DNA from: Robiginitomaculum sp.
GTDB lineage: Bacteria; Pseudomonadota; Alphaproteobacteria; Caulobacterales; Maricaulaceae
Direction of reading: 5' to 3'
Assembly: GCA_016765135.1 (NCBI GenBank)
Contig: JAESQN010000031.1
Span: 124,001-188,000, forward strand
DNA: 64,000 nt
Shown here: piece by piece, positions 1 through 64,000 of the stretch
Layout: every line of letters starts with the position of its first letter
How positions within the stretch are numbered: the first letter of the stretch is position 1
Program-made: the position numbers and the translations under genes
Notes under the pieces: generated by a model
Database searches by the model: none
Told to the model about the DNA's origin: nothing
The model's input: the letters and a program-made list of their open reading frames with translations, nothing else

Positions 1-811
1 TCTCATCGCCCGACGCCAGATTATAAGCTTCGGACGGTTTGCCGTGCAGGGCGGCGGCCATCAGACCACGGGCCATGTCCTCGACAAAGATAAAGTCGCG
101 GGATGTCCGCCCTTCATCGTCCAATGGCAAAGCTTCCCCGTGCAGGGATTTAAATACAAATGTCGGGGTAACATTGCGCCAAATTGTATGCACCGTGCCG
201 CGCCAGCGACCAGCACCCAAAATTTCGCCGGGGCCGTAAACGTTCATAAACCGGGCTTTAACAAATGGCAGACCGTCAGATTTCCAGTAATAATTACCGT
301 AAAGCTCGCCGATGATTTTCGAAACCGAATAAGGGCTGTCATGAAATAATGATACAGGCGCTTCTTCGTCGGTTGCGGTTGCTTCCCCGTAGGTTTTCGC
401 CGCAACGGCACAGGCGGCGGCGGCATAGACGATTTTCTTGAGGCCTTTAATTTGCGCCAAACGGTTAAACAGCGCCAGGCTGGAATAATTATTGTGCATA
501 TGATCACGCATCGGGTCTTCGATGGAAGACTGGTTGCCGTGAAATGTCGCCAATTGATAAGCGTAATCCAGATCGTCCGGCAGGCGCTCCAAAACCTCCG
601 CATTGGTGATAGAGCGCGGGATAAATTCAACTCTTGGATCGTCCCAGACATTGACCATATCGGCGGACAGCAAATTATCCACCACTATCAGCTTCTTGAT
701 ATCTTCCTTCAGCAGCATTTTTGCCAGATTAGAGCCGACAAACCCGGCCCCGCCAACGATCAATATTGTTGCGCCGGTGAAATTTTTTGTATCAAATTTT
801 GTTCTAGTCAT
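1..811 (-). CDS. NAD-dependent epimerase/dehydratase, C-terminus cut by window edge
   Basis: This is an extended short-chain dehydrogenase of the sugar-nucleotide epimerase/dehydratase family, expected to act in the cytoplasm on an NDP-sugar. About 270 residues are visible. The Rossmann motif GGAGFVGSNL lies near residue 20 and the catalytic YSVSK (YxxxK) near residue 170. No stop is reached before base 1, so the C-terminus lies outside the window. The ATG (811-809) shares one base with the TAA of the upstream epimerase gene (TAATG), so the two are probably translationally coupled. It heads downstream from two more epimerases and an asparagine synthase, which suggests surface-polysaccharide sugar synthesis. 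The exact substrate cannot be read from the sequence. Confidence 0.85.
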   Translation of the reverse strand, partial: MTRTKFDTKNFTGATILIVGGAGFVGSNLAKMLLKEDIKKLIVVDNLLSADMVNVWDDPRVEFIPRSITNAEVLERLPDDLDYAYQLATFHGNQSSIEDPMRDHMHNNYSSLALFNRLAQIKGLKKIVYAAAACAVAAKTYGEATATDEEAPVSLFHDSPYSVSKIIGELYGNYYWKSDGLPFVKARFMNVYGPGEILGAGRWRGTVHTIWRNVTPTFVFKSLHGEALPLDDEGRTSRDFIFVEDMARGLMAAALHGKPSEAYNLASGDE

Positions 812-1758
812 TATTTTTTCTCCACATCGGGAGCCTTTACATGTGAAAAGATCGCCGTCACACCAAATTCATCATACCATTGATACATTTTACGGATGGT
901 ATCTTCAAAGGAAACTTTGGCTTTCCAGTTGAAAGCTTTCTCGGTTTCACTTGCATCCAAAACCACCGTCTGGACATCGTCCGCGCCAGCCGGAACCACC
1001 GGAACCGGCTCGTCCATGGTAATGCCCAGATAGGCCACGGCCTGATCAAACACATCGTTAATGGATTTGCTTTCGCCCGTTCCAACATTAAACACACCCT
1101 GGGGCGCATCTGCGTCCAAAGCCAGCTCCAAAAACGCCATAAAATCCGACATGTCCATAAAATCACGGTAGGTATCCGAACAAAAACAGCCCTTGCCGGC
1201 TTTCAGACGGGTGTAGAATGTCGGGATAGGCCCGATAGACAGGCGCGGCCCGGTAATATTGGACAAACGCAAGGAGACCACGTTGAGATTGGCCGCCAGC
1301 ATAACTTGTTCGCCAGCGGTTTTGGACACCCCGTAACTGGTAAACGGCTTGGAGGGCGCATCATTGGGGATCGGTGTCGTTTCCGGGCGGCCAAATGTCA
1401 GCGAGGTCTGGAAATTGACCAACCGCTTGACGCCGACCCGTTCAGATGCACGGGCCACATAAATTGAACCCAGCACATTGGTGCGGGCATCTTCAACCCA
1501 ATCATCCGGGTCTTTATAAGCGGCGGCTGAATGAATGACATGGGTTGGCTTGAAACCGTCAAACACCCGGTTCACCAGAGCTTCGTCGGAAACGGAGCCC
1601 TCGATGATTTCAAGGTTTTCGGCATTTTGCGGCAAGGAGGCCCGATAACCTGTGGCAAAATTATCCAGAACCAATATCTCCATGCCTGGCCGTTCAAGAT
1701 AAGCATCGATAATATTTGCGCCCAAACATCCTGCGCCGCCAGTGATTAAAAGTTTCAT
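811..1758 (-). CDS. NAD-dependent epimerase/dehydratase
   Basis: This 315-residue extended SDR has the NAD-binding motif TGGAGCLGANI at residues 6-16 and a catalytic YGVSK motif in mid-protein, as in UDP-glucose 4-epimerase and dTDP-glucose 4,6-dehydratase relatives. It is clearly paralogous to the next gene upstream: both have the same length and share distinctive stretches such as YKDPDDW/YKDPDNW and the NFATG/NFETG motif after the second strand. The gap to that gene is 17 bp and the stop overlaps the next start, so it sits inside an operon. It probably interconverts an NDP-sugar for glycan synthesis. The specific reaction is not assignable. Confidence 0.85.
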   Translation of the reverse strand: MKLLITGGAGCLGANIIDAYLERPGMEILVLDNFATGYRASLPQNAENLEIIEGSVSDEALVNRVFDGFKPTHVIHSAAAYKDPDDWVEDARTNVLGSIYVARASERVGVKRLVNFQTSLTFGRPETTPIPNDAPSKPFTSYGVSKTAGEQVMLAANLNVVSLRLSNITGPRLSIGPIPTFYTRLKAGKGCFCSDTYRDFMDMSDFMAFLELALDADAPQGVFNVGTGESKSINDVFDQAVAYLGITMDEPVPVVPAGADDVQTVVLDASETEKAFNWKAKVSFEDTIRKMYQWYDEFGVTAIFSHVKAPDVEKK

Positions 1759-1775
1759 GATAGTGTCCGCCGTCT

Positions 1776-2723
1776 TTAAGTTTCTTTGTCGTCTTTAAGT
1801 TTCAAATGGGTATATTCACCCAAGGTGCCGTGCTCATTATAATACTCCACCGCAAGGGCAACAAATGTATCAAGCGGCGTAAAATCAATAGCCCCAAAAT
1901 CCTTGTATGTCCGCGACGGATCCAGCAATATTGAAGCGGCGTCGTCTTCGCCCAATGGATGCACATCAGGCGCGGGATAATCATTGATTTTCAACGCTTT
2001 GACCACGGCATCATAGAGCTCAATAATGGCGATATCCGTACCGGACGAGAAATGATAAGCACCGTTCCCGGTGCCGTCCGCGGCGGCTACAGACGCTTTG
2101 GCCAGATCGCCAACAAAGACGAAATCCCGGCGAGCTTCGGTAACAAAGCATTTTTTCCCGGACTTCAAGCGCGAATAAAAAATCGGCAGCGGGCCTGAAA
2201 CATTGCGCGGGCCAACCACATTGGCCAAACGGAATGTGACAAAATTAATGCCGGAAAGCTCCAGATAATCTTCTGCAGCGGTTTTGGAAATTGAATAGGA
2301 CGAATTGCCCGGGTTTTTCGGATGGTCAAGTGTAACCGGAGACTCGCTCGGATTGGTTCCGTAGCACAGCGCCGTCTGGTAATAAATAAACCGGCCAACA
2401 CCAAATTCTTTGGCCGCCTGCACCAAATTGCCGCCGCCAACACAATTGGTGATATTGTCCTCATACCAGTTATCCGGATCTTTATAGGACGCGGCCGTGT
2501 GAATGAGCACATCCGGGCGAAACTCGCCGATCAACTTGTCAACCAGAGGCTTGTCGGCAATCGAGCCTGTAATCAGTGTCAGATTGTCGTGGCTTTCCGG
2601 TAAATGTTCCCGGCGACCCGTTTCGAAATTGTCAATGGCCATAACTTCGTCGCCGCGCGCCAAAAGTATTTCCGCTATGTGTGAGCCGATTTGGCCACAA
2701 CCGCCTGTAATAAAAACTTTCAT
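1776..2723 (-). CDS. NAD-dependent epimerase/dehydratase (paralogue of the next gene)
   Basis: This 315-residue extended SDR has the dinucleotide-binding motif TGGCGQIGSHI near the N-terminus and YSISK as the YxxxK catalytic pair. A ribosome-binding AAAGGA lies about 8 bases before the ATG. It resembles its downstream neighbour over the whole length, consistent with tandem duplication followed by divergence. It lies 18 bp after the asparagine synthase stop and is probably co-transcribed with it. A role in NDP-sugar modification for a surface polymer is inferred from family and context only. Confidence 0.85.
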   Translation of the reverse strand: MKVFITGGCGQIGSHIAEILLARGDEVMAIDNFETGRREHLPESHDNLTLITGSIADKPLVDKLIGEFRPDVLIHTAASYKDPDNWYEDNITNCVGGGNLVQAAKEFGVGRFIYYQTALCYGTNPSESPVTLDHPKNPGNSSYSISKTAAEDYLELSGINFVTFRLANVVGPRNVSGPLPIFYSRLKSGKKCFVTEARRDFVFVGDLAKASVAAADGTGNGAYHFSSGTDIAIIELYDAVVKALKINDYPAPDVHPLGEDDAASILLDPSRTYKDFGAIDFTPLDTFVALAVEYYNEHGTLGEYTHLKLKDDKET

Positions 2724-2741
2724 AATATATTCCTTTTGTTG

Positions 2742-4655
2742 TTAATTTAGCAATGCCCGAAATTCGTGGGCGCGATCGTAAAAATTCTGATGCCAAAGTT
2801 CAAGACTTAGCAAACCCCAAGTCTTTCTTGAAAACTGTGAATCCTTGGTAAAATTGGCCAGCACTTTCTCGCTGTCCATAAACGGCCGCTCCATAGCCGC
2901 TTTTGACCTGAATGTATCTTGGACAAAATCGCGCAATTCGCCTGCATACCATTCTTTTAGCGGAACGGGGAAGCCCATTTTATCGCGCCTCTCGGTCAAT
3001 TCTATTGGCAATTTTTGCTTATATGTGGAGCGGAGCAATTCTTTGAGTCGGCCACCTGAATATTTGATATGCGGCGGGATGGTGGCAACAAATTCCACCA
3101 AAGGATGGTCCAGTAGCGGCACCCGCGATTCCAGCCCGTGAGCCATGCCCATGCGGTCTTCGACCTGAAGAAGCGCCGGCAACAAACATTTAAAATCAAA
3201 CCGCGACATGCTGTCCAGATACATGTCCTCCCCAACCGCACTGCGGTCATTAAACACCGCCTTATAGGACGAAATCACATGCTCCATATCGACAACGGAA
3301 AGATCAACCTCGTCTTTCAAATCGGACGAGCGGTCGATCAATGTGAAAAACCGCATATCCAGATCGCCGAACAGTCCATCTTTCCAAGACTTTTGCAACA
3401 GCGGTTTATACTCTTTAAGGAGACCCATATTGGGAATGACATCTTCAAAACTGACATCAAAAGCGCCGCTGTTCAACCGCCCGTCAAGCCCGCCTTTAAT
3501 AAGCTGCTCCAGATACCCGGCCAAATAGCGGGCATAGCCGCCAAATATTTCGTCGCCGCCCTGACCACCTAACACAACTTTTCTGTGGGACGCCGCCAGA
3601 CCCGACACCATATATTGCGGGAATGATCCCGGGCCAGCGACCGGGTAATCCAGATGATAAATTACCTTGGACATATTATCTGAGAAATCCTGCGCCGTAA
3701 TGTCGATTTGGTGCATGGTATTGCCACATTGGGCGGCGGCTATTTCGGCGTAATTACTCTCGTCATAACCGGGGAATTGGGTAAATTTGCCGTGAAAAGA
3801 CAGATTGTTATCTGGGCTATGCTCGCTGGCCAATATTGCGATGAGGGACGAGTCGACCCCGCCGGACAAATAACTGCCAATGGGCACATCGGCGCGTAAA
3901 TGTACATTGATCGAATCCGCTACAAGTTCGCGAATGCGCTCCTGACAGCCCTCTAATGTAAGATCGTGATTATGGGTATAGGTCACATCCCAATATTTTT
4001 CGATGCTGACCTTGCCGTTCGCGACCGTTAAAGAATGGCCAGGCATAAGCTGGAAGATATCTTTAAATAATGTGCGCTCTGTGACCGGATATTGAAATGT
4101 CAGATATTCTGAAAACGCCTTTTGGTCCATTTCCAATTTCGGCAAGATGGGCAACAATGCCTTTATTTCCGAGGCGAAATACAGCACACCGTCCACGGTT
4201 GTGTAATAAAAAGGCTTAATGCCAAATCTGTCCCGGGCACAATACAGGCTTTGACGGGCTTCGTCCCAAAGGGCAATTGAAAACATGCCGCGCAAATGCG
4301 ACGCAGTGCCGCGTCCAAATTTTGCATATGTGGCAAGAATGGTTTCCGTATCCGTTTGGGACACAAAATCCCAGTCGCCCGCTCTCTCTTTGCGTAATTC
4401 TTTATAATTATATACCTGACCGTTAAAGGTCACAACCGTGCCATTTGGCCCGTGTCTAGGCTGTTTGCCGCCGTCCGTAAGGTCAATGATCGCCAGGCGC
4501 TTGTGCCCCAATCCAACCTGGTTTTTATTGCCGGTCCAAGCCCCTTCACCGTCTGGGCCTCTGTGTGCAATCAATTTACACATGACCTCCAACTTTTTTT
4601 CCAAGTGAGGTATTTGGTTGTTTGTAATACTAATAGCACCTGCAATACCGCACAT
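2742..4655 (-). CDS. asnB: Asparagine synthase (glutamine-hydrolysing), AsnB type
   Basis: The start is set at 4655 because the protein then begins MCGIAG, which puts the glutamine-amidotransferase nucleophile Cys at position 2. An upstream in-frame ATG at 4706 would bury it. The N-terminal class II amidotransferase domain (about residues 1-220, with HRGPDGEG) releases ammonia. The C-terminal AsnB domain carries the ATP-pyrophosphatase loop SGGVDSS near residue 265. At about 637 residues it matches AsnB homologues in glycan clusters, where some amidate sugar acids rather than aspartate. It is the first gene of the epimerase operon, so an EPS-linked amidation role is possible. Confidence 0.9.
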   Translation of the reverse strand: MCGIAGAISITNNQIPHLEKKLEVMCKLIAHRGPDGEGAWTGNKNQVGLGHKRLAIIDLTDGGKQPRHGPNGTVVTFNGQVYNYKELRKERAGDWDFVSQTDTETILATYAKFGRGTASHLRGMFSIALWDEARQSLYCARDRFGIKPFYYTTVDGVLYFASEIKALLPILPKLEMDQKAFSEYLTFQYPVTERTLFKDIFQLMPGHSLTVANGKVSIEKYWDVTYTHNHDLTLEGCQERIRELVADSINVHLRADVPIGSYLSGGVDSSLIAILASEHSPDNNLSFHGKFTQFPGYDESNYAEIAAAQCGNTMHQIDITAQDFSDNMSKVIYHLDYPVAGPGSFPQYMVSGLAASHRKVVLGGQGGDEIFGGYARYLAGYLEQLIKGGLDGRLNSGAFDVSFEDVIPNMGLLKEYKPLLQKSWKDGLFGDLDMRFFTLIDRSSDLKDEVDLSVVDMEHVISSYKAVFNDRSAVGEDMYLDSMSRFDFKCLLPALLQVEDRMGMAHGLESRVPLLDHPLVEFVATIPPHIKYSGGRLKELLRSTYKQKLPIELTERRDKMGFPVPLKEWYAGELRDFVQDTFRSKAAMERPFMDSEKVLANFTKDSQFSRKTWGLLSLELWHQNFYDRAHEFRALLN

Positions 4656-5005
4656 GATGATCGCCCTATCTAAATTATGATAGCGCCAAATATCGGCTTT
4701 ATCCACCTACGTCAACCTCTGAGTAGGGTGTTCATGCGGTTCCTCTGACTGGATGTGGTGTTGTGCTAACCTATAGGTGCCAGCATTGGACATTTCATGA
4801 ATTGCAACATCAAAAAAAGACACCTATTTTTTTGACGTCTGCGGCAAACGGGCGACCAGTAAGCTTTGAGGAAGGACATTAACTGCTGATGAAATTGCAG
4901 AGGTAGCCGCCATTCTTAAAATTCATAAGCAACTACAAACTATATTTGCTAACCAAAAGTCAAACCAAAAAACGGCAAACTACTTAATCGGGCTAACCGT
5001 CGCCC
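4656..5005. other. Non-coding gap with no recognisable gene
   Basis: These 350 bases upstream of asnB are AT-rich and have no convincing reading frame on either strand. They should contain the asnB-epimerase promoter, but no confident -35/-10 pair was identified. The flanking pieces at 5006-5298 look like broken genes, so this stretch may be decayed coding sequence too. Confidence 0.4.
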
Positions 5006-5164
5006 CTAAAGGACAAACTTTTCAATAATGGCTTGAGGTTCTTTGAGATGTTTACCGCCGCCATATTCCGGACGGTGGAATTTATATCCCATTAACTGCG
5101 CTTGGGCGCGATCAATAACGTCCAAGTGGATAAGCTGATCTGACAACCAATGCCGCAAAGCGCG
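5006..5164 (-). pseudogene. C-terminal remnant of an unidentified protein
   Basis: Fifty-two sense codons run open to a TAG at 5008-5006, with an in-frame TGA just before them and no start codon of its own. The predicted peptide (RALRHWLSDQ at one end, KEPQAIIEKFVL at the other) has the composition of a real protein end rather than a random frame. I do not recognise the family. It is probably the tail of a gene that lost its 5' part in a rearrangement. Confidence 0.3.
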
Positions 5165-5166
5165 TC

Positions 5167-5298
5167 ATGAGCCACGTTCTAGATGTTTATCTACATGACA
5201 TCTTTGCTGGGCAATTCATGCAAGGCAAGGACGGCGCGTTATCGTTCGTTTATAAAGGACAGCATTGCCATGACCAAAGACTTGAAAACACTTGCTGA
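5167..5298 (+). pseudogene. HipA-like N-terminal fragment
   Basis: The frame from ATG 5167 begins MSHVLDVYLHDIFAG and continues through GALSFVYKG, which resembles the first strands of HipA toxin kinases (a V-L-D-V-x-L start, then an L-S-F-x-Y strand). Similarity stops after about 30 residues and the frame ends at 5298, so no kinase domain follows. No hipB-like antitoxin was recognised beside it. An overlapping 33-codon frame starting at ATG 5270 with AAAGGA upstream could instead be a small peptide before cysD, but nothing else supports it. The break may mark the junction where the cysD-cysNC-sulfotransferase block joined this locus. Confidence 0.4.
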
Positions 5299-5385
5299 AG
5301 CGCATAGTTTCAAGAAAGGAGCAAACCCCAACCCTGCGGATTTCGTGTTTGAAAAACCTTTTGTTGGCTAGAAAGGCAGATAGAG

Positions 5386-6339
5386 ATGCATATTGATACA
5401 GACCTGATGAGCTCACCGGAAACTCGGCAAACTTCAAATGTTACATTAACGCATCTGCAGCGACTTGAGGCGGAAAGCATTTACATTATGCGCGAAGTCG
5501 TCGCCCAATGTAAAAACCCTGTCATGCTTTACAGTGTGGGCAAAGATAGTTCAGTCATGTTGCATTTGGCGCTAAAAGCTTTCTTCCCTGCGCGCCCGCC
5601 TTTTCCACTTTTGCATGTGGATACGGGCTGGAAATTTAAAGACATGATTGCCTTTAGGAACCGCAGAATAAAAGAACTCGGACTTGAGCTACACGTCCAT
5701 ACGAACCCGAACGGTCTCGCGCAAAACGTTGGCCCGTTCACACATGGATCAAGTGCTCATACAGACGTCATGAAAACACAGGGTTTGAAACAAGCCTTGG
5801 ACAAATACAAATTTGATGTCGCTTTTGGTGGGGCGCGCCGCGACGAAGAAAAATCGCGGGCTAAGGAACGTATTTTTTCATTTAGAAACGCGCAACATCG
5901 CTGGGACCCTAAAAACCAAAGGCCGGAACTTTGGCATAACTATAATGCTCGCGTGGCGCCGGGTGAAAGTATGCGGGTGTTTCCACTATCCAATTGGACC
6001 GAGCTTGATATCTGGCAGTATATTTACAAAGAAAGCATTGAAATTCCTGATTTGTATTTTGCGGCGGCGCGCCCCGTAGTCGAACGTGGAGGTCAACTTA
6101 TTATGATTGATGATAACCGCATGCCCCTGAACGCAGGTGAAACGGCTCGAGAGAAAATGATCAGGTTCCGGACATTAGGATGTTATCCTTTGACCGGTGC
6201 CGTTCTTAGTAATGCCACAACACTTCCTGAAATTATCCAAGAAATGCTTCTGACGACAACATCGGAACGGCAAGGCCGCCTTATTGATTCGGATAGCAAT
6301 GCCAGCATGGAAGACAAAAAACAAGAAGGGTATTTCTAG
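5386..6339 (+). CDS. cysD: Sulfate adenylyltransferase subunit 2
   Basis: CysD is the catalytic ATP-pyrophosphatase half of ATP sulfurylase, making APS from ATP and sulfate while CysN hydrolyses GTP. The 317-residue protein has the PP-loop YSVGKDSS near residue 47, the HVDTGWKF segment, and the [16 protein letters not shown] block typical of CysD. A GGCAGA-like ribosome site precedes ATG 5386. It is followed 5 bp later by a cysN-cysC fusion. No cysH, cysI or cysJ lies nearby, so the pair probably supplies activated sulfate to the adjacent sulfotransferase rather than only cysteine synthesis. Confidence 0.93.
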
Positions 6340-6344
6340 CAAAT

Positions 6345-8255
6345 ATGGCTTACCAAGACACATTAATTACCGATGATATTTCAGCTTATCTTGACGAACG
6401 CGAGAACAAAAACCTGCTGCGGTTTATCACATGCGGCAGTGTTGATGACGGAAAATCAACGCTGATTGGCCGTTTGCTGTATGACCGCAAACTTCTCTAT
6501 GAAGACCAGCTGGACGCAATTGAGAAACAAAATATAAATTCAGGCATGCAAAATAGGGATATAAATTTCGCGAGCTTGGTGGACGGGCTTGCCGCCGAGC
6601 GGGAGCAAGGGATTACAATTGATGTTGCCTATCGTTATTTCTCTACCAAAAAACGCAATTTTATTGTCGCTGATACACCGGGCCACGAACAATATACCCG
6701 CAATATGGCGACAGGTGCATCAAATGCCGACCTAGCCATTATCTTGATCAATGCCCGCAAAGGCATTTTGGAGCAAACCAAAAGACATAGCTATATTGCG
6801 TCCCTGCTGGGGATAAAACACATTGGCGTGGCCATCAACAAGATGGACTTGGTGGATTATTCGCACGATAGATTCAGAGAAATTGTGGACGCGTTTAGCG
6901 CGTTTTCCAAAGATATGGGTTTTGCTAGTATACAGTACACTCCTATGTCAGCCCTAAGCGGGGAGAATATAACCGCCAAATCGGAAAAAATGCCTTGGTA
7001 TGATGGCCCGTGCTTTTTGGCACATTTAGAAACCGTTGATACATCCACGCAAACTGACCACGCCAGTTTTCGTTTTCCTGTCCAGTGGGTGAACCGCACC
7101 GATGCGAACTTTAGGGGGTATTGTGGCACTATTGCATCGGGGCAAATTCAGCCGGGTACAGAGATTATCGTCATCCCGTCTGGACAGCGGTCTGCCGTCA
7201 AAGAGATTGTCACTATAGACGGCCCGCTTGAGATGGCGGCACAGTTTCAATCCGTAACCCTTACTCTTGAAAACGAAATTGACATTTCTCGCGGGGATAT
7301 TATTTGCGGTATCGACAACCCCGCACAGCAGTCTGATCAATTTCAAGCCCACATATTATGGTTTTCGGAAAAGAAGCTTTACCCTGGGCGCAATTATCTG
7401 CTGAAAACACCCAACAAAATCGTTCCCGTTAGCATTACCTCCTTAAAGCACAAAATAAATGTAAATGATTTTTCAAAAAGAGCAGGGAAAACGCTAAGCC
7501 TGAACGAGATCGGCGTCTGTAATTTGTCACTTTCTAGTCCGATTGCTTTTGATCCATACAAGCTAAATAAAACCACGGGGAATTTCATTCTCATTGACCG
7601 ACAGAGTAATGAAACTATTGGAATGGGGTTCTTGGATTTTTCACTCCGCCGCGCTTCCAATATAGTTTGGCAAGACCTTGAAATTGGTAAAGTCCAGCGG
7701 GCGCAGCAAAAACACCAAAAGCCCGCCGTGCTATGGTTTACTGGTTTGTCCGGTTCTGGGAAATCAACCATTGCTAACCTTTTGGAGCAAAAACTGCATG
7801 ATATGGGTCGGCACACCTATGTTCTCGATGGCGATAATTTTCGTCACGGTTTGAGCAAGGATCTTGGGTTTACCAATGCGGACCGGGTTGAGAACATCCG
7901 CCGGGTTGCCGAAACGGCCAAGTTGATGTCCGACGCCGGCCTTATCGTACTTGTGTCGTTCATCTCGCCGTTTCGCGCCGAACGCAACATGGCGCGGCGC
8001 CTTATGGACGATGGGGAATTTATAGAAATTTATGTCAACACCCCTATCGAAGTGGCCGAACAAAGAGATGTGAAGGGGTTATACGCCCGTGCCAGAAGCG
8101 GTGAAATTAAAAACTTTACAGGCATAGACAGTGAATACCAAGCCCCGCAAACTCCGGAAATCGAAGTGAGTACAACCACACTACCCGCAGAAAAAGCAGC
8201 AGAGCAAATTGTCGAGTATCTGAACATTAACGGATTTCTCGAAACCCACACCTAA
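6345..8255 (+). CDS. cysNC: Bifunctional sulfate adenylyltransferase subunit 1 / APS kinase
   Basis: This 636-residue fusion first has a translation-factor-type GTPase (CysN) with GSVDDGKST near residue 30, DTPGHEQY near 108 and NKMD near 165. An APS kinase (CysC) follows with the P-loop GLSGSGKST near residue 466. It activates CysD to form APS, then phosphorylates APS to PAPS. The CysNC fusion is known in rhizobia and other proteobacteria, where NodQ supplies PAPS for sulfated glycans. It lies 5 bp after cysD and 156 bp before a sulfotransferase gene, which fits the same use here. Confidence 0.94.
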
Positions 8256-8411
8256 GCCCACCCCATTCTTACATCCTCTCATAAACAGGCTCAGAACAGC
8301 CCAAAATATTTTTGATAGCCCCTATCATTAAACCCGGGAATATGTAGGTTGTGAACTACAATTCTTTTCGGTGCCAATCAAACTGAACAGACAATTTGGG
8401 ATTAAAAACTG

Positions 8412-10427
8412 ATGTCAGATGCACCACTTAAGAAAGACGATTTTGCTGGCGTTATTAAGGCTGCGAAAGCAGCTATGAACAATGGTGGTTTTAGTAAAGC
8501 GCAAGAGAAAATACAGACTATTTTGCGCGAAGAGCCTGAGCACCGCGACGGTCTTTATATTCTAGCGGTTTGTCAGCGCTATCAAAATGAAGCTGACAAT
8601 GCCCGCGCATCTCTTGAGGTACTTACCAACGCCTATCCGGCTTATGGACGCGCCTATCAAGAGCTTGGGCATATTGAATTTGCCGCGAATAATCATATCC
8701 AGGCGGCCCAAGCCTATCAAAAAGCGGTTTCTCTCAACCCGGCCTTGCCTGGTGCTTGGCGGCGATTGGTCGATCTGGGCGAGACGTTGAACGACCTTAA
8801 ACTTAATCAATATGCCCATGCCAACTTTAACTATTTCAATAATTTACCACGAGAAATTCTAAGTGCGACAAGTGCCATGCATGAGCGAAATTTGGCTGTC
8901 GCTGAAAAAACATGTCGCCACTATTTAAAACACAATCCGAAACATGTTGAAGCCATGCGTTTATTTGCCAAGCTTGGCATTGAACACGGTCAGCTTGATG
9001 AGGCGGAGTTTGTACTTGAAAGCGCCATATCATTTGAACCGGATCATCTTTTGGCGCGTTTGGATTACGTCAATATTTTATATAAGAGACAGAATTACAA
9101 AAAATCCCATACAGAGGCTAAACTTCTGGCCTCCAAACAGGTTGAAAATAGCGTTTTCGCTATTAGTTACGCCAATCAATGCGCCGCGATTGGCCGCTTT
9201 GAGGAAGCGTTGGAGATTTTTAACGAGCAAGCACAAAAAGACCCAAGCAATGCGAATTTATTTCTATCACAAGGACATGCCTTTAAAACCATCGGTAATG
9301 TAGACGCCGCAGTGGGCGCTTACCGCAATGCCTATAAAGCGCGCACGGATCTTGGCGATGCGTATTGGAGCTTGGCCAATCTAAAAACCTACCGTTTTGT
9401 CGACACCGAAATTTCCACTATGAAGCTTGCCGAAAAACACACCTCAACGTCTCTCGATGACCGCGCACATTTGTGTTTTGCTTTAGGTAAATCTTACGAA
9501 GACGAGAAAGAGTTTGAACAAGCGTTCCAATATTATGAGCGCGGCAACGGCTTGCGCACTCAGCAATTTCCTTATTCCGCCGATGCCATGAGCAAGGTTA
9601 TGTCCTTGCAAAAACAAATTTTCACAAAAGATTTTATAGGCACGAAAAAAGATTTCGGTTGTGACGATAATTCATTGATTTTCATTGTCGGTTTGCCAAG
9701 AGCAGGTTCCACCTTATTGGAGCAAATTTTAGCGTCCCATTCTGATGTGGACGGCGCTATGGAGTTTCATAATATTGCGACTTATGCACAAGGTTTTAAC
9801 GGCAGGTTGTTTCAAGGTGACGAGCCGCGCTACCCAAAAATTCTGCAAGACACGCCAGCCGATAAAATTCTTGAATTGGGCAAGCGTTACTTGGACGATA
9901 CATCAATACACCGAAAAACCGGGACTTATCTGATAGATAAAATGCCAAATAATTTTCGCCATATTGGGCTTATCAATCTTATTTTCCCCGAGGCGAAAAT
10001 CATTGATGCCCGTCGTCATCCTATGGCTTGCTGTTTTAGTGGATTTAAGCAGCTTTTCTCGTCGGGGCAGGAATTCACCTATGGCCTGGAGAATATCGGG
10101 CGGTATTACCGCGATTATGTTGGCCTTATGGACCATTGGGATGATGTTTTGGAGGGGAAAATTCTCCGGGTTCAATATGAAGACGTTGTCGATGATTTGG
10201 AAACCCAAGTGCGCCGCATCTTGGATTTTTGCAATTTACCTTTTGAAAAATCTTGTGTGGATTTTTATAAAACAAAACGCGATGTTCGCACGCCCAGTTC
10301 CGAACAGGTACGCCAACCGATTTACCGCAGCGGCCTTGACCAATGGCGAAATTTTGAACCTTGGCTCGGCCCGCTTAAAAAATCCTTAGGCCCTGAAATA
10401 CTCAAGCGTTACCCTCTGGATGGATAG
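8412..10427 (+). CDS. TPR-repeat sulfotransferase
   Basis: The first 400 or so residues are helical tetratricopeptide-like repeats (for example GRAYQELGHIEFAANNHIQA and repeated A-x-x-x-Y-x-x-A patterns), probably for holding a protein or carrier partner. The C-terminal part is a sulfotransferase with the 5'-phosphosulfate loop GLPRAGSTLLEQ near residue 428 and a later DARRHPMACC segment of the 3'-phosphate-binding type. It transfers sulfate from PAPS. The acceptor, glycan or protein, is not evident. There is no signal peptide. The placement after cysD-cysNC and near sugar-nucleotide genes suggests sulfation of a surface polymer. Confidence 0.88.
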   Translation: MSDAPLKKDDFAGVIKAAKAAMNNGGFSKAQEKIQTILREEPEHRDGLYILAVCQRYQNEADNARASLEVLTNAYPAYGRAYQELGHIEFAANNHIQAAQAYQKAVSLNPALPGAWRRLVDLGETLNDLKLNQYAHANFNYFNNLPREILSATSAMHERNLAVAEKTCRHYLKHNPKHVEAMRLFAKLGIEHGQLDEAEFVLESAISFEPDHLLARLDYVNILYKRQNYKKSHTEAKLLASKQVENSVFAISYANQCAAIGRFEEALEIFNEQAQKDPSNANLFLSQGHAFKTIGNVDAAVGAYRNAYKARTDLGDAYWSLANLKTYRFVDTEISTMKLAEKHTSTSLDDRAHLCFALGKSYEDEKEFEQAFQYYERGNGLRTQQFPYSADAMSKVMSLQKQIFTKDFIGTKKDFGCDDNSLIFIVGLPRAGSTLLEQILASHSDVDGAMEFHNIATYAQGFNGRLFQGDEPRYPKILQDTPADKILELGKRYLDDTSIHRKTGTYLIDKMPNNFRHIGLINLIFPEAKIIDARRHPMACCFSGFKQLFSSGQEFTYGLENIGRYYRDYVGLMDHWDDVLEGKILRVQYEDVVDDLETQVRRILDFCNLPFEKSCVDFYKTKRDVRTPSSEQVRQPIYRSGLDQWRNFEPWLGPLKKSLGPEILKRYPLDG

Positions 10428-10443
10428 GCCCAGCTAGAGCGCC

Positions 10444-11790
10444 CTAGCTCCAGGGATAGGGACTATTTGAAAGCGGGTGCAGATCACCTTCCTCGTAGCG
10501 CGAAAACCTGAATGGCTTGAGCAGGGCTTGAGGGTTGCCGACAATTTCCTGGGCGACCAGTTTTCCAACTCCAAGCATTTTATAGCCATGGTTCGAGTCC
10601 GCGATTACATAACAATTGCCACGGAATGTATCAAATACCGGGAAATTATCTGGCGTAAAACAGCCAACGCCTCCTGAAGGTTCTTTATCATATTTCACTA
10701 TTTTCCCTTCAAAGCGCTTGTGACAATGCGCAAGAGCAGAACACCACATATGGGCGAACTCCGGCGATGCAACAAACTCCGGGCTGGACGGCCCGTAAGG
10801 ATCAAGATCAACTTCATTTGCAGGCTTTGTCACCTCATAGGGCATTGCGCCGCCTTGAACGCCGCCAAAATGGAAGTCCGGCTTGTAATAAATTCCCCAT
10901 ATATCCTCTGTAATAACAGACCCGTCCACGTCAGAATATAAGGGTGCGTCCGAATCTACATGCATGACCGGCGGCATTTTGCCGTCATTGGTGGTGAATA
11001 GTTTTGGATCAACTTTTAAGACCCCCTCTTCAAGCTGCCAATATTTCCACATTGGAATACCGTGATGTAATTCCCCGTCACCGCCCCGGATTGAGATCGT
11101 ATCGGGCAGGCCAAGCATTGACCAAAAATCACGAACCCAAGGCCCTGGGCACATTACAAAATAATCGCCATTTATGGTGCCTGAACTTGTTTCAATGGCT
11201 TGTATATCAGAGCCTGAACCGTTCATCCCCTTAAATCCAAGGACTTCAACCCCAGTGATAATGCGCACGCCTTCGTTTTCCGCTTTTTGCGCCAGCGCAT
11301 AAATGGTTTTTGTATTGTTTGAATATCCGCCTTTTTTCTCATGAAGAACAGATGTGATGCCCTTGGCTTGCCAATCACTGAAGAACGACTTCATATAGGC
11401 ATTACAGTCTTTTTCGCCTTCTATAAATTCACTTTCATAGCCGATGGCTTGCTGTTGCTCATAAATCGTCCGAACATCTTCATGCATGACTTCAGGTGAG
11501 ATTTGCATATAGCCAACCGGATGATAAGAATAAGCCTTGGCGTCTTCCTCCCAAATATCTACGGAATGGGCCATCAATTCACGCATTGCCGGTTGATAAT
11601 AATTATTTCGTACAACGCCGCACGCAATTCCAGACGCACCAGATGCAATGCCGCCTTTGTCTAAAACGACAATATCTGCACCTGTGCCAAGACCTTTAGC
11701 CTTTAACTCTTGTGCGAGGTGGTAAGCGGTAGATAATCCGTGAATACCTGCACCAACAATAATATATTTAGAATGCTCAGGAAAGGACAT
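10444..11790 (-). CDS. FAD-dependent oxidoreductase of the DAO family (amine demethylase candidate)
   Basis: This 448-residue flavoprotein has the FAD-binding motif IIVGAGIHGLSTAYHL at the N-terminus and a C-terminal GGVGCFTPDNFPVFD block like those of SoxB and glycine/sarcosine/dimethylglycine oxidoreductases. A clear GGAGG precedes the ATG at 11790. It lacks a folate-binding GcvT domain, so on its own it would release formaldehyde or act with a partner. Downstream of soxBDAG on the same strand (132 bp gap), it is a reasonable candidate for dimethylglycine or another N-methyl amine. The substrate is inferred from context. Confidence 0.8.
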   Translation of the reverse strand: MSFPEHSKYIIVGAGIHGLSTAYHLAQELKAKGLGTGADIVVLDKGGIASGASGIACGVVRNNYYQPAMRELMAHSVDIWEEDAKAYSYHPVGYMQISPEVMHEDVRTIYEQQQAIGYESEFIEGEKDCNAYMKSFFSDWQAKGITSVLHEKKGGYSNNTKTIYALAQKAENEGVRIITGVEVLGFKGMNGSGSDIQAIETSSGTINGDYFVMCPGPWVRDFWSMLGLPDTISIRGGDGELHHGIPMWKYWQLEEGVLKVDPKLFTTNDGKMPPVMHVDSDAPLYSDVDGSVITEDIWGIYYKPDFHFGGVQGGAMPYEVTKPANEVDLDPYGPSSPEFVASPEFAHMWCSALAHCHKRFEGKIVKYDKEPSGGVGCFTPDNFPVFDTFRGNCYVIADSNHGYKMLGVGKLVAQEIVGNPQALLKPFRFSRYEEGDLHPLSNSPYPWS

Positions 11791-11922
11791 TCATTTTCCT
11801 CCAATTGGGATATAAATTTCTCTGGAGATATAGGGTAAACAACATTATCTGTCCCAACCATATTAGGAAGATATTTGCGAAATATGTCTATTATTATTTT
11901 TGATAATATTACAGGGTCTTAT

Positions 11923-12549
11923 TCAGCCATAAATATTTTCCGCAGCAACGCAAATTTCGTGGGCTAAAGAATTGGCGAACGATCGCGCACACCAAATTTC
12001 GTAGATGTTAGGTGCACTGTCTGATGCGCCGCCAGATGCGCTGTCAGATGCGTTATCAGGGCGAATAATAAACACATTCAAATGCCCTAACATCGTTCTG
12101 GCAGCACTGCCCATATTCATGCCTGCGGGAAAAGCTTGATCTGACAAATCCAGAGTCACCAGCCTTTCTAACACTTGCGGCGCACTTGCGCCAATGATCG
12201 CCAGCCGCACCCAGGCATCGGTTTGAAGCGTTACAGCCGCGCTGGCTTTCAAAACGGCTCCTAATTCTACATCAAGAAAGGCATTTTCAGTGTTAAAGTG
12301 TACAAACCATTGTTCTGGTGCGCTGCAAAATAAAAACCCACCATTAAATGACACGACCTTTCCCTGCGCGGGAAGCGGCGCCCCATATTTGTTTTGAAAT
12401 TTCTTGCGCAAAGTTGGTACACCGCCCTTGAGCGCAGTTAGAGAACATATCTCGCCCCCCACCATTTCTTTAATCTCTAGTATTGGCCAGGTTTTATGTA
12501 GCCCGTTCAGGGGCAATGTCTCCACCAAGCTGGTTTTATTATCAGACAC
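11923..12549 (-). CDS. soxG: Sarcosine oxidase subunit gamma
   Basis: SoxG is the small structural subunit of heterotetrameric sarcosine oxidase and is distantly related to the GcvT fold. I chose GTG 12549 as start because AAGGAGAG sits at the right distance before it and it overlaps the soxA stop by 8 bases, the usual sox arrangement. A longer frame from ATG 12573 is possible. The product is then 208 residues, a normal SoxG size. The C-terminal half has a run of Asp/Ala/Ser repeats (SDSASGGASDSA, near residue 185) that looks like a species-specific loop. Confidence 0.82.
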   Translation of the reverse strand: MSDNKTSLVETLPLNGLHKTWPILEIKEMVGGEICSLTALKGGVPTLRKKFQNKYGAPLPAQGKVVSFNGGFLFCSAPEQWFVHFNTENAFLDVELGAVLKASAAVTLQTDAWVRLAIIGASAPQVLERLVTLDLSDQAFPAGMNMGSAARTMLGHLNVFIIRPDNASDSASGGASDSAPNIYEIWCARSFANSLAHEICVAAENIYG

Positions 12550-15463
12550 GCAAACGCTCTCCTTTTGGATCAATAAAGTGTGCAGAACACACGGTCACCA
12601 GAACATCTGTTCCTCTTAATAAATCGACGGCACGAATTTCCTGACCTATACGTTCCTGACCGCGTTTCAAAAAACCAAGCCCTATATAAGACTTAAGAGA
12701 CGGCGAATATGCGACCGAAGACAGATACCCTTCGCTATTTTCCGCAGTGTCGGATTTACCTTGGCCAATTAAGTGTGCGCCGCTCGCCAAAGCATCCGTT
12801 TGAGTATCAGCCCGTGAAACCGGTTTAAATCCAACAAGGTACAGCCCGTCTTCCGCGTTTAATCCTTCGCGCTCGGACAGAGTTTTGCCAATGAAATCTT
12901 TCTTTTTTGCAAGCATTCTGCCCATGCCGAGGTGTTTGGCCGTTGTTTGCCCATTTAGCTCATTACCAGCCGCATGCCCTTTCTCAATACGCATGACACC
13001 GAGGGCTTCGGTTCCGTACGGCACCGCGTTAAATTCTTCGCCAACCGACATCAGTGCCTTGATCAAACTGTCCCCGTAACGTGCCGGCACGCCAAGTTCA
13101 TAGGCCAGTTCGCCGGAAAACGAGAGCCGGAAGAGCCGTGCCCGTATGCCGCCACAAACCGTTATTTCGCCGCACGCCATATAGGAAAAGGCTTCGTTAG
13201 AAACATCATGCTCTTTATCAACGATTTTTTGCAAAAGCTTGCGCGCATTAGGCCCGGCGATAGCGTATTGCGCCCATTGATCGGTGACCGAGATTAGTTT
13301 TACATCCATATTCGGCCATAAACATTGTCGGCAGAACTCAAGATGACGATAAACACTGACTGCATTGGCCGTCGTTGTGGTCATAACGAAATGGGTATCA
13401 GAAAATCTTGCGACTGTACCGTCGTCCATAGCAAACCCGTCTTCGCGCAACATCAATCCATAACGGCACTTGCCGACAACAAGTTTTGCAAATGCATTGA
13501 CATAAATACGGTTAAGAAATGCGCCCGCGTCCGGCCCTTGAATATCTATTTTCCCAAGGGTGGTGACGTCACAAATACCTACACTGCTGCGCGTGGCGAC
13601 AACTTCCCGGTCAACCGTTTGGCGCCAATGGGTTTCTCCGGGTCTCGGAAAATATTGGGCGCGTTGCCATAACCCGGCGCTGACAAAGACGGCGCCTTGT
13701 CCCTGTGCCCAATTATGGCTCGGCGTTTTCCTTACCGGGCGAAAATGTTCAAACCGTGAAGCGCCCGCGAAAGCGCTTATTGAAACCGGCGTATAGGGCG
13801 GCCTTGAAATTGTTGTGCCCGTTTCAGGAATAGTTTGGCTCAGATGATCCGCTAAAATAGCAAGGCCTAACACATTCGAGGCTTTGCCTTGATCCGTAGC
13901 CATGCCGAGAGTTGTATAGCGTTTAAGCAGCTCGACAGACTTAAACCCTTCTTGGGCCGCCAATTTTATATCCTTGGCAGTCACGTCATTTTGAGGGTCG
14001 ACCCAGGCGCTTCCTTTACAGCCCTTCATTTCCCAAAACGGCGTAATTTCAAAAGGCGCATCATCTGCTTGGGGGAGGTCAATGGCCGCCGCATTTTTCC
14101 CGAGTGCCTGCACAGCGCGTGCGCCCGCTTGTGCGCCCTCCTGTAAACACTGGTGGGTGCTAAATGATCCGTTCGCCGCGCCAGCCACATCCATATCAGC
14201 CGTTAGCGCGTCTTTACTCGGAACAAATGCAGCAATGTCATCGCGCCATAATGGGCGGCCTCTTTTGTGACATGTTAGCTGAATGTTGGGATTCCAGCCG
14301 CCCGATATAGCAATACAATCGGCATCCACTTTACGGCCATCAGAAAATCTAATCGCCCGCACGGCTTTCCTGCCGCGAATATCAAAAGAGTTCTCCGACA
14401 AGCGCGTATCAATTACCGCCGACACCTCGGCTCCAGAAGCCTTTAAAATGTTTGCAGTACGCAATCCGTCCGAATTATTGCTGACCACAACAACACGCTT
14501 ACCGCACAATGCCCCAAAACGGTTGGCATATGTGCGCACAGCACTGGCGAGCATGACGCCGGGGCGGTCATTGTTTGAGAGTGCGATCGATCGCTCCGTA
14601 GCACCCGATGCAAGCACTGAGCGTTTTGCGTAAATCCGCCACAGCGTTTCCCTTGGCTTTTTGGTTTTCACGGCAAGATGATCCGTATTGCGCGTAACCG
14701 CACCGTAAATACCGTGGTCAAAAACACCGTAAACCGTGGTTCTGCCCATAAGGCGAACATTGGGCATTGATGACAATTCAGCGGTTATTTGCATCGTCCA
14801 TGCCAATGCGGTGTCACCGTTAATCTGCTCAAGTTCTGAAAGCAACCGCCCGCCCATTTGAAAGTCTTCATCAGCAAGGATAACCCGCAGCCCCGCTCGC
14901 CCAGCCACCAATGCAGTCATTAAGCCCGCCGACCCCGCGCCAATTACAAGTACATCACAGTGCAAGAAACCTTTATCATATTGGTCGGGATCCGGCTCGC
15001 CTGATAGCGCGCCCAAACCTGCCGCCCGGCGGATGATTGGTTCATATAGTTTTTCCCAAAAAGACGCTGGCCACATAAAAGTTTTATAATAAAAACCAGC
15101 ACTTAAAAAAGGCGCGAGTAAATCATTCACCGCCATGACATCAAAGTTTAGAGACGGAAAGCGGTTCTGGCTTTGAACGGTCATGCCTTCATAAAGTTCA
15201 GCGATGGTCGCGCGTGTGTTGGGCGTCGCCCGAGCGCCTTCGCCAATGGTCATCAATGCATTTGGTTCATCTGATCCAGCGGAAAATATTCCGCGTGGAC
15301 GGTGGTATTTAAACGAACGGCCAACAAGTTTTACGCCATTTGCAATTAGTGCAGACGCGACAGTATCGCCGCTAAAGCCTTGGTATTTCTTGCCATCGAA
15401 AGTAAATTCGACAGGCTGCGAACGGTCAATATGTCCGCCGCCCACTCGGTGTGTTTGTGTCAT
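12542..15463 (-). CDS. soxA: Sarcosine oxidase subunit alpha
   Basis: SoxA (973 residues) binds NAD and THF and, with SoxB, oxidises sarcosine to glycine, passing the one-carbon unit to THF as 5,10-methylene-THF. Visible in order are an N-terminal ferredoxin-like domain without the cluster cysteines (GRSFKYHRPRGIFSAG near residue 50), a Rossmann domain with VIGAGSAGLMTAL near 173, and a C-terminal aminomethyltransferase (GcvT-like) domain from about residue 590 to the end (EKGHAAGNELNGQTTA). Length and order match the family. It overlaps soxD by 4 bases and soxG by 8, so the four sox genes form one transcript. Confidence 0.95.
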   Translation of the reverse strand: MTQTHRVGGGHIDRSQPVEFTFDGKKYQGFSGDTVASALIANGVKLVGRSFKYHRPRGIFSAGSDEPNALMTIGEGARATPNTRATIAELYEGMTVQSQNRFPSLNFDVMAVNDLLAPFLSAGFYYKTFMWPASFWEKLYEPIIRRAAGLGALSGEPDPDQYDKGFLHCDVLVIGAGSAGLMTALVAGRAGLRVILADEDFQMGGRLLSELEQINGDTALAWTMQITAELSSMPNVRLMGRTTVYGVFDHGIYGAVTRNTDHLAVKTKKPRETLWRIYAKRSVLASGATERSIALSNNDRPGVMLASAVRTYANRFGALCGKRVVVVSNNSDGLRTANILKASGAEVSAVIDTRLSENSFDIRGRKAVRAIRFSDGRKVDADCIAISGGWNPNIQLTCHKRGRPLWRDDIAAFVPSKDALTADMDVAGAANGSFSTHQCLQEGAQAGARAVQALGKNAAAIDLPQADDAPFEITPFWEMKGCKGSAWVDPQNDVTAKDIKLAAQEGFKSVELLKRYTTLGMATDQGKASNVLGLAILADHLSQTIPETGTTISRPPYTPVSISAFAGASRFEHFRPVRKTPSHNWAQGQGAVFVSAGLWQRAQYFPRPGETHWRQTVDREVVATRSSVGICDVTTLGKIDIQGPDAGAFLNRIYVNAFAKLVVGKCRYGLMLREDGFAMDDGTVARFSDTHFVMTTTTANAVSVYRHLEFCRQCLWPNMDVKLISVTDQWAQYAIAGPNARKLLQKIVDKEHDVSNEAFSYMACGEITVCGGIRARLFRLSFSGELAYELGVPARYGDSLIKALMSVGEEFNAVPYGTEALGVMRIEKGHAAGNELNGQTTAKHLGMGRMLAKKKDFIGKTLSEREGLNAEDGLYLVGFKPVSRADTQTDALASGAHLIGQGKSDTAENSEGYLSSVAYSPSLKSYIGLGFLKRGQERIGQEIRAVDLLRGTDVLVTVCSAHFIDPKGERLRV

Positions 15464-15747
15464 TTGCTGCGGCCTTCACGTCTTGCTACATCGCTTGCAA
15501 GTTCAACGGATAAAATATCATGGGTGAGCGTATTACGTTTAATGACAAGCCAAGACCTATCGCCTTGCTCATGGAACCATAATTCACGGTGCTCGCCCGC
15601 TAAATTATCGCGCTGATAGAGATATTCATAGAAATTTTCTGCCGCATCATCAGCTTTTGGATCAGGCCGGTGAATGAGGCTTGCATCGCCCAGATATGTG
15701 AATTCCTGTGCGTCGCGAGGCCCTAATAATGGATGTACAATAATCAT
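15460..15747 (-). CDS. soxD: Sarcosine oxidase subunit delta, zinc cysteines absent
   Basis: SoxD normally uses three cysteines and a histidine to bind structural zinc in the heterotetramer. This 95-residue copy aligns well with the family (GPRDAQEFTYLGDAS, AGEHRELWFHEQGDRSWLV) but contains no cysteine at all. The usual CPxCG reads HPLLG, and the later G-C-R before the W reads G-D-R, while the His in WFHE remains. The gene is intact and correctly placed between soxB (10 bp gap) and soxA (4-base overlap), so it is probably expressed. It likely belongs to a metal-free subclass. Confidence 0.9.
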   Translation of the reverse strand: MIIVHPLLGPRDAQEFTYLGDASLIHRPDPKADDAAENFYEYLYQRDNLAGEHRELWFHEQGDRSWLVIKRNTLTHDILSVELASDVARREGRSK

Positions 15748-15757
15748 CTAAACCCCC

Positions 15758-17008
15758 TCAGTGCAAATTTGGTTGGGCGCCCACGCCCTTTTCGTCGATC
15801 AGAAATCCGCGAGAAAAGCGGTCAAAGCGATAAGCCTTCGCCGTGCCGTGGGGGGTGTTCGTGGCAAGCAGGTGCGCGAAAGCGACCCCGGATGCCGGCG
15901 TTGCTTTAAAGCCCCCGTAACACCAACCGCCATTGAAATAGAGACCCTCAATATGGGTCTTGTCAATTATGGGCGAGCCGTCCATGGACATATCCACACA
16001 TCCGCCCCACATGCGCAAAAGCCGCGCGCGGCCAATCATGGGCATCAGTGCAACGCCGCCCTCGCATACATCTTCAACCACCGGCAAATTCCCGCGCTGG
16101 GCGTAAGTGTTATAGCCGTCAATATCGCCTCCGAAAACAAGCCCGCCCTTGTTGGATTGACTGACGTAAAAATGACCTGCGCCAAATGTGATGACGCCGG
16201 GGATAATCGGCTTAAGGCCTTCACTGACAAATGCCTGCAAAACATGGCTCTCAATGGGCAATCTCATGCCGGCCTTCGCCATCACCCGGCTTGACGATCC
16301 CGCAACCGCGACACCAATTTTTTTAGCGCGAATTTGCCCGCGTGTGGTTTCAACGCCTGTGCATATTCCGCCGCTAATCAGAAACCCTGTTACTTCGCAA
16401 TTTTGGATAATGTCTACGCCGTGTTGATCTGCGCCGCGCGCATACCCCCAGGCAACCGCGTCGTGCCGTGCCGTGCCGGCTCGTGGTTGCCACAATCCAC
16501 CGAGGATTGGAAAACGTGCATTGTCAAAATTCAAGAACGGGCATTTTTTGCGCAATTCTTCTTGGCTCAATAAAACAGCATCCGCACCATTAAGGCACAT
16601 AGCATTACCCCTGCGGACAGAAGCATCTCTTTGCGGATCCGTATGAAATAAGTTAATAATGCCGCGCTGGGAAATCATTGCGTTATAATTTAGCTCCTGC
16701 TCAAGCCCCTCCCAGAGCTTCATAGAGTGCTCATAAAAAGGCTCATTACCGTCCAGTAAATAGTTCGATCTGATAATAGTTGTGTTTCGCGCGACATTGC
16801 CGCAGCCAAGCCAGTTTTTTTCGAGCACGGCAATATTTACGCCCTGATATTTTTTTGCAAGATAGTAGGCAGTTGCAAGGCCGTGCCCGCCCCCGCCGAC
16901 AATAATATAATCATAGTGCGGTTTCGGATCAGGTGAACGCCATATAGGTTTCCACCCGGCATGCCCCCTAAGTGCCTGCTTAAATATCTGGAACGCAGAA
17001 TGTCGCAT
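15758..17008 (-). CDS. soxB: Sarcosine oxidase subunit beta
   Basis: SoxB is the catalytic flavoprotein that oxidises sarcosine at the FAD and passes electrons to covalently bound FMN and then oxygen. The start at ATG 17008 gives MRHSAFQIFKQAL, the typical SoxB beginning, with AAGGAAG five bases upstream. An ATG 21 bases earlier is less likely. The FAD motif IIVGGGGHGLATAYYL lies near residue 36 and the ARHDAVAWG segment, whose His normally carries the FMN link, lies near residue 175. It is first in soxBDAG and divergent from a GbdR-like regulator 86 bp away. Confidence 0.94.
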   Translation of the reverse strand: MRHSAFQIFKQALRGHAGWKPIWRSPDPKPHYDYIIVGGGGHGLATAYYLAKKYQGVNIAVLEKNWLGCGNVARNTTIIRSNYLLDGNEPFYEHSMKLWEGLEQELNYNAMISQRGIINLFHTDPQRDASVRRGNAMCLNGADAVLLSQEELRKKCPFLNFDNARFPILGGLWQPRAGTARHDAVAWGYARGADQHGVDIIQNCEVTGFLISGGICTGVETTRGQIRAKKIGVAVAGSSSRVMAKAGMRLPIESHVLQAFVSEGLKPIIPGVITFGAGHFYVSQSNKGGLVFGGDIDGYNTYAQRGNLPVVEDVCEGGVALMPMIGRARLLRMWGGCVDMSMDGSPIIDKTHIEGLYFNGGWCYGGFKATPASGVAFAHLLATNTPHGTAKAYRFDRFSRGFLIDEKGVGAQPNLH

Positions 17009-17094
17009 GTAAACTTCCTTAAGTTTCAAAAATAATACACGCTGTGCATCATTATTGAATTTACAAAACAGACGGTTTTATATATATTTAGGAC

Positions 17095-18051
17095 ATGCGG
17101 AATTTTGACGATCCAATTAAAATAGGTTTTCTACTCATTCCCGGCTTTGCCCTCATGTCATACGCCTCTGCCATTGAACCCCTACGAGCGGCCAATCACA
17201 TTGCGGGCAAAGAGCTATATAGCTTGAGCAATATATCAATTGAAGATGACAGTTCTGCCTGTTCTACTGGCCATGAAATTTCTTGTAATGTCAATATTGA
17301 CACCGCCAAATCTCTGGACTTCTTGTTTGTTTGCGCCGGCGGAAATCCGTTTAGCTTCCAGAGCCGGAAAGTTTTCACCTGGCTTCGTTCATTGGCCGCC
17401 GCTGGTGTTACCCTTGGCGGCGTTTCTGGCGGGCCAGTCATCCTCGCAAAGGCAAATGTCATTTCTGGTCACCGGGTCACTGTCCATTGGGAGCACGAGG
17501 AGGCCATGGGCGAAACCTTCCCAAACGCCATGATAGAACATGCCCTCTATATCTTCGACCGCAAACGGATTACATGTGCCGGCGGTGTTGCGCCGTTAGA
17601 CATGATGCATGCACTCATTGCCGAACATCACGGGGCGGCATTTGCGAAAAAAGTTTCTGATTGGTTTTTGCATACCGCCGTGCGTCCACCAGGGGCTGCG
17701 CAACGTATGGGAATTGCAGAAACCTATGGCACCGCAAACCCTGCAATCTTACATGCAATCGAGTATATGCAAAACCAGATTGGCTCCCCGCCCCCGCTTC
17801 GCAAAATTGCCAACTATGCGGGTATTTCAGAGCGGCAATTAGGGCGGCTTTTTAAGGAGGAAATTGGCGAAAGTGCAGCACTCTTTTTTCGTAAGATGCG
17901 CCTGAATTATGCGGCGCGTTTGCTACGTCAATCGACCATGAGTGTTACAGAAATAGGATACGCGGCAGGTTTTTCCAGCGGTGCTCATTTCTCAAAATGC
18001 TTTAGCGCAGAGTTCAGCAAATCACCTATCAGAGTTCGCAAAAAGGCCTGA
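17095..18051 (+). CDS. GlxA/GbdR-type AraC-family transcriptional regulator
   Basis: This 318-residue regulator has an N-terminal DJ-1/PfpI-like amidotransferase-fold sensor domain (residues about 8-180, IGFLLIPGFALMSYASAIEPL) and a C-terminal double helix-turn-helix of the AraC family (residues about 215-315). The architecture is that of GbdR, SouR and CdhR, which sense glycine betaine/dimethylglycine, sarcosine and carnitine respectively. It is divergent from soxBDAG and precedes folD, so control of sarcosine oxidation and C1 flow is the simplest reading. Which ligand it binds cannot be told from the sequence. A paralogue with the same architecture begins at 38646. Confidence 0.88.
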   Translation: MRNFDDPIKIGFLLIPGFALMSYASAIEPLRAANHIAGKELYSLSNISIEDDSSACSTGHEISCNVNIDTAKSLDFLFVCAGGNPFSFQSRKVFTWLRSLAAAGVTLGGVSGGPVILAKANVISGHRVTVHWEHEEAMGETFPNAMIEHALYIFDRKRITCAGGVAPLDMMHALIAEHHGAAFAKKVSDWFLHTAVRPPGAAQRMGIAETYGTANPAILHAIEYMQNQIGSPPPLRKIANYAGISERQLGRLFKEEIGESAALFFRKMRLNYAARLLRQSTMSVTEIGYAAGFSSGAHFSKCFSAEFSKSPIRVRKKA

Positions 18052-18114
18052 TAACAAAGCCGCAATCACTTATTATAATGTTGTGTATTCGCCAATAGAA
18101 ACTTAGTTGAACCT

Positions 18115-18996
18115 ATGACAGATCATTTATTATTACGCGGTGCGCCCTTACGGAAAAAAATCTTAAATGAAGTTGGCGCGAAACTGCGTGAACTAGAAAA
18201 ACGGCATGTGATTGGCCGCCTGGTATCCATATGTATTGGCCAAAATGACGGGGCTTCTATATATATCCGCAATCAAATGCGTGCGGCAAAAAAAGTTGGG
18301 ATACCGTTTGAAAAACAATTTTGGCATGGAAACATCAGCCAGGGAGACTGCAAAGAGCGTATTGCCGCTTTGAACGACGACAGTCAGGTTGTCGGCGTAA
18401 TTTTACAACGCCCTACGCCCGAACATATCAATTTGCGTTCCCTTCAATCCGCAATTCACCCCCTAAAGGATGTCGAGGGAATGAACCCGGCATCTATTGG
18501 CAATATTGTTTACAATGATTTAGCCCTTGCTCCGTGCACGGCCGCTGCTTCCATTGAATTACTAAGACAAACCGGTCTTAGGTTGGAAGGTCTGGAAGTG
18601 GTCATGATTGGCCATTCGGAGATTGTTGGCAAACCCGTCGCTTTTATGCTCATGGCGGAAGGGGCCACCGTAACCGTCTGCCATCATTTGACACGCTCGC
18701 TCGCAGCCCATTCAAGGCAGGCAGATGTGGTTATCGTCGCCGTTGGTAAACCAAAATTAATCCGTGCGGATATGATAAAACCTGGTGCCGCCGTTATAGA
18801 TATTGGCATCAATCAAGTTGTTGATGAAAACGGAAATGTCACGATCGTTGGAGATGTCGACACAAAAGGTGTTCTGGAAGTCGCCAGTTGGGTGACACCG
18901 GTTCCGGGCGGCGTCGGCCCTGTCACCGTTGCCATGCTTATGCGAAATACGCTCGACGCATTTAATCTCCAAATAAAAAATGGCTGGGTAAGTTGA
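18115..18996 (+). CDS. folD: Methylene-THF dehydrogenase (FolD family, variant active site)
   Basis: FolD oxidises 5,10-methylene-THF to methenyl-THF and normally hydrolyses that to 10-formyl-THF. The 293-residue protein keeps the family layout: Tyr50, Gln98 in VILQRP, the NADP-domain motif GHSEIVGKP and the PVPGGVGPVT signature. Two catalytic positions differ. The essential Lys (K54 in E. coli, K56 in human) is Gln54, and the Asp of KDVDG (D121) is Glu121. The Lys-to-Gln change made in the human enzyme is reported to abolish cyclohydrolase while leaving dehydrogenase activity. It lies 63 bp after the regulator and probably serves the C1 oxidation route. Confidence 0.9.
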   Translation: MTDHLLLRGAPLRKKILNEVGAKLRELEKRHVIGRLVSICIGQNDGASIYIRNQMRAAKKVGIPFEKQFWHGNISQGDCKERIAALNDDSQVVGVILQRPTPEHINLRSLQSAIHPLKDVEGMNPASIGNIVYNDLALAPCTAAASIELLRQTGLRLEGLEVVMIGHSEIVGKPVAFMLMAEGATVTVCHHLTRSLAAHSRQADVVIVAVGKPKLIRADMIKPGAAVIDIGINQVVDENGNVTIVGDVDTKGVLEVASWVTPVPGGVGPVTVAMLMRNTLDAFNLQIKNGWVS

Positions 18997-19054
18997 TTGT
19001 TTTTATCCGCTATAATTAAAGCAAAAAGTGAACCACTAGAAACTCTCTTGACAT

Positions 19055-20098
19055 TTACAGATCGTCTATGATTACTTTCACTTTATTTTCCAGCCAAGGT
19101 AGTTTTTTTATCAAAACCGGAATAATTTCCTCGTTCACTATTTCTTTGAACTCATCCGCAAATATTTTTGGAATATCTCCCAAAGCATTTTGGCGGGAAA
19201 CCAGATAAAGGTGCCTTCCGAAACTGCCTTTCGTGATTGGTGCTACTATCAACTCATCAACAAGACTTGGGCGCTGTAATAGACACAAAGGCGTTGTTAT
19301 CCCCCAGCCATGCCCATTAACAACGGTCCCCAACTGGCAACACGGGGTATCTACTTCTATTCGTTTTGGATACTTTACAGATAGACGGTCAAGTTGGGCT
19401 TCTATCTGATATCCGGCAGCGGAATGGGATGTGAATCTTACGAGTGGCAACGACAATAAATGCGGCCCCAATTCTTGAGGCCCCTGATAATCCTTCGGAA
19501 AAATTAAAATATACGGCTCCGTCATGAGGCCAAACCGCTGAAGCCCTGTTACATTGGATATATTACTTTCATCAGTGACCATCATATCGATCGCATGAGA
19601 AAGAAATTCTTCGCGTTGAAATGGCGTTAACCCACTCATAATACGCCAGCTATCACAAATGCTTTTTTTGCGCCCATAAAGAGCAGGCCCAATCGCGCTT
19701 GCCACGCTGTCTGGCATTGCGATTGTTAATGTTCCAATTTTTCTGCTTTGGCCTGATTGTGCTGTTTCTACATAAGCGTTTTGTACGTCATCAAGAATTT
19801 TATGGGCACGCAACAGTAATGCCCTTCCCGCCAGCGTTAAGCCGATAGGGCGTTTGGTTCGATCAAACAGCTCACTACCAACAATTTCTTCTAGTTTCGC
19901 AATTGTCTGTGATACGCCGGATTGCGTCATATCAAGAGCACGTGCGCATTGCGTCATCCCTCCTTGTTCAGCAACAACAGCAAAAATTTGCAATGCTCGA
20001 AGATCGAAATTCACAGGTATACGGGTTACTGTTTTGACTGTAGCCTCCAGCTTAAAAGTTTTACGCAATACTTCCGCATGACACTTCAGCATGCCCAA
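19055..20098 (-). CDS. LysR-family transcriptional regulator
   Basis: The N-terminal winged helix-turn-helix (FDLRALQIFAVVAEQGGMTQ, then SQTIAKLEEIVGSELFDR) is typical LysR, followed by a substrate-binding domain. At 347 residues it is longer than usual because about 30 residues precede the helix-turn-helix. A GTG at 20014 (VNFDLRAL) would give a normal-length protein, but no ribosome site is obvious there. It is convergent with folD and lies upstream of the TonB receptor's 3' end. Nearby targets could include the receptor or mttB, but no LysR box was identified with confidence. Confidence 0.85.
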   Translation of the reverse strand: MGMLKCHAEVLRKTFKLEATVKTVTRIPVNFDLRALQIFAVVAEQGGMTQCARALDMTQSGVSQTIAKLEEIVGSELFDRTKRPIGLTLAGRALLLRAHKILDDVQNAYVETAQSGQSRKIGTLTIAMPDSVASAIGPALYGRKKSICDSWRIMSGLTPFQREEFLSHAIDMMVTDESNISNVTGLQRFGLMTEPYILIFPKDYQGPQELGPHLLSLPLVRFTSHSAAGYQIEAQLDRLSVKYPKRIEVDTPCCQLGTVVNGHGWGITTPLCLLQRPSLVDELIVAPITKGSFGRHLYLVSRQNALGDIPKIFADEFKEIVNEEIIPVLIKKLPWLENKVKVIIDDL

Positions 20099-20259
20099 TG
20101 CCTTATATCACGATACTGATTAATAGGGTTCACTTCAAGCTTCTTGTGAGTACACCCCCCACGACAACCGATTGAAACGAGCATAGTAAATACAGGTGTT
20201 TATCATATATATCCAAAGATATCCAGAAACCCGGTTTTTCGGGAGATACTTTTTTGGTT

Positions 20260-20292
20260 AAAAAAAACGAGCCAAAAATGGCTCGCTTTTAT
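20260..20292 (-). terminator. Rho-independent terminator of the TonB receptor gene
   Basis: The stem CGAGCCA/TGGCTCG (20268-20274 with 20279-20285) has a 4-base loop. On the minus strand it is followed by a run of seven or eight T residues, giving a classical intrinsic terminator about 50 bp after the receptor stop. A short T run on the plus-strand side may make it weakly bidirectional. Confidence 0.75.
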
Positions 20293-20342
20293 TTGGTAAA
20301 TTATCAACACTCAAATAAGTATTTGGTATCTGTAAACAAGAG

Positions 20343-22949
20343 TTAGAAATCCTTACCCACTCTAATACCAATTGTACGTGGACGAGCGGTTGTAATCCGG
20401 CGCTGATTATCGAAAGTTTGGATGTTTAAATCAGGCACTGCATTTGTGATGTTATCGACGAATAACTCCACCTGCCAGCCATCGCTATCGCTTGAATACC
20501 CAATAGACCCATCTAGAAGCGCATAGGCTCCTTGCACCTCCCTTTCGCTGGTTTCGAGACTGCTAAAACTATCGCCTGCGTATTTCAATGTAACTTGAGC
20601 GTGAGCTAAACCGCCATAAGCATCTTTCTCATACCGACCCGTGGTTGAAAATTGTAGGTTTGGCGTTAAAGGCAGTTCGGAGCCAGCTGGAACAAGAATA
20701 AAACCAAGCGCCGGATTAGCTCTGACAAGCTCGGTCTTAATATAAGACGCATTGCCTGACCAGAGGAAATTGTCCGTAAGAGCGAACGCAAAATCTGTCT
20801 CAATACCTCTAATCTCTGCATCTCCCGCATTATCGATAAACCCGAACAAACTAATGTTTTGGCTATCAAATGCACCGATTTGTATATCGTCCCATTCCGT
20901 AAAGTAGACCGAACCATTGATGCGCAAACGATTATTCAACAATTGCGTCTTCCAACCAAATTCATAATTGGTTATGGTATCAGACTCGAAAACCAGAGGA
21001 ATAAAGAAATCTGGAAAGATAGTAGTGCCATTGCCAGTCGCCGCGCCAAAGCCCGATGCTGTCGCCCGATTGAAGCCAGCAGGCCTAAAACCTTCAGAAT
21101 ATGTTGCAAATAGCAAAATATCATCATTAGGTTCATAAGTGAGAGTTACACGCGGAATAAAGTCGTTGGTTTGGTCCGGGTTGTCTGCACCCAAAGCAGG
21201 GATAGTTACCTCAAAATCACGACCGCCGGTTACATTCGGATTAGTTGTGACGCCAGGAAGACCCGCAAGGTTCGGCGCAGGATCATTACCAAATACAAAT
21301 GCAGAAAAGCCTTGGAAACCAACATCTAACCAATAGTAGCGGCCTCCAAAGGCGATGTTAAACTTATCTCCAATATCGAATGCAACCTCACCAAAAATAG
21401 CAAATTGCTCTTCAGGGCGGGTAATGTCATTCGTAAACTGCACGCGCGGATCTCTGACGTTGGGATTGTTTGCAGTCAATGGTCCCGTGCCACCATTGAG
21501 TTGACCAGGGTCAATCGGCGCACCTCGCGCATCGCTGTAAAAGAAATCGCCAACATGGCGAATTTCATTATCCTCATGGTATACACCCAGCAAGAAGCTT
21601 GACCAGTCAGTTAGGTTACCACTGACACGAAACTCATTTACCAAGCGTTCGTTTTCATTCGTCGTCCTAATGAAGTTATTTGAACCACGGCATTCGATAA
21701 CGGCTGGATCACCTGAAAGGGTAGGGTCAAATCCATAACCCCCAGCGGCACCAGTGTAGCCTGGAGTGTTGTACTCACAGATATAACCTGGAATAAATCT
21801 ACCCGCATCAGAATATTGAGCATAGGAGATCGTTTGTTCGACATCCCGATTTAGGTATGAACCGGTATAAACAGCATCCAAACCGGCAAGACGCCCGGTA
21901 AGGGTCCAGGAAGTCGTTCCGAACTTATCTTCCAACGTGTCTGGCGCAAAGCGGCTAACCTGCAATTCGCCCACTTCTGGGTCATAGTCAAATACGCCGT
22001 CTACGTCTAATGTCTGGCGATGGTGTTGAACAAGAAGGCTCCAATCATCATTGATGGCCAAATTAACGCCGAAACGAAAACCTGAATAGCGGGCTTCATT
22101 GAAATTGTCCTGAACCAGTTCGGAATTACTAGTTTCCTCGTACACAACGGGAAAGGTCGTATCAGCGGCGAGAACCGTTCCGTCCGCCAATGTTGTGCCA
22201 GCAGCAAAAAACACGCCGGCGTCTGACGGTAGGCTAGGGTTGTTGGCTGAAGACGGGGTGAAGGTGCCGAGTACATTGTCGATGTAACCACCTTTACGAT
22301 CATTAAATGCCGTAAAACGTACTGCCAAACGATCTTCAATAATGGGAATATTAACCGTCCCAACCAAAGCCGTGCTATCATTGCCGCCGTCTGTAAAGGC
22401 GTAACTTGCATCTAAACGGCCACTAAACTCATTAAACTTTGGCTTGTTGGTGATGAAACGTATTGTACCCGCCTGTGAGCTGGCTCCATAAAGGGTTCCT
22501 TGTGGCCCAGGCAGCACCTCGACCCTCTCTATGTCTGCAAGATAAATATCTAAATTACGACCACCTGCTGTTACGGGCTGCTCGTCCAGATAGAGCGCAA
22601 CATTTGGCCCTGTACCTTGAGATTCCGCAACGGAAATGTCGAGAGTTTGAATGCCGGCACCACGAATATTAAACGTGTTCTGCCCCGGACCTCGACCTGA
22701 AAATGTAACATTGGATAAAAGCTCGATGTAATCGTCAAAGCTTGTGATACGTTGTTCACTAAGGGTTTGTTGGCTAATCGCCTGAACAGCGATTGCTGCA
22801 TCCTGTAGGTTCTCTGTTCTTTTTGTCGCTGTCACAATGATTTCATCGAGTTGAGCATGGGCATTGCTTGCTACGAAAATCGACGAGAGCGCTGTCGTGC
22901 AAAGCGCCTTCAAAAGTAAACTTCTGCATGTTTTTTTCTTAATAGACAT
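20343..22949 (-). CDS. TonB-dependent outer membrane receptor
   Basis: This 868-residue protein starts with a Sec signal peptide (MSIKKKTCRSLLLKALCTTA, cleavage after AHA), then a TonB-box-like DEIIVTATKR and a plug domain, and ends in Phe (IGIRVGKDF) as outer membrane barrels do. It imports a large or scarce nutrient across the outer membrane using TonB energy. It is divergent from mttB across a 347-bp spacer, so the cargo may be the methylated amine or, since the system needs a corrinoid, a cobamide. It does not look like canonical BtuB, and I saw no cobalamin riboswitch upstream. Confidence 0.88.
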   Translation of the reverse strand: MSIKKKTCRSLLLKALCTTALSSIFVASNAHAQLDEIIVTATKRTENLQDAAIAVQAISQQTLSEQRITSFDDYIELLSNVTFSGRGPGQNTFNIRGAGIQTLDISVAESQGTGPNVALYLDEQPVTAGGRNLDIYLADIERVEVLPGPQGTLYGASSQAGTIRFITNKPKFNEFSGRLDASYAFTDGGNDSTALVGTVNIPIIEDRLAVRFTAFNDRKGGYIDNVLGTFTPSSANNPSLPSDAGVFFAAGTTLADGTVLAADTTFPVVYEETSNSELVQDNFNEARYSGFRFGVNLAINDDWSLLVQHHRQTLDVDGVFDYDPEVGELQVSRFAPDTLEDKFGTTSWTLTGRLAGLDAVYTGSYLNRDVEQTISYAQYSDAGRFIPGYICEYNTPGYTGAAGGYGFDPTLSGDPAVIECRGSNNFIRTTNENERLVNEFRVSGNLTDWSSFLLGVYHEDNEIRHVGDFFYSDARGAPIDPGQLNGGTGPLTANNPNVRDPRVQFTNDITRPEEQFAIFGEVAFDIGDKFNIAFGGRYYWLDVGFQGFSAFVFGNDPAPNLAGLPGVTTNPNVTGGRDFEVTIPALGADNPDQTNDFIPRVTLTYEPNDDILLFATYSEGFRPAGFNRATASGFGAATGNGTTIFPDFFIPLVFESDTITNYEFGWKTQLLNNRLRINGSVYFTEWDDIQIGAFDSQNISLFGFIDNAGDAEIRGIETDFAFALTDNFLWSGNASYIKTELVRANPALGFILVPAGSELPLTPNLQFSTTGRYEKDAYGGLAHAQVTLKYAGDSFSSLETSEREVQGAYALLDGSIGYSSDSDGWQVELFVDNITNAVPDLNIQTFDNQRRITTARPRTIGIRVGKDF

Positions 22950-23296
22950 TGTCTTCCCCTTATTTTATAAACTAAATGAACTGTGTATAGCTCACGCAAA
23001 GCTTCCTTACCATTTTATATGTGCTAACTGAAGCGGCGTGCGCACTATCTCCCAAAGGGATAGAAACTATTAATATTAATAATTGAGCTATCCCATTCCT
23101 AAAGCTTAGACTAAATTAAACTTGTCCAACGCCGCGTCTGATTTCGAATTTGAGGGATTTGGGTTAAAAGTTTTTATATGGCGAAGATAAACATTTTTTT
23201 GCCGTTTTTTTGCAAGTTTACCACTTCAAATTTGCGTATAGTAAAATTTGCTTATAGCAAATGATAAAGTAGCACTTAGTCTATCTGGAGATATTC
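22950..23296. promoter_or_regulatory. Divergent control region between TonB receptor and mttB, with repeat TTTGCKTATAG
   Basis: This AT-rich spacer must hold both promoters. Closest to mttB are two direct repeats, TTTGCGTATAG (23231-23241) and TTTGCTTATAG (23247-23257), with a 16-bp period. The second also forms the palindrome TTTGC-N5-GCAAA (23247-23261). Tandem sites of this kind suit an AraC- or LysR-type activator, and both regulator types are encoded nearby. Binding is inferred. No riboswitch was recognised. Confidence 0.4.
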
Positions 23297-24844
23297 ATGA
23301 CCAATCGTCGCCGTTCAAGTAGTCGTCGAGGACGATCCAAGCCGGGCCAAGCCGCCATTCCTCAGCTTCCTTGGAGCCAAATCCGTAATAATTTTTCCCC
23401 CCTTGAAATCGTTGGGGAAGAGCAAGTTGATGCCATTCACCACACATCAATAAGAATTCTCTCCGAACTAGGCATTCGCGTGATAGGCGATAAGGTGCTG
23501 GATTATTTTGAAGCGGCAGGTGCACGGGTTGAGCGCAATGAAGGCAATGAGGGCATGGTTCGCTTTGATGAAGAATTGCTTGATCATGCCCTGTCGACAA
23601 CGCCGTCAACAGTGACGCTAACACCGCGAAACCCTGAGCGCGCTGTCGAAATCGGCGGTAATTCAGTTGTAAACGGCCTCGTAGCAGGCCCGCCAAATGT
23701 ACACGATGCGATTAACGGACGGCGCCTCGGGAACATGAAGGACTATGAAAACTTCACACGCCTAGCGCATCATTTTAATGTCATACATATGATTGGCAAT
23801 CAGGTGACGGCGCCGATGGAGTTACCGGCCAATACCCGCCATATGGATACTTATCTGGCGAATATTCGGCTGAGTGACCTTGCCTTTCATGTCACGGCTA
23901 TCGGGCGTGGGCGAGCGCTCGACGGCATCAAAATGATGGCGATAGCACGGGGTGACAGTCTTGAGGACATGGCAAAAAATCCTGGGGTGACATCCATTAT
24001 TTCCGTCAACTCCCCGCGTCTTTTTGATGAAGAAATGGGCGAAGGCCTCATCGTTATGGCAGAATATGGGCAACCTGTATCCATAACGCCGTTTACATTA
24101 ATGGGGGCTATGACGCCCGTAACATTGCCCGCCGCCTTGGCACAACAAAATGCTGAAGCGTTATTTGGCGTCGTTCTTACACAACTCGTAAATCCTGGTG
24201 CGCCCGTTATTTATGGGGCTTTCACATCAAATGTGGACATGAAATCGGGAGCGCCCGCCTTTGGTACGCCTGAAAATACGAAAGCTAATTTGATCGCCGG
24301 GCAACTGGCACGGCGGTACAAATTGCCTTACCGGACTTCGAACGCCAACGCTTCGAATGCTGTCGATCTACAGGCCGCATATGAAACAACAATGGCTACA
24401 TGGGGGGCCGTATTGGGCGGCGGCAATTTGATCTATCACGGTGCAGGCTGGCTGGAAGGCGGGCTAACGGCATCTTATGAGAAACTAATCCTGGATATAG
24501 AAATTCTTCAAAACATGGCAGAAATTTTAAAGCCCATTGATTTTTCCGAAGATGAACTTGGCTTTGACGCTATTGCCAAAGTAGCGCCCGGCGGACATTT
24601 CTTTGGGGAAGAACACACGATGTCCCGCTATAAAACCGCATTCTATGAACCCATGTTATCAGACTGGACAAATTATGAAGCGTGGGAGGAAGCAGGTTCT
24701 GTAACCGCCGGACAACGCGCCACCAAGCTGTGGCAAAAAGCGCTGGAAGAATACGAAGAACCAGTACTAGACCCAGCTATTCGGGAAGAACTGGACGAGT
24801 ACATGGCCCACCGCAAAGAAGAAATTGGCGAGGGCGAACCTTAA
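23297..24844 (+). CDS. MttB-family (trimethylamine/betaine:corrinoid) methyltransferase, non-pyrrolysine
   Basis: This 515-residue protein is a member of the trimethylamine methyltransferase superfamily, which moves a methyl group from a quaternary or tertiary amine to a corrinoid protein. Typical blocks include the SITPFTLMGAMTPVTL segment and the glycine-rich region GAVLGGGNLIYHGAGWLEGG near residue 375. The frame has no in-frame TAG, so it is the non-Pyl type to which glycine betaine (MtgB) and carnitine (MtcB) methyltransferases belong. The N-terminus is Arg/Ser-rich (RRRSSSRRGRSK). Its partners, corrinoid protein, pterin methyltransferase and RACo, are encoded 6-13 kb away. The substrate is probably a betaine, by context. 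Confidence 0.9.
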   Translation: MTNRRRSSSRRGRSKPGQAAIPQLPWSQIRNNFSPLEIVGEEQVDAIHHTSIRILSELGIRVIGDKVLDYFEAAGARVERNEGNEGMVRFDEELLDHALSTTPSTVTLTPRNPERAVEIGGNSVVNGLVAGPPNVHDAINGRRLGNMKDYENFTRLAHHFNVIHMIGNQVTAPMELPANTRHMDTYLANIRLSDLAFHVTAIGRGRALDGIKMMAIARGDSLEDMAKNPGVTSIISVNSPRLFDEEMGEGLIVMAEYGQPVSITPFTLMGAMTPVTLPAALAQQNAEALFGVVLTQLVNPGAPVIYGAFTSNVDMKSGAPAFGTPENTKANLIAGQLARRYKLPYRTSNANASNAVDLQAAYETTMATWGAVLGGGNLIYHGAGWLEGGLTASYEKLILDIEILQNMAEILKPIDFSEDELGFDAIAKVAPGGHFFGEEHTMSRYKTAFYEPMLSDWTNYEAWEEAGSVTAGQRATKLWQKALEEYEEPVLDPAIREELDEYMAHRKEEIGEGEP

Positions 24845-24861
24845 ATAGCGCCGCTCGCTCT

Positions 24862-26451
24862 TTACAGGCTTTCAGCATTTCCACCATTTTGTCCGTGGCT
24901 TTCCTGCATTCCAATTTTGTATAATTCTGGTTTTATTATTTTACCGCTTGGATTAGTGGGTAGTTTTTCTAAAAAAATGTAGCGCTTTGGCCTTTTAAAA
25001 GACGCTAAGGATTCGCTTGATTTACAAAATTCATCCAAATCTTTCTCACAAAGACTGGAATCAGCGGCGACAATGAACGCTGTTACAACTGCTCCCCATT
25101 TTGGGTCAGGCAATCCGACAACAGAAGCTTCTTTCACACCTGGGCAAGAATATAACAACTCTTCGATTTCACGCGGGTATATATTTTCTCCGCCCGAAAC
25201 GATTAAATCATCGGCGCGCCCATGGAAAAAATAAAACCCTTCATCATCTTTTGAAAATAAATCATCTGTATAAACCCAGCCTGCCTTTAATTTTTTTGTC
25301 GTTTCGAATGGCTTATTCCAGTAGCCGTTCATGGTTTGCGGGCCGCGAATGATAAGCTGTCCTATCTCGCCTGTGCCCACCGTTTCATTTGGCGACACCT
25401 CACCATTACCGCCCAGCGCAATAATTTTGCATTCAGATATCAAAGTTGGCTTGCCGCAAGACCCCAATTTTCTGACCGCGTCGCGAGGGTGTAAAATAAG
25501 CGAAAGACTGGCTTCTGTCATCCCGTACCCATTATATATATTAGGGCAAAATTTCGCAATCACATGTTCCATGGTTGCAGAGGAAATCGCCGCGCCGCCA
25601 GTTGTCATTAATCTGAGGCTGGAGAGATCAAAACCATCAAATTTTCCATGAGACAGCATCTCCTGAATTTGTGTAGGAACAACAAATAAGGTCGTAATAT
25701 TTTCCGTCTGAATGGTTTTTAATGTGTTTTCGGCCTCATAACGCCCTATAATTACATTGGTCGCACCGACCATCAAATGGGGTATAAAATAAGCCTGCAT
25801 ACCCCCCACATGATATAATGGTGCGACGTGCAATGCTTTATCACTATGGTTCAGACCGTATTCCATTACGCAATTCATCGCAATTGCCATATCATTCGCA
25901 TGTGTGTGAATGACCCCCTTTGGACGGCCCGTCGTGCCTGAAGTATAAACCAATGCCGAAATGTCCGTTGAATTTGGCTGCCCCCATGGTAAATCATTGG
26001 CAACAGCTTCCTTAACCAAAGTGTCAAAATGCAAATGCCCATCAGCTACATTTTGGGCATCATATGCACAGGAGATAAAATCATGAACTGAGCGTAGCTG
26101 TACTTGTATCTTGCTGACATTTTCCGTGAGATAGCGACCATAGATCAGTATTCGGGCACCCGAGTCTTGTAAAATATAGGTCGCTTCACCCGCACTTAAC
26201 CGGTAATTGATCGGAACGGCAACAGCGCTAAGCATCTGACACGCGAAATAAGTTGTGACTGAATTCTCAGAGTTAGAGACATAAAACGCCACCCGGTCAC
26301 CTGGACGTACTCCCAAGTCTGAAAGCGCCTTTGCGAAACTGCGAATTCGCGCAAGCCATTCAGAATAAGTCCAGCGCTGCCCGTCAAAAACCAAAGCGGT
26401 ACTGTGTGGATGACGATCAACTGACGCTTCCAACATGCGCGCAATATTCAT
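24862..26451 (-). CDS. Acyl-CoA ligase (class I adenylate-forming enzyme)
   Basis: This 529-residue ligase activates a carboxylic acid to its CoA thioester through an acyl-AMP. The phosphate-binding loop YTSGTTGRPKG (near residue 168), GYGMTEAS, and the hinge region FHGRADDLIVSGGENIYP are all present, so it should be active. It is the last gene of a BCCT-led operon with an acyl-CoA dehydrogenase, an arrangement like CaiC with CaiA and CaiT in carnitine metabolism. A betaine-carboxylate such as gamma-butyrobetaine or crotonobetaine is therefore a plausible substrate. Generic fatty or aromatic acids cannot be excluded. Confidence 0.88.
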   Translation of the reverse strand: MNIARMLEASVDRHPHSTALVFDGQRWTYSEWLARIRSFAKALSDLGVRPGDRVAFYVSNSENSVTTYFACQMLSAVAVPINYRLSAGEATYILQDSGARILIYGRYLTENVSKIQVQLRSVHDFISCAYDAQNVADGHLHFDTLVKEAVANDLPWGQPNSTDISALVYTSGTTGRPKGVIHTHANDMAIAMNCVMEYGLNHSDKALHVAPLYHVGGMQAYFIPHLMVGATNVIIGRYEAENTLKTIQTENITTLFVVPTQIQEMLSHGKFDGFDLSSLRLMTTGGAAISSATMEHVIAKFCPNIYNGYGMTEASLSLILHPRDAVRKLGSCGKPTLISECKIIALGGNGEVSPNETVGTGEIGQLIIRGPQTMNGYWNKPFETTKKLKAGWVYTDDLFSKDDEGFYFFHGRADDLIVSGGENIYPREIEELLYSCPGVKEASVVGLPDPKWGAVVTAFIVAADSSLCEKDLDEFCKSSESLASFKRPKRYIFLEKLPTNPSGKIIKPELYKIGMQESHGQNGGNAESL

Positions 26452-26493
26452 TTTATATGCATTCTCTTAGGGTCATAAACTTGGCTTTTAAAG

Positions 26494-27684
26494 TCATAGA
26501 TTTGGCTTAATTTCAGGCATTTCTTTCGCTGCAATTAAATATTTACACATCTCGGAACTCCCCCCAACTATGGTGAGAGGTCGTGCATCACGGTAAATTT
26601 GCTCTGCCCGTCCAAACTGCTTTGTTACGCCGTCACCGCCCAGTATCTGAACCGTTCGGTCTGCACAATAAATGGCCGTTTCAGTAGACACCAGCTTTGC
26701 CTGACTTGCCTCTCGCATCAGAGACTTCCCGTCCAGGCCGCTATCGTACATTTTTGCCGCTCGGTAAGTCAGCAATTCTGCGGCATTTATGCGGCAACTC
26801 ATTTGCGCAATCATATCCCATATCAATTGCTTTTGGCCTAGTTTTTGGCCAAATGAATTTCGTTTTTGCGCGTGGCTTTTAGCAATATCAAAGGCTGAAC
26901 GCGCGACGCCCAAACCTGCGCCTCCTAAAATTACACGTTCAAAATTAAAGGCACCCAACATAATATTGAACCCTTTATTGACTTTCCCAAGTAAATTTTC
27001 TTCTGGGACACGCACATTATCAAGTGTAACTTCCCCGACGACACAACCGCGCCGCCCCATGAAACGATAATTGCGCGGAAAAGAAAGCCCAAACGTATCC
27101 GCAGGCACAACAATGGCCGTCATCCCCTTTTGTGGTGAAACCTCGCTATCAGTAATGCCCCAGATGATGTATATATCTGCCTTTGATGAATTTGAAATAT
27201 ACCGTTTTAGTCCGTTAATAACCCATTCGCGGGCTTTTTCATCAAAGTGGATACGGGTTTCCATGCCAGCACTGTCGGATCCAACACCCGGTTCTGTCAT
27301 ACAAATTGATCCAACTGCATTTCCCTCAAGCAGCGGGGTAAGGTACCGTTCTTTGATCTTTGGCGCGGCATGAGCATGCAGCGGGTAGGCACAGCTCAGC
27401 GCAGTGGCAATGGTCGATTCGAAGGCATAATTAAGATAGGCGGCTTCTTCGGATAGAATTGTTGCATGGGTTAAGCCGGGATGTTTTAAAGACCCCTTAT
27501 AGACGTCCTTGAACATCAACTTCATATAACCAGCATTGCCAAGAACGCGAATAACGGATTTAACAGCGGCCCAATCTTCGTTCCGCTCAATGGCCTCACA
27601 CCGGGGCGCAAGCTCACGGTTAAGAAAATCACGAATTTCCAAACGAAATGCCCGGTCTTCTTCTTCTAACAAAAAATCGCGCAT
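26494..27684 (-). CDS. Acyl-CoA dehydrogenase with IVD-type catalytic glutamate
   Basis: This 396-residue FAD enzyme introduces an alpha-beta double bond into an acyl-CoA or, as in CaiA, may work in the reductive direction. The flavin motif ICMTEPGVGSDSAG lies near residue 127. The common catalytic Glu position near the C-terminus (YEGT in medium-chain enzymes) reads VGGS here. A Glu at position 249 in the FNFERVILGG helix occupies the place used by isovaleryl-CoA and long-chain dehydrogenases. It is 7 bp from the upstream nitrilase gene and 42 bp from the ligase, so one operon. It is not the larger DmdC type (about 600 residues). Confidence 0.88.
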   Translation of the reverse strand: MRDFLLEEEDRAFRLEIRDFLNRELAPRCEAIERNEDWAAVKSVIRVLGNAGYMKLMFKDVYKGSLKHPGLTHATILSEEAAYLNYAFESTIATALSCAYPLHAHAAPKIKERYLTPLLEGNAVGSICMTEPGVGSDSAGMETRIHFDEKAREWVINGLKRYISNSSKADIYIIWGITDSEVSPQKGMTAIVVPADTFGLSFPRNYRFMGRRGCVVGEVTLDNVRVPEENLLGKVNKGFNIMLGAFNFERVILGGAGLGVARSAFDIAKSHAQKRNSFGQKLGQKQLIWDMIAQMSCRINAAELLTYRAAKMYDSGLDGKSLMREASQAKLVSTETAIYCADRTVQILGGDGVTKQFGRAEQIYRDARPLTIVGGSSEMCKYLIAAKEMPEIKPNL

Positions 27685-27691
27685 ATCTATC

Positions 27692-28555
27692 TTATTTATT
27701 ACCCGGAAATCGTCCGCGGCCGTCTTGCACTTCTACCAATCGGCGTATTTCAGACTGCACCAAATTAGTATCGCTATCGCGTACAGTTGGTAGCTGATGG
27801 CGCGCCTTTCGAACTTGATTATAGTCTAGCTCAGCCACGATCAATTCTTCCTCTTTTCCGGCAACGGCAAGGGGTTTGCCAAAGGGGTCAAATATGCAAG
27901 ATCCGCCCCAAAAAGTTAGATCCCTTTCGACGCCAACTCTATTGACCATGATAGACGGTACGCCGTACATCATAGAATAGAACCGCATCGTCAACTCCCA
28001 GCCGCCAGGATTGTCGAAACCAGGGCCTACGGCTTCAATGCCCGAACTCACGGGCGTGATCAAAAGCGTCGTGTCCGCTAAAAATGCCAGATGCGTCAAC
28101 GCCGGGTTCCAGGCATCTGAACAAATCAGCAAGCCAGCATCCCAATCTTCATCTAATGAGCAGGTTCTAACATGTCTGCCTTTTGCAAAATATTTACCTT
28201 CTTCAAGCTTTCCGTAATTCGGCACATTTATCTTGCGGTGGCGGTGGATAACTTTTCCATTTTGCATAATCACGGCAGTATTGTAAAATAGCGCCGCCGG
28301 GCCTTCTTCAATAAACCCCAAGACAATGGCCATATCTCCCGCTGCGCTACTCAGCTGACGTAACCTTCGGTCAGAAGATTTCATGGCTACATCCAAAAGA
28401 TGTTCCGTTCCGTGGTAACCAACCAGAGATAATTCTGGCATGACCAACAGGTCAAGTTTCTTGCTCAAACCACGAGTAATCCAGTCAAGGTGAATTTCCA
28501 TATTAGCCTCGACATCACCAATCTCGCTTGCAAATTGAGCCGCACCAACTTTCAT
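27692..28555 (-). CDS. Nitrilase-superfamily carbon-nitrogen hydrolase
   Basis: This 287-residue enzyme has the nitrilase triad: Glu41 in VMPELSLVGYH, Lys108 in HRHRKINVPNYG and Cys145 in GLLICSDAW. Such enzymes hydrolyse amides or N-carbamoyl groups, less often nitriles. In this operon it may deamidate an amide of the transported betaine or an intermediate, but no specific substrate can be named. It lies 22 bp from the small membrane protein gene upstream and 7 bp from the dehydrogenase gene downstream. Confidence 0.88.
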   Translation of the reverse strand: MKVGAAQFASEIGDVEANMEIHLDWITRGLSKKLDLLVMPELSLVGYHGTEHLLDVAMKSSDRRLRQLSSAAGDMAIVLGFIEEGPAALFYNTAVIMQNGKVIHRHRKINVPNYGKLEEGKYFAKGRHVRTCSLDEDWDAGLLICSDAWNPALTHLAFLADTTLLITPVSSGIEAVGPGFDNPGGWELTMRFYSMMYGVPSIMVNRVGVERDLTFWGGSCIFDPFGKPLAVAGKEEELIVAELDYNQVRKARHQLPTVRDSDTNLVQSEIRRLVEVQDGRGRFPGNK

Positions 28556-28577
28556 AACGCTTACCTTTTCTCTCGGC

Positions 28578-28793
28578 CTAACTCTTTTCTCGGAAGTATA
28601 ACCATATTAACCAGCCTAAAAACACCAATACGGAAATATTCAACAATGATACGAAAACTCCAGGGCTTAAGGCGTCTGGATTTAAGGTTTCTGGCTGGGC
28701 GACCGCGTCTTGTGCTTGTGCCAGAGCCGCCGTAAACGGCAACATGCTCAAAAACATACCCAGTGTAAACACTATTTTTTTCAACATCTGCAC
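28578..28793 (-). CDS. Small single-pass membrane protein next to the BCCT carrier
   Basis: This 71-residue protein has a signal peptide (MQMLKKIVFTLGMFLSML, cut near ALAQA), a short Pro/Asp-rich periplasmic stretch, and a C-terminal membrane helix (residues about 45-66) ending YFREKS, so the tail should face the cytoplasm. It begins 5 bp after the BCCT stop and must be co-translated with it. I do not recognise a family. The position suggests an accessory or stabilising subunit of the transporter, which would be unusual because BCCT carriers work alone as trimers. Confidence 0.7.
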   Translation of the reverse strand: MQMLKKIVFTLGMFLSMLPFTAALAQAQDAVAQPETLNPDALSPGVFVSLLNISVLVFLGWLIWLYFREKS

Positions 28794-28798
28794 GATGA

Positions 28799-30358
28799 TT
28801 ACCCTTCTTTACTGGTAGTCGGCACTATTGCATTCTCGCTTGCTGGCTCACGCAGTTCCTTGCGAATTTCTCGCAAAAACCCGACAATCTGCAACAATAG
28901 AAAGACTGAAAACGGGAGAGCACCGACAATAGCCATGGCCATAGCCACAGGCACAGACCCGCTTAGAACCGTAGCGGTTGTTATGGCGGCAATCAGTACC
29001 CCCCATATTAATTTATGGCTCAGTGCCGGATTCAAATTGCCGTCCATCGTTAGCATGGAAAGTACGAAAGTTCCAGAATCTGCGGAGGTCACCAGAAAAA
29101 TGAAAATCAGCACACAAGCCAGTACGCCCAATAGATGACCCACGGGAAAATTGTCTAAAAACTGGAAGAGCGCAGACGTAACATCGGCTGATACAGCTTC
29201 GGAAATACCGCCGCCGCCAAACATTTCCATATAAATAGCTGAACCGCCAAAAGCCGAAAACCACAGAATTGAAAATAGCGTCGGGACGAGTACTACGCCT
29301 AAGCAAAATTCCCGGATAGTGCGGCCACGAGAAATACGGGCAATGAAAACGCCAACAAACGGCCCCCAGGCAAGCCACCAGATTAGATAGGTTAATGTCC
29401 AGCCGCTCATCCAACCGGACAGTCCTTCGAAAGGGAATAATTTAAACGACATCTCGGGCAAACGGGTGACATACTCGCCAATAGAATTTACGAAGGTTTC
29501 CATAATAAAGACCGTTGGGCCAAAGATTATTACAATGGCCAATAAAGTTATTGCCAGCAACATGTTGAGTTGGGATAAAATTTTAATCCCCTTACCCAGC
29601 CCCGTTGAAGCGGATACCATATAACTAACAAATAAGGCCGCCATAATCATAAGGGAAAGTGCCGTAGATGGCCGCAAATCAAACACCGTATTAAGCCCGC
29701 CGCTGATTTGAAAAATTCCCATTGTTAAAGATCCTGCCAATCCAAAAACAACGGCAAGAACACCCAATACATCTGCCGCAGTACAAAAAGACTTCCCAGC
29801 TTTGCTCGAAAAAAGAACAGTGATCGGTGCTGAAATTGTCGCGGCCATACCGCGCCTAAATGAGAAATAGGCGATAACAAGAGCGCACATGCCGTAAATA
29901 GCCCAAGCGTGAAACCCCCAGTGCAAATTGGTAATGACAAAGGCCTCTCGTGCAGCCTGAGCCGTTCCGCCTGCCATGCCTGGCGGATTTTGAAAATGGC
30001 TTATTGGCTCAGCCACGCCCCAAAAAAGAAGGCCCGCCCCCATACCGCTTGCGAACAACATGGAAAGCCAAGATAGTGTTGAAAATTCTGGACGTTCATC
30101 ATCCTTGCCGAGCCGTATATGAGCATATGGCCCGAACGCCATATAGCAGATCAATATCAACAACCCTGTTGTGATGAGCAACCAATACCAGCTTAAGTTT
30201 TTTAGCATATAACTAGTAAAACCGCCGAATGCTCCCGTCATACTATCCGAATCAATCAAACCCCACGCGCCAACGCATGCGGTAAGGAACAATGAAATGA
30301 TAAACACTCCAGTGAATTTTTGCGGTTTTTTATCTGTTGTCGTTTCTTGCTTCATCAA
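28799..30358 (-). CDS. BCCT-family betaine/carnitine/choline transporter
   Basis: This 519-residue carrier has about 12 membrane helices. It shows the family blocks FASGMGAGLLFWGVAEP, LHWGFHAWAIYG and IWWLAWGPFVGVFIARISRG, whose Trp cage (WWxxW) binds the quaternary ammonium group in BetP and CaiT. It imports a trimethylammonium or sulfonium compound. It lacks the long charged C-terminal osmosensing tail of BetP, which suits nutrient uptake. On the minus strand a TATAAT lies at 30411-30406, about 48 bases before the ATG, a candidate -10 box, but no good -35 was seen. It heads the five-gene operon ending in the CoA ligase. Confidence 0.92.
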   Translation of the reverse strand: MMKQETTTDKKPQKFTGVFIISLFLTACVGAWGLIDSDSMTGAFGGFTSYMLKNLSWYWLLITTGLLILICYMAFGPYAHIRLGKDDERPEFSTLSWLSMLFASGMGAGLLFWGVAEPISHFQNPPGMAGGTAQAAREAFVITNLHWGFHAWAIYGMCALVIAYFSFRRGMAATISAPITVLFSSKAGKSFCTAADVLGVLAVVFGLAGSLTMGIFQISGGLNTVFDLRPSTALSLMIMAALFVSYMVSASTGLGKGIKILSQLNMLLAITLLAIVIIFGPTVFIMETFVNSIGEYVTRLPEMSFKLFPFEGLSGWMSGWTLTYLIWWLAWGPFVGVFIARISRGRTIREFCLGVVLVPTLFSILWFSAFGGSAIYMEMFGGGGISEAVSADVTSALFQFLDNFPVGHLLGVLACVLIFIFLVTSADSGTFVLSMLTMDGNLNPALSHKLIWGVLIAAITTATVLSGSVPVAMAMAIVGALPFSVFLLLQIVGFLREIRKELREPASENAIVPTTSKEG

Positions 30359-30469
30359 TTGTAAATCCTAGTCAGTCTTCCGCCGAGCGTCAATTTCATA
30401 ATCACATTATAACGAATACTACTAAGCCTCATTATTCAAGCGGTTAGTGGATTGAGTTATGATTTCACT

Positions 30470-32413
30470 TTATTTTTCCCGCCGTCCGCGACGGCGCCTT
30501 GTGCTTGCACTTCCAGACGGGGTTGTCGCCGTTGGAAATTTCATAGCGTCTACGAATAATTGTTGGAACTCTGGCTCCATAGCCGTTTCAATCTTTTCTA
30601 TATGTTTTACCGCTTCTATGATTTTGGCTTTTTCATCAATGTTAAGGAGCGCCGTCGCCGCGCCCATGCCCGCCGCATTGCCGATAGAGCGTATAATCTC
30701 TGCACACGCATTCGGAATTATGCCAATGTCGGCAACATATTTACTATCCAAATGCGTACCAAACGCCCCGGCAAGAAGCACCTCGTCAAACTGTTGGCAA
30801 TCAAGTGCTTTGGCCAGAAGGCTTACGCCGGCGCTGAGGGCCGCCTTGGCAAGTTGGACGGCGCGTACATCTGTTTGTTTGATATAAATCGGGTTTTTAT
30901 CCCGGCGCACAAGAGCGTATTTCCAGCCCTTGCCTTCTTGCACAAAGCGGTGCGGCGCGGCGCTTTGGATAAACAAACCACCTTGATCCACAAGACCCGC
31001 ATTGGCAAGTTCTGCCATCACTTCAAAAATTCCCGAACCGCAAATGCCGATAATATTAAATGTATCAATATTTTCCGTGTTATCCGAGAGCCACTTATCA
31101 TGACCGATGATTTTAAATTTTGGGTCTTTGGTGACCGGGTCAATGCGCACGCGCTCTATGGCACCATTGCTTGCACGCACGCCTGCGCTTATTTCCGCGC
31201 CTTCAAATGCGGGGCCGGTCGGCGAAGAACACGCGGCAACCCGCCCATTATGGCTAAGGACAATTTCCGCATTGGTGCCAATATCAACCAACAAAACCGA
31301 GCGGTCTTTCATATGCTCTAATTGCGTAAGATACGCGCCCGCCGTATCGGCACCGACATGGCCACCGATCAGCGGCAAAAACGATATACGCGCAACATCT
31401 GAAAGCCCAAGATCCAACTTATGGGCAGATATATCGAGCCAGTCTTTGACAATGAGCGTGAACGGGGCCTGGCCAAGTTCAGTTGGATCTGCACCAATGA
31501 ATAAATGGTGCATGATCGGATTGCCAACAAGGATAATTTCCAAAATTTGGTTGGGGCCGAGGTTTAAAAATTCGCGGGCATCCGAGAGCATAGATTTAAT
31601 TTGCTTGTGAATTTCTGCGGTGAGTTTTTTTTCTCCGCCCTTATTCATCATCACATAAGAAACACGGCTCATGAGATCTTCGCCGTAACGAATTTGCGGG
31701 TTCATGGCGGCAGATTCATAAACCAGTCCGCCATTGGTGAGGTCATAAACATAAATAGCCACAGACGTTGAGCCAATATCAATGGCCGCGCCGTAAAGAT
31801 TAAACGGAGACGGCGGCCATATATCTATGATTTCGCAGGCGTCCCTGACTACAACAATGGCAGTGCGGTCATGGGATTTCAGGATGTTTTGGATTTTTAC
31901 CAAAACCTTATGGTTCGGCTTTGCCTTAATACCAAAATCTTTGTCCAGCACTTCTTGTAAACTATCGCTATCACACGGATTTTCATCAAAAGTCGGTACA
32001 CCTAACTTGACCATATAAAGGGCGACGGAAGGCTTAAGCGCCGTGTTGATCTCCGTGCTTTTCTTTTTGATACTGGTCTCGTGTTCTCGCGCATCGCTAG
32101 GAATTTCTACAACAAGATCGCCCTGTATTTTAGCCCGGCACGCAAGTCGGCGGTGGGTTTCCATATCCCCATCGTGGTAGGCTTTTTTCTCGGTTGGTGA
32201 TAGTTTTGATAAATTCTCATCCAGAACTTCAATATTAAATTTGGCGTGCTTGCCGGGCTCTATTTCTATTTGGCACCGTTTACACAACCCTTTACCGCCG
32301 CAAATAGACTGCATGTCTACACCGCCGCGTAGCGCGGCTTCATAGACGCTCTCCCCGGTTTGGGCCTTCGTGCGCACGCCCGAGGGCGTAAATATGACAA
32401 TATGTTCGCTCAA
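30470..32413 (-). CDS. RACo-like reductive activator of corrinoid proteins (ASKHA, DUF4445)
   Basis: This ATP-dependent activator reduces Co(II) corrinoid that has fallen out of the methyl-transfer cycle back to Co(I). The N-terminal [2Fe-2S] domain has Cys38, Cys44, Cys47 and Cys92 (ICGGKGLCKRC, then LACRA). A linker follows, then an actin/Hsp70-like domain beginning GAAIDIGSTSVAIYVYD near residue 212. At 647 residues it matches RACo proteins of acetogens and methylotrophs. It ends with a basic tail (STRRRRGRREK). It is the last gene of the fhs-corrinoid operon, 18 bp after the pterin methyltransferase. In an aerobe such repair should be needed often. Confidence 0.93.
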   Translation of the reverse strand: MSEHIVIFTPSGVRTKAQTGESVYEAALRGGVDMQSICGGKGLCKRCQIEIEPGKHAKFNIEVLDENLSKLSPTEKKAYHDGDMETHRRLACRAKIQGDLVVEIPSDAREHETSIKKKSTEINTALKPSVALYMVKLGVPTFDENPCDSDSLQEVLDKDFGIKAKPNHKVLVKIQNILKSHDRTAIVVVRDACEIIDIWPPSPFNLYGAAIDIGSTSVAIYVYDLTNGGLVYESAAMNPQIRYGEDLMSRVSYVMMNKGGEKKLTAEIHKQIKSMLSDAREFLNLGPNQILEIILVGNPIMHHLFIGADPTELGQAPFTLIVKDWLDISAHKLDLGLSDVARISFLPLIGGHVGADTAGAYLTQLEHMKDRSVLLVDIGTNAEIVLSHNGRVAACSSPTGPAFEGAEISAGVRASNGAIERVRIDPVTKDPKFKIIGHDKWLSDNTENIDTFNIIGICGSGIFEVMAELANAGLVDQGGLFIQSAAPHRFVQEGKGWKYALVRRDKNPIYIKQTDVRAVQLAKAALSAGVSLLAKALDCQQFDEVLLAGAFGTHLDSKYVADIGIIPNACAEIIRSIGNAAGMGAATALLNIDEKAKIIEAVKHIEKIETAMEPEFQQLFVDAMKFPTATTPSGSASTRRRRGRREK

Positions 32414-32431
32414 AATATTACCAAATAGGTA

Positions 32432-33358
32432 TTAGCCTTTGCCTCTTCTGCCACGGCGACCTCCTCTTCCGCGCCCTCCTCTTGCGCCCCGACCACCACT
32501 TTCGCCCTCTGGAACAGGCGCACGGTTAGCCCGGATCCAATTACTACAACTCGGGTCATTCCCCGCCAGAACATCGCCAGCCCGAACGGCCTGAACCAAG
32601 CCCTCATGAAGTGGGTTTACAATTGCAGATGTCATGCCCGCACCCGCTAGCATTGGCAGGAAAGCATTATTGATAGCGTGGCGGTTAGGAAGACCAAAAG
32701 ACACATTAGAAGCGCCGCATGTGGTGTTGACTTTAAGCTCATTGCGAAGACGAGCGAGCAGTTTAAATACGTCCTGACCCGCAGAATTAATTGCGCCGAT
32801 TGGCATAACCAGCGGATCAACCAAAATGGCGTCGGGTTTAATGCCGTAATCGCTGGCACGGTTGACAATACGCTTGGCCACTTCAAAGCGCACATCAGGG
32901 TCTTCGGAAATACCCGTATCATCATTGGAAATAGCGACAACGCAGGCATCATATTTTTTCACGAGTGGCAATACCCGCTCCATAACCTCTTCTTCGGCAG
33001 TCGTTGAATTAACCAATGCACGGCCCTTGTAAACCGAAAGACCCGATTCCAAAGCTTCGATGATAGAGCTATCAATACAAAGCGGCACATCTGTGATGCT
33101 TTGAATGAGCGGGATAACCTCGGCCATGATAGCCGGTTCATCCGCAAGAGGTACACCAACATTGACATCCAGCATTTGTGCGCCGGCTTCGACCTGTTTA
33201 AGGGCTTCGCTTTTGACGCGCCAATAATTGCCCGCTCTTAATTCCTTTGAAAACAATTTACGCCCGGTCGGGTTTATGCGCTCGCCGATCATTACAAATG
33301 GTTGGTCAAACCCAATGACGAGTTCCTTTGTTGCTGAAGTTATTACAGTTCGTGTCAT
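32432..33358 (-). CDS. Methyltetrahydrofolate:corrinoid methyltransferase (pterin-binding domain)
   Basis: This 308-residue TIM-barrel protein of the pterin-binding family (AcsE/MtgA-like, also as in MetH) transfers the methyl group between the corrinoid protein and THF. Seen are MIGERINPTGRKLF near residue 23, GAQMLDVNVGVP, and IDSSIIEALESGL. The last 28 residues are a Gly/Arg-rich tail (GGRGARGGRGRGGRRGRRG) not part of the barrel. The start overlaps the metF stop by 4 bases (ATGA). In this pathway it should run from methyl-Co(III) to methyl-THF. Confidence 0.92.
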   Translation of the reverse strand: MTRTVITSATKELVIGFDQPFVMIGERINPTGRKLFSKELRAGNYWRVKSEALKQVEAGAQMLDVNVGVPLADEPAIMAEVIPLIQSITDVPLCIDSSIIEALESGLSVYKGRALVNSTTAEEEVMERVLPLVKKYDACVVAISNDDTGISEDPDVRFEVAKRIVNRASDYGIKPDAILVDPLVMPIGAINSAGQDVFKLLARLRNELKVNTTCGASNVSFGLPNRHAINNAFLPMLAGAGMTSAIVNPLHEGLVQAVRAGDVLAGNDPSCSNWIRANRAPVPEGESGGRGARGGRGRGGRRGRRGKG

Positions 33359-34422
33359 GTCTTTTTTCCTGATTTTGAGCTTAATTTTTTTGGATTTGGC
33401 TTCTTGCGCGTCAAGTTAAAACGCTCGGAGCGCCACGGTTTACGCCCGCCGAGAACACCCGATTTTTGCACAATAGAGCGCACATGTTTTTCTTGTCTAT
33501 AAGCCATTAAATGGACGCCCTTGACGCCTTCGACTTCTTTAAGTTGCTGCATCATTTCTATACAAATTTTGCGGCCTTCTAATTTGGGCTTCTCTGCACT
33601 TTCCAGTCTTTTAATAATTTCATCTGGTATATGCACACCCGGTATATGCGTGCGCAACCATCTTGCCGTTGCCGCCGATGGCAGCGTACCTGTCCCGATC
33701 AACATAAAGGCCTGCTCTGTAAGCCCCATATCAACGGCGCGTTTCATGAAGCTTTTAAGCATGGAGATATCAAAACAATATTGGGTTTGGATAAATTCTG
33801 CGCCCGCGTTAATTTTTTTAGTAAGCTGATCTACCCGGTTGTTAATGGGCGGCGCGAACGGATTTATAGTGGAGCCGATAAACAGGCTCGGCGGAATATC
33901 AATTTTACGTCCGCTCAGAAATTTGCTCTCATCACGCATGGTGCGGATGGCCGCTATCAATGACACGCTATCAAGATCAAAAACCGGCTTGGCTTCGGGG
34001 TGGTCGCCAACACTGACATCATCACCACTGAGGCACAAAACATTGCCCACCCCCATGGCCGCAATTCCGAGCACATCGCCTTGAATCGCAATCCGGTTTC
34101 GGTCTCTACACGATATTTGCGCAATGGGAGAAATTCCGTTTCGGGTCATAATCGCGCACATGCCTACGGAGGACAGATGACAATTAGCGCCGGATCCGTC
34201 CGTGGCATTAACAGCGTCTACGGCGCCGTCGAACATTTCAGCCCGGCGCATAATCTCTTTAGGGTCGGCACTATCTGGCGGCGCTATTTCCGAGGTAACG
34301 GCAAAATGTCCCGCCCGCAATACACGCTCAAACCTGCCGTGTGAAACATGGCCCGGCAAGCGCGGCAAAGGGTCGCCAGGATTAGTGCCGACAAGTTCAA
34401 CATCTAAGGGCTCTGCTGTCAT
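33355..34422 (-). CDS. metF: 5,10-Methylene-THF reductase, MetF type
   Basis: MetF interconverts methyl-THF and methylene-THF with a flavin. The barrel is recognisable from FAVTSEIAPPDSADPKEI near residue 40, VLCLSGDDVS, and the QTQYCFDI strand. I chose ATG 34422, one base after the stop of the upstream metV-like gene with an AAGG before it. An ATG at 34452 inside that gene is also possible. The product is 355 residues and ends in a Lys-rich tail. With the separate MTHFR C-terminal protein next door it resembles the MetF-MetV pair of acetogens, here presumably used to oxidise methyl-THF. Confidence 0.9.
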   Translation of the reverse strand: MTAEPLDVELVGTNPGDPLPRLPGHVSHGRFERVLRAGHFAVTSEIAPPDSADPKEIMRRAEMFDGAVDAVNATDGSGANCHLSSVGMCAIMTRNGISPIAQISCRDRNRIAIQGDVLGIAAMGVGNVLCLSGDDVSVGDHPEAKPVFDLDSVSLIAAIRTMRDESKFLSGRKIDIPPSLFIGSTINPFAPPINNRVDQLTKKINAGAEFIQTQYCFDISMLKSFMKRAVDMGLTEQAFMLIGTGTLPSAATARWLRTHIPGVHIPDEIIKRLESAEKPKLEGRKICIEMMQQLKEVEGVKGVHLMAYRQEKHVRSIVQKSGVLGGRKPWRSERFNLTRKKPNPKKLSSKSGKKT

Positions 34423-34423
34423 A

Positions 34424-34876
34424 TCACGAACCTTGCTTACCTTTGTTCGCAAGCTTTATCCAAGTAGACGTACCCTTTTGGTTATAATCCAAAGTAAGTT
34501 GTACATCCTTAATCCCGTCGCCGTTTTTCATACGCGACGCCCCGTCCCAAGCCGCAACCCAAACACAACGCATGTCAGGCTTAACCTCGCAATTTCCGTT
34601 TTCCCGCACACCGCCGCACGGGCCATTGCGCATGGTTTTGGGGCAATTCATCGGGCAGCTCATGCCCGTGCTCGACAAGATACAATCCCCGCACATCTGG
34701 CAATCAAACAAGAAACCTTTGAGACCAGCTTCCAATGCCGTAATTGGACGATCAAGGGATTTGCCGAAAATTTTATGGGTAGCCCGCAGAACTAACAATA
34801 TGGCCGGGTTGAAAGTATTATAAAGGCTTTCCATAAACCTTGATCGCCGCACCGCCCATAACCGCACTCTATACAT
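34424..34876 (-). CDS. MTHFR C-terminal (MetV-like) cysteine-rich protein
   Basis: This 150-residue protein has eight cysteines in the pattern of the methylene-THF reductase C-terminal domain family: FDCQMCGDC, GMSCPMNCPK, GPCGG, then GNCEV and MRCVW. In acetogens the homologue MetV binds metal or Fe-S and partners MetF for electron transfer. The start at 34876 gives the family beginning MYRVRLW and overlaps the DUF1638 stop by 8 bases. ATG 34834 is an alternative. It is directly before metF. Homologues in alphaproteobacteria are sometimes labelled virulence factor without functional evidence. Confidence 0.85.
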   Translation of the reverse strand: MYRVRLWAVRRSRFMESLYNTFNPAILLVLRATHKIFGKSLDRPITALEAGLKGFLFDCQMCGDCILSSTGMSCPMNCPKTMRNGPCGGVRENGNCEVKPDMRCVWVAAWDGASRMKNGDGIKDVQLTLDYNQKGTSTWIKLANKGKQGS

Positions 34877-35507
34877 ATGTCGGCGCCCCCAAAACAGGCT
34901 TATCTTGGGCGAGCTTATCCATCACACCCGCCAGCGCACCGTATCCGGTAAACCGATATTCATAATCAAGGCCAAGAGTTTGCGCCGCCGCTTTCGCCTG
35001 CTCTTGTAGTTCCAAATCTTCGGTTTGCGCCAGATAGACAACCCGCTTGTAATTTGCGAAATATATGTCTTTTAAATCGGGGTGCCGGTCAATGCCAAAA
35101 CCTTTTATAACAAGCGTGTCGAAAAACTGTACGAGATAATCGGTGAGAAAAAAACTGCCTAGCTCTTCTTCCATCAGCGCGTCAAACGCGTCAAGCCCTG
35201 CGAAAAATGCGTAACAGTGAGCGCCCGGCAGGCGCTCTAAATTATTTTTCGCTATAAATGCATCCAGAAGCCCGCCCGTGCCGCAATCTCCGTAGCCAAT
35301 GAGAATACGGTCATAATGACAGCCTCTCTCGGCGATCACTTTTTCCAAACCCGGAATAATTTTATCCGGGCTGTTATGGTAGTTTGCTGGCAAGCACTGC
35401 AAATCAATAGAGCGCCCCGCATCACCCAGCATTTTCTTTAGAAACAAGATTTCCTTGGCCAAAGCTCCGCAAGCTATAATGAGTGTTTTATGCGAAGTTT
35501 TTGCCAT
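34869..35507 (-). CDS. DUF1638 family protein of unknown function
   Basis: This 212-residue cytoplasmic protein begins MAKTSHKTLIIACGALAKEI. The start at 35507 lies just after the corrinoid gene stop, and an upstream ATG at 35546 would overlap that gene. Conserved-looking features are the ACGALA Cys, the GYGDCGTGGLLDAF loop near residue 88 and the HCYAFFAGLDAF segment. It has no signal or membrane segment. DUF1638 genes recur beside corrinoid methyltransferase genes, so a role in corrinoid loading, metal handling or methyl transfer is likely, but the function is not known. Overlap with its neighbours shows tight co-expression. Confidence 0.85.
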   Translation of the reverse strand: MAKTSHKTLIIACGALAKEILFLKKMLGDAGRSIDLQCLPANYHNSPDKIIPGLEKVIAERGCHYDRILIGYGDCGTGGLLDAFIAKNNLERLPGAHCYAFFAGLDAFDALMEEELGSFFLTDYLVQFFDTLVIKGFGIDRHPDLKDIYFANYKRVVYLAQTEDLELQEQAKAAAQTLGLDYEYRFTGYGALAGVMDKLAQDKPVLGAPTYV

Positions 35508-35514
35508 AATTGCA

Positions 35515-36204
35515 CTACCTGTTTTTTCCAACGATTGCTTTGGCAAGCTCTGCGGTCATGGCGGCATCGCGGCCATATGTATGGGCGTTGATTGCATCGG
35601 AAAATTCTTGATTAAGGGGCGCGCCGCCGACCATAACCGGAAGCTCTTTCAAGATACCGCGTTTATCAAACTCCTCAATAACAAGGCCCATATAAGGCAT
35701 GGTTGTGGTCAGCAAAGCCGACATACCAAGAATAGCAGGTTCGTGCTTATCAATGGCTTCAAGGTAATTTTCGACGGGATTATTGATGCCAAGATCAATC
35801 ACTTCAAAACCAGCGCCTTCAAGCATCATGCCGACAAGGTTTTTACCAATATCGTGAATATCGCCTTTAACCGTGCCGATGACATACGTGCCAAGGCTGG
35901 CTGAATTGCCGCTTTCTGCGAGTATTGGCCGCAGCAATCCCATGCCGCCTTTCATCGCATTAGCGCACTGCAAAACCTCGGGTACAAACAAAATACCATC
36001 GCGAAAATCTATCCCGACTATGCGCATACCCTCCACGAGTGCATCCGTCAGAACGGTGTTTGCATCCCAGCCACGATCAAGCAAAATTTGCGTACCCTCA
36101 AAAACTTCGTCCGCCAAGCCGTCATAAAGATCATCTTGCATCTGCTCAACAAGCTCAGTGTCGTTCAGGTCTGTTAAGATGATTTCGTCTTCGTTGTCAC
36201 TCAT
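35515..36204 (-). CDS. Corrinoid (cobalamin-binding) methyl carrier protein
   Basis: This 229-residue MtmC/MtbC/MttC-type carrier has an N-terminal helical cap domain (ALVEGMRIVGIDFRDGILFV, with VLQCANAMKGG) and a C-terminal B12-binding Rossmann domain. The signature GDIHDIGKN places the cobalt-ligating His at residue 117. The carrier accepts methyl groups from MttB and donates them to the pterin methyltransferase. The N-terminus is extended by acidic residues (SDNEDEI). It lies between fhs (23 bp) and the DUF1638 gene (7 bp). It is the only corrinoid protein in the window, so it should serve the MttB encoded at 23297. Confidence 0.94.
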   Translation of the reverse strand: MSDNEDEIILTDLNDTELVEQMQDDLYDGLADEVFEGTQILLDRGWDANTVLTDALVEGMRIVGIDFRDGILFVPEVLQCANAMKGGMGLLRPILAESGNSASLGTYVIGTVKGDIHDIGKNLVGMMLEGAGFEVIDLGINNPVENYLEAIDKHEPAILGMSALLTTTMPYMGLVIEEFDKRGILKELPVMVGGAPLNQEFSDAINAHTYGRDAAMTAELAKAIVGKNR

Positions 36205-36227
36205 GTTCTTCTCCCTCGTGAATTATC

Positions 36228-37928
36228 TTAAGCAAGACCAACAATTTGACCATCTTCATCAAGTCCAATGTCTAGTGCGGCTGGGTGCCTCGGCAGTCCT
36301 GGCATACGCATAATGGTGCCGCAAACCGCAACAACAAACCCGGCCCCTGCGCATAAAGTCACTTCGCGCACCTCTACCGTATGCCCGGTGGGCGCACCAA
36401 GTTTCTTTGGATCCGTCGAAAAACTGTTTTGGGTTTTAGCGATACATATTGGCAAATGGGCAAACCCCATTTTTTTAATCTCGCGTAACGACCGGGCAGC
36501 TTCGGGCGATAGCGTCACGTCTTTCGCGCCGTAAATAGTTGTGGCAACGGCTTCAAGCTTGGAAAGCAAAGACTGCTTGTCTTTGTAAATCAACTCAACG
36601 TTATTTTCGTTTTTATCAAGCTGGGCTTTTACGGCCTCCGCGAGATCGACCGCTCCAGCGCCGCCCTCCGCCCAGTGTCGCGATACTGCCATGACCACGC
36701 CTTCATCAGCGCAAACTTTGCGGATTTCTTCAATTTCAGCCTCTGTATCGTGAACAAAGTGATTAACCGCAATTATTGGATTTAGGCCAAAGGCACGCAT
36801 ATTGTTAATATGGCGGCGCAAGTTTACACAGCCCGCTTTCACAGCTTCTACATTTTCGGCGAGCAAATCGTTTTTCGCCACACCGCCCTGCATTTTCATG
36901 GCGCGAATTGTACACACAAGCACAAGCGCGTCCGGGCGCAAACCCGATTGGCGACATTTAATATCAAGGAATTTCTCTGCGCCAAGATCAGCGCCAAACC
37001 CGGCTTCTGTGACAACCACATCTGCCATTTTAAGGGCCGCCTTCGTGGCCATAACACTATTGCAACCATGGGCGATATTGGCGAACGGCCCGCCGTGGAT
37101 GAAGGCCAGGTTATGCTCAATCGACTGCACCAAATTAGGCTGAAAAGCATCCTTGAGCAGCACAGTTACGGCTCCGTCGGCTTTTAATTCGCGTACCGTT
37201 ACGGGTTTCCTGGAACGGTTTTTACCAATAATAATGTCGCCGATCCGTTTTTGTAAATCTTTCAAATCCGACGCCAGGCAGAAAATCGCCATCAGCTCGG
37301 AGGCGACCGTGATGTCAAAACCGCCTTCGCGGGGAATGCCGTGCGTTGGCCCGCCAAGACCAATGGTGATATTACGCAAAGCCCGGTCATTCATATCAAC
37401 GACACGGCGCCATGTAATGCGGCGCGGATCTATATCCAGCTCATTGCCCCAATGCATGTGATTGTCGAGCATGGCGGAAATAAGACTATGGGCCGAGGTG
37501 ATGGCATGAAAATCGCCATTAAAATGCAAATTGATATCCTCCATAGGCAAAACTTGCGCCCGCCCGCCGCCAGCCGCCCCACCCTTCATGCCAAAGCACG
37601 GGCCAAGCGAGGGTTCGCGCAAGCACACCATCGCTTTTACGCCAATTTTGTTGAGACCATCATTAAGGCCAACACTGGTTGTGGTTTTACCTTCACCAGC
37701 CGGCGTAGGCGTAACAGCCGTCACTAAAACCAATTTACCGTTTTTCTTGCCCCCGAGGCTTTCTATATATTCTAGGGACAGCTTTGCTTTGTAATGCCCA
37801 TAGGGCACCATAGCTTCGCTCGGAATTCCAAGCCGTTCTTTTGCCAGCGGTAGCAACCGCGCCATCTTGGCGGCGCGGGCAATTTCAATGTCTGGCGCAC
37901 CGGGCGCAGGTAATTTTTGCTCAATCAT
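36228..37928 (-). CDS. fhs: Formate-tetrahydrofolate ligase
   Basis: Fhs interconverts 10-formyl-THF + ADP + Pi with formate + THF + ATP. The 566-residue protein has the P-loop [16 protein letters not shown] near residue 72 and the usual [19 protein letters not shown] block, and matches the family length (about 557). As the first gene of the corrinoid operon it fits oxidative use, giving one ATP per methyl group and releasing formate for the formate dehydrogenase encoded across the divergent spacer. A biosynthetic role cannot be excluded. Confidence 0.95.
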
Positions 37929-38006
37929 GTAAATACACGGCTTGAATACCGCCCCTTTAATCGCTCATTTTATGTAGAGTATCCGCAAAAAGAAAATCAA
38001 ACTACC

Positions 38007-38036
38007 CTAAAAACGGCATTTAAATGCCGTTTTTAG
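38007..38036. promoter_or_regulatory. Perfect 30-bp palindrome between divergent operons
   Basis: Fifteen bases (CTAAAAACGGCATTT) are followed at once by their exact complement. The structure looks like a loopless bidirectional terminator, with A and T runs on both sides of a GC stem. It lies about 80 bp before fhs and 66 bp before the original DUF1289 start, where a terminator would be odd unless it blocks read-through in both directions or attenuates a longer leader. An operator role is also possible. Confidence 0.55.
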
Positions 38037-38137
38037 ACATAATCTATTGAATTATGGCTTATATACTGCTCTAAACAAATCAGTAAAATCAGGATCACTT
38101 CATGGATGATGCCCTAAAATCAGAAGAATTGCCATTA

Positions 38138-38401
38138 GAGCCTTTTCGGTGTATTTTGAACCATTTGACTGGTTTCTCCCGTTCGCTGGCTAGGCGGGTC
38201 ACGTGCAGTGGCCTTACTGGCCACAATCGGGGCCCAACGACGTCCAGCGTGCGGGAGAAACCAGCCTTCGGTGGGTCATATCTGCACGTCGGGTGCGTTG
38301 CGTCCCTTGTCCAATGCTATGGCATTGCCCTGCGGGCCCGCGCCTGCCCGAGCGAGCAGATATGACCCATCAAATTGATTCAAAATACACCGAAAAGGCT
38401 C
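38138..38401. mobile_element. MITE-like element, 264 bp, TA target duplication, inserted in a DUF1289 gene
   Basis: The ends are inverted repeats of at least 23 bp (GAGCCTTTTCGGTG... at 38138, its complement ending at 38401), flanked by TA on both sides (38136-38137 and 38402-38403), the target duplication of IS630/Tc1-mariner elements. The GC-rich interior folds into two further hairpins: 38169-38181 with 38252-38264, and 38272-38285 with 38356-38369. No transposase is encoded. Removing the element plus one TA restores an uninterrupted frame from ATG 38102 into the DUF1289 gene, which shows the insertion site directly. Confidence 0.88.
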
Positions 38402-38643
38402 TAGAACCTGAAGATAGCCCGTGCCAGCTTATTTGTTCAATCGATACAGACAGTAATATGTGTTTTGGGTGTGGGCGAACGCCAGAAGAAATCGCTAACT
38501 GGCCATTGCGCCCTGATGAGGACCGCAAGCGCATATTGTCTGAATTGCCGGCGCGTATGCCGCCTCTTCGCATTAAACTTAAAGAGCGCAGGTCGCGTCG
38601 GCGTGTCAATAAACGCAGCCGCCTAAACGCTGCTAAGACCTGA
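38362..38643 (+). CDS. DUF1289 protein with its 5' end rebuilt by the inserted element
   Basis: The core CQLICSIDTDSNMCFGCGRT followed by PEEIANWPLRPDE is the DUF1289 cysteine motif, a short probable metal-binding family of unknown role. The basic C-terminus (RRSRRRVNKRSR) is typical. The native start was probably ATG 38102 (MDDALKSEELPLE, joining EPEDSPCQ), 91 residues in all. The element now separates that start from the body in a different frame. The best surviving start is ATG 38362, which lies inside the element, so the first 13 or so residues (MTHQIDSKYTEKA) are element-encoded. Whether it is still translated is unknown. It is 2 bp upstream of the regulator gene. Confidence 0.7.
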   Translation: MTHQIDSKYTEKALEPEDSPCQLICSIDTDSNMCFGCGRTPEEIANWPLRPDEDRKRILSELPARMPPLRIKLKERRSRRRVNKRSRLNAAKT

Positions 38644-38645
38644 CT

Positions 38646-39602
38646 GTGTTTGGGAAAACGCCCATAAAAAAACCTCAAGCCATTGGGTTTTTGCTGATAC
38701 CAGAATTTCCTATGTTGGCGTTCACCACGTCGATTGAGCCTCTGCGCGCAGCAAATCGTATGTCGGGGGAGAAGCTTTATACTTGGCATATTTATAGCCT
38801 AGACGGCGAAGCCGTAAAGGCCAGTAATGGGGTGGAAATTACACCGGATTACGCCTTGTCCCAAGCCAAAGATATAGACGCAATATTTGTTTGTGCCGGG
38901 CTACGCACGCAAAACTATACTGATAATAAGATGAACCGATATCTACGCACACTTGCCCGGGGTGGTGTCGCCGTAGGGGCCGTGAGCACGGGCACAATAA
39001 TTCTTGCAGATGCTGGTCTTCTTGAAGGGTATAGATGCACATTACATTGGGAGTATCGGGAAGGTTTCGAAGAATTATTTCCAGATCATAATCTGACGTC
39101 GCGCACCTATGAAATTGACCGGAACCGCTATACCTGCTCGGGCGGTACGGCACCTCTCGACATGATGATCCACAGTATTGCACTAGACCACAGTTCCGCC
39201 CTCGCAGGTAAGGTCGCTGATCAAATATTATATGGACTAGATCACACACGGCAAGAGCGGCAACGGTCTCCGCTAAAAGCCCGCATCAATATCACAAACA
39301 CTAAAATCCTGGCCGCTATTCGTTATATGGAATCTCATACCGAAACTCCTGTCCCTATGGCTAAACTCGCGAAAATTGTGAGTTTATCTCTGCGTCAATT
39401 TGAACGTTTGTTTCGCCGGCACATGCAAACCACACCTGCAAAATATTATTTGGAACTTAGGCTTAACCGTGCCTCACATCTCGTTAAGCAGACCAAGCTA
39501 ACGCTTCTGGAGATTGCGGTTTCCACCGGGTTTAATTCTCCGTCACATTTTTCTCGCGTGTATGCACGGCAATTTGGTCATGCGCCCAGTATGGATAGAT
39601 AG
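38646..39602 (+). CDS. GlxA/GbdR-type AraC-family regulator (second copy)
   Basis: This 318-residue protein has a DJ-1/PfpI-like sensor domain (AIGFLLIPEFPMLAFTTSIE) and a C-terminal AraC DNA-binding domain (MAKLAKIVSLSLRQFERLF, then LLEIAVSTGFNSPSHFSRVY). It has the same architecture and length as the regulator at 17095. The start is GTG 38646, 2 bp after the DUF1289 stop, with only a weak ribosome site, so translation may depend on the upstream gene that the element has disturbed. It is 3 bp before fdsG and thus probably in the formate dehydrogenase operon. It likely senses a betaine-derived compound or a C1 signal. Confidence 0.88.
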   Translation: MFGKTPIKKPQAIGFLLIPEFPMLAFTTSIEPLRAANRMSGEKLYTWHIYSLDGEAVKASNGVEITPDYALSQAKDIDAIFVCAGLRTQNYTDNKMNRYLRTLARGGVAVGAVSTGTIILADAGLLEGYRCTLHWEYREGFEELFPDHNLTSRTYEIDRNRYTCSGGTAPLDMMIHSIALDHSSALAGKVADQILYGLDHTRQERQRSPLKARINITNTKILAAIRYMESHTETPVPMAKLAKIVSLSLRQFERLFRRHMQTTPAKYYLELRLNRASHLVKQTKLTLLEIAVSTGFNSPSHFSRVYARQFGHAPSMDR

Positions 39603-39605
39603 GAA

Positions 39606-40031
39606 ATGCGTAAAATTAATATATTAAAAATCTGCAATAGCTATAACAATCAGCCGGACGCTTTGATTGAGATTTTGCATGATGTGCAAAACGAATTTGG
39701 ATATTTATCCAAAGACGCTTTGGTCGAGATTGCCGAAGCGCTGAATATATCGCGGGCCGACATTCATGGCGTGGTCAGTTTTTATGATGATTTTCGGCGT
39801 GAGCCTAGTCAAGGAATATGCATTAAGGTGTGCCGCGCCGAAGCCTGTCAGGCGGTGGGTGGTGAGGATTTGGCGCACTACGCTCAAGACAAATATGACG
39901 CCGGTATTCACGATGTTTATTGTCTGGGAAATTGCGCTCTTGGCCCGGCGGTGTTGATCGGCGATAATTTGTACGGGCGGGTTACGCCAGAGCGGCTAGA
40001 TGTTTTGCTTAAACAAAAGAGCGGATCATGA
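39606..40031 (+). CDS. fdsG: NAD-dependent formate dehydrogenase subunit gamma
   Basis: FdsG is the NuoE-like subunit carrying one [2Fe-2S] cluster, with ligands in CRAEAC (near residue 76) and CLGNC (near residue 112). The 141-residue protein relays electrons in the soluble FdsGBA complex. Its TGA overlaps the fdsB start (ATGA), so they are translationally coupled. Confidence 0.93.
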   Translation: MRKINILKICNSYNNQPDALIEILHDVQNEFGYLSKDALVEIAEALNISRADIHGVVSFYDDFRREPSQGICIKVCRAEACQAVGGEDLAHYAQDKYDAGIHDVYCLGNCALGPAVLIGDNLYGRVTPERLDVLLKQKSGS

Positions 40032-41557
40032 GCGAGCAAATCATCATATATGTCCCGTGCGATGCCGCCGCTCTTTCAGTTGGCGCGGACGATGTAGCCG
40101 CAGAGATAAAGCGTGAAGCGGAGCGCCGTAATCTGGGCATAGAAATCATCCGCAACGGTTCACGCGGTATGTTGTGGCTGGAGCCTTTGGTGGAAGTGGT
40201 TGCGGACAAAGGTCGTATGGCCTACGGGCCAGTGGACGTAAAAGATATTACCAGCTTGTTTGAAGCAGATTTTTTGCACGGCGGCACCCACGCATTATCC
40301 CACGGGCTTACCGAAGACATCCCGTATTTTGCCAAACAAGAACGCCTGACCTTCGCCCGGTGCGGCATCACCGACCCGCTCAACCTTACGGACTATGAAG
40401 CCCACGGCGGCCTGACTGGACTGCGTAACGCATTGAAATTATCTCCCGAAGCTATCGTAGATACCGTAACAAAATCGGGCCTGCGCGGACGCGGCGGGGC
40501 CGGGTTCCCGACGGGGATAAAGTGGAAAACTGCGCTTGAGGCCAAGGCGGCGCAAAAATATATTTGCGCCAATGCCGACGAGGGCGATAGCGGCACATTT
40601 GCCGACCGCATGTTGATGGAAGGCGACCCGTTCGTCTTGCTGGAAGGCATGGTCATCGCCGGGCTGGCCGTAGGCGCGGACACCGGGTATATCTATATCC
40701 GCTCGGAATATCCCCATGCCATCAAAACCATGAACCGCGCCGTAGAGATTTGGCAAAATGCCGGATTGCTTTCGGGCAGTGGCAAGACATTTGATTTCCA
40801 TGTTCGCAGGGGCGCGGGTGCCTATATTTGCGGCGAGGAAACGTCCATGCTCGAAAGCCTTGAGGGCAAGCGCGGCCAGATCAAAGTCAAACCGCCGCTT
40901 CCGGCCATAGAAGGATTGTTCGGTAAGCCAACCATTATCAATAATATCCTGACGCTTGCCAGTGTGCCAATCGTTTTGGACAAAGGCGCAGACTTTTACC
41001 GTGATTTTGGCCAGGGCCGTTCGCGGGGTACACAACCATTTCAATTAGGCGGCGATATTAAACGCGGCGGTTTGGTGGAGAAAGCCTTTGGGGTTTCATT
41101 ACACGAACTGGTCGAAGATTTTGGCGGCGGGACACGCTCTGGCAAAACTGTGCGCACCGTGCAGGCTGGCGGACCGCTGGGCGCTTATATTCCGCCGCGT
41201 CAATTTGATGTGGACATGGATTACGAAAAACTGGCAGATATTGATGCCATGCTCGGCCACGGCGGTCTTGTTGTGTTCGGCGCGGATGTGGACATGGCCA
41301 AACAAGCCCGTTTTGCCATGAAATTTTGCGAGGTCGAGAGCTGCGGTAAATGTACGCCGTGCCGCATTGGCTCGGTGCGCGGCAAAGAGACACTGGACAA
41401 AATAATTTCGGGCCAGAACGTAGCGGCTAATCTGGCATTGCTGGAGGATATTTGCGAGCTGATGACGGACGGCTCATTATGTGCTATGGGGGGCTTAACG
41501 CCCATGCCTGTACAAAGTGCGATCAAGCATTTTCCGGAAGATTTTGAGGCTAAATAA
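40028..41557 (+). CDS. fdsB: NAD-dependent formate dehydrogenase subunit beta
   Basis: FdsB (509 residues) is NuoF-like. After an N-terminal thioredoxin-fold region without the cluster cysteines comes the FMN/NADH module with RGRGGAGFPTGIKW near residue 152 and GAGAYICGEETSM near 260. The [4Fe-4S] motif ESCGKCTPCRIG lies near residue 437. It hands electrons from formate to NAD. Its stop overlaps the fdsA start (TAATG). Confidence 0.94.
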   Translation: MSEQIIIYVPCDAAALSVGADDVAAEIKREAERRNLGIEIIRNGSRGMLWLEPLVEVVADKGRMAYGPVDVKDITSLFEADFLHGGTHALSHGLTEDIPYFAKQERLTFARCGITDPLNLTDYEAHGGLTGLRNALKLSPEAIVDTVTKSGLRGRGGAGFPTGIKWKTALEAKAAQKYICANADEGDSGTFADRMLMEGDPFVLLEGMVIAGLAVGADTGYIYIRSEYPHAIKTMNRAVEIWQNAGLLSGSGKTFDFHVRRGAGAYICGEETSMLESLEGKRGQIKVKPPLPAIEGLFGKPTIINNILTLASVPIVLDKGADFYRDFGQGRSRGTQPFQLGGDIKRGGLVEKAFGVSLHELVEDFGGGTRSGKTVRTVQAGGPLGAYIPPRQFDVDMDYEKLADIDAMLGHGGLVVFGADVDMAKQARFAMKFCEVESCGKCTPCRIGSVRGKETLDKIISGQNVAANLALLEDICELMTDGSLCAMGGLTPMPVQSAIKHFPEDFEAK

Positions 41558-44361
41558 TGGTTTTGTTGATAGAAAAAGATTTTGGCACACCGCCAAGCCC
41601 TGCAACCAAGACAGTAGATATTGCCATTGACGGGCAATCTATCGCCGTCCCCGTCGGCACCTCCGTCATGCGGGCTGCGGAATTGGCGGGCATAGATATT
41701 CCGAAATTGTGCGCCACCGATACGCTGGAGGCCTTTGGTTCATGCCGATTATGTCTGGTAGAAATTGAGGGCCGCAAAGGCACGCCCGCATCCTGCACCA
41801 CGCCTGTGGACGCGGGCATGAGCGTAGTAACGCAGTCCAAAAAATTGCATAAATTGCGCAAAGGCATGATGGATCTTTATCTGTCGGACACGGCTAATGA
41901 CCCGGCGCTTATGGCTCTGGCCAAAGACTTAGGACTGGACGAAACTTCCTATGACATATGCCCGCAAACCGCCGACAAAGACACCACCAATCCCTATTTC
42001 ACCTTTGATCCGACTGCCTGTATTGTCTGCTCGCGCTGTGTGCGGGCTTGTGATGAAGTGCAAGGTACATTCGCCCTCACCATAGAGGGGCGCGGCGCGG
42101 ACTCCAAAGTTGTCGCAGGCATGGCGGAAGGGTTTTTCGACAGCGAGTGCGTATCTTGCGGGGCTTGTGTCGAAGCTTGCCCGACCAATGCCTTGGTTGA
42201 AAATACTGTGCTGGAGCGGGGCGAACCCGACCGCACCGTGCTCACCACCTGCGCTTATTGTGGGGTTGGTTGTTCGTTCAAGGCCGAGCTTAAGGGCGAG
42301 GAGGTCATCCGTATGGTGCCGCTCAAGGACGGCAAAGCCAATCACGGCCATGCCTGTGTCAAAGGCCGCTTCGCCTATACCTATGCCACCCACAAAGACC
42401 GTATCACCAAACCAATGATCCGCGAAACCATTGACGATCCGTGGCGCGAGGTGGATTGGGACACGGCGTTGGATTTTGCTGCCGCAAGGCTCAAGACCAC
42501 CCAGAAAAAATACGGGGTTAAATCCATAGGCGGCATCACATCATCGCGCTGTACCAATGAAGAAGTTTGGGCGGTGATGAAGCTCATACGCGCCGGGTTT
42601 GGCAATAATAATGTGGATACCTGTGCAAGGGTCTGCCATTCGCCGACGGGTTATGGTTTGATGCAAACCTTCGGGGAAAGTGCAGGCACGCAAAACTTTG
42701 ATAGCGTCATGCAGGCGGACGTCATTCTGGTCATAGGCTCCAACCCCACAGACGCCCATCCGGTGTTTGGTTCGCAAATGAAACGCAGGCTCAGGCAAGG
42801 TGCCAAGCTCATCGTCGCCGATCCCCGTGCCATTGATTTGGTCAAGACGCCCCACATCAAAGCCGAGCATCATCTGGCCCTGACGCCCGGCACCAATGTG
42901 GCGTTGATCAACGCTATGGCCCATGTGATTGCCAGTGAAGGCCTGATCGACGAAGACTTTGTCCAAGCTCGTTGCGATAAAAAATCTCTTAAAACTTGGC
43001 TGGATTTCATCAAAGACCCGATCAATGCCCCGGACGTGATGGCGGAAATTACAGGTGTGCCCGCAGACGATATCCGGGCCGCGGCGCGTCTTTATGGGGC
43101 AGGCGGCAATGGCGCAATATATTACGGGCTGGGCGTAACCGAACATTCTCAAGGCTCGACCATGGTGATGGCCATGGCCAATCTGGCCATGATCACCGGT
43201 AATATCGGGCGGGCCGGGGTTGGGGTTAATCCCATGCGCGGCCAAAACAATGTGCAAGGCTCGTGCGATATGGGTTCGTTCCCACACCAATTTTCCGGCT
43301 ACCGGGATGTTTCTGATGATGCCACCCGCGCTATGTTCGAAGATAAATGGCAACGCACACTTGACCCTGTGCCCGGTCTTCGCATTCCTAATATGTTCAA
43401 CGAAGCCGTGGCGGGCACCTATAAAGGCATGTATATCCAAGGCGAGGATGTGGCACAATCCGACCCCAATATCCATCATGTGGAAGCCGCTTTGCGTAAT
43501 CTGGATATTCTCATTGTCCAGGATTTATTCCTGACCGAAACCGCCCGCTTTGCCCATGTGTTTTTGCCCGGAACATCGTTTTTGGAAAAGGATGGTACGT
43601 TCATAAACGCCGAGCGCCGCATTGGCCGGGTGCGCCCGGTGTGTGCGTCCCCGACGGGCAAGGACGAATGGCAGGTGACACAAGATTTGGGCCGGGCCAT
43701 GGGCTATGATATGGGCCACGAAAGCGCGTCAGAAATCTGGGACGAAATTGCCAGCCTGACGCCCATATTCGCCAATGTCACCTTTAATGAGCTGGACAAG
43801 CGCGGCTCCATCCAGTGGCCATTTAACGACCAGTTTCCGGACGGCGCCGAGATTATGCATGTGGACAGCTTTACGCGCGGCAAAGGCAAATTTGTCCTGA
43901 CCGAATACATTCCGACCACCGAGCGCACCAATCGTCGTTACCCCCTCATCCTGACCACCGGGCGGATATTGAGCCAATATAATGTCGGTGCCCAGACCAG
44001 ACGCACCGAGAACAGCCAGTGGGCCGGGGAGGACTTTCTCGAAATCCACCCGTCCGACGCCGAGACTTACGGCATTCAAAACGGGGCCTGGGCCAGTATC
44101 AAAAGCCGCATGGGCGAAACCAGCTTGCGGGCCAAAATTTCCGAACGCATGACGCCGGGCGTGGTTTATACCACATTTCATCACCCCGAAAGCGGTGCAA
44201 ACATCATCACCACAGAAAACTCCGACTGGGCCACGGAATGCCCGGAGTATAAAGTCACGGCGGTGCGGGTGCGCCCAACCAACCACAAATCCGACTGGCA
44301 AAAGGATTTGGGCATAACATCAGAAAAATCCCGCCAAATCATCGCGGAACCAGCGGAATAA
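41557..44361 (+). CDS. fdsA: NAD-dependent formate dehydrogenase subunit alpha (molybdenum/tungsten)
   Basis: FdsA (934 residues) oxidises formate to CO2 at a bis-molybdopterin guanine dinucleotide centre. In order it has an N-terminal [2Fe-2S] domain (GSCRLCLVEIEG), ferredoxin-type clusters (CIVCSRCVRACDE and CVSCGACVEACP), the [4Fe-4S] CAYCGVGC, then the catalytic domain. The metal ligand is Cys in DTCARVCHSP near residue 360, not selenocysteine. Length and order match the family. It is followed directly by fdhD (overlapping ends). Confidence 0.95.
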   Translation: MVLLIEKDFGTPPSPATKTVDIAIDGQSIAVPVGTSVMRAAELAGIDIPKLCATDTLEAFGSCRLCLVEIEGRKGTPASCTTPVDAGMSVVTQSKKLHKLRKGMMDLYLSDTANDPALMALAKDLGLDETSYDICPQTADKDTTNPYFTFDPTACIVCSRCVRACDEVQGTFALTIEGRGADSKVVAGMAEGFFDSECVSCGACVEACPTNALVENTVLERGEPDRTVLTTCAYCGVGCSFKAELKGEEVIRMVPLKDGKANHGHACVKGRFAYTYATHKDRITKPMIRETIDDPWREVDWDTALDFAAARLKTTQKKYGVKSIGGITSSRCTNEEVWAVMKLIRAGFGNNNVDTCARVCHSPTGYGLMQTFGESAGTQNFDSVMQADVILVIGSNPTDAHPVFGSQMKRRLRQGAKLIVADPRAIDLVKTPHIKAEHHLALTPGTNVALINAMAHVIASEGLIDEDFVQARCDKKSLKTWLDFIKDPINAPDVMAEITGVPADDIRAAARLYGAGGNGAIYYGLGVTEHSQGSTMVMAMANLAMITGNIGRAGVGVNPMRGQNNVQGSCDMGSFPHQFSGYRDVSDDATRAMFEDKWQRTLDPVPGLRIPNMFNEAVAGTYKGMYIQGEDVAQSDPNIHHVEAALRNLDILIVQDLFLTETARFAHVFLPGTSFLEKDGTFINAERRIGRVRPVCASPTGKDEWQVTQDLGRAMGYDMGHESASEIWDEIASLTPIFANVTFNELDKRGSIQWPFNDQFPDGAEIMHVDSFTRGKGKFVLTEYIPTTERTNRRYPLILTTGRILSQYNVGAQTRRTENSQWAGEDFLEIHPSDAETYGIQNGAWASIKSRMGETSLRAKISERMTPGVVYTTFHHPESGANIITTENSDWATECPEYKVTAVRVRPTNHKSDWQKDLGITSEKSRQIIAEPAE

Positions 44362-45164
44362 TGTTCAAGGTCACAATAACTGGCACCCCTCCTTTATCCG
44401 ATAGGCAAATTACGGTCTATTCTTTGGACACACCTCAAGAGGGTCTATGGCATATTCCAGAAGAAACGCCCGTAGCTTTTATCTATAACCGCCGTAATTA
44501 TGCGGTGATGCTCGCGACCCCTGCAGACATGGCAGACTTCGCCCTTGGATTTTCTCTCAGTGAACGCATTATCAAGCAGATTTCAGACATTGAAAGTTTA
44601 GAAATTCGCCATGTTGATAAAGGCATAGAGCTATATTTCAAAATTAGCTCAGAATATCTGGAATCTTTTGATATCCGCGCCCGTCGCCGCAACCTGGTTG
44701 GCACTGCCGGGTGCGGGATTTGCGGGTTGGAAAATGCCGATGCCTTGTTTACGCCTCTCGCTCCCGTAAGACAAACGCCCATATCCATAGACAAAACCGC
44801 TTTAGAACTGGCCATGAGCAATTTCAAGACACTTCAGCCGATAAATGTGCGCACAAAAAGCGTCCACGGTGCGGCGTGGGTTGACAGGAAAGGTACAATC
44901 CTAATGGCCCGTGAAGATGTCGGGCGGCACAATGCTCTCGATAAACTTATAGGCGCAATGACCCGTGAAAGCCTGGACACAAACGGGTTTTTGCTAATGT
45001 CCTCACGCTGTTCTTATGAAATTATAGACAAAGCGGCCCGCGCAAAAATTCCAGCCATATTGTCCTTATCCGGCCCAACAAACCTCGCGCTCAATAAAGC
45101 GCGCCAAGCTAATATCACAATTTATGCCCGCGATAAGGTCGGCGGAGTAAAACGTATTGGATAA
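44361..45164 (+). CDS. fdhD: Formate dehydrogenase accessory sulfurtransferase
   Basis: FdhD (FdsC in fds operons) delivers sulfur to the molybdenum cofactor of formate dehydrogenase. The 267-residue protein has the AGCGICG motif near residue 117, whose two cysteines are the sulfur carriers in E. coli FdhD, and the later EDVGRHNALDK block. Its start overlaps the fdsA stop. The small FdsD subunit usually found after this gene is absent here. Confidence 0.93.
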   Translation: MFKVTITGTPPLSDRQITVYSLDTPQEGLWHIPEETPVAFIYNRRNYAVMLATPADMADFALGFSLSERIIKQISDIESLEIRHVDKGIELYFKISSEYLESFDIRARRRNLVGTAGCGICGLENADALFTPLAPVRQTPISIDKTALELAMSNFKTLQPINVRTKSVHGAAWVDRKGTILMAREDVGRHNALDKLIGAMTRESLDTNGFLLMSSRCSYEIIDKAARAKIPAILSLSGPTNLALNKARQANITIYARDKVGGVKRIG

Positions 45165-45499
45165 CTGATGTGCCGGTTACACAATAGTGAACACGATATT
45201 TTGGGTATAGGTTGATTTTGACATTGAGGCGAAGTTAGGAGCGATTAAGTGGCGCCTAAACGAAAGTATTTAAGTCTCATGCGTTACTTATGAAAAAGAG
45301 AAAGCGGTTGTGTCCACAAAACTGGAATACCAACCGTCTACCCTGCTAGAGCAAGCAAAAAAACCTTGAAACATTTATGTCCACAGGCCCTAGTTATTAA
45401 GGGCATAGGCATTATGGGCCTTATGAATGACTTCCAAAGGCGTGTTGGTGAAAGAGCTGAGCGGCGGGCGCAGCACCAGTTCCCCTGCATACAGGGTAC
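45165..45499. pseudogene. Gene-free gap with a possible C-terminal gene remnant
   Basis: No intact gene is present. On the minus strand a frame ending at TAG 45392-45390 reads AGELVLRPPLSSFTNTPLEV before its last residues. This loosely recalls the C-terminus of dihydrodipicolinate-synthase-type aldolases, some of which act on 2-keto-3-deoxy sugar acids, but no start or active site remains. It may be debris from an older version of the sugar locus that follows. Confidence 0.25.
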
Positions 45500-45534
45500 T
45501 TGACAATTTAATATGATAATTGGTATAACCAAAT
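45500..45534 (+). promoter_or_regulatory. Sigma70-type promoter overlapped by a FadR/GntR-type operator
   Basis: A perfect -35 TTGACA (45500-45505) is followed after 18 bp by TATAAC (45524-45529). The -10 is covered by the inverted repeat AATTGGT-ATA-ACCAAAT (45518-45534), matching the FadR-family consensus TGGT-N3-ACCA. A repressor bound here would block polymerase. The GntR regulator encoded at 60718 is the likely binder. The promoter points to the GH2 gene at 45645. Confidence 0.7.
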
Positions 45535-45612
45535 ATATAAGACTGGGTTAATTTTGACCAAGTATAATCGAAGTTATGAGAAAACGTAGAAAAATTAATC
45601 TAACTTGACCTA

Positions 45613-45629
45613 AACTGGTTAAACCAATT
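45613..45629. promoter_or_regulatory. Second FadR/GntR-type operator before the GH2 gene
   Basis: AACTGGT-TAA-ACCAATT matches TGGT-N3-ACCA with one mismatch between the arms. It ends 15 bases before ATG 45645 and touches the ribosome-binding AGGAAG region, so binding could act as a roadblock. It lies 95 bp (about nine helical turns) from the first site, allowing looping. Confidence 0.65.
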
Positions 45630-45644
45630 ATATAGGAAGCTTCC

Positions 45645-47420
45645 ATGATCCGCCCACACAACAATTCTCACCGCCATGCGATTTGTCTGGACGGTATTTG
45701 GCAATGCCGCGCTGATCCCCAGGAAATTGGCCAAAAAGAAAAGTGGAGAGATGGTCTAAGCGGCACATTGTCCATTGCTGTGCCGGGGAGCTGGAATGAG
45801 CAATTGGCAGAAACGGGTTTGCTTAATTATACAGGAACGCTTTGGTATCAAAGGGATATTTTTATACCCGGGTTTGCCCATGAACAAGAACTGATACTTT
45901 ACTTTGGTGCGGCGGATTATAACGCACAAATTTTTATTGACGGCAAGCTGGCCGGGTCAAGCGGGCCGCAAAAATTGCCGTTTGAGATGAATATCACCAA
46001 GTTAGCCGCGCCGGGGCAATCGGTCAATCTGGTGATAAAAATGGATGCACAATTGCCCGAGCATGGCCCCATGCAGCGTGTAACCCGTGATGATTATGTG
46101 GCAGAAAAACGCGACAGGGACGAATATTGGCCAGCGGTTCGGTTTGATTTCTTCCCCTTTGGCGGATTGAACCGCTCCGTATATTTGTGTCTGTTGCCAA
46201 AACAGCGGATTGTGGAGGCCCAGATTGATACGGGCTGGAGTGATAAGGGCGGCACTTTATTGGTAAAAACGAAGCACACCACAGGCAAGGTAAGTTGTTA
46301 TCTGGACGGTCTTCCCGTCGGCGAAGCGTTCGCAAGCGGTGAAAACTTTGCGCTTGATTTGGTAGATGTCCAGCCTTGGTCACCAGAGGATCCAAAACTG
46401 TATGATCTGAAACTGGTGTTGAAAGACGCACATGGAAACGCGCTGGACACCGTGACCAAAAAAATCGGGTTTCGCAGCGTATCTATTCAAGGCGAGCAAT
46501 TTATTCTTAACGGCAAGCCTATCCAACTTAAAGGGTTTGGTAAACATGAAGATACGCCTGTATCCGGGCGCGGGGTGAATTTGCCCATGCTGGTTAAAGA
46601 TTTTCAGCTCCTAAAATGGATTGGCGCAAATTCAGTGCGTACCTCTCACTATCCTTATGACGAGACTTTTCTCGACATGGCGGATGAGCAGGGCATTTTG
46701 GTTATTTCGGAAATATTTTCGATAAATCTTGATTTCAGACGCACGGATGAACGAGATTTACTGGCCCACAAACAAAGCGCAGAGGCACTGATTGCCCGCG
46801 ACCGCTCCCACGCTTGTGTTATCGCATGGTCATTGTCCAACGAGCCGGGCTATCTGGGCGAAGCTGTTTATACCGAACGATCCGCCCCTTATTGGGAGGC
46901 TCTTTTTGCCCATGTGCGCACGATAGATAATTCGCGACCCTTAACCGTGGCCAATGTGCATTTTGCCGGGCTGGACGATCCAGCCTTAATCCATAGTGAT
47001 TTTGTCACGATCAACCGCTATTTCGGCTGGTATTCTGAGCCTGGGCAGTTGGACCGCGCCGAGGCTAGTTTGCGCAATATTTTTGATGAGTTACAGCGCC
47101 GCTATGCCAAGCCTATTTTTGTTTCAGAGTTTGGCGCGGATGCCGTTGCGGGCATGCATGCCACGACGGACCAAATGTGGACAGAGGAATATCAAGCCGA
47201 TTTAATTGCCCGCTATTGGAAGGTTATGGAACAGCACCCAGCCTGTATTGGCGGCCATGTCTGGAATTTTGCCGATTTTCGCACCGCCCAGCATTCCCGC
47301 CGGGTGGTCATGAACCATAAAGGTGTGTTTACCCGCGCACGCGACCCCAAGAGAGCCGCATTTACATTACAAGAGCTTTGGCGCGACGACCCTTCGCCGA
47401 GGCGCGACAATAAAAACTAG
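45645..47420 (+). CDS. Glycoside hydrolase family 2 (beta-galactosidase/beta-glucuronidase type), cytoplasmic
   Basis: This 591-residue GH2 enzyme has an N-terminal jelly-roll domain (GSWNEQLAETGLLNYTGTLW), an Ig-like domain and a TIM barrel. The acid/base Glu is in SLSNEPG near residue 400 and the nucleophile Glu in VSEFGAD near 496. There is no signal peptide, so it acts on imported oligosaccharides. The layout resembles beta-glucuronidases more than long LacZ. A strong promoter and two operators precede it, and a MelB-type carrier gene follows 10 bp later. Confidence 0.9.
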   Translation: MIRPHNNSHRHAICLDGIWQCRADPQEIGQKEKWRDGLSGTLSIAVPGSWNEQLAETGLLNYTGTLWYQRDIFIPGFAHEQELILYFGAADYNAQIFIDGKLAGSSGPQKLPFEMNITKLAAPGQSVNLVIKMDAQLPEHGPMQRVTRDDYVAEKRDRDEYWPAVRFDFFPFGGLNRSVYLCLLPKQRIVEAQIDTGWSDKGGTLLVKTKHTTGKVSCYLDGLPVGEAFASGENFALDLVDVQPWSPEDPKLYDLKLVLKDAHGNALDTVTKKIGFRSVSIQGEQFILNGKPIQLKGFGKHEDTPVSGRGVNLPMLVKDFQLLKWIGANSVRTSHYPYDETFLDMADEQGILVISEIFSINLDFRRTDERDLLAHKQSAEALIARDRSHACVIAWSLSNEPGYLGEAVYTERSAPYWEALFAHVRTIDNSRPLTVANVHFAGLDDPALIHSDFVTINRYFGWYSEPGQLDRAEASLRNIFDELQRRYAKPIFVSEFGADAVAGMHATTDQMWTEEYQADLIARYWKVMEQHPACIGGHVWNFADFRTAQHSRRVVMNHKGVFTRARDPKRAAFTLQELWRDDPSPRRDNKN

Positions 47421-47430
47421 GAGAAGTATT

Positions 47431-48834
47431 TTGTTCAAAACAAAAACTGAAACAAAAACAAAACTAAGCTGGGGACAGAAAATAGGTTGGGGTATTGGCG
47501 ATACCGGGTTGAATATTTTCTTCAAGGCCATGGCCTTGCTTCTATTACCTTTTTACACTGAAATTCTTGGACTTGATCCCATTTTGGCAGGAACGGTTTT
47601 CCTAATCGCCAGCCTGTCCGACGGTGTTGCGGATTGTATTGTTGGGGCGATTGTTGATCGCACCCGCTCGCGCTATGGCAGTTACCGGCCTTATCTTATT
47701 TTCGCCAGTCCGATTTTAGTCCTTTGTTTTGTCGCCGCCTTTATTCCCATTCAAGGCAGCCAAACCACACTATTTGTCTATGCGTTGCTGTCACAAATGG
47801 CCTTGCGAACGGCTTATGGCTTGGTCAGCATTCCCTATTCCGCCCTGTCATCGCGCATTTCCAGCGATAGCAATGAGCGCAGTCAAATGGCCGGCATAAG
47901 ACTTGCCTTTGCCATGCTGGGCGGCATTATTGTCACTTATTTAATGCCAACATTGGTCGCGTCTTTGCAGGCTAAATTTACGTCGGCAAGTGTGGCCCCT
48001 TATATGCTTGCCGCCTTGATTGCGGGCCTTGTGTCCCTGCCGTTCTTTTGGGTGTGTTTTGCCGCGACAACCGAGCCTAAGCAACTGGAAGACGCCAATC
48101 CTCGCGGGTTTTATCTGGGCGCTATCGCCGAAGATTTGAAAGCCATGGTGAAAATAGTGCAAAACAATGGCCCGCTCTTGCGGGTTTTTGCCTGCATGAT
48201 TGTGTCTTCATTCGCCTTTAAAATGACAGAAAAAAGCCTTGTCTATTATGTATATTATTATTTGGATGCACCGCAATTGGTGGCGACCATTCTCCCCCTT
48301 GTTTTGCTCGTCAATCTGATTTTTTGCCCCATATGGGCCTGGGTTGCGCAAAAAACATCAAAGCGCGATGCCTGGCTGATTGCCAATGTTGTCAGCGCGA
48401 TTGCCTATGCTCTGTTTTTCTTTTCAACCAGCCGCGATCCGGTTATTGCGACGGCGCTTCTGGGCATGATTTCCATCGGGAATTCAGCTTATCTGGTTTT
48501 GATCTGGGCCATGATCCCTGACACAGTCGAGTATAACGAATTTAAGACCGGCGAGCGCCATGACGGAAAAATCTTTGGGGCAACGATTTTTTCCAAACGC
48601 CTGGCGATGGGGTTAAATGGATTATTGCTTGGGTTTTTCATGGCGGGCATTGGCTTTCAAAGTGGCACGCAAGTCCAGACACCAGAAACCATTGAGGGGA
48701 TAAAACTGATCATGACAATTGTGCCTTTAATTGGCATTGTCCTTTCAGCCATGCTCATATGGGGGTATCGATTGGATCAGGACTTCCACAAGGAAATTAC
48801 CGACCAGGCGGATCAAAACCGCAAGCGTCTTTAA
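47431..48834 (+). CDS. Sugar:cation symporter of the GPH/MelB family
   Basis: This 12-helix MFS-fold carrier imports glycosides with Na+ or H+. I place the start at TTG 47431, because AGGAGAAG stands at the right distance. A longer frame reaches back into the GH2 gene and makes an unlikely N-terminus. The 467-residue product begins with a Lys/Thr-rich leader and then WGQKIGWGIGDTGLNIFFK, a typical GPH start. The loop DRTRSRYGSYRPY is the family signature. Coupling to the cytoplasmic GH2 suggests uptake of a beta-linked oligosaccharide. Confidence 0.88.
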   Translation: MFKTKTETKTKLSWGQKIGWGIGDTGLNIFFKAMALLLLPFYTEILGLDPILAGTVFLIASLSDGVADCIVGAIVDRTRSRYGSYRPYLIFASPILVLCFVAAFIPIQGSQTTLFVYALLSQMALRTAYGLVSIPYSALSSRISSDSNERSQMAGIRLAFAMLGGIIVTYLMPTLVASLQAKFTSASVAPYMLAALIAGLVSLPFFWVCFAATTEPKQLEDANPRGFYLGAIAEDLKAMVKIVQNNGPLLRVFACMIVSSFAFKMTEKSLVYYVYYYLDAPQLVATILPLVLLVNLIFCPIWAWVAQKTSKRDAWLIANVVSAIAYALFFFSTSRDPVIATALLGMISIGNSAYLVLIWAMIPDTVEYNEFKTGERHDGKIFGATIFSKRLAMGLNGLLLGFFMAGIGFQSGTQVQTPETIEGIKLIMTIVPLIGIVLSAMLIWGYRLDQDFHKEITDQADQNRKRL

Positions 48835-48854
48835 GCTATCTCGTTGCCATCGCT

Positions 48855-50282
48855 CTATTGCACATCTTTACGCTTTGGAAATGTCGTGAGAATTTTCTGA
48901 TGCTTCGCTTTGAGGTCGGCCAGTATTTCCGGATAGTCTGCTGCAAGATTTTGCGTTTCAGCTGGATCAATTTCAAGATTGAACAGCACATCGCCGGCGT
49001 CCCTCGTATGCATGTATTTCCAGTTTTTATGGCGATAAGCGCTGATGGTCTCGCGGTGCCATAGGCCCCATTTTGGATCATTACCTGCCGCTTGTTGTTG
49101 CCAAAACAGATCGCGGTCAAGGCTCTGGCCCTCAAACAAATGTGGGCCGATATCAATGCCGTCAAACCGGGTAATGTCCGGCTTGCAACCGGCGATCTGG
49201 CACAGGGTTGGAAACAGATCAAGCGCTGACATCATCTGCTCCGAAACCGTTCCAGGCTTAATTTGCCCAGGCCAGCTTATCATGGCAGGCACATGGATGC
49301 CGCCTTCATATAATGAAAATTTACCGTCTCTGAAGGGCGCATTATTACCACCATATTTTGGATCACCGCCATGGTCACTCATAAAAATCACCATGGTTTC
49401 CTTGTCCTGTCCACTGGCTTTAAGCGCCAGAAAAACCCGGCCAATCGCGATATCCAACGATACGACCATGCTAGCATATTCGCGTTCGGTTTTGTCCTTG
49501 ATATGTGAAAATTGTGCCCGCATTTTCGGGTCGGGCTGCAAGACATTGACTGCACGCTGTTTTTGTTCGTCCCATGGTTTGCCGAAGTGCGGGGCATTAA
49601 AGGCCAGATACAAGAAAAACGGGTTTTCGTCATGCTGTGCCTTTTGCACAAAATCCACGGCTTCGTCGGCTAGAATATCGGTGGCATAGCCAGTATAATC
49701 GGCCAATTCTTCATTGCGGTACCAGTCGCGAATCTTGCCATATTTCATGGTGAAATAATCAACCGCTCCGCCCGTATGCCCAAAAAAACTGTCGAAACCA
49801 TGCCGGGTTGGTAAAAACTTTTCCTGCCCATGCCCTAAATGCCATTTGCCAATGAGAGCCGTTTTATAGCCGCTGTCTTGCAAAGCTTCGGCTAGGGTTA
49901 TTTCCTCGCTCTGTATACCCCTTTGGGCGTCGTTATCTTGTGAAAACATCAAGGCGGTTAGAAGCTGGTCTTGAGAACGGTTCGGATATTTCCCCGTTAG
50001 CAAAGCATAGCGCGACGGCGTGCAAATGGGCGCGGCAACATAAGCTTGATTAAACCGAATGCCGTCCCGGGCGATCATATCCATATTCGGTGTTGGGATA
50101 TCACTGCCAAATATAGAGACGCCGTTATAACCTTGATCATCCGTAAAAATCAGCAAGATATTGGGTCTGGGCGGAGCGACCTCGTCCCTGCCGGACAGGT
50201 ATGCATAAAGTAGGGATGCAACAATAGCACCCAGAAACAACATCACGATTATGCGGGTTGGGTTGTTGGATAAGGCTCTCAT
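48855..50282 (-). CDS. Sulfatase (formylglycine-dependent, S1 family)
   Basis: This 475-residue sulfatase has an N-terminal hydrophobic segment (residues 11-30), so it is exported and probably membrane-anchored in the periplasm. Metal ligands are in FTDDQGY (Asp48, Asp49), and the maturation motif is CTPSR at 87-91, where Cys87 becomes formylglycine. It removes sulfate esters from a sugar or glycan. With GH2 and alpha-galactosidase-like enzymes close by, a sulfated glycan is likely. It lies 30 bp after the metallophosphatase gene on the same strand and is convergent with the transporter gene. Confidence 0.92.
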   Translation of the reverse strand: MRALSNNPTRIIVMLFLGAIVASLLYAYLSGRDEVAPPRPNILLIFTDDQGYNGVSIFGSDIPTPNMDMIARDGIRFNQAYVAAPICTPSRYALLTGKYPNRSQDQLLTALMFSQDNDAQRGIQSEEITLAEALQDSGYKTALIGKWHLGHGQEKFLPTRHGFDSFFGHTGGAVDYFTMKYGKIRDWYRNEELADYTGYATDILADEAVDFVQKAQHDENPFFLYLAFNAPHFGKPWDEQKQRAVNVLQPDPKMRAQFSHIKDKTEREYASMVVSLDIAIGRVFLALKASGQDKETMVIFMSDHGGDPKYGGNNAPFRDGKFSLYEGGIHVPAMISWPGQIKPGTVSEQMMSALDLFPTLCQIAGCKPDITRFDGIDIGPHLFEGQSLDRDLFWQQQAAGNDPKWGLWHRETISAYRHKNWKYMHTRDAGDVLFNLEIDPAETQNLAADYPEILADLKAKHQKILTTFPKRKDVQ

Positions 50283-50311
50283 CTTAATACCTATATCAGG
50301 CTTATGCGTAG

Positions 50312-51469
50312 TTAGTCCACACGATTGGCGAAGCTATGGCTAAATACTTCTGTCATTTGCGTGGGATCACTTTCCTTTTCGGGCATGGAGAACACACGGA
50401 CTGTCATGGTTTCATCCGTAAGCTCCACATGGGTAAACCCCCACACATCACCCCTCGCCCAGACCGTGCGCATTTGCGGGTAAGCGGCTTTTTGCTTCGC
50501 CATGAATTTCGGCTTTACACTGCGCGACTTGGCGGCTGCACCTGATACAATATGCACCAAAGGTTTGACGTCTTCACCCGACAGCACCGTAGAGCAGTCA
50601 TCTTCATGCAGCTCCAGTGTATGTTGGTGGCCGGCAAAATAGGCATCGGCTTTGTTACATAATATTGGTAAAAGCAGCCTACGCAAAATCTTTCCTTGCC
50701 GTGCCTTGCCGCCATTTGATTCCCACAAAGAATGGTGTGACGTGACGATTTTCCACTTTGCAGAGGACGCCTCAAGAGCGTTCTCAAGCCATATTAACTG
50801 GCCCTTCTCCTTCTCATTTTGGGGATAGGCATTCATAGACTTATGCCTGTCTTTTTTCTCCCATGCCGCCTGACCCTTTTCCGCAGCAAGGATCATTTGT
50901 GTATCAATAACGAATATTTCGACCTGGTTATTGCCATCTACCGGGCGGACAGAATAAAACGGGCCGTCCATAAAAAACGGTCTTGTGTTTTCAAGAAATG
51001 AAATTTGCGCAAACGCCCCGACCCGCGACGTGTCCCAGTCATGATTGCCCAAGGCGGGGTATATCCGAAAATTTTCATCCGTACCGCCCAAATCGCTATA
51101 GGGCTTGATGAGCGTGTCTTCAAACCTCTGCGCGTCGGCGGAGCTGCCGTCAGCGCCGTCAGGATAGATATTATCTCCCAACATGACAGCGAAGCGGCAA
51201 TCCTCCGTGCGGCAAAACTCTTTCATCGCGGCCGCAACCGGAACTAGCCCGCTACCCTTTGGTTTTTTCGTGATATATCCAGTATCGCCGAAGGCTAAAA
51301 AACCAGTGGTTGAACCAACCGTGGATGTATTGCTGGTTTGCCCAGCTGATGGCTCAGGTTGTGACATCTCGGTTGCACAGGCCGTCACTGCCATTAATCC
51401 AAACATAAGCGCGAGGACATTACGCGCTTTAATTTGTTTATACTCAGGAAATAAATGATTTATCTTCAT
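50312..51469 (-). CDS. Metallophosphoesterase lipoprotein (purple acid phosphatase-like)
   Basis: This 385-residue exported protein has a lipobox ending VTAC, Cys31 being the lipidated residue. The calcineurin-fold metal motifs are all seen: FGDTGY, MLGDNIYPDG, ALGNHDWD, TSHHSLWES and AGHQHTLE. It resembles tartrate-resistant acid phosphatases of type 5. It probably removes phosphate from an extracellular organic phosphate or a decorated glycan. It is in an operon with the sulfatase. Confidence 0.87.
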   Translation of the reverse strand: MKINHLFPEYKQIKARNVLALMFGLMAVTACATEMSQPEPSAGQTSNTSTVGSTTGFLAFGDTGYITKKPKGSGLVPVAAAMKEFCRTEDCRFAVMLGDNIYPDGADGSSADAQRFEDTLIKPYSDLGGTDENFRIYPALGNHDWDTSRVGAFAQISFLENTRPFFMDGPFYSVRPVDGNNQVEIFVIDTQMILAAEKGQAAWEKKDRHKSMNAYPQNEKEKGQLIWLENALEASSAKWKIVTSHHSLWESNGGKARQGKILRRLLLPILCNKADAYFAGHQHTLELHEDDCSTVLSGEDVKPLVHIVSGAAAKSRSVKPKFMAKQKAAYPQMRTVWARGDVWGFTHVELTDETMTVRVFSMPEKESDPTQMTEVFSHSFANRVD

Positions 51470-51488
51470 GATTTTAGCAATCCTTCTT

Positions 51489-51524
51489 GGTTAATTAGAG
51501 CATCGGGGTTAATTAGAGCATCGG
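51489..51524. repeat. Perfect 18-bp tandem duplication
   Basis: GGTTAATTAGAGCATCGG occurs twice back to back (51489-51506 and 51507-51524) just upstream of the metallophosphatase gene. The second copy forms the left end of the short palindromic element that follows, so the duplication may reflect slippage or partial excision at that end. Confidence 0.85.
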
Positions 51525-51590
51525 ATGATCCCGAAAAATCACCCGATACCTTGGAGCCATTTTGACTTTATTTGAATCACAGAATGGCTC
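51516..51590. repeat. Short TA-flanked palindromic element
   Basis: The element starts GAGCATCGG and ends ATGGCTC with TA on both sides (51514-51515 and 51591-51592), the same GAGC...GCTC ends and TA flanks as the larger element at 38138. It has two hairpins, one near ATCGGATGAT...ATCACCCGAT and one from GGAGCCATTTTG to CAGAATGGCTC. Between the TonB receptor stop and the metallophosphatase start it may also act as a terminator. Confidence 0.55.
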
Positions 51591-51620
51591 TAAATTCTGA
51601 TGACCCCATCACTATGCCGC

Positions 51621-54440
51621 TTAGAAAGTGGCGACAAGCCCGAACGTAAAGACCCGGCCAAAGTTGGAGGTTTCTTCAAAGATGCGTCCATTGGCATCTC
51701 CTCTAAAGGTTCGCACGTCTACAGCATTGGTAATATTGCTAACATTGCTAAACAACTGAATACGGTCATTGAACTGATAACGACCTGTCAGCCCAAGGGT
51801 TGTTATGCTTTCTTCCAAAACATCGCGTACACCCAAATCTTGATTCTCCAGATTAGAATCACTTAGATTTAGCACGCGCAGTTGATTGCCCCGGTGGTTA
51901 AGGGATAGGCGCACAAGGACTTTTTCACTCTCATAGCCGATTGACGCATTGGCGCTTACATTTGTTTGAAACGGTAGACGGAAACTTTCGCCACCGCGTA
52001 TATTAGGGTCGCTTACACTACTATCGATCAGTGAGATATTGCCTGTGACAAATGTATTACCCCAAAAACCGCCCAGTTCGGTAAAGAAATGCCGGCCGGC
52101 CAATTCAATGCCGTAAAGCGAAGCTTGCTCGGCATTAATAACGCCCTCAATAGTCGTATAGGGAATTCCGGTCAATTCATCAGTAAGTCCGGTTGTGCTG
52201 GTTTGCACAAAGGCATTACTGATATCCTTATAAAAAGCGGCAAAGGTGAATGTGGTATCACTCGAAGGATACCAACCGACATTAAAATCGAACTGATCCG
52301 CTGTAATCGCTTCGAGGCGAGGATTACCGCCCTCGAATTCAGCTTCATCAACGCAGACACTGGTCGGCACACCATCGAGGCTAACTGTGGTTTCAGCACA
52401 TGTCCCGTCCGGTTCAATAAACTCAAAAGCCACGCTTTGCAAAGGAGACGCAGAACCAAACCCAGGGCGGACTTGACCTTTGGAATAGCTAAGCCGTGCC
52501 ACGACATCTTCACTTGCGTTATAGCGGAAGTGCACACCAGGCAGCACATTAGTATATTCATTGACAAAGACTACATTGCCAGCGCCAGGGATTTGCACAC
52601 TTCGCGAGTTATCCGCTGCGTCGGTAAATTGAGCGGTGCGGGTCACCGTACCTTCCGCCTCGTAGGTTGTTTTTTCAACCCTAACCCCTGCGATGACTTG
52701 CAATTTATCACTCAATTCATACTTACCTTGAACAAAGGCCGTATCAATGTCCTCGGTAACGGTAAAGTCCCGCCGCCTATCGGATGATTCAAGGTCAGCA
52801 AATTCAGCCGCTCGCAGCAATAAAGCCCTAAAAGCTTCGATCTCGGGGACAATACCACTTGCCCCGAGGCCACCACTAACATCTAGACTGCTAGGCGGAG
52901 TAAATGTGGTAAACCCCGCCAAAGTTTCAGGAACGAACTCACCGCCTGGCTCGTCAAATATATCTTCTGGTTCGATGTCATTTTCGCCACGTAAAAACAC
53001 GCGGTCACGGCGGGTTAACTTGCCGCCCATCTTAATGCTTGCGGCGCGACCGTTAAAGTTAAAGTCCCGCTCTATATTCGCATTAAGCGCAAAAATTTCA
53101 TCATTTCTACTCTCTTCAGAAACGCTGATGTCGTCAAAATCAAAATCAGAATTATCGGGACGGAAATTAAAATCATTGTCACCCGGGCCATCATTCTCGC
53201 CGCGACCTACATAAGTCCAAGTGGCGAAATCCTCGCCCCAAGTGGCATCAACAATCGCGTCTCTTTCGCGGAACTGACCGTTAATACTACCGTCCAATAC
53301 AAGGGTGTTTTTAGAGTAATCAATAGCATACCCCAGCGTCCACGCATCGGCGAATCTATTACTGCCCTCAAAGTGGAGCGCGTAGGTTTCTTCTGTTGTG
53401 ACGCGGAATGATACCCGGCGCTCAATGTCCACATCGCTAAACCGGCCCGCACCCTGAGAGATAGAAATAATCTCATCCCCGCGACTATCGCGCAGCTCAA
53501 TCTCTTGACGGGTTTGAATGTCGTTATCATGCAAGCGGCCATACAAGAAGCCGAAATTCCAACTGTGATCGTCTCCGACCCGGTAGTCCATGGTTACGGT
53601 GCCGCTCAAACGCTCTCGCTGCCCCAATTCGCTCCGCTGGTCGATTTCTTGTGGTGCCAAAAAGCCGTTCAATGAACGCAAACCACCCCCTGAACCCGAC
53701 TGCACTTCATCACCGGAAACGGCCCGCTCGGAATAATTAATCGCGCCGGCAATCCCAAATTCGCCCGCACCCGCATCAGCGCGGTAGGTGAAATCAGCGG
53801 CAAGCTTTGGATTTGTTGTTTCAGCATTCTCCACATAATTACCCTGGATTAACACCTTGCCGGTAAATGCCTCGGAGCGATCAAAGGCGGACAAAGGGCG
53901 CAAATCAACTTTGGCACCTAACGAGTCATGATCGGTATCGGGCAGCAATGTCTTGCCAACATTAACCTTGCTGAGCAGATCGGAAGAAATTACATCCAAC
54001 GCCACAGACCGGTTAGAGGAAGGAGCCAGGCCAGATCCACCCGATGATGAGCCCAATTGAGCGCCGTTGACGGTGACTTGCACAAAGGAACTGTCCAAAC
54101 CGCGCACGCTGATAAAACGCCCCTCGCCTTCATTGTCAATAATCGTGACACCCGGTAGCCTTTGCAAGGCTTCGGCAATATTTTGGTCCGGGAACTGCCC
54201 CACATCATTGGCCGTAATAACAGAAATGATTGTATCAGCTTCTCGCTCTATGGCGTCAGCCTCTTGCAATTGCCGCTTTACCCCAACCACAACAATTTCG
54301 TCATAATTAACATTTTCACTGCCGTCTGTCGCAGGGGGTTGCTGCGCCTGCGCGGCAACAGAAAGTACCGACATGGCTATAATGCTCGCTGATACCATAA
54401 GCGTGTTACACTTATATTTTTTCAATCTTTGGTCTGTCAT
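51621..54440 (-). CDS. TonB-dependent receptor of the polysaccharide locus
   Basis: The start at ATG 54440 has GGGAGAAAAGT before it. An ATG 39 bases earlier is less likely. The 939-residue protein has a signal peptide (cleaved near AAQAQ), the TonB-box-like YDEIVVVGVKR, and a plug with DQNIAEALQRLPGV, the pattern of CarA/XACTD-type receptors used for plant and algal saccharides. It ends in Phe. It probably imports the oligosaccharide handled by the surrounding hydrolases. Two degenerate TGGT-type half-sites lie upstream. Confidence 0.9.
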   Translation of the reverse strand: MTDQRLKKYKCNTLMVSASIIAMSVLSVAAQAQQPPATDGSENVNYDEIVVVGVKRQLQEADAIEREADTIISVITANDVGQFPDQNIAEALQRLPGVTIIDNEGEGRFISVRGLDSSFVQVTVNGAQLGSSSGGSGLAPSSNRSVALDVISSDLLSKVNVGKTLLPDTDHDSLGAKVDLRPLSAFDRSEAFTGKVLIQGNYVENAETTNPKLAADFTYRADAGAGEFGIAGAINYSERAVSGDEVQSGSGGGLRSLNGFLAPQEIDQRSELGQRERLSGTVTMDYRVGDDHSWNFGFLYGRLHDNDIQTRQEIELRDSRGDEIISISQGAGRFSDVDIERRVSFRVTTEETYALHFEGSNRFADAWTLGYAIDYSKNTLVLDGSINGQFRERDAIVDATWGEDFATWTYVGRGENDGPGDNDFNFRPDNSDFDFDDISVSEESRNDEIFALNANIERDFNFNGRAASIKMGGKLTRRDRVFLRGENDIEPEDIFDEPGGEFVPETLAGFTTFTPPSSLDVSGGLGASGIVPEIEAFRALLLRAAEFADLESSDRRRDFTVTEDIDTAFVQGKYELSDKLQVIAGVRVEKTTYEAEGTVTRTAQFTDAADNSRSVQIPGAGNVVFVNEYTNVLPGVHFRYNASEDVVARLSYSKGQVRPGFGSASPLQSVAFEFIEPDGTCAETTVSLDGVPTSVCVDEAEFEGGNPRLEAITADQFDFNVGWYPSSDTTFTFAAFYKDISNAFVQTSTTGLTDELTGIPYTTIEGVINAEQASLYGIELAGRHFFTELGGFWGNTFVTGNISLIDSSVSDPNIRGGESFRLPFQTNVSANASIGYESEKVLVRLSLNHRGNQLRVLNLSDSNLENQDLGVRDVLEESITTLGLTGRYQFNDRIQLFSNVSNITNAVDVRTFRGDANGRIFEETSNFGRVFTFGLVATF

Positions 54441-54855
54441 ACTTTTCTCCCAGTTTTTTATATATTTGGTTTTTTGCATTAGTTAGTTCGTTCTTTTTGC
54501 CGGGGAAGCGAAGCCCTAAAGAAACGCGCCTCGGCACCTAATCATGTTATCTCTACCATTTCCCGCCCCCTCTATATGGTGTGCAAGATGCCGCATAAAC
54601 TTTCAGTTTGGGCAAATTGAACTTACCAACACGGCATACTTATCTTACCAATAATGCTTATCAAACACATTTACAAGGAAATTTTGGTTATTCCAGTTAT
54701 TAATGTGCAGAAGTGTGCCTTTAGCGCCACACCCCTGCTGATATCAGCCTTTATATATGTACCTTTTACAAAACTTCACTGAATTTCAGTTTTTTAGGCT
54801 TGATGTGGACGTTAAGAGTTGCGCTTCCCCTAAAATACCGATACACATAGCGATA
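54441..54855. promoter_or_regulatory. Divergent control region of TonB receptor and GH2 lipoprotein genes
   Basis: No gene lies here. Besides the clear operator at 54856, weaker matches to TGGT-N3-ACCA occur at 54617-54629 (TTGAACTTACCAA), near 54645 (TTACCAATA half-site) and at 54684-54696 (TTGGT-TAT-TCCAG). They face the receptor promoter, so both directions may be under the same regulator. Confidence 0.4.
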
Positions 54856-54872
54856 TATTGGTAAGACCAATA
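54856..54872. promoter_or_regulatory. Perfect FadR/GntR-type operator
   Basis: TATTGGT-AAG-ACCAATA is a perfect 7-bp inverted repeat around a 3-bp spacer, the form bound by FadR-subfamily GntR regulators. It is 81 bp before the ATG of the GH2 lipoprotein gene. It matches the two sites before the other GH2 gene, which suggests one regulon. Confidence 0.72.
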
Positions 54873-54953
54873 CTTGAGCCGCAACAAAACGGCAACCACG
54901 ATGTAGCCGATTCGCGGCTTGGTATGAATTATGGATTTTAAGATAGGTGTATT

Positions 54954-56855
54954 ATGAAATTGTTTGTCAAAATAGCGGCGTTATGGGTTTTGAGCATCAG
55001 TGCGGCGTGTGCCGACCGTGGCTCTGTAGCGGATGCACCAATTGTACCATTAGAAAAATCGGGTGTGGCAGAAGAAGCCTATAGCGCGACAGAAACAGCC
55101 ACCGCTATGGTCAACCTTAATGGGCGCAGTCGGGTTGATTTATCCGGAAAATGGCGTTATATTGTGGACCCTTCCCGGCTTGGCATCCTCAAAGCTGGCC
55201 GACAGCGCGGGTTTCCCAAAGACCGAGGCCCAACCAATCACCCTTTGATCGAATATGAATGGGATACGTCACCAACCATGGACGTTCCAGGTGACTGGAA
55301 TTCACAAGTGCGCGAACTGAACATGTATGAAGGCATGGTCTGGTTTCGCCGTAAAGTTAGCGCAGACCCACAGCCGGGCAAGCGCTATTTCCTGCATTTT
55401 GAAGCATCAAATTATGACACACGCGTTTTTCTTAACGGGGATTTGCTTGGCCGCCATATTGGCGGGTTTACCCCGTTTGAATTTGAAGTTACCGATAAGT
55501 TGAAGGCAGGCGAAAACTCTTTGGTGGTTTCCGTTGATTCTGAACATTCGGCTAAAACCATTCCGGCGGAAGATTTTGACTGGCAGAATTACGGCGGCAT
55601 CACAAGGCCCGTATCACTAATAGAAGTACCAGAAACATTTATTCATTCCTATTGGGTCAGGCTTGGCAAGGCTGGGCATATTGAAGTTGACGTAAAACTG
55701 GACGGGCCCAACCGGGCTGGCAGCATGGTTGACATTAGCATCCCAAGCCTCGGCGTAACCGTTCAAGCAAAAACAGATGCGCAAGGCCAAGCACAAGCTA
55801 GCTTCCCCACACCCGAGGGTTTAAAATTGTGGGAGCCGGCGACGCCGACCCTGTATGATGTCAAGGTCGCTTCAAACCAAGACAGTATAGGGGACCGGAT
55901 CGGGTTTCGCACCATTGAAGTTCGTGGCCCGAAAATATATCTCAACAATAAGCCACTTACGCTCTACGGGATTTCCATTCACGAAGAAGCGCTCGGCGAA
56001 ATTCCGACACGCCGTATGGACGAAGCTGCGGCGCGAGCCTTGTTGGGTGAAGCTTTGGATTTGGGGTCGAACTTTGTCCGGCTGGCCCATTATCCCCATT
56101 CTGAAATCATGCCGCGTCTAGCCGATGAAATGGGCCTTTTGGTATGGAGCGAAATTCCGGTGTATTGGGACATTGATTTTGAAAGCGAAAAAACCCTGCA
56201 TGAGGCTCAGACCATGATCAACGAGATGATTGCCCGGGATAAAAACCGTGCGTCCATTATCGTTTGGAGTGTCGCCAATGAAACACCGATTAAGGATGTT
56301 CGCACCGTCTTTTTACGAAAATTGATTGATAATGTGCGAGCACAAGACTCTACGCGGCTGGTTTCCTCGGCCATGGATAAATCTGCCAAAAAAGACGGCC
56401 AAGCTGAAAATCTTATCGTGGCCAACGACCCGTTGGGCGAATTTGTAGATATCATTTCTCTAAATAGGTATGATGGCTGGTATGGCCCTCTAACCCCGGC
56501 CGAAATTTATAAAGTGCAGTGGGAAACCATTTATGATAAGCCAATCATTCTAAGCGAATTTGGTGCTGGTGCGCTGCATGGCTACCGGGCTGACCCGCTA
56601 ACCCGTTGGAGCGAGGATTATCAGGCATTGATGTACGAAGAATTTATCGAGATGACTAAGCGTATCCCCAATTACGCTGGCATGTCACCCTGGATATTAA
56701 AAGATTTCCGCTCGCACCGCCGTTTTCACGGACGGTTTCAGGCTGGGTGGAACCGTAAAGGTGTGATCGACCAGACGGGGAAACGCAAGCTGGCGTTTGA
56801 CGTTTTGCAAAATTATTATAATGAGCAAGATTCGCGTGAGCCGTTAAAACCATGA
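54954..56855 (+). CDS. Glycoside hydrolase family 2 lipoprotein
   Basis: This 633-residue GH2 enzyme has a lipoprotein signal (MKLFVKIAALWVLSISAAC). The jelly-roll (VPGDWNSQVRELNMYEGMVW) and Ig domains precede a barrel with acid/base Glu in VANETP near residue 442 and nucleophile Glu in LSEFGAG near 534. It resembles beta-glucuronidases in layout. It acts outside the cytoplasm, complementing the cytoplasmic GH2 at 45645. Its stop overlaps the next start (ATGA). Confidence 0.9.
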   Translation: MKLFVKIAALWVLSISAACADRGSVADAPIVPLEKSGVAEEAYSATETATAMVNLNGRSRVDLSGKWRYIVDPSRLGILKAGRQRGFPKDRGPTNHPLIEYEWDTSPTMDVPGDWNSQVRELNMYEGMVWFRRKVSADPQPGKRYFLHFEASNYDTRVFLNGDLLGRHIGGFTPFEFEVTDKLKAGENSLVVSVDSEHSAKTIPAEDFDWQNYGGITRPVSLIEVPETFIHSYWVRLGKAGHIEVDVKLDGPNRAGSMVDISIPSLGVTVQAKTDAQGQAQASFPTPEGLKLWEPATPTLYDVKVASNQDSIGDRIGFRTIEVRGPKIYLNNKPLTLYGISIHEEALGEIPTRRMDEAAARALLGEALDLGSNFVRLAHYPHSEIMPRLADEMGLLVWSEIPVYWDIDFESEKTLHEAQTMINEMIARDKNRASIIVWSVANETPIKDVRTVFLRKLIDNVRAQDSTRLVSSAMDKSAKKDGQAENLIVANDPLGEFVDIISLNRYDGWYGPLTPAEIYKVQWETIYDKPIILSEFGAGALHGYRADPLTRWSEDYQALMYEEFIEMTKRIPNYAGMSPWILKDFRSHRRFHGRFQAGWNRKGVIDQTGKRKLAFDVLQNYYNEQDSREPLKP

Positions 56856-58990
56856 AGCGGCTAAAGAGGGCGGCTTTTGTAAGTGTCGCCCTAAGCTTCT
56901 TTTTGTCCGCGTGTAGTACCGCGCCAGATAATTCTGTGCGCACCAATAATAGTGTGCCGCCCGGACCGACACTGCCCCCCCAAGCCAGTTTGCAGGACGG
57001 GGTTTTAACCTTGAGTAACGAACGAATCTCCCGGCGGTTTTTATGGAATGAGGGTAATTTACAAAGCATTGACCTGACCAATATAAGGAGTGGCCACCGC
57101 TGGAAACTGGACAGCGAAACACCTGATATTGCACCGTTCGGTGAAGTTCTAAAAGCAAGAAACGGAAAACTGCAAACCCGAAATGTGCCCAAATCCCCGA
57201 CAGTGCCCGCCTATCTTGAAGCGGTCATCAGTTTTAGTGCTGACCAACTTGAGGTTAAGCGCACCTGCCAGATATTTAAAAATGTTCCGGCCATTCATTG
57301 CCAACTGGCCTATCGGGGTGGCCAGCGCCAGAAGCAAGACAAAGCCCCAACAAGCCGCGAAATGATTGAAAATGCCAAAAAACAACAAACCTCGAAAGAA
57401 GACCGGATAGAATATTTAGCCTTGCCCAAAGGTCATTGGTCATTTGAAGCCGTGCAATTTCGGGCCGCAACGGATTATATTGACTGGCTGACCAGTGAAG
57501 AAGAGGGCGAAATTTATCGCCGGGACCAACGCATTGATGCCAACATTATCCGTCTTGAAGAACGGGTGACCGGCGAACAGATATTGTTGGTTAAAGAAGC
57601 GCCGATCGGGGCGGACCAAGTCGCATGGCCAGGGTATGATTTTGTCTTGCGCGATAAAAACGTGGCGGTGGTCGGCGGCGGCATTGATCCGGCAACACTA
57701 CACGCCGATACATGGAAAACCGCCTATTCCGCCAGTGTTGTTGTCGCGGGGCCAGGGCGTTATGAAGCTTTAAAATCCTTACGTGAGTACCGTGAAAGCT
57801 GGCGTACCTACTCACATGCACGCGACGGTATGATCTTGATGAATACCTGGGGTGATCGTAACCGCGATGCCAGCATGAATGAAGCGTTTGTTTTGCGCGA
57901 GTTGGAAGCCGCGCATAGATTAGGGCTATCGCATTTTCAATTGGATGATGGCTGGCAAGCGGGGCTATCCAAAAACTCCTCCAAGGCTGAGGGGGAAATG
58001 TGGGAAAGCTGGACGCGCGCCGCCTGGCAGGTGCACAAAGTACGTTTCCCGCAAGGTTTGGCTCCGGTGGTCAAACGGGCCGAGGCTTTGGAAATAGAGC
58101 TGGGATTATGGTTTAATCCAACCAGTAAGAATGAATATGCTTTATGGGAACGCGATGCGGATGTTTTGACGGATATTTATGCCAAGCACGGCATTCGTAT
58201 TTTCAAACTGGACGGCGTTGATATTCCAACGCGTCAGGCGGAGCAAAATTTCGGGAAATTCTTGAAGCGGGTTTATGAAAAAACCAACGGCGAGGTGGTG
58301 TTCAATATTGATGTTACCGCCGGACGCAGGTTGGGCTTTATTCACCCGCTCAACAGTTACGGCAACATTTTCATTGAAAATCGCTATACGGATTGGGCTA
58401 ATTATTACCCCTATAGGACATTACGAAACCTGTGGGCTTTGTCGGCCTATGTCCCGCCGCAATTTTTGCAAGTGGAATTTCTAAACATAAGTCGCAATGC
58501 GGATAAATACCCAAAAGACGACCCCTTTGCGCCTGCTAATGTCTCGTTCGAATATGCCTTTGCCACCACCATGATGGGCCAACCCTTGGCTTGGTTTGAG
58601 GCTTCCAATTTGCCAGTAGAGGCGCAAAAAGCAGCACCTGCCATCAAGCGCTACCGTAAGTTAGCCCCCAGTATTCACAGCGGGCGCATTTACCCTATAG
58701 GGTATCGTCCAAACGGAGCCAGTTGGACGGGTTTTCAATCAGTATTGACGGATGAAACTACTGGGTATTTACTGGTTTTTCGTGAGAACAATCAGCAAGA
58801 TACTGCGCACATCAAAACCTTCCTGCCTGAAAACCAATATGCCTGTTTCACACCAGAACTGGGATCTGGTGCGAAATTTGAAACAAGGATTGGGGCCGAA
58901 GGACAAATAGAAGTGCAGTTGGAAGCCGCTCATAGCTATGCATTATATAGCTATCAGTTATCGCCGGAAAAACAAAAGTGTGCGCCCTAA
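56852..58990 (+). CDS. Alpha-galactosidase-like glycoside hydrolase (GH36/melibiase type), lipoprotein
   Basis: This 712-residue enzyme begins with a lipoprotein signal ending LSAC. A long N-terminal beta domain is followed by a barrel with FQLDDGWQAGL near residue 364, LWFNPTSKNEY, and FKLDGVDIP near 452, which correspond to melibiase/GH36 elements. The usual KWD nucleophile motif reads KLD. It probably removes alpha-linked galactose or a related residue in the periplasm. The family is likely but its specificity is not. It is translationally coupled to the GH2 lipoprotein, and its stop directly abuts the convergent kinase gene. Confidence 0.8.
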   Translation: MKRLKRAAFVSVALSFFLSACSTAPDNSVRTNNSVPPGPTLPPQASLQDGVLTLSNERISRRFLWNEGNLQSIDLTNIRSGHRWKLDSETPDIAPFGEVLKARNGKLQTRNVPKSPTVPAYLEAVISFSADQLEVKRTCQIFKNVPAIHCQLAYRGGQRQKQDKAPTSREMIENAKKQQTSKEDRIEYLALPKGHWSFEAVQFRAATDYIDWLTSEEEGEIYRRDQRIDANIIRLEERVTGEQILLVKEAPIGADQVAWPGYDFVLRDKNVAVVGGGIDPATLHADTWKTAYSASVVVAGPGRYEALKSLREYRESWRTYSHARDGMILMNTWGDRNRDASMNEAFVLRELEAAHRLGLSHFQLDDGWQAGLSKNSSKAEGEMWESWTRAAWQVHKVRFPQGLAPVVKRAEALEIELGLWFNPTSKNEYALWERDADVLTDIYAKHGIRIFKLDGVDIPTRQAEQNFGKFLKRVYEKTNGEVVFNIDVTAGRRLGFIHPLNSYGNIFIENRYTDWANYYPYRTLRNLWALSAYVPPQFLQVEFLNISRNADKYPKDDPFAPANVSFEYAFATTMMGQPLAWFEASNLPVEAQKAAPAIKRYRKLAPSIHSGRIYPIGYRPNGASWTGFQSVLTDETTGYLLVFRENNQQDTAHIKTFLPENQYACFTPELGSGAKFETRIGAEGQIEVQLEAAHSYALYSYQLSPEKQKCAP

Positions 58991-59923
58991 TCAGACTTGA
59001 CGTGATAAATATAGCAATCCCTTTATCGCCATTTCATTACCCGCCAAAGTTTGGCTTTTAATCCCGAAGCCCTCTAGCGCACTGGCATAAAGCACCGTGT
59101 TAATTTCGGCACCTATGATAGGGATGACTGTTTGGGAGCTTAGATGATTCTTGTATATATCAAAGGCGCTGCGCACATCAAACCCGATGATCAGCGCCGA
59201 AAGATAACTCCTGGCCTGGTCATTATTCATTTGACCAAGTACGCGCTTGCTACGGACCGAGAACAGGGTGTTGATGAAATTAAGTTTTGGGGATTTATAA
59301 ATATGCGCTACCGTGTCTTGAAAAATTTCCATATCTGTATCTGGTGAACCGTCGGCACTATTGTCTACATAGATACCGTGCTTGGAGATTATGTTATACA
59401 ACTCTCCGCTGGGGATGGTCAAAAATTCAGCAATGGTATTTTGTTTGGTTAGCGCCCACTTTGTGTGGGTGCCGGGCAAACACAAAATTTGGCTATTTTG
59501 GACGGATGTCTGGTTGGTCAACCAGCCAAGAAGCTGAACCTCTTCACCGCGCATAATATCAGGGTGACCCAAACGGTTACGACATTCTGCTCCGGATATA
59601 ATGGTAATATTCCTGCCCCGGCTTAGAAACTGTATAGGCGCGTTCGCTAACTGCGCGGCTGACACCGGGCATTTTTTATAACCCGCATCCTTCCAGCCAA
59701 TATCCGCACCGACCATGCCCGATAAAATAACCGCAATATCACCGTATTGTTCGTACCAATTTGCGGTCAGTTCGTGAAAATATTGTTCAAAATCATTACA
59801 GAATTTGGCGCCGCACCCTTTACGGCTGTCAAGCTGCAAGGATGCGCCTTTTTGAATTTTATATAAATAAAGACTTAGGTTAGTCGTACCCCAATCCCCA
59901 ATAATGAGATATTTGCAAGCCAC
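58991..59923 (-). CDS. dgoK: 2-Dehydro-3-deoxygalactonokinase
   Basis: DgoK phosphorylates 2-keto-3-deoxygalactonate with ATP in the De Ley-Doudoroff pathway of galactose. The 310-residue protein starts with the ASKHA phosphate motif IIGDWGTTNLSLYLYK and shows CLPGTHTKWA and LSGMVGADIGWKDAGY, typical of this family. It is the last gene of a five-gene operon with an SDR, GntR, lactonase and SSS transporter. The dehydratase and aldolase of the pathway are not in the window. Confidence 0.88.
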   Translation of the reverse strand: MACKYLIIGDWGTTNLSLYLYKIQKGASLQLDSRKGCGAKFCNDFEQYFHELTANWYEQYGDIAVILSGMVGADIGWKDAGYKKCPVSAAQLANAPIQFLSRGRNITIISGAECRNRLGHPDIMRGEEVQLLGWLTNQTSVQNSQILCLPGTHTKWALTKQNTIAEFLTIPSGELYNIISKHGIYVDNSADGSPDTDMEIFQDTVAHIYKSPKLNFINTLFSVRSKRVLGQMNNDQARSYLSALIIGFDVRSAFDIYKNHLSSQTVIPIIGAEINTVLYASALEGFGIKSQTLAGNEMAIKGLLYLSRQV

Positions 59924-59926
59924 GAA

Positions 59927-60709
59927 TTATCCCGCGACTTTATTGCGACCAATAACCGGATATTGCTCAACTTCATAAACCGATCCTGTAACCGGAGCAG
60001 AAGCCGGGGAGAGCCAAAACACCGCATGGTTGGCAATCTCCTCTGGCGTTAACAACGAGCCGCGCGGCGCGGCAGCCTTGTTAATATTTTCATGCCAGTC
60101 ATCGGGCGCGCCCATGCTTTTTTGCATGTCGATCTCGCCCTGGGTCAGTGTCCAGCCAACATTAAGCTGGTTGACCCTGATCAAATCCTCTCCGAGCGCA
60201 TCACCGAGATTGCGGGTCATAGTCATCAGCGCGCCCTTGGACATGGAATAGATCAAAATCATATCAGCGCCGCAATAAGCATTGATCGAACCAATATTCA
60301 CGATAGCGCCGGGCGCTTTTCTGGCGCGGCAATCTTGCACTAATCTTTGCGCTAACATTAACGGGGCGCGGGCATTGATATGGAACACTTTATCAAATTG
60401 TGTATTCACTTCCGTATCGATGTCGCTTCGCGGGAAAACCCCGGCATTATTGACCAAACCGTCAATGCTTCCAAATGCATCAAGACTGGCTTGTGCAACT
60501 ATATCACTGGCCGCAAGGTCGGCCAGATCCGCCACGACCCAGCGCGCATTCGAGCCTAAAAAATCGGCCTTCTCCGCCAGAGATTTGGCGTTTCTACCGT
60601 GCAGCATAACCCGTGCGCCTTGCTTGTAGACGGCTTGCGCAATGGCCCAGCCAATACCGGACGAAGCGCCCGTGACAATAACCGAAGAGTTTTCAAGTGT
60701 CGTATTCAT
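59927..60709 (-). CDS. Short-chain dehydrogenase (candidate sugar 1-dehydrogenase)
   Basis: This 260-residue classical SDR has the cofactor motif TGASSGIGWA at residues 14-23, NNAG, Ser of NIGSINAY and the catalytic YSMSK near residue 155. Between a lactonase gene and dgoK, the natural role is oxidation of galactose (or a galactose derivative) to the lactone. Other sugar or sugar-acid substrates remain possible. It is 8 bp after the GntR gene and 3 bp before dgoK. Confidence 0.85.
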   Translation of the reverse strand: MNTTLENSSVIVTGASSGIGWAIAQAVYKQGARVMLHGRNAKSLAEKADFLGSNARWVVADLADLAASDIVAQASLDAFGSIDGLVNNAGVFPRSDIDTEVNTQFDKVFHINARAPLMLAQRLVQDCRARKAPGAIVNIGSINAYCGADMILIYSMSKGALMTMTRNLGDALGEDLIRVNQLNVGWTLTQGEIDMQKSMGAPDDWHENINKAAAPRGSLLTPEEIANHAVFWLSPASAPVTGSVYEVEQYPVIGRNKVAG

Positions 60710-60717
60710 GAGTAATC

Positions 60718-61446
60718 CTAACTGATAGCAGATGAAAAGGATGTTTTGGGCCGGTGTTCTTGTATCAAACTTAGCGCTTCCTCCAAAATAGCCAAAGTGG
60801 CCGCCCGCGCCCGCACAGGATCGCCAGCAAAAATAGCATCAGCGATAGCCTGATGGGCTTCCAGCTCTGCGGTTTGGACGCCCTTTGTTTTATTGGTCAG
60901 CTTGATGGCATATTGCAAAACCGTTTGCACAAGCTCTTTGTTTTGTATGATAAAACGGTTGTTACTCGCATCAAGAACGGCAAGGTGAAAGTTGATATCA
61001 GATTGGAGCGGATCGGCCTTTCCAGCCTCTGCTATTTGCATATGCACAAGCGCAACTCTGATGGCCTCCAGATCAGACGGGCGGGCATTGCGGGCGGCCA
61101 GAGCGGCGGCTTCCGGTTCGACGGCTTTGCGGTATTCAATAAATTCGATCATAAGATCATAGGAAAACCCGGATTTTAGCAGCCATGACAAAACATCTTT
61201 ATCAAGGAAATTCCAATGCCGTTCTCCTTGCACCCATGTGCCTTGTCTAGGGCGCGAACCGATGAGACCTTTTGCCGTTAGCATTTTTACGGCTTCGCGA
61301 ACAACGCTCCTGCTGGCAGAAAATTGCGTGCAAAGCTTGGCTTCAATGGGAAATGGTTTGTCGTTATAAACGCCCGCAGCAATAGACTGCCCAAGTGTTT
61401 CGACAATTGAATGGGTTAGATTGCGACCCTTTTTAGCGCGCGTCAT
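60718..61446 (-). CDS. GntR-family regulator, FadR subfamily (FCD domain)
   Basis: This 242-residue repressor has an N-terminal winged helix (LCTQFSASRSVVREAVKML) and an all-helical FCD ligand domain with the Asp/His metal set in SDINFHLAVLDAS and LEAHQAI. FadR-type regulators bind TGGT-N3-ACCA, and three good sites of this form occur before the GH2 genes in this locus. The ligand is probably a sugar acid such as galactonate or its 2-keto-3-deoxy form, as in DgoR. Its ATG overlaps the lactonase stop by 4 bases. Confidence 0.9.
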   Translation of the reverse strand: MTRAKKGRNLTHSIVETLGQSIAAGVYNDKPFPIEAKLCTQFSASRSVVREAVKMLTAKGLIGSRPRQGTWVQGERHWNFLDKDVLSWLLKSGFSYDLMIEFIEYRKAVEPEAAALAARNARPSDLEAIRVALVHMQIAEAGKADPLQSDINFHLAVLDASNNRFIIQNKELVQTVLQYAIKLTNKTKGVQTAELEAHQAIADAIFAGDPVRARAATLAILEEALSLIQEHRPKTSFSSAIS

Positions 61447-62369
61447 TGTTCATGTCTTTCCCCTAAGCTTTCAGAGCTTAGTCGAAATTTAAGGGCAGGC
61501 AAACCCGTAATGTCTGTTTGGTAAATGAGTACGTTTCCAGCCTGTGGCTCCTGTGTCAAAGTTTCGGCGCTTAAGCCGTCGCGGGCTGTGGTTACAAACA
61601 TCACATTCATATCCTTGCCGCCAAATGCAATACAGGTGGGCTGGGTGACAGGTACGTCCAAAATATGGTCGATTGCGCCGCCCAGCCCGTAGCGCACAAC
61701 CCGCTTGCCGCCCCACTCGGCGTTCCAGATATAACCTTGGGCATCTACATCACTGCCGTCGGGGAAAACACCTGGAGCGGTCGTTGCAAAAATGCGCTTA
61801 TTGGCGATGGCCCCCGTGTCTTTATCAAAATCATAGGCAAAAATAGTGTGCCGAGGGCTGTCGGCAAAATAAAGCACAGAGGCATCCGGACTCCAGCAAA
61901 GCCCATTGGAAATCATGATATCATTCATCATGGTTTTGGCGCCCGCGTCTGTGCCTGCATTCGCAAGACAATAAAGAGCCGCACTTGCGTCCCCTGCCTT
62001 GCCCGCATCTTCAACCATGCTGCCAGCCCAAAACCGCCCCTGCCTGTCCACCCGCCCATCATTAAAACGGCGACCTGTATTTTGAAATTCTGGACGCGCC
62101 AGCCAAGTAATCACTCCGCTTGCATAGTCAAACAAGGCAAACCCGGTTTCAAAACCTATGATCAGTGTTCCGATATCTGTCGTCAGGCCAAGGGCGCAGG
62201 CGCGCTCCGGAACTGCGAAATTTTCGTAGGTTTTCGTGCTTAAATCATAGCGGTAAATCAGCCGCGCCTGAATATCTACCCACCACAAATGACCAGTTCG
62301 CTCGTCCCACACAGGGCTTTCCCCCAAGGTATTTTGCACATTTATATGGTCAATCAGTTCTATAGACAT
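61443..62369 (-). CDS. SMP-30/gluconolactonase family lactonase
   Basis: This 308-residue six-bladed propeller hydrolyses sugar lactones. The metal and substrate blocks are LGESPVWDERTGHLWWVDI at the N-terminus, FNDGRVDRQGRFWAGSM near residue 101, SNGLCWSPD near 153 and FPDGSDVDAQG near 204. It should open the galactonolactone made by the adjacent dehydrogenase. It is 7 bp downstream of the SSS transporter gene. Confidence 0.9.
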   Translation of the reverse strand: MSIELIDHINVQNTLGESPVWDERTGHLWWVDIQARLIYRYDLSTKTYENFAVPERACALGLTTDIGTLIIGFETGFALFDYASGVITWLARPEFQNTGRRFNDGRVDRQGRFWAGSMVEDAGKAGDASAALYCLANAGTDAGAKTMMNDIMISNGLCWSPDASVLYFADSPRHTIFAYDFDKDTGAIANKRIFATTAPGVFPDGSDVDAQGYIWNAEWGGKRVVRYGLGGAIDHILDVPVTQPTCIAFGGKDMNVMFVTTARDGLSAETLTQEPQAGNVLIYQTDITGLPALKFRLSSESLGERHEQ

Positions 62370-62376
62370 CTGGGCC

Positions 62377-63939
62377 TTACCACCAAGCGGTATAAAGTCC
62401 GGTTAGCACTACGAGAATACCGATGGTTGCCACCAAAAAGCCCTTTGATGTTTTAAAGTCTATTTCATCAAGGGGAATGGCATTTTTATGCGCGCCTTTG
62501 CTGGTCAGCAAGGAGACAATAATAGCGAGCGCCATGCACAGTAAAAACACAATACCAACCCGGTCGATAAACGGTAAAAGCGGATAGAAAATCTTGAACA
62601 AAAACGAGAAAATAGCCGAGCCGATAGCCGCCGCCAGAGCGCCACCCGCTGTTGCCCGTTTCCAAAACAGGCCCAGCATAAAGATAACGACAATCCCCGG
62701 GGTGAAAAATCCGGTAAATTCCTGTATGTATTGAAAGGCTTGATCAAATTGTCCCAAAAGCGGTTTGGCAACAATCATGGCGATGATAATGGCAAGGACG
62801 GCAACAGTGCGGCCAATCGTTACCAGTTTTTTCTCTGAGGTACCAGGGCGAAAGCTACGGTAAATATCCATAGTGAAAATCGTCGAGATCGAATTCATCA
62901 TGGAACCAAGCGACGATAAAATCGCAGCAATCAGAGCCGCAAAGACAAGTCCGCGAATGCCGGTCGGCACCAACTTCATCATCTCTGCATAGGCTTGGTC
63001 GGGGGCGACAAGTTCCGGAGCCAAAACCACAGCGGCAATACCCGGCAAGACAACAATCACCGGCATAAATAGTTTCAAATAGGCTGCAAATACAATGCCT
63101 TTTTGGGCTTCTTTTAAATTTTTAGCAGCCAAAACGCGCTGGATTGTATATTGGTTAAACCCCCAATAGGACAAATTCATAATCCACAACCCGCCAACCA
63201 AAACCGATATCCCCGGCAGGCTGATATAATGGGGGTTGTCCTTGGATAAAATAAGATCAAACTTCTCCGGGGCCTGTTTGGTCAGCTCAATAAACCCGCT
63301 AATCACGCCGCCAGTAGGCGAGATCGCGGTGAGGGTTACATAGGCAATTATTAACCCGCCAAGCACTAGAATAACCACTTGCACAATATCTGTCAGAGCC
63401 ACAGCCCGAAGCCCGCCGTAAGTAGAATAAACAATCGCTAACGCCCCCAGAATGAGCAAGCCATAACTTAGGGGCAGCCCGGTAATACTGTTGATTGCCA
63501 AGGCACCCAGCCACAAAATCGCGGTTAGATTAACCAGCACATAAACACCGATCCAGAATATGGCCATAACCATGCGCACATTGTGGTCATAGCGCTGCTC
63601 TAAAAATTGCGGCATGGTGTAAATGCCGTGCTTTAAAAATATTGGCAGGAAATATTTACCGACAATGATCAGCGTAATCGCCGACATCCATTCATAAGAC
63701 GCAATGGCAATGCCAATCGCATACCCGGATCCGGACATGCCGATGATTTGTTCTGCGGAAATATTGGCTGCAATGAGCGAAGCTCCGATAGCCCACCAAG
63801 GGAGAGATTTTCCAGCGAGAAAATAATCCTTTGTATCGCGCTCATGGCCTGGCTTTGGTCGGCTGACCCACTGGGCAAGAGAAATAATGGCGATAGCATA
63901 TAGGCCAATAATGACTAAATCGATGGTTTCAAGATTCAT
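62377..63939 (-). CDS. Sodium:solute symporter (SSS family), sugar type
   Basis: This LeuT-fold carrier has about 13-14 helices and imports a sugar or sugar acid with Na+. I place the start at ATG 63939 (MNLETIDLVIIGLY), typical for SGLT-like carriers. An ATG at 63990 with 17 extra residues (MKIKFCFMCVKF...) is possible near the window end. Blocks seen include IAANISAEQIIGMSG and the YGGLRAV...DIVQ region. It is the first gene seen of the lactonase-GntR-SDR-dgoK operon. The promoter is beyond or at the window edge. Confidence 0.9.
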   Translation of the reverse strand: MNLETIDLVIIGLYAIAIISLAQWVSRPKPGHERDTKDYFLAGKSLPWWAIGASLIAANISAEQIIGMSGSGYAIGIAIASYEWMSAITLIIVGKYFLPIFLKHGIYTMPQFLEQRYDHNVRMVMAIFWIGVYVLVNLTAILWLGALAINSITGLPLSYGLLILGALAIVYSTYGGLRAVALTDIVQVVILVLGGLIIAYVTLTAISPTGGVISGFIELTKQAPEKFDLILSKDNPHYISLPGISVLVGGLWIMNLSYWGFNQYTIQRVLAAKNLKEAQKGIVFAAYLKLFMPVIVVLPGIAAVVLAPELVAPDQAYAEMMKLVPTGIRGLVFAALIAAILSSLGSMMNSISTIFTMDIYRSFRPGTSEKKLVTIGRTVAVLAIIIAMIVAKPLLGQFDQAFQYIQEFTGFFTPGIVVIFMLGLFWKRATAGGALAAAIGSAIFSFLFKIFYPLLPFIDRVGIVFLLCMALAIIVSLLTSKGAHKNAIPLDEIDFKTSKGFLVATIGILVVLTGLYTAWW

Positions 63940-64000
63940 AATATTGCCAGCTCTAAATTTAACGCACATGAAGCAGAATTTGATCTTCATAGGAATTATA

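Follow-up and report, generated by a model that had tools for sequence, protein, structure and literature searches.

What becomes of a gene when a mobile element without genes of its own is inserted directly behind its start codon, and what kind of element is it? This question is raised by a locus in a stretch of 64,000 nucleotides (the window) of Robiginitomaculum sp. (contig JAESQN010000031.1, positions 124,001 to 188,000), in which a 264-bp element interrupts a DUF1289 gene after codon 11 and probably now supplies the start codon of this gene. The element belongs to a widespread, apparently undescribed superfamily, which keeps one pair of folded hairpins while carrying many unrelated transposon ends. 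Compared genomes are designated by G numbers (G000 is the genome of the window), their contigs by C numbers and individual loci by L numbers.

The interrupted DUF1289 gene

The window was read directly and searched for inverted repeats, open reading frames and domains. The following features were identified (window positions):

38102-38137, + strand: native 5′ end of the DUF1289 gene (ATG plus codons to the TA target), now separated from the rest
38136-38137: left TA of the target-site duplication
38402-38403: right TA of the target-site duplication
38138-38401: 264-bp non-autonomous element (the insertion adds 266 bp with one TA)
38136-38166, + strand: left terminal inverted repeat (TAGAGCCTTTTCGGTGTATTTTG...), 31 nt, 94% complementary to the right one
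38373-38403, − strand: right terminal inverted repeat
38163-38267, + strand: hairpin unit, arm A (covariance-model match, 128 bits with model R1)
38269-38375, − strand: hairpin unit, arm B, an inverted, diverged copy of arm A (41.6 bits with model R1, 77.8 bits with model R2)
38190-38195, + strand: conserved internal-loop side of arm A, CTAGGC (TAGGC invariant in the alignment of 16 copies)
38236-38243, + strand: other side of the internal loop, AACGACGT (AAC and ACGT invariant in 16 copies)
38102-38365, + strand: reading frame from the native ATG through the element to the TGA at 38363-38365
38362-38643, + strand: DUF1289 reading frame from the element-supplied ATG (MTHQIDSKYTEKALEPEDSPCQ..., 93 aa), whose ATG overlaps the upstream TGA (ATGA)

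Two internal inverted repeats (21 nt, 90%; 22 nt, 86%) lie between the ends. The predicted fold is Y-shaped with an RNA minimum free energy of −160 kcal/mol (z −13.7, none of 200 shuffled sequences was as low) and a z of −13.9 when folded as DNA. The downstream reading frame was confirmed as DUF1289 (PF06945, 55 bits against a cut-off of 27), and ATG 38362 is in the DUF1289 frame. A perfect 15-bp palindrome with A/T runs at 38007-38036, between the formate-THF ligase gene and DUF1289, is probably a terminator.

The preliminary description had reported a TA-flanked 264-bp element with at least 23-bp inverted ends, whose removal with one TA restores the DUF1289 gene, and this observation is correct. 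One small correction concerns the rebuilt junction, which reads MDDALKSEELPLEPEDSPCQ, one E fewer than given there. Lack of an empty site in sister strains had been put forward as a result that would overturn the insertion. Uninterrupted orthologues were found in three congeners (G006, MENDLPLEPEDSPCQ; G009; G011), each followed by the same GlxA/AraC-type gene as in the window, and the other copies that were to be searched for also exist. Its interpretation as an exact MITE insertion with an element-supplied ATG and a nested-palindrome interior is likewise supported, although replacement of the native N-terminus in the protein is an inference. The preliminary description could not reveal that the palindromic interior is a conserved module found far outside the genus, nor that a start-replacing insertion of the same kind occurred in a sister species.

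The genome of the window carries three copies: the one described here, a second on C4 (86%) and a third on C21. Of 61 related genomes, 7 had matches at E ≤ 0.001, all within the genus. In G007 the ends of contigs C13, C19, C20, C21, C25, C33, C37 and C47 fall inside copies, so copy number is probably under-counted and the repeats seem to break this assembly. In G006 one copy sits in an IS3-type orfA, and on C37 of the same genome (L094, 470-1519) a solo terminal repeat forms the C-terminal codons (...QNTPETL, then stop) of an unrelated gene. In G002 a bare terminal-repeat palindrome with only 5 bases between its arms and no core was found (L099, C13, 1602-1640), as well as a copy whose arm B interior is inverted relative to other copies, as if the hairpin had been flipped between its own stem repeats (L018, C9, 1383-1649).

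Apparent start-codon replacement in two genes

In the sister species G002 an 88%-identical copy interrupts RNase J after codon 4 (ATGAAAAACAAAC|TAGAGCC...GGCTCTA|GACGAGCTG), in the same phase and orientation as in the DUF1289 gene. This RNase J gene is the single match in that genome, and the site is empty in G000 and G003. In both genes the native frame enters as xTA GAG and runs to ...CPSEQI, where the stop codon overlaps the element's ATG (ATGA) in the downstream frame. The products would begin MTHQIDSKYTEKALEPED... and MTHQIDSKYTGKALDELVF.... Thus, start-codon replacement has apparently happened at least twice; translation itself was not tested. Shared phase and orientation may simply reflect which insertions survive. 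A third genic copy (G000, C4; 264 bp net) is in frame and open throughout into a signal-peptide protein with a Cu_amine_oxidN1 domain; its native start (GTG) was assigned by inspection only.

The open entry frame, which is found through most copies, and the in-frame C4 copy raise the possibility that the element is a protein-coding palindrome like the Rickettsia elements, selected for its peptide. This is very unlikely. Substitutions within the element show no codon-position pattern (0.18/0.24/0.23, permutation p 0.16), so there is no evidence that the open frame is a coding sequence in its own right. Furthermore, the peptide has no Pfam match and most copies are not in genes. Rickettsia palindromic elements (PMC10969869, PMC2229807) also insert into genes and can be read through, while the two clearest genic cases observed here replace a gene's start rather than add an internal peptide.

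Alternatively, the insertion may simply have inactivated DUF1289, leaving a decaying pseudogene. Indeed, the 266-bp insertion shifts the frame, no obvious Shine-Dalgarno sequence precedes ATG 38362, and by inspection this ATG lies inside a predicted stem. An in-frame GTG at 38203 could also serve as start. As no expression or proteome data exist here, the gene may be silent. Nevertheless we consider a pseudogene unlikely, since the DUF1289 domain still scores well above its cut-off, the reading frame is open to its normal end, and RNase J of G002, open over hundreds of codons, carries the same arrangement.

Our favoured explanation, to which we assign a probability of about 0.8, is a non-autonomous transposon (MITE) with IS630-type TA|GAGC ends, whose interior is an inverted dimer of one conserved hairpin. 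In this view the element was probably moved in trans by an IS630-family transposase and inserted at a TA in codon 12, and because it entered near the 5′ end the gene stayed usable. The most likely route would be that ribosomes starting at the native ATG read 87 codons, mostly element, stop at TGA 38363 and re-initiate at the overlapping ATG 38362, giving a DUF1289 protein of 93 aa with an element-encoded N-terminus, against 91 aa natively. The analysis shows the insertion, the empty sites, the independent RNase J case, the superfamily, the covariation and the diversity of terminal ends, while mobilisation by IS630, termination-reinitiation (the simplest mechanism) and a role of the conserved core in the element's own spread rather than for the host are deduced.

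A conserved hairpin dimer with unrelated ends

Sixteen full copies from Robiginitomaculum relatives and Anderseniella, which belongs to a different order, were aligned, yielding 104 pairs of which 89.8% are paired. Changes on both sides were observed in 58 pairs, against 35.4 in shuffled alignments (0/500) and 12-22 when the partner was slid. The CTAGGC/AACGACGT internal loop of arm A is nearly invariant and largely unpaired. A covariance model of arm A recovers arm B on the opposite strand right beside it, with 65.7 and 63.7 bits for locus L161 and 128 and 41.6 bits for the window. The element is therefore an inverted dimer of one hairpin. Across 41 arms, 28 of 29 pairs show compensatory change and only short loop motifs are constant.

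The first model hit 11 of 385 sampled Alphaproteobacteria, a broader model 45 of 385 in 36 genera and 36 of 398 Pseudomonadota. Since E-values are rough, the hits were checked by an independent feature: terminal inverted repeats, which are not part of the model, were found around 38 of 43 hits and at 0 of 172 control positions. The architecture spans 261-311 bp, mostly 261-296 bp, and 43 of 58 delimited copies have TA at both ends according to the snapping rule applied. Outside Alphaproteobacteria, four genomes (G587, G612, G782, G634) carry the outer repeat plus inner arms; weaker hits there are not claimed. L196 and L197 (G753), also outside Alphaproteobacteria, are possible single-hairpin forms of about 140-170 bp with their own inverted ends, with weak model scores. 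Clustering of 22 nt of the ends gave 24 clusters, some of them artefacts of trimming, but at least six are plainly unrelated: TAGAGC, TACCAA, TAGGAGCCTG, TAGTACCCCC, TAGCCCGC and TAGGGTCCG.

A search for an IS630-like transposase with the same GAGCC ends had been suggested as a check. G007 contains a 1074-bp IS630 element with HTH_Tnp_IS630 and DDE_3 domains and TAGAGCGTTTCGCG ends, and G286, G067 and G164 have DDE_3 elements with TAGAGC ends. However, only the outer TAGAGC is shared with the copy in the window; inner repeats differ from each other and from the MITEs, and no transposase with the full terminal repeat was found, which leaves the link to IS630 undecided on sequence grounds. IS630 mobilisation of the TAGAGC class is likely but not shown, as transposition was not assayed, and partners of the other end types are unknown. 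Pattern searches of the genus for an autonomous parent with the full terminal repeat gave MITE copies and solo ends only. IS5-type DUF4096 transposases in the genus are not flanked by paired TAGAGC ends, and a 4.2-kb pair of TAGAGC ends on G006 C37 was not an autonomous transposon, since ordinary genes lie between them. Searches of viral contigs (exact pattern) and plasmids (blastn) gave no match.

The strong covariation and the near-invariant loop would also fit a primarily functional RNA, a regulator or an RNase III/E processing target, that travels in MITEs and whose stems are maintained by host benefit. In support, each arm read in its own orientation shows somewhat more G-U than A-C mispairs on pairs predicted from both strands (16:5 and 15:7), a weak hint because the sequences are related. 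We regard this reading as doubtful, as the arms are inverted copies, so that one transcript carries them in opposite sense, and both strands of the whole element fold about equally well. In addition, neither the window region nor twelve divergent copies matched an Rfam family, and copies lie in varied places (within genes, in an IS3 orfA, between genes). Paired stems could persist through palindrome correction, but this would be expected to repair the internal loop too, which instead stays unpaired and constant. This points to recognition of a folded strand, although this is inferred. The function of the core is unknown; without proof, we favour a role in the element's own propagation (DNA hairpin) over an RNA function. 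More tentatively, a hairpin-dimer core spread over Pseudomonadota may have been carried by many unrelated transposon ends because the core itself is recognised, as folded DNA or RNA with the AGGC/AACG loop, by a conserved factor that helps any MITE carrying it. It would then be a parasitic module independent of any one transposase.

Relation to known elements and meaning

The element is short, has inverted ends and a target duplication, lacks a transposase gene and is repeated at unrelated sites which are empty in relatives, and thus it fulfils the definition of a MITE. Like IS630/Tc1-mariner-derived MITEs (Correia/NEMIS, ERIC, RUP type) it is small, with a TA target and outermost ends, though not inner repeats, like a resident IS630 group, but its interior is a conserved inverted hairpin dimer shared across many genera and across unrelated terminal repeats. 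REP/REPIN palindromes of the GTAG and CGTC families (PMC3733652) are also inverted pairs of imperfect hairpins, the CGTC types mostly in Alphaproteobacteria. These REP units measure 20-40 bp, while the arms studied here have about 105 nt and lie inside terminal repeats of roughly 25-40 nt with TA duplications, which does not agree with a REPIN; RAYT genes were not searched for. Caulobacter CIR repeats (described in PMC2229807) have a two-arm structure in Alphaproteobacteria with TA at the termini; they are about 110 bp long, without terminal inverted repeat, GANTC-associated and not found in genes. Coxiella QMITE1 is reported with a conserved core and variable ends, and QMITE2, of about 190 bp with 7-9 bp repeats at the target, with partial relatives in Bradyrhizobium and Rhodopseudomonas (PMC5896051). 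Sequences were compared with neither the CIR repeats nor the QMITEs, and a relation to the latter is not excluded. While gene-fused MITEs (PMC10969869, PMC2229807), REP dimers and a conserved core with variable ends are already known, no description of this core or of its spread over unrelated ends was found in the open-licence literature searched.

MITEs are usually seen as deletion derivatives of one insertion sequence with expendable interiors. Here the interior is the conserved part and the ends vary, over at least 36 alphaproteobacterial genera, which makes it testable what MITE interiors do and how a passenger changes transposase. The two apparent replacements of a gene's start, one of them in the only RNase J found in that genome, also show a concrete way in which such elements can rewrite N-termini without obviously killing the gene.
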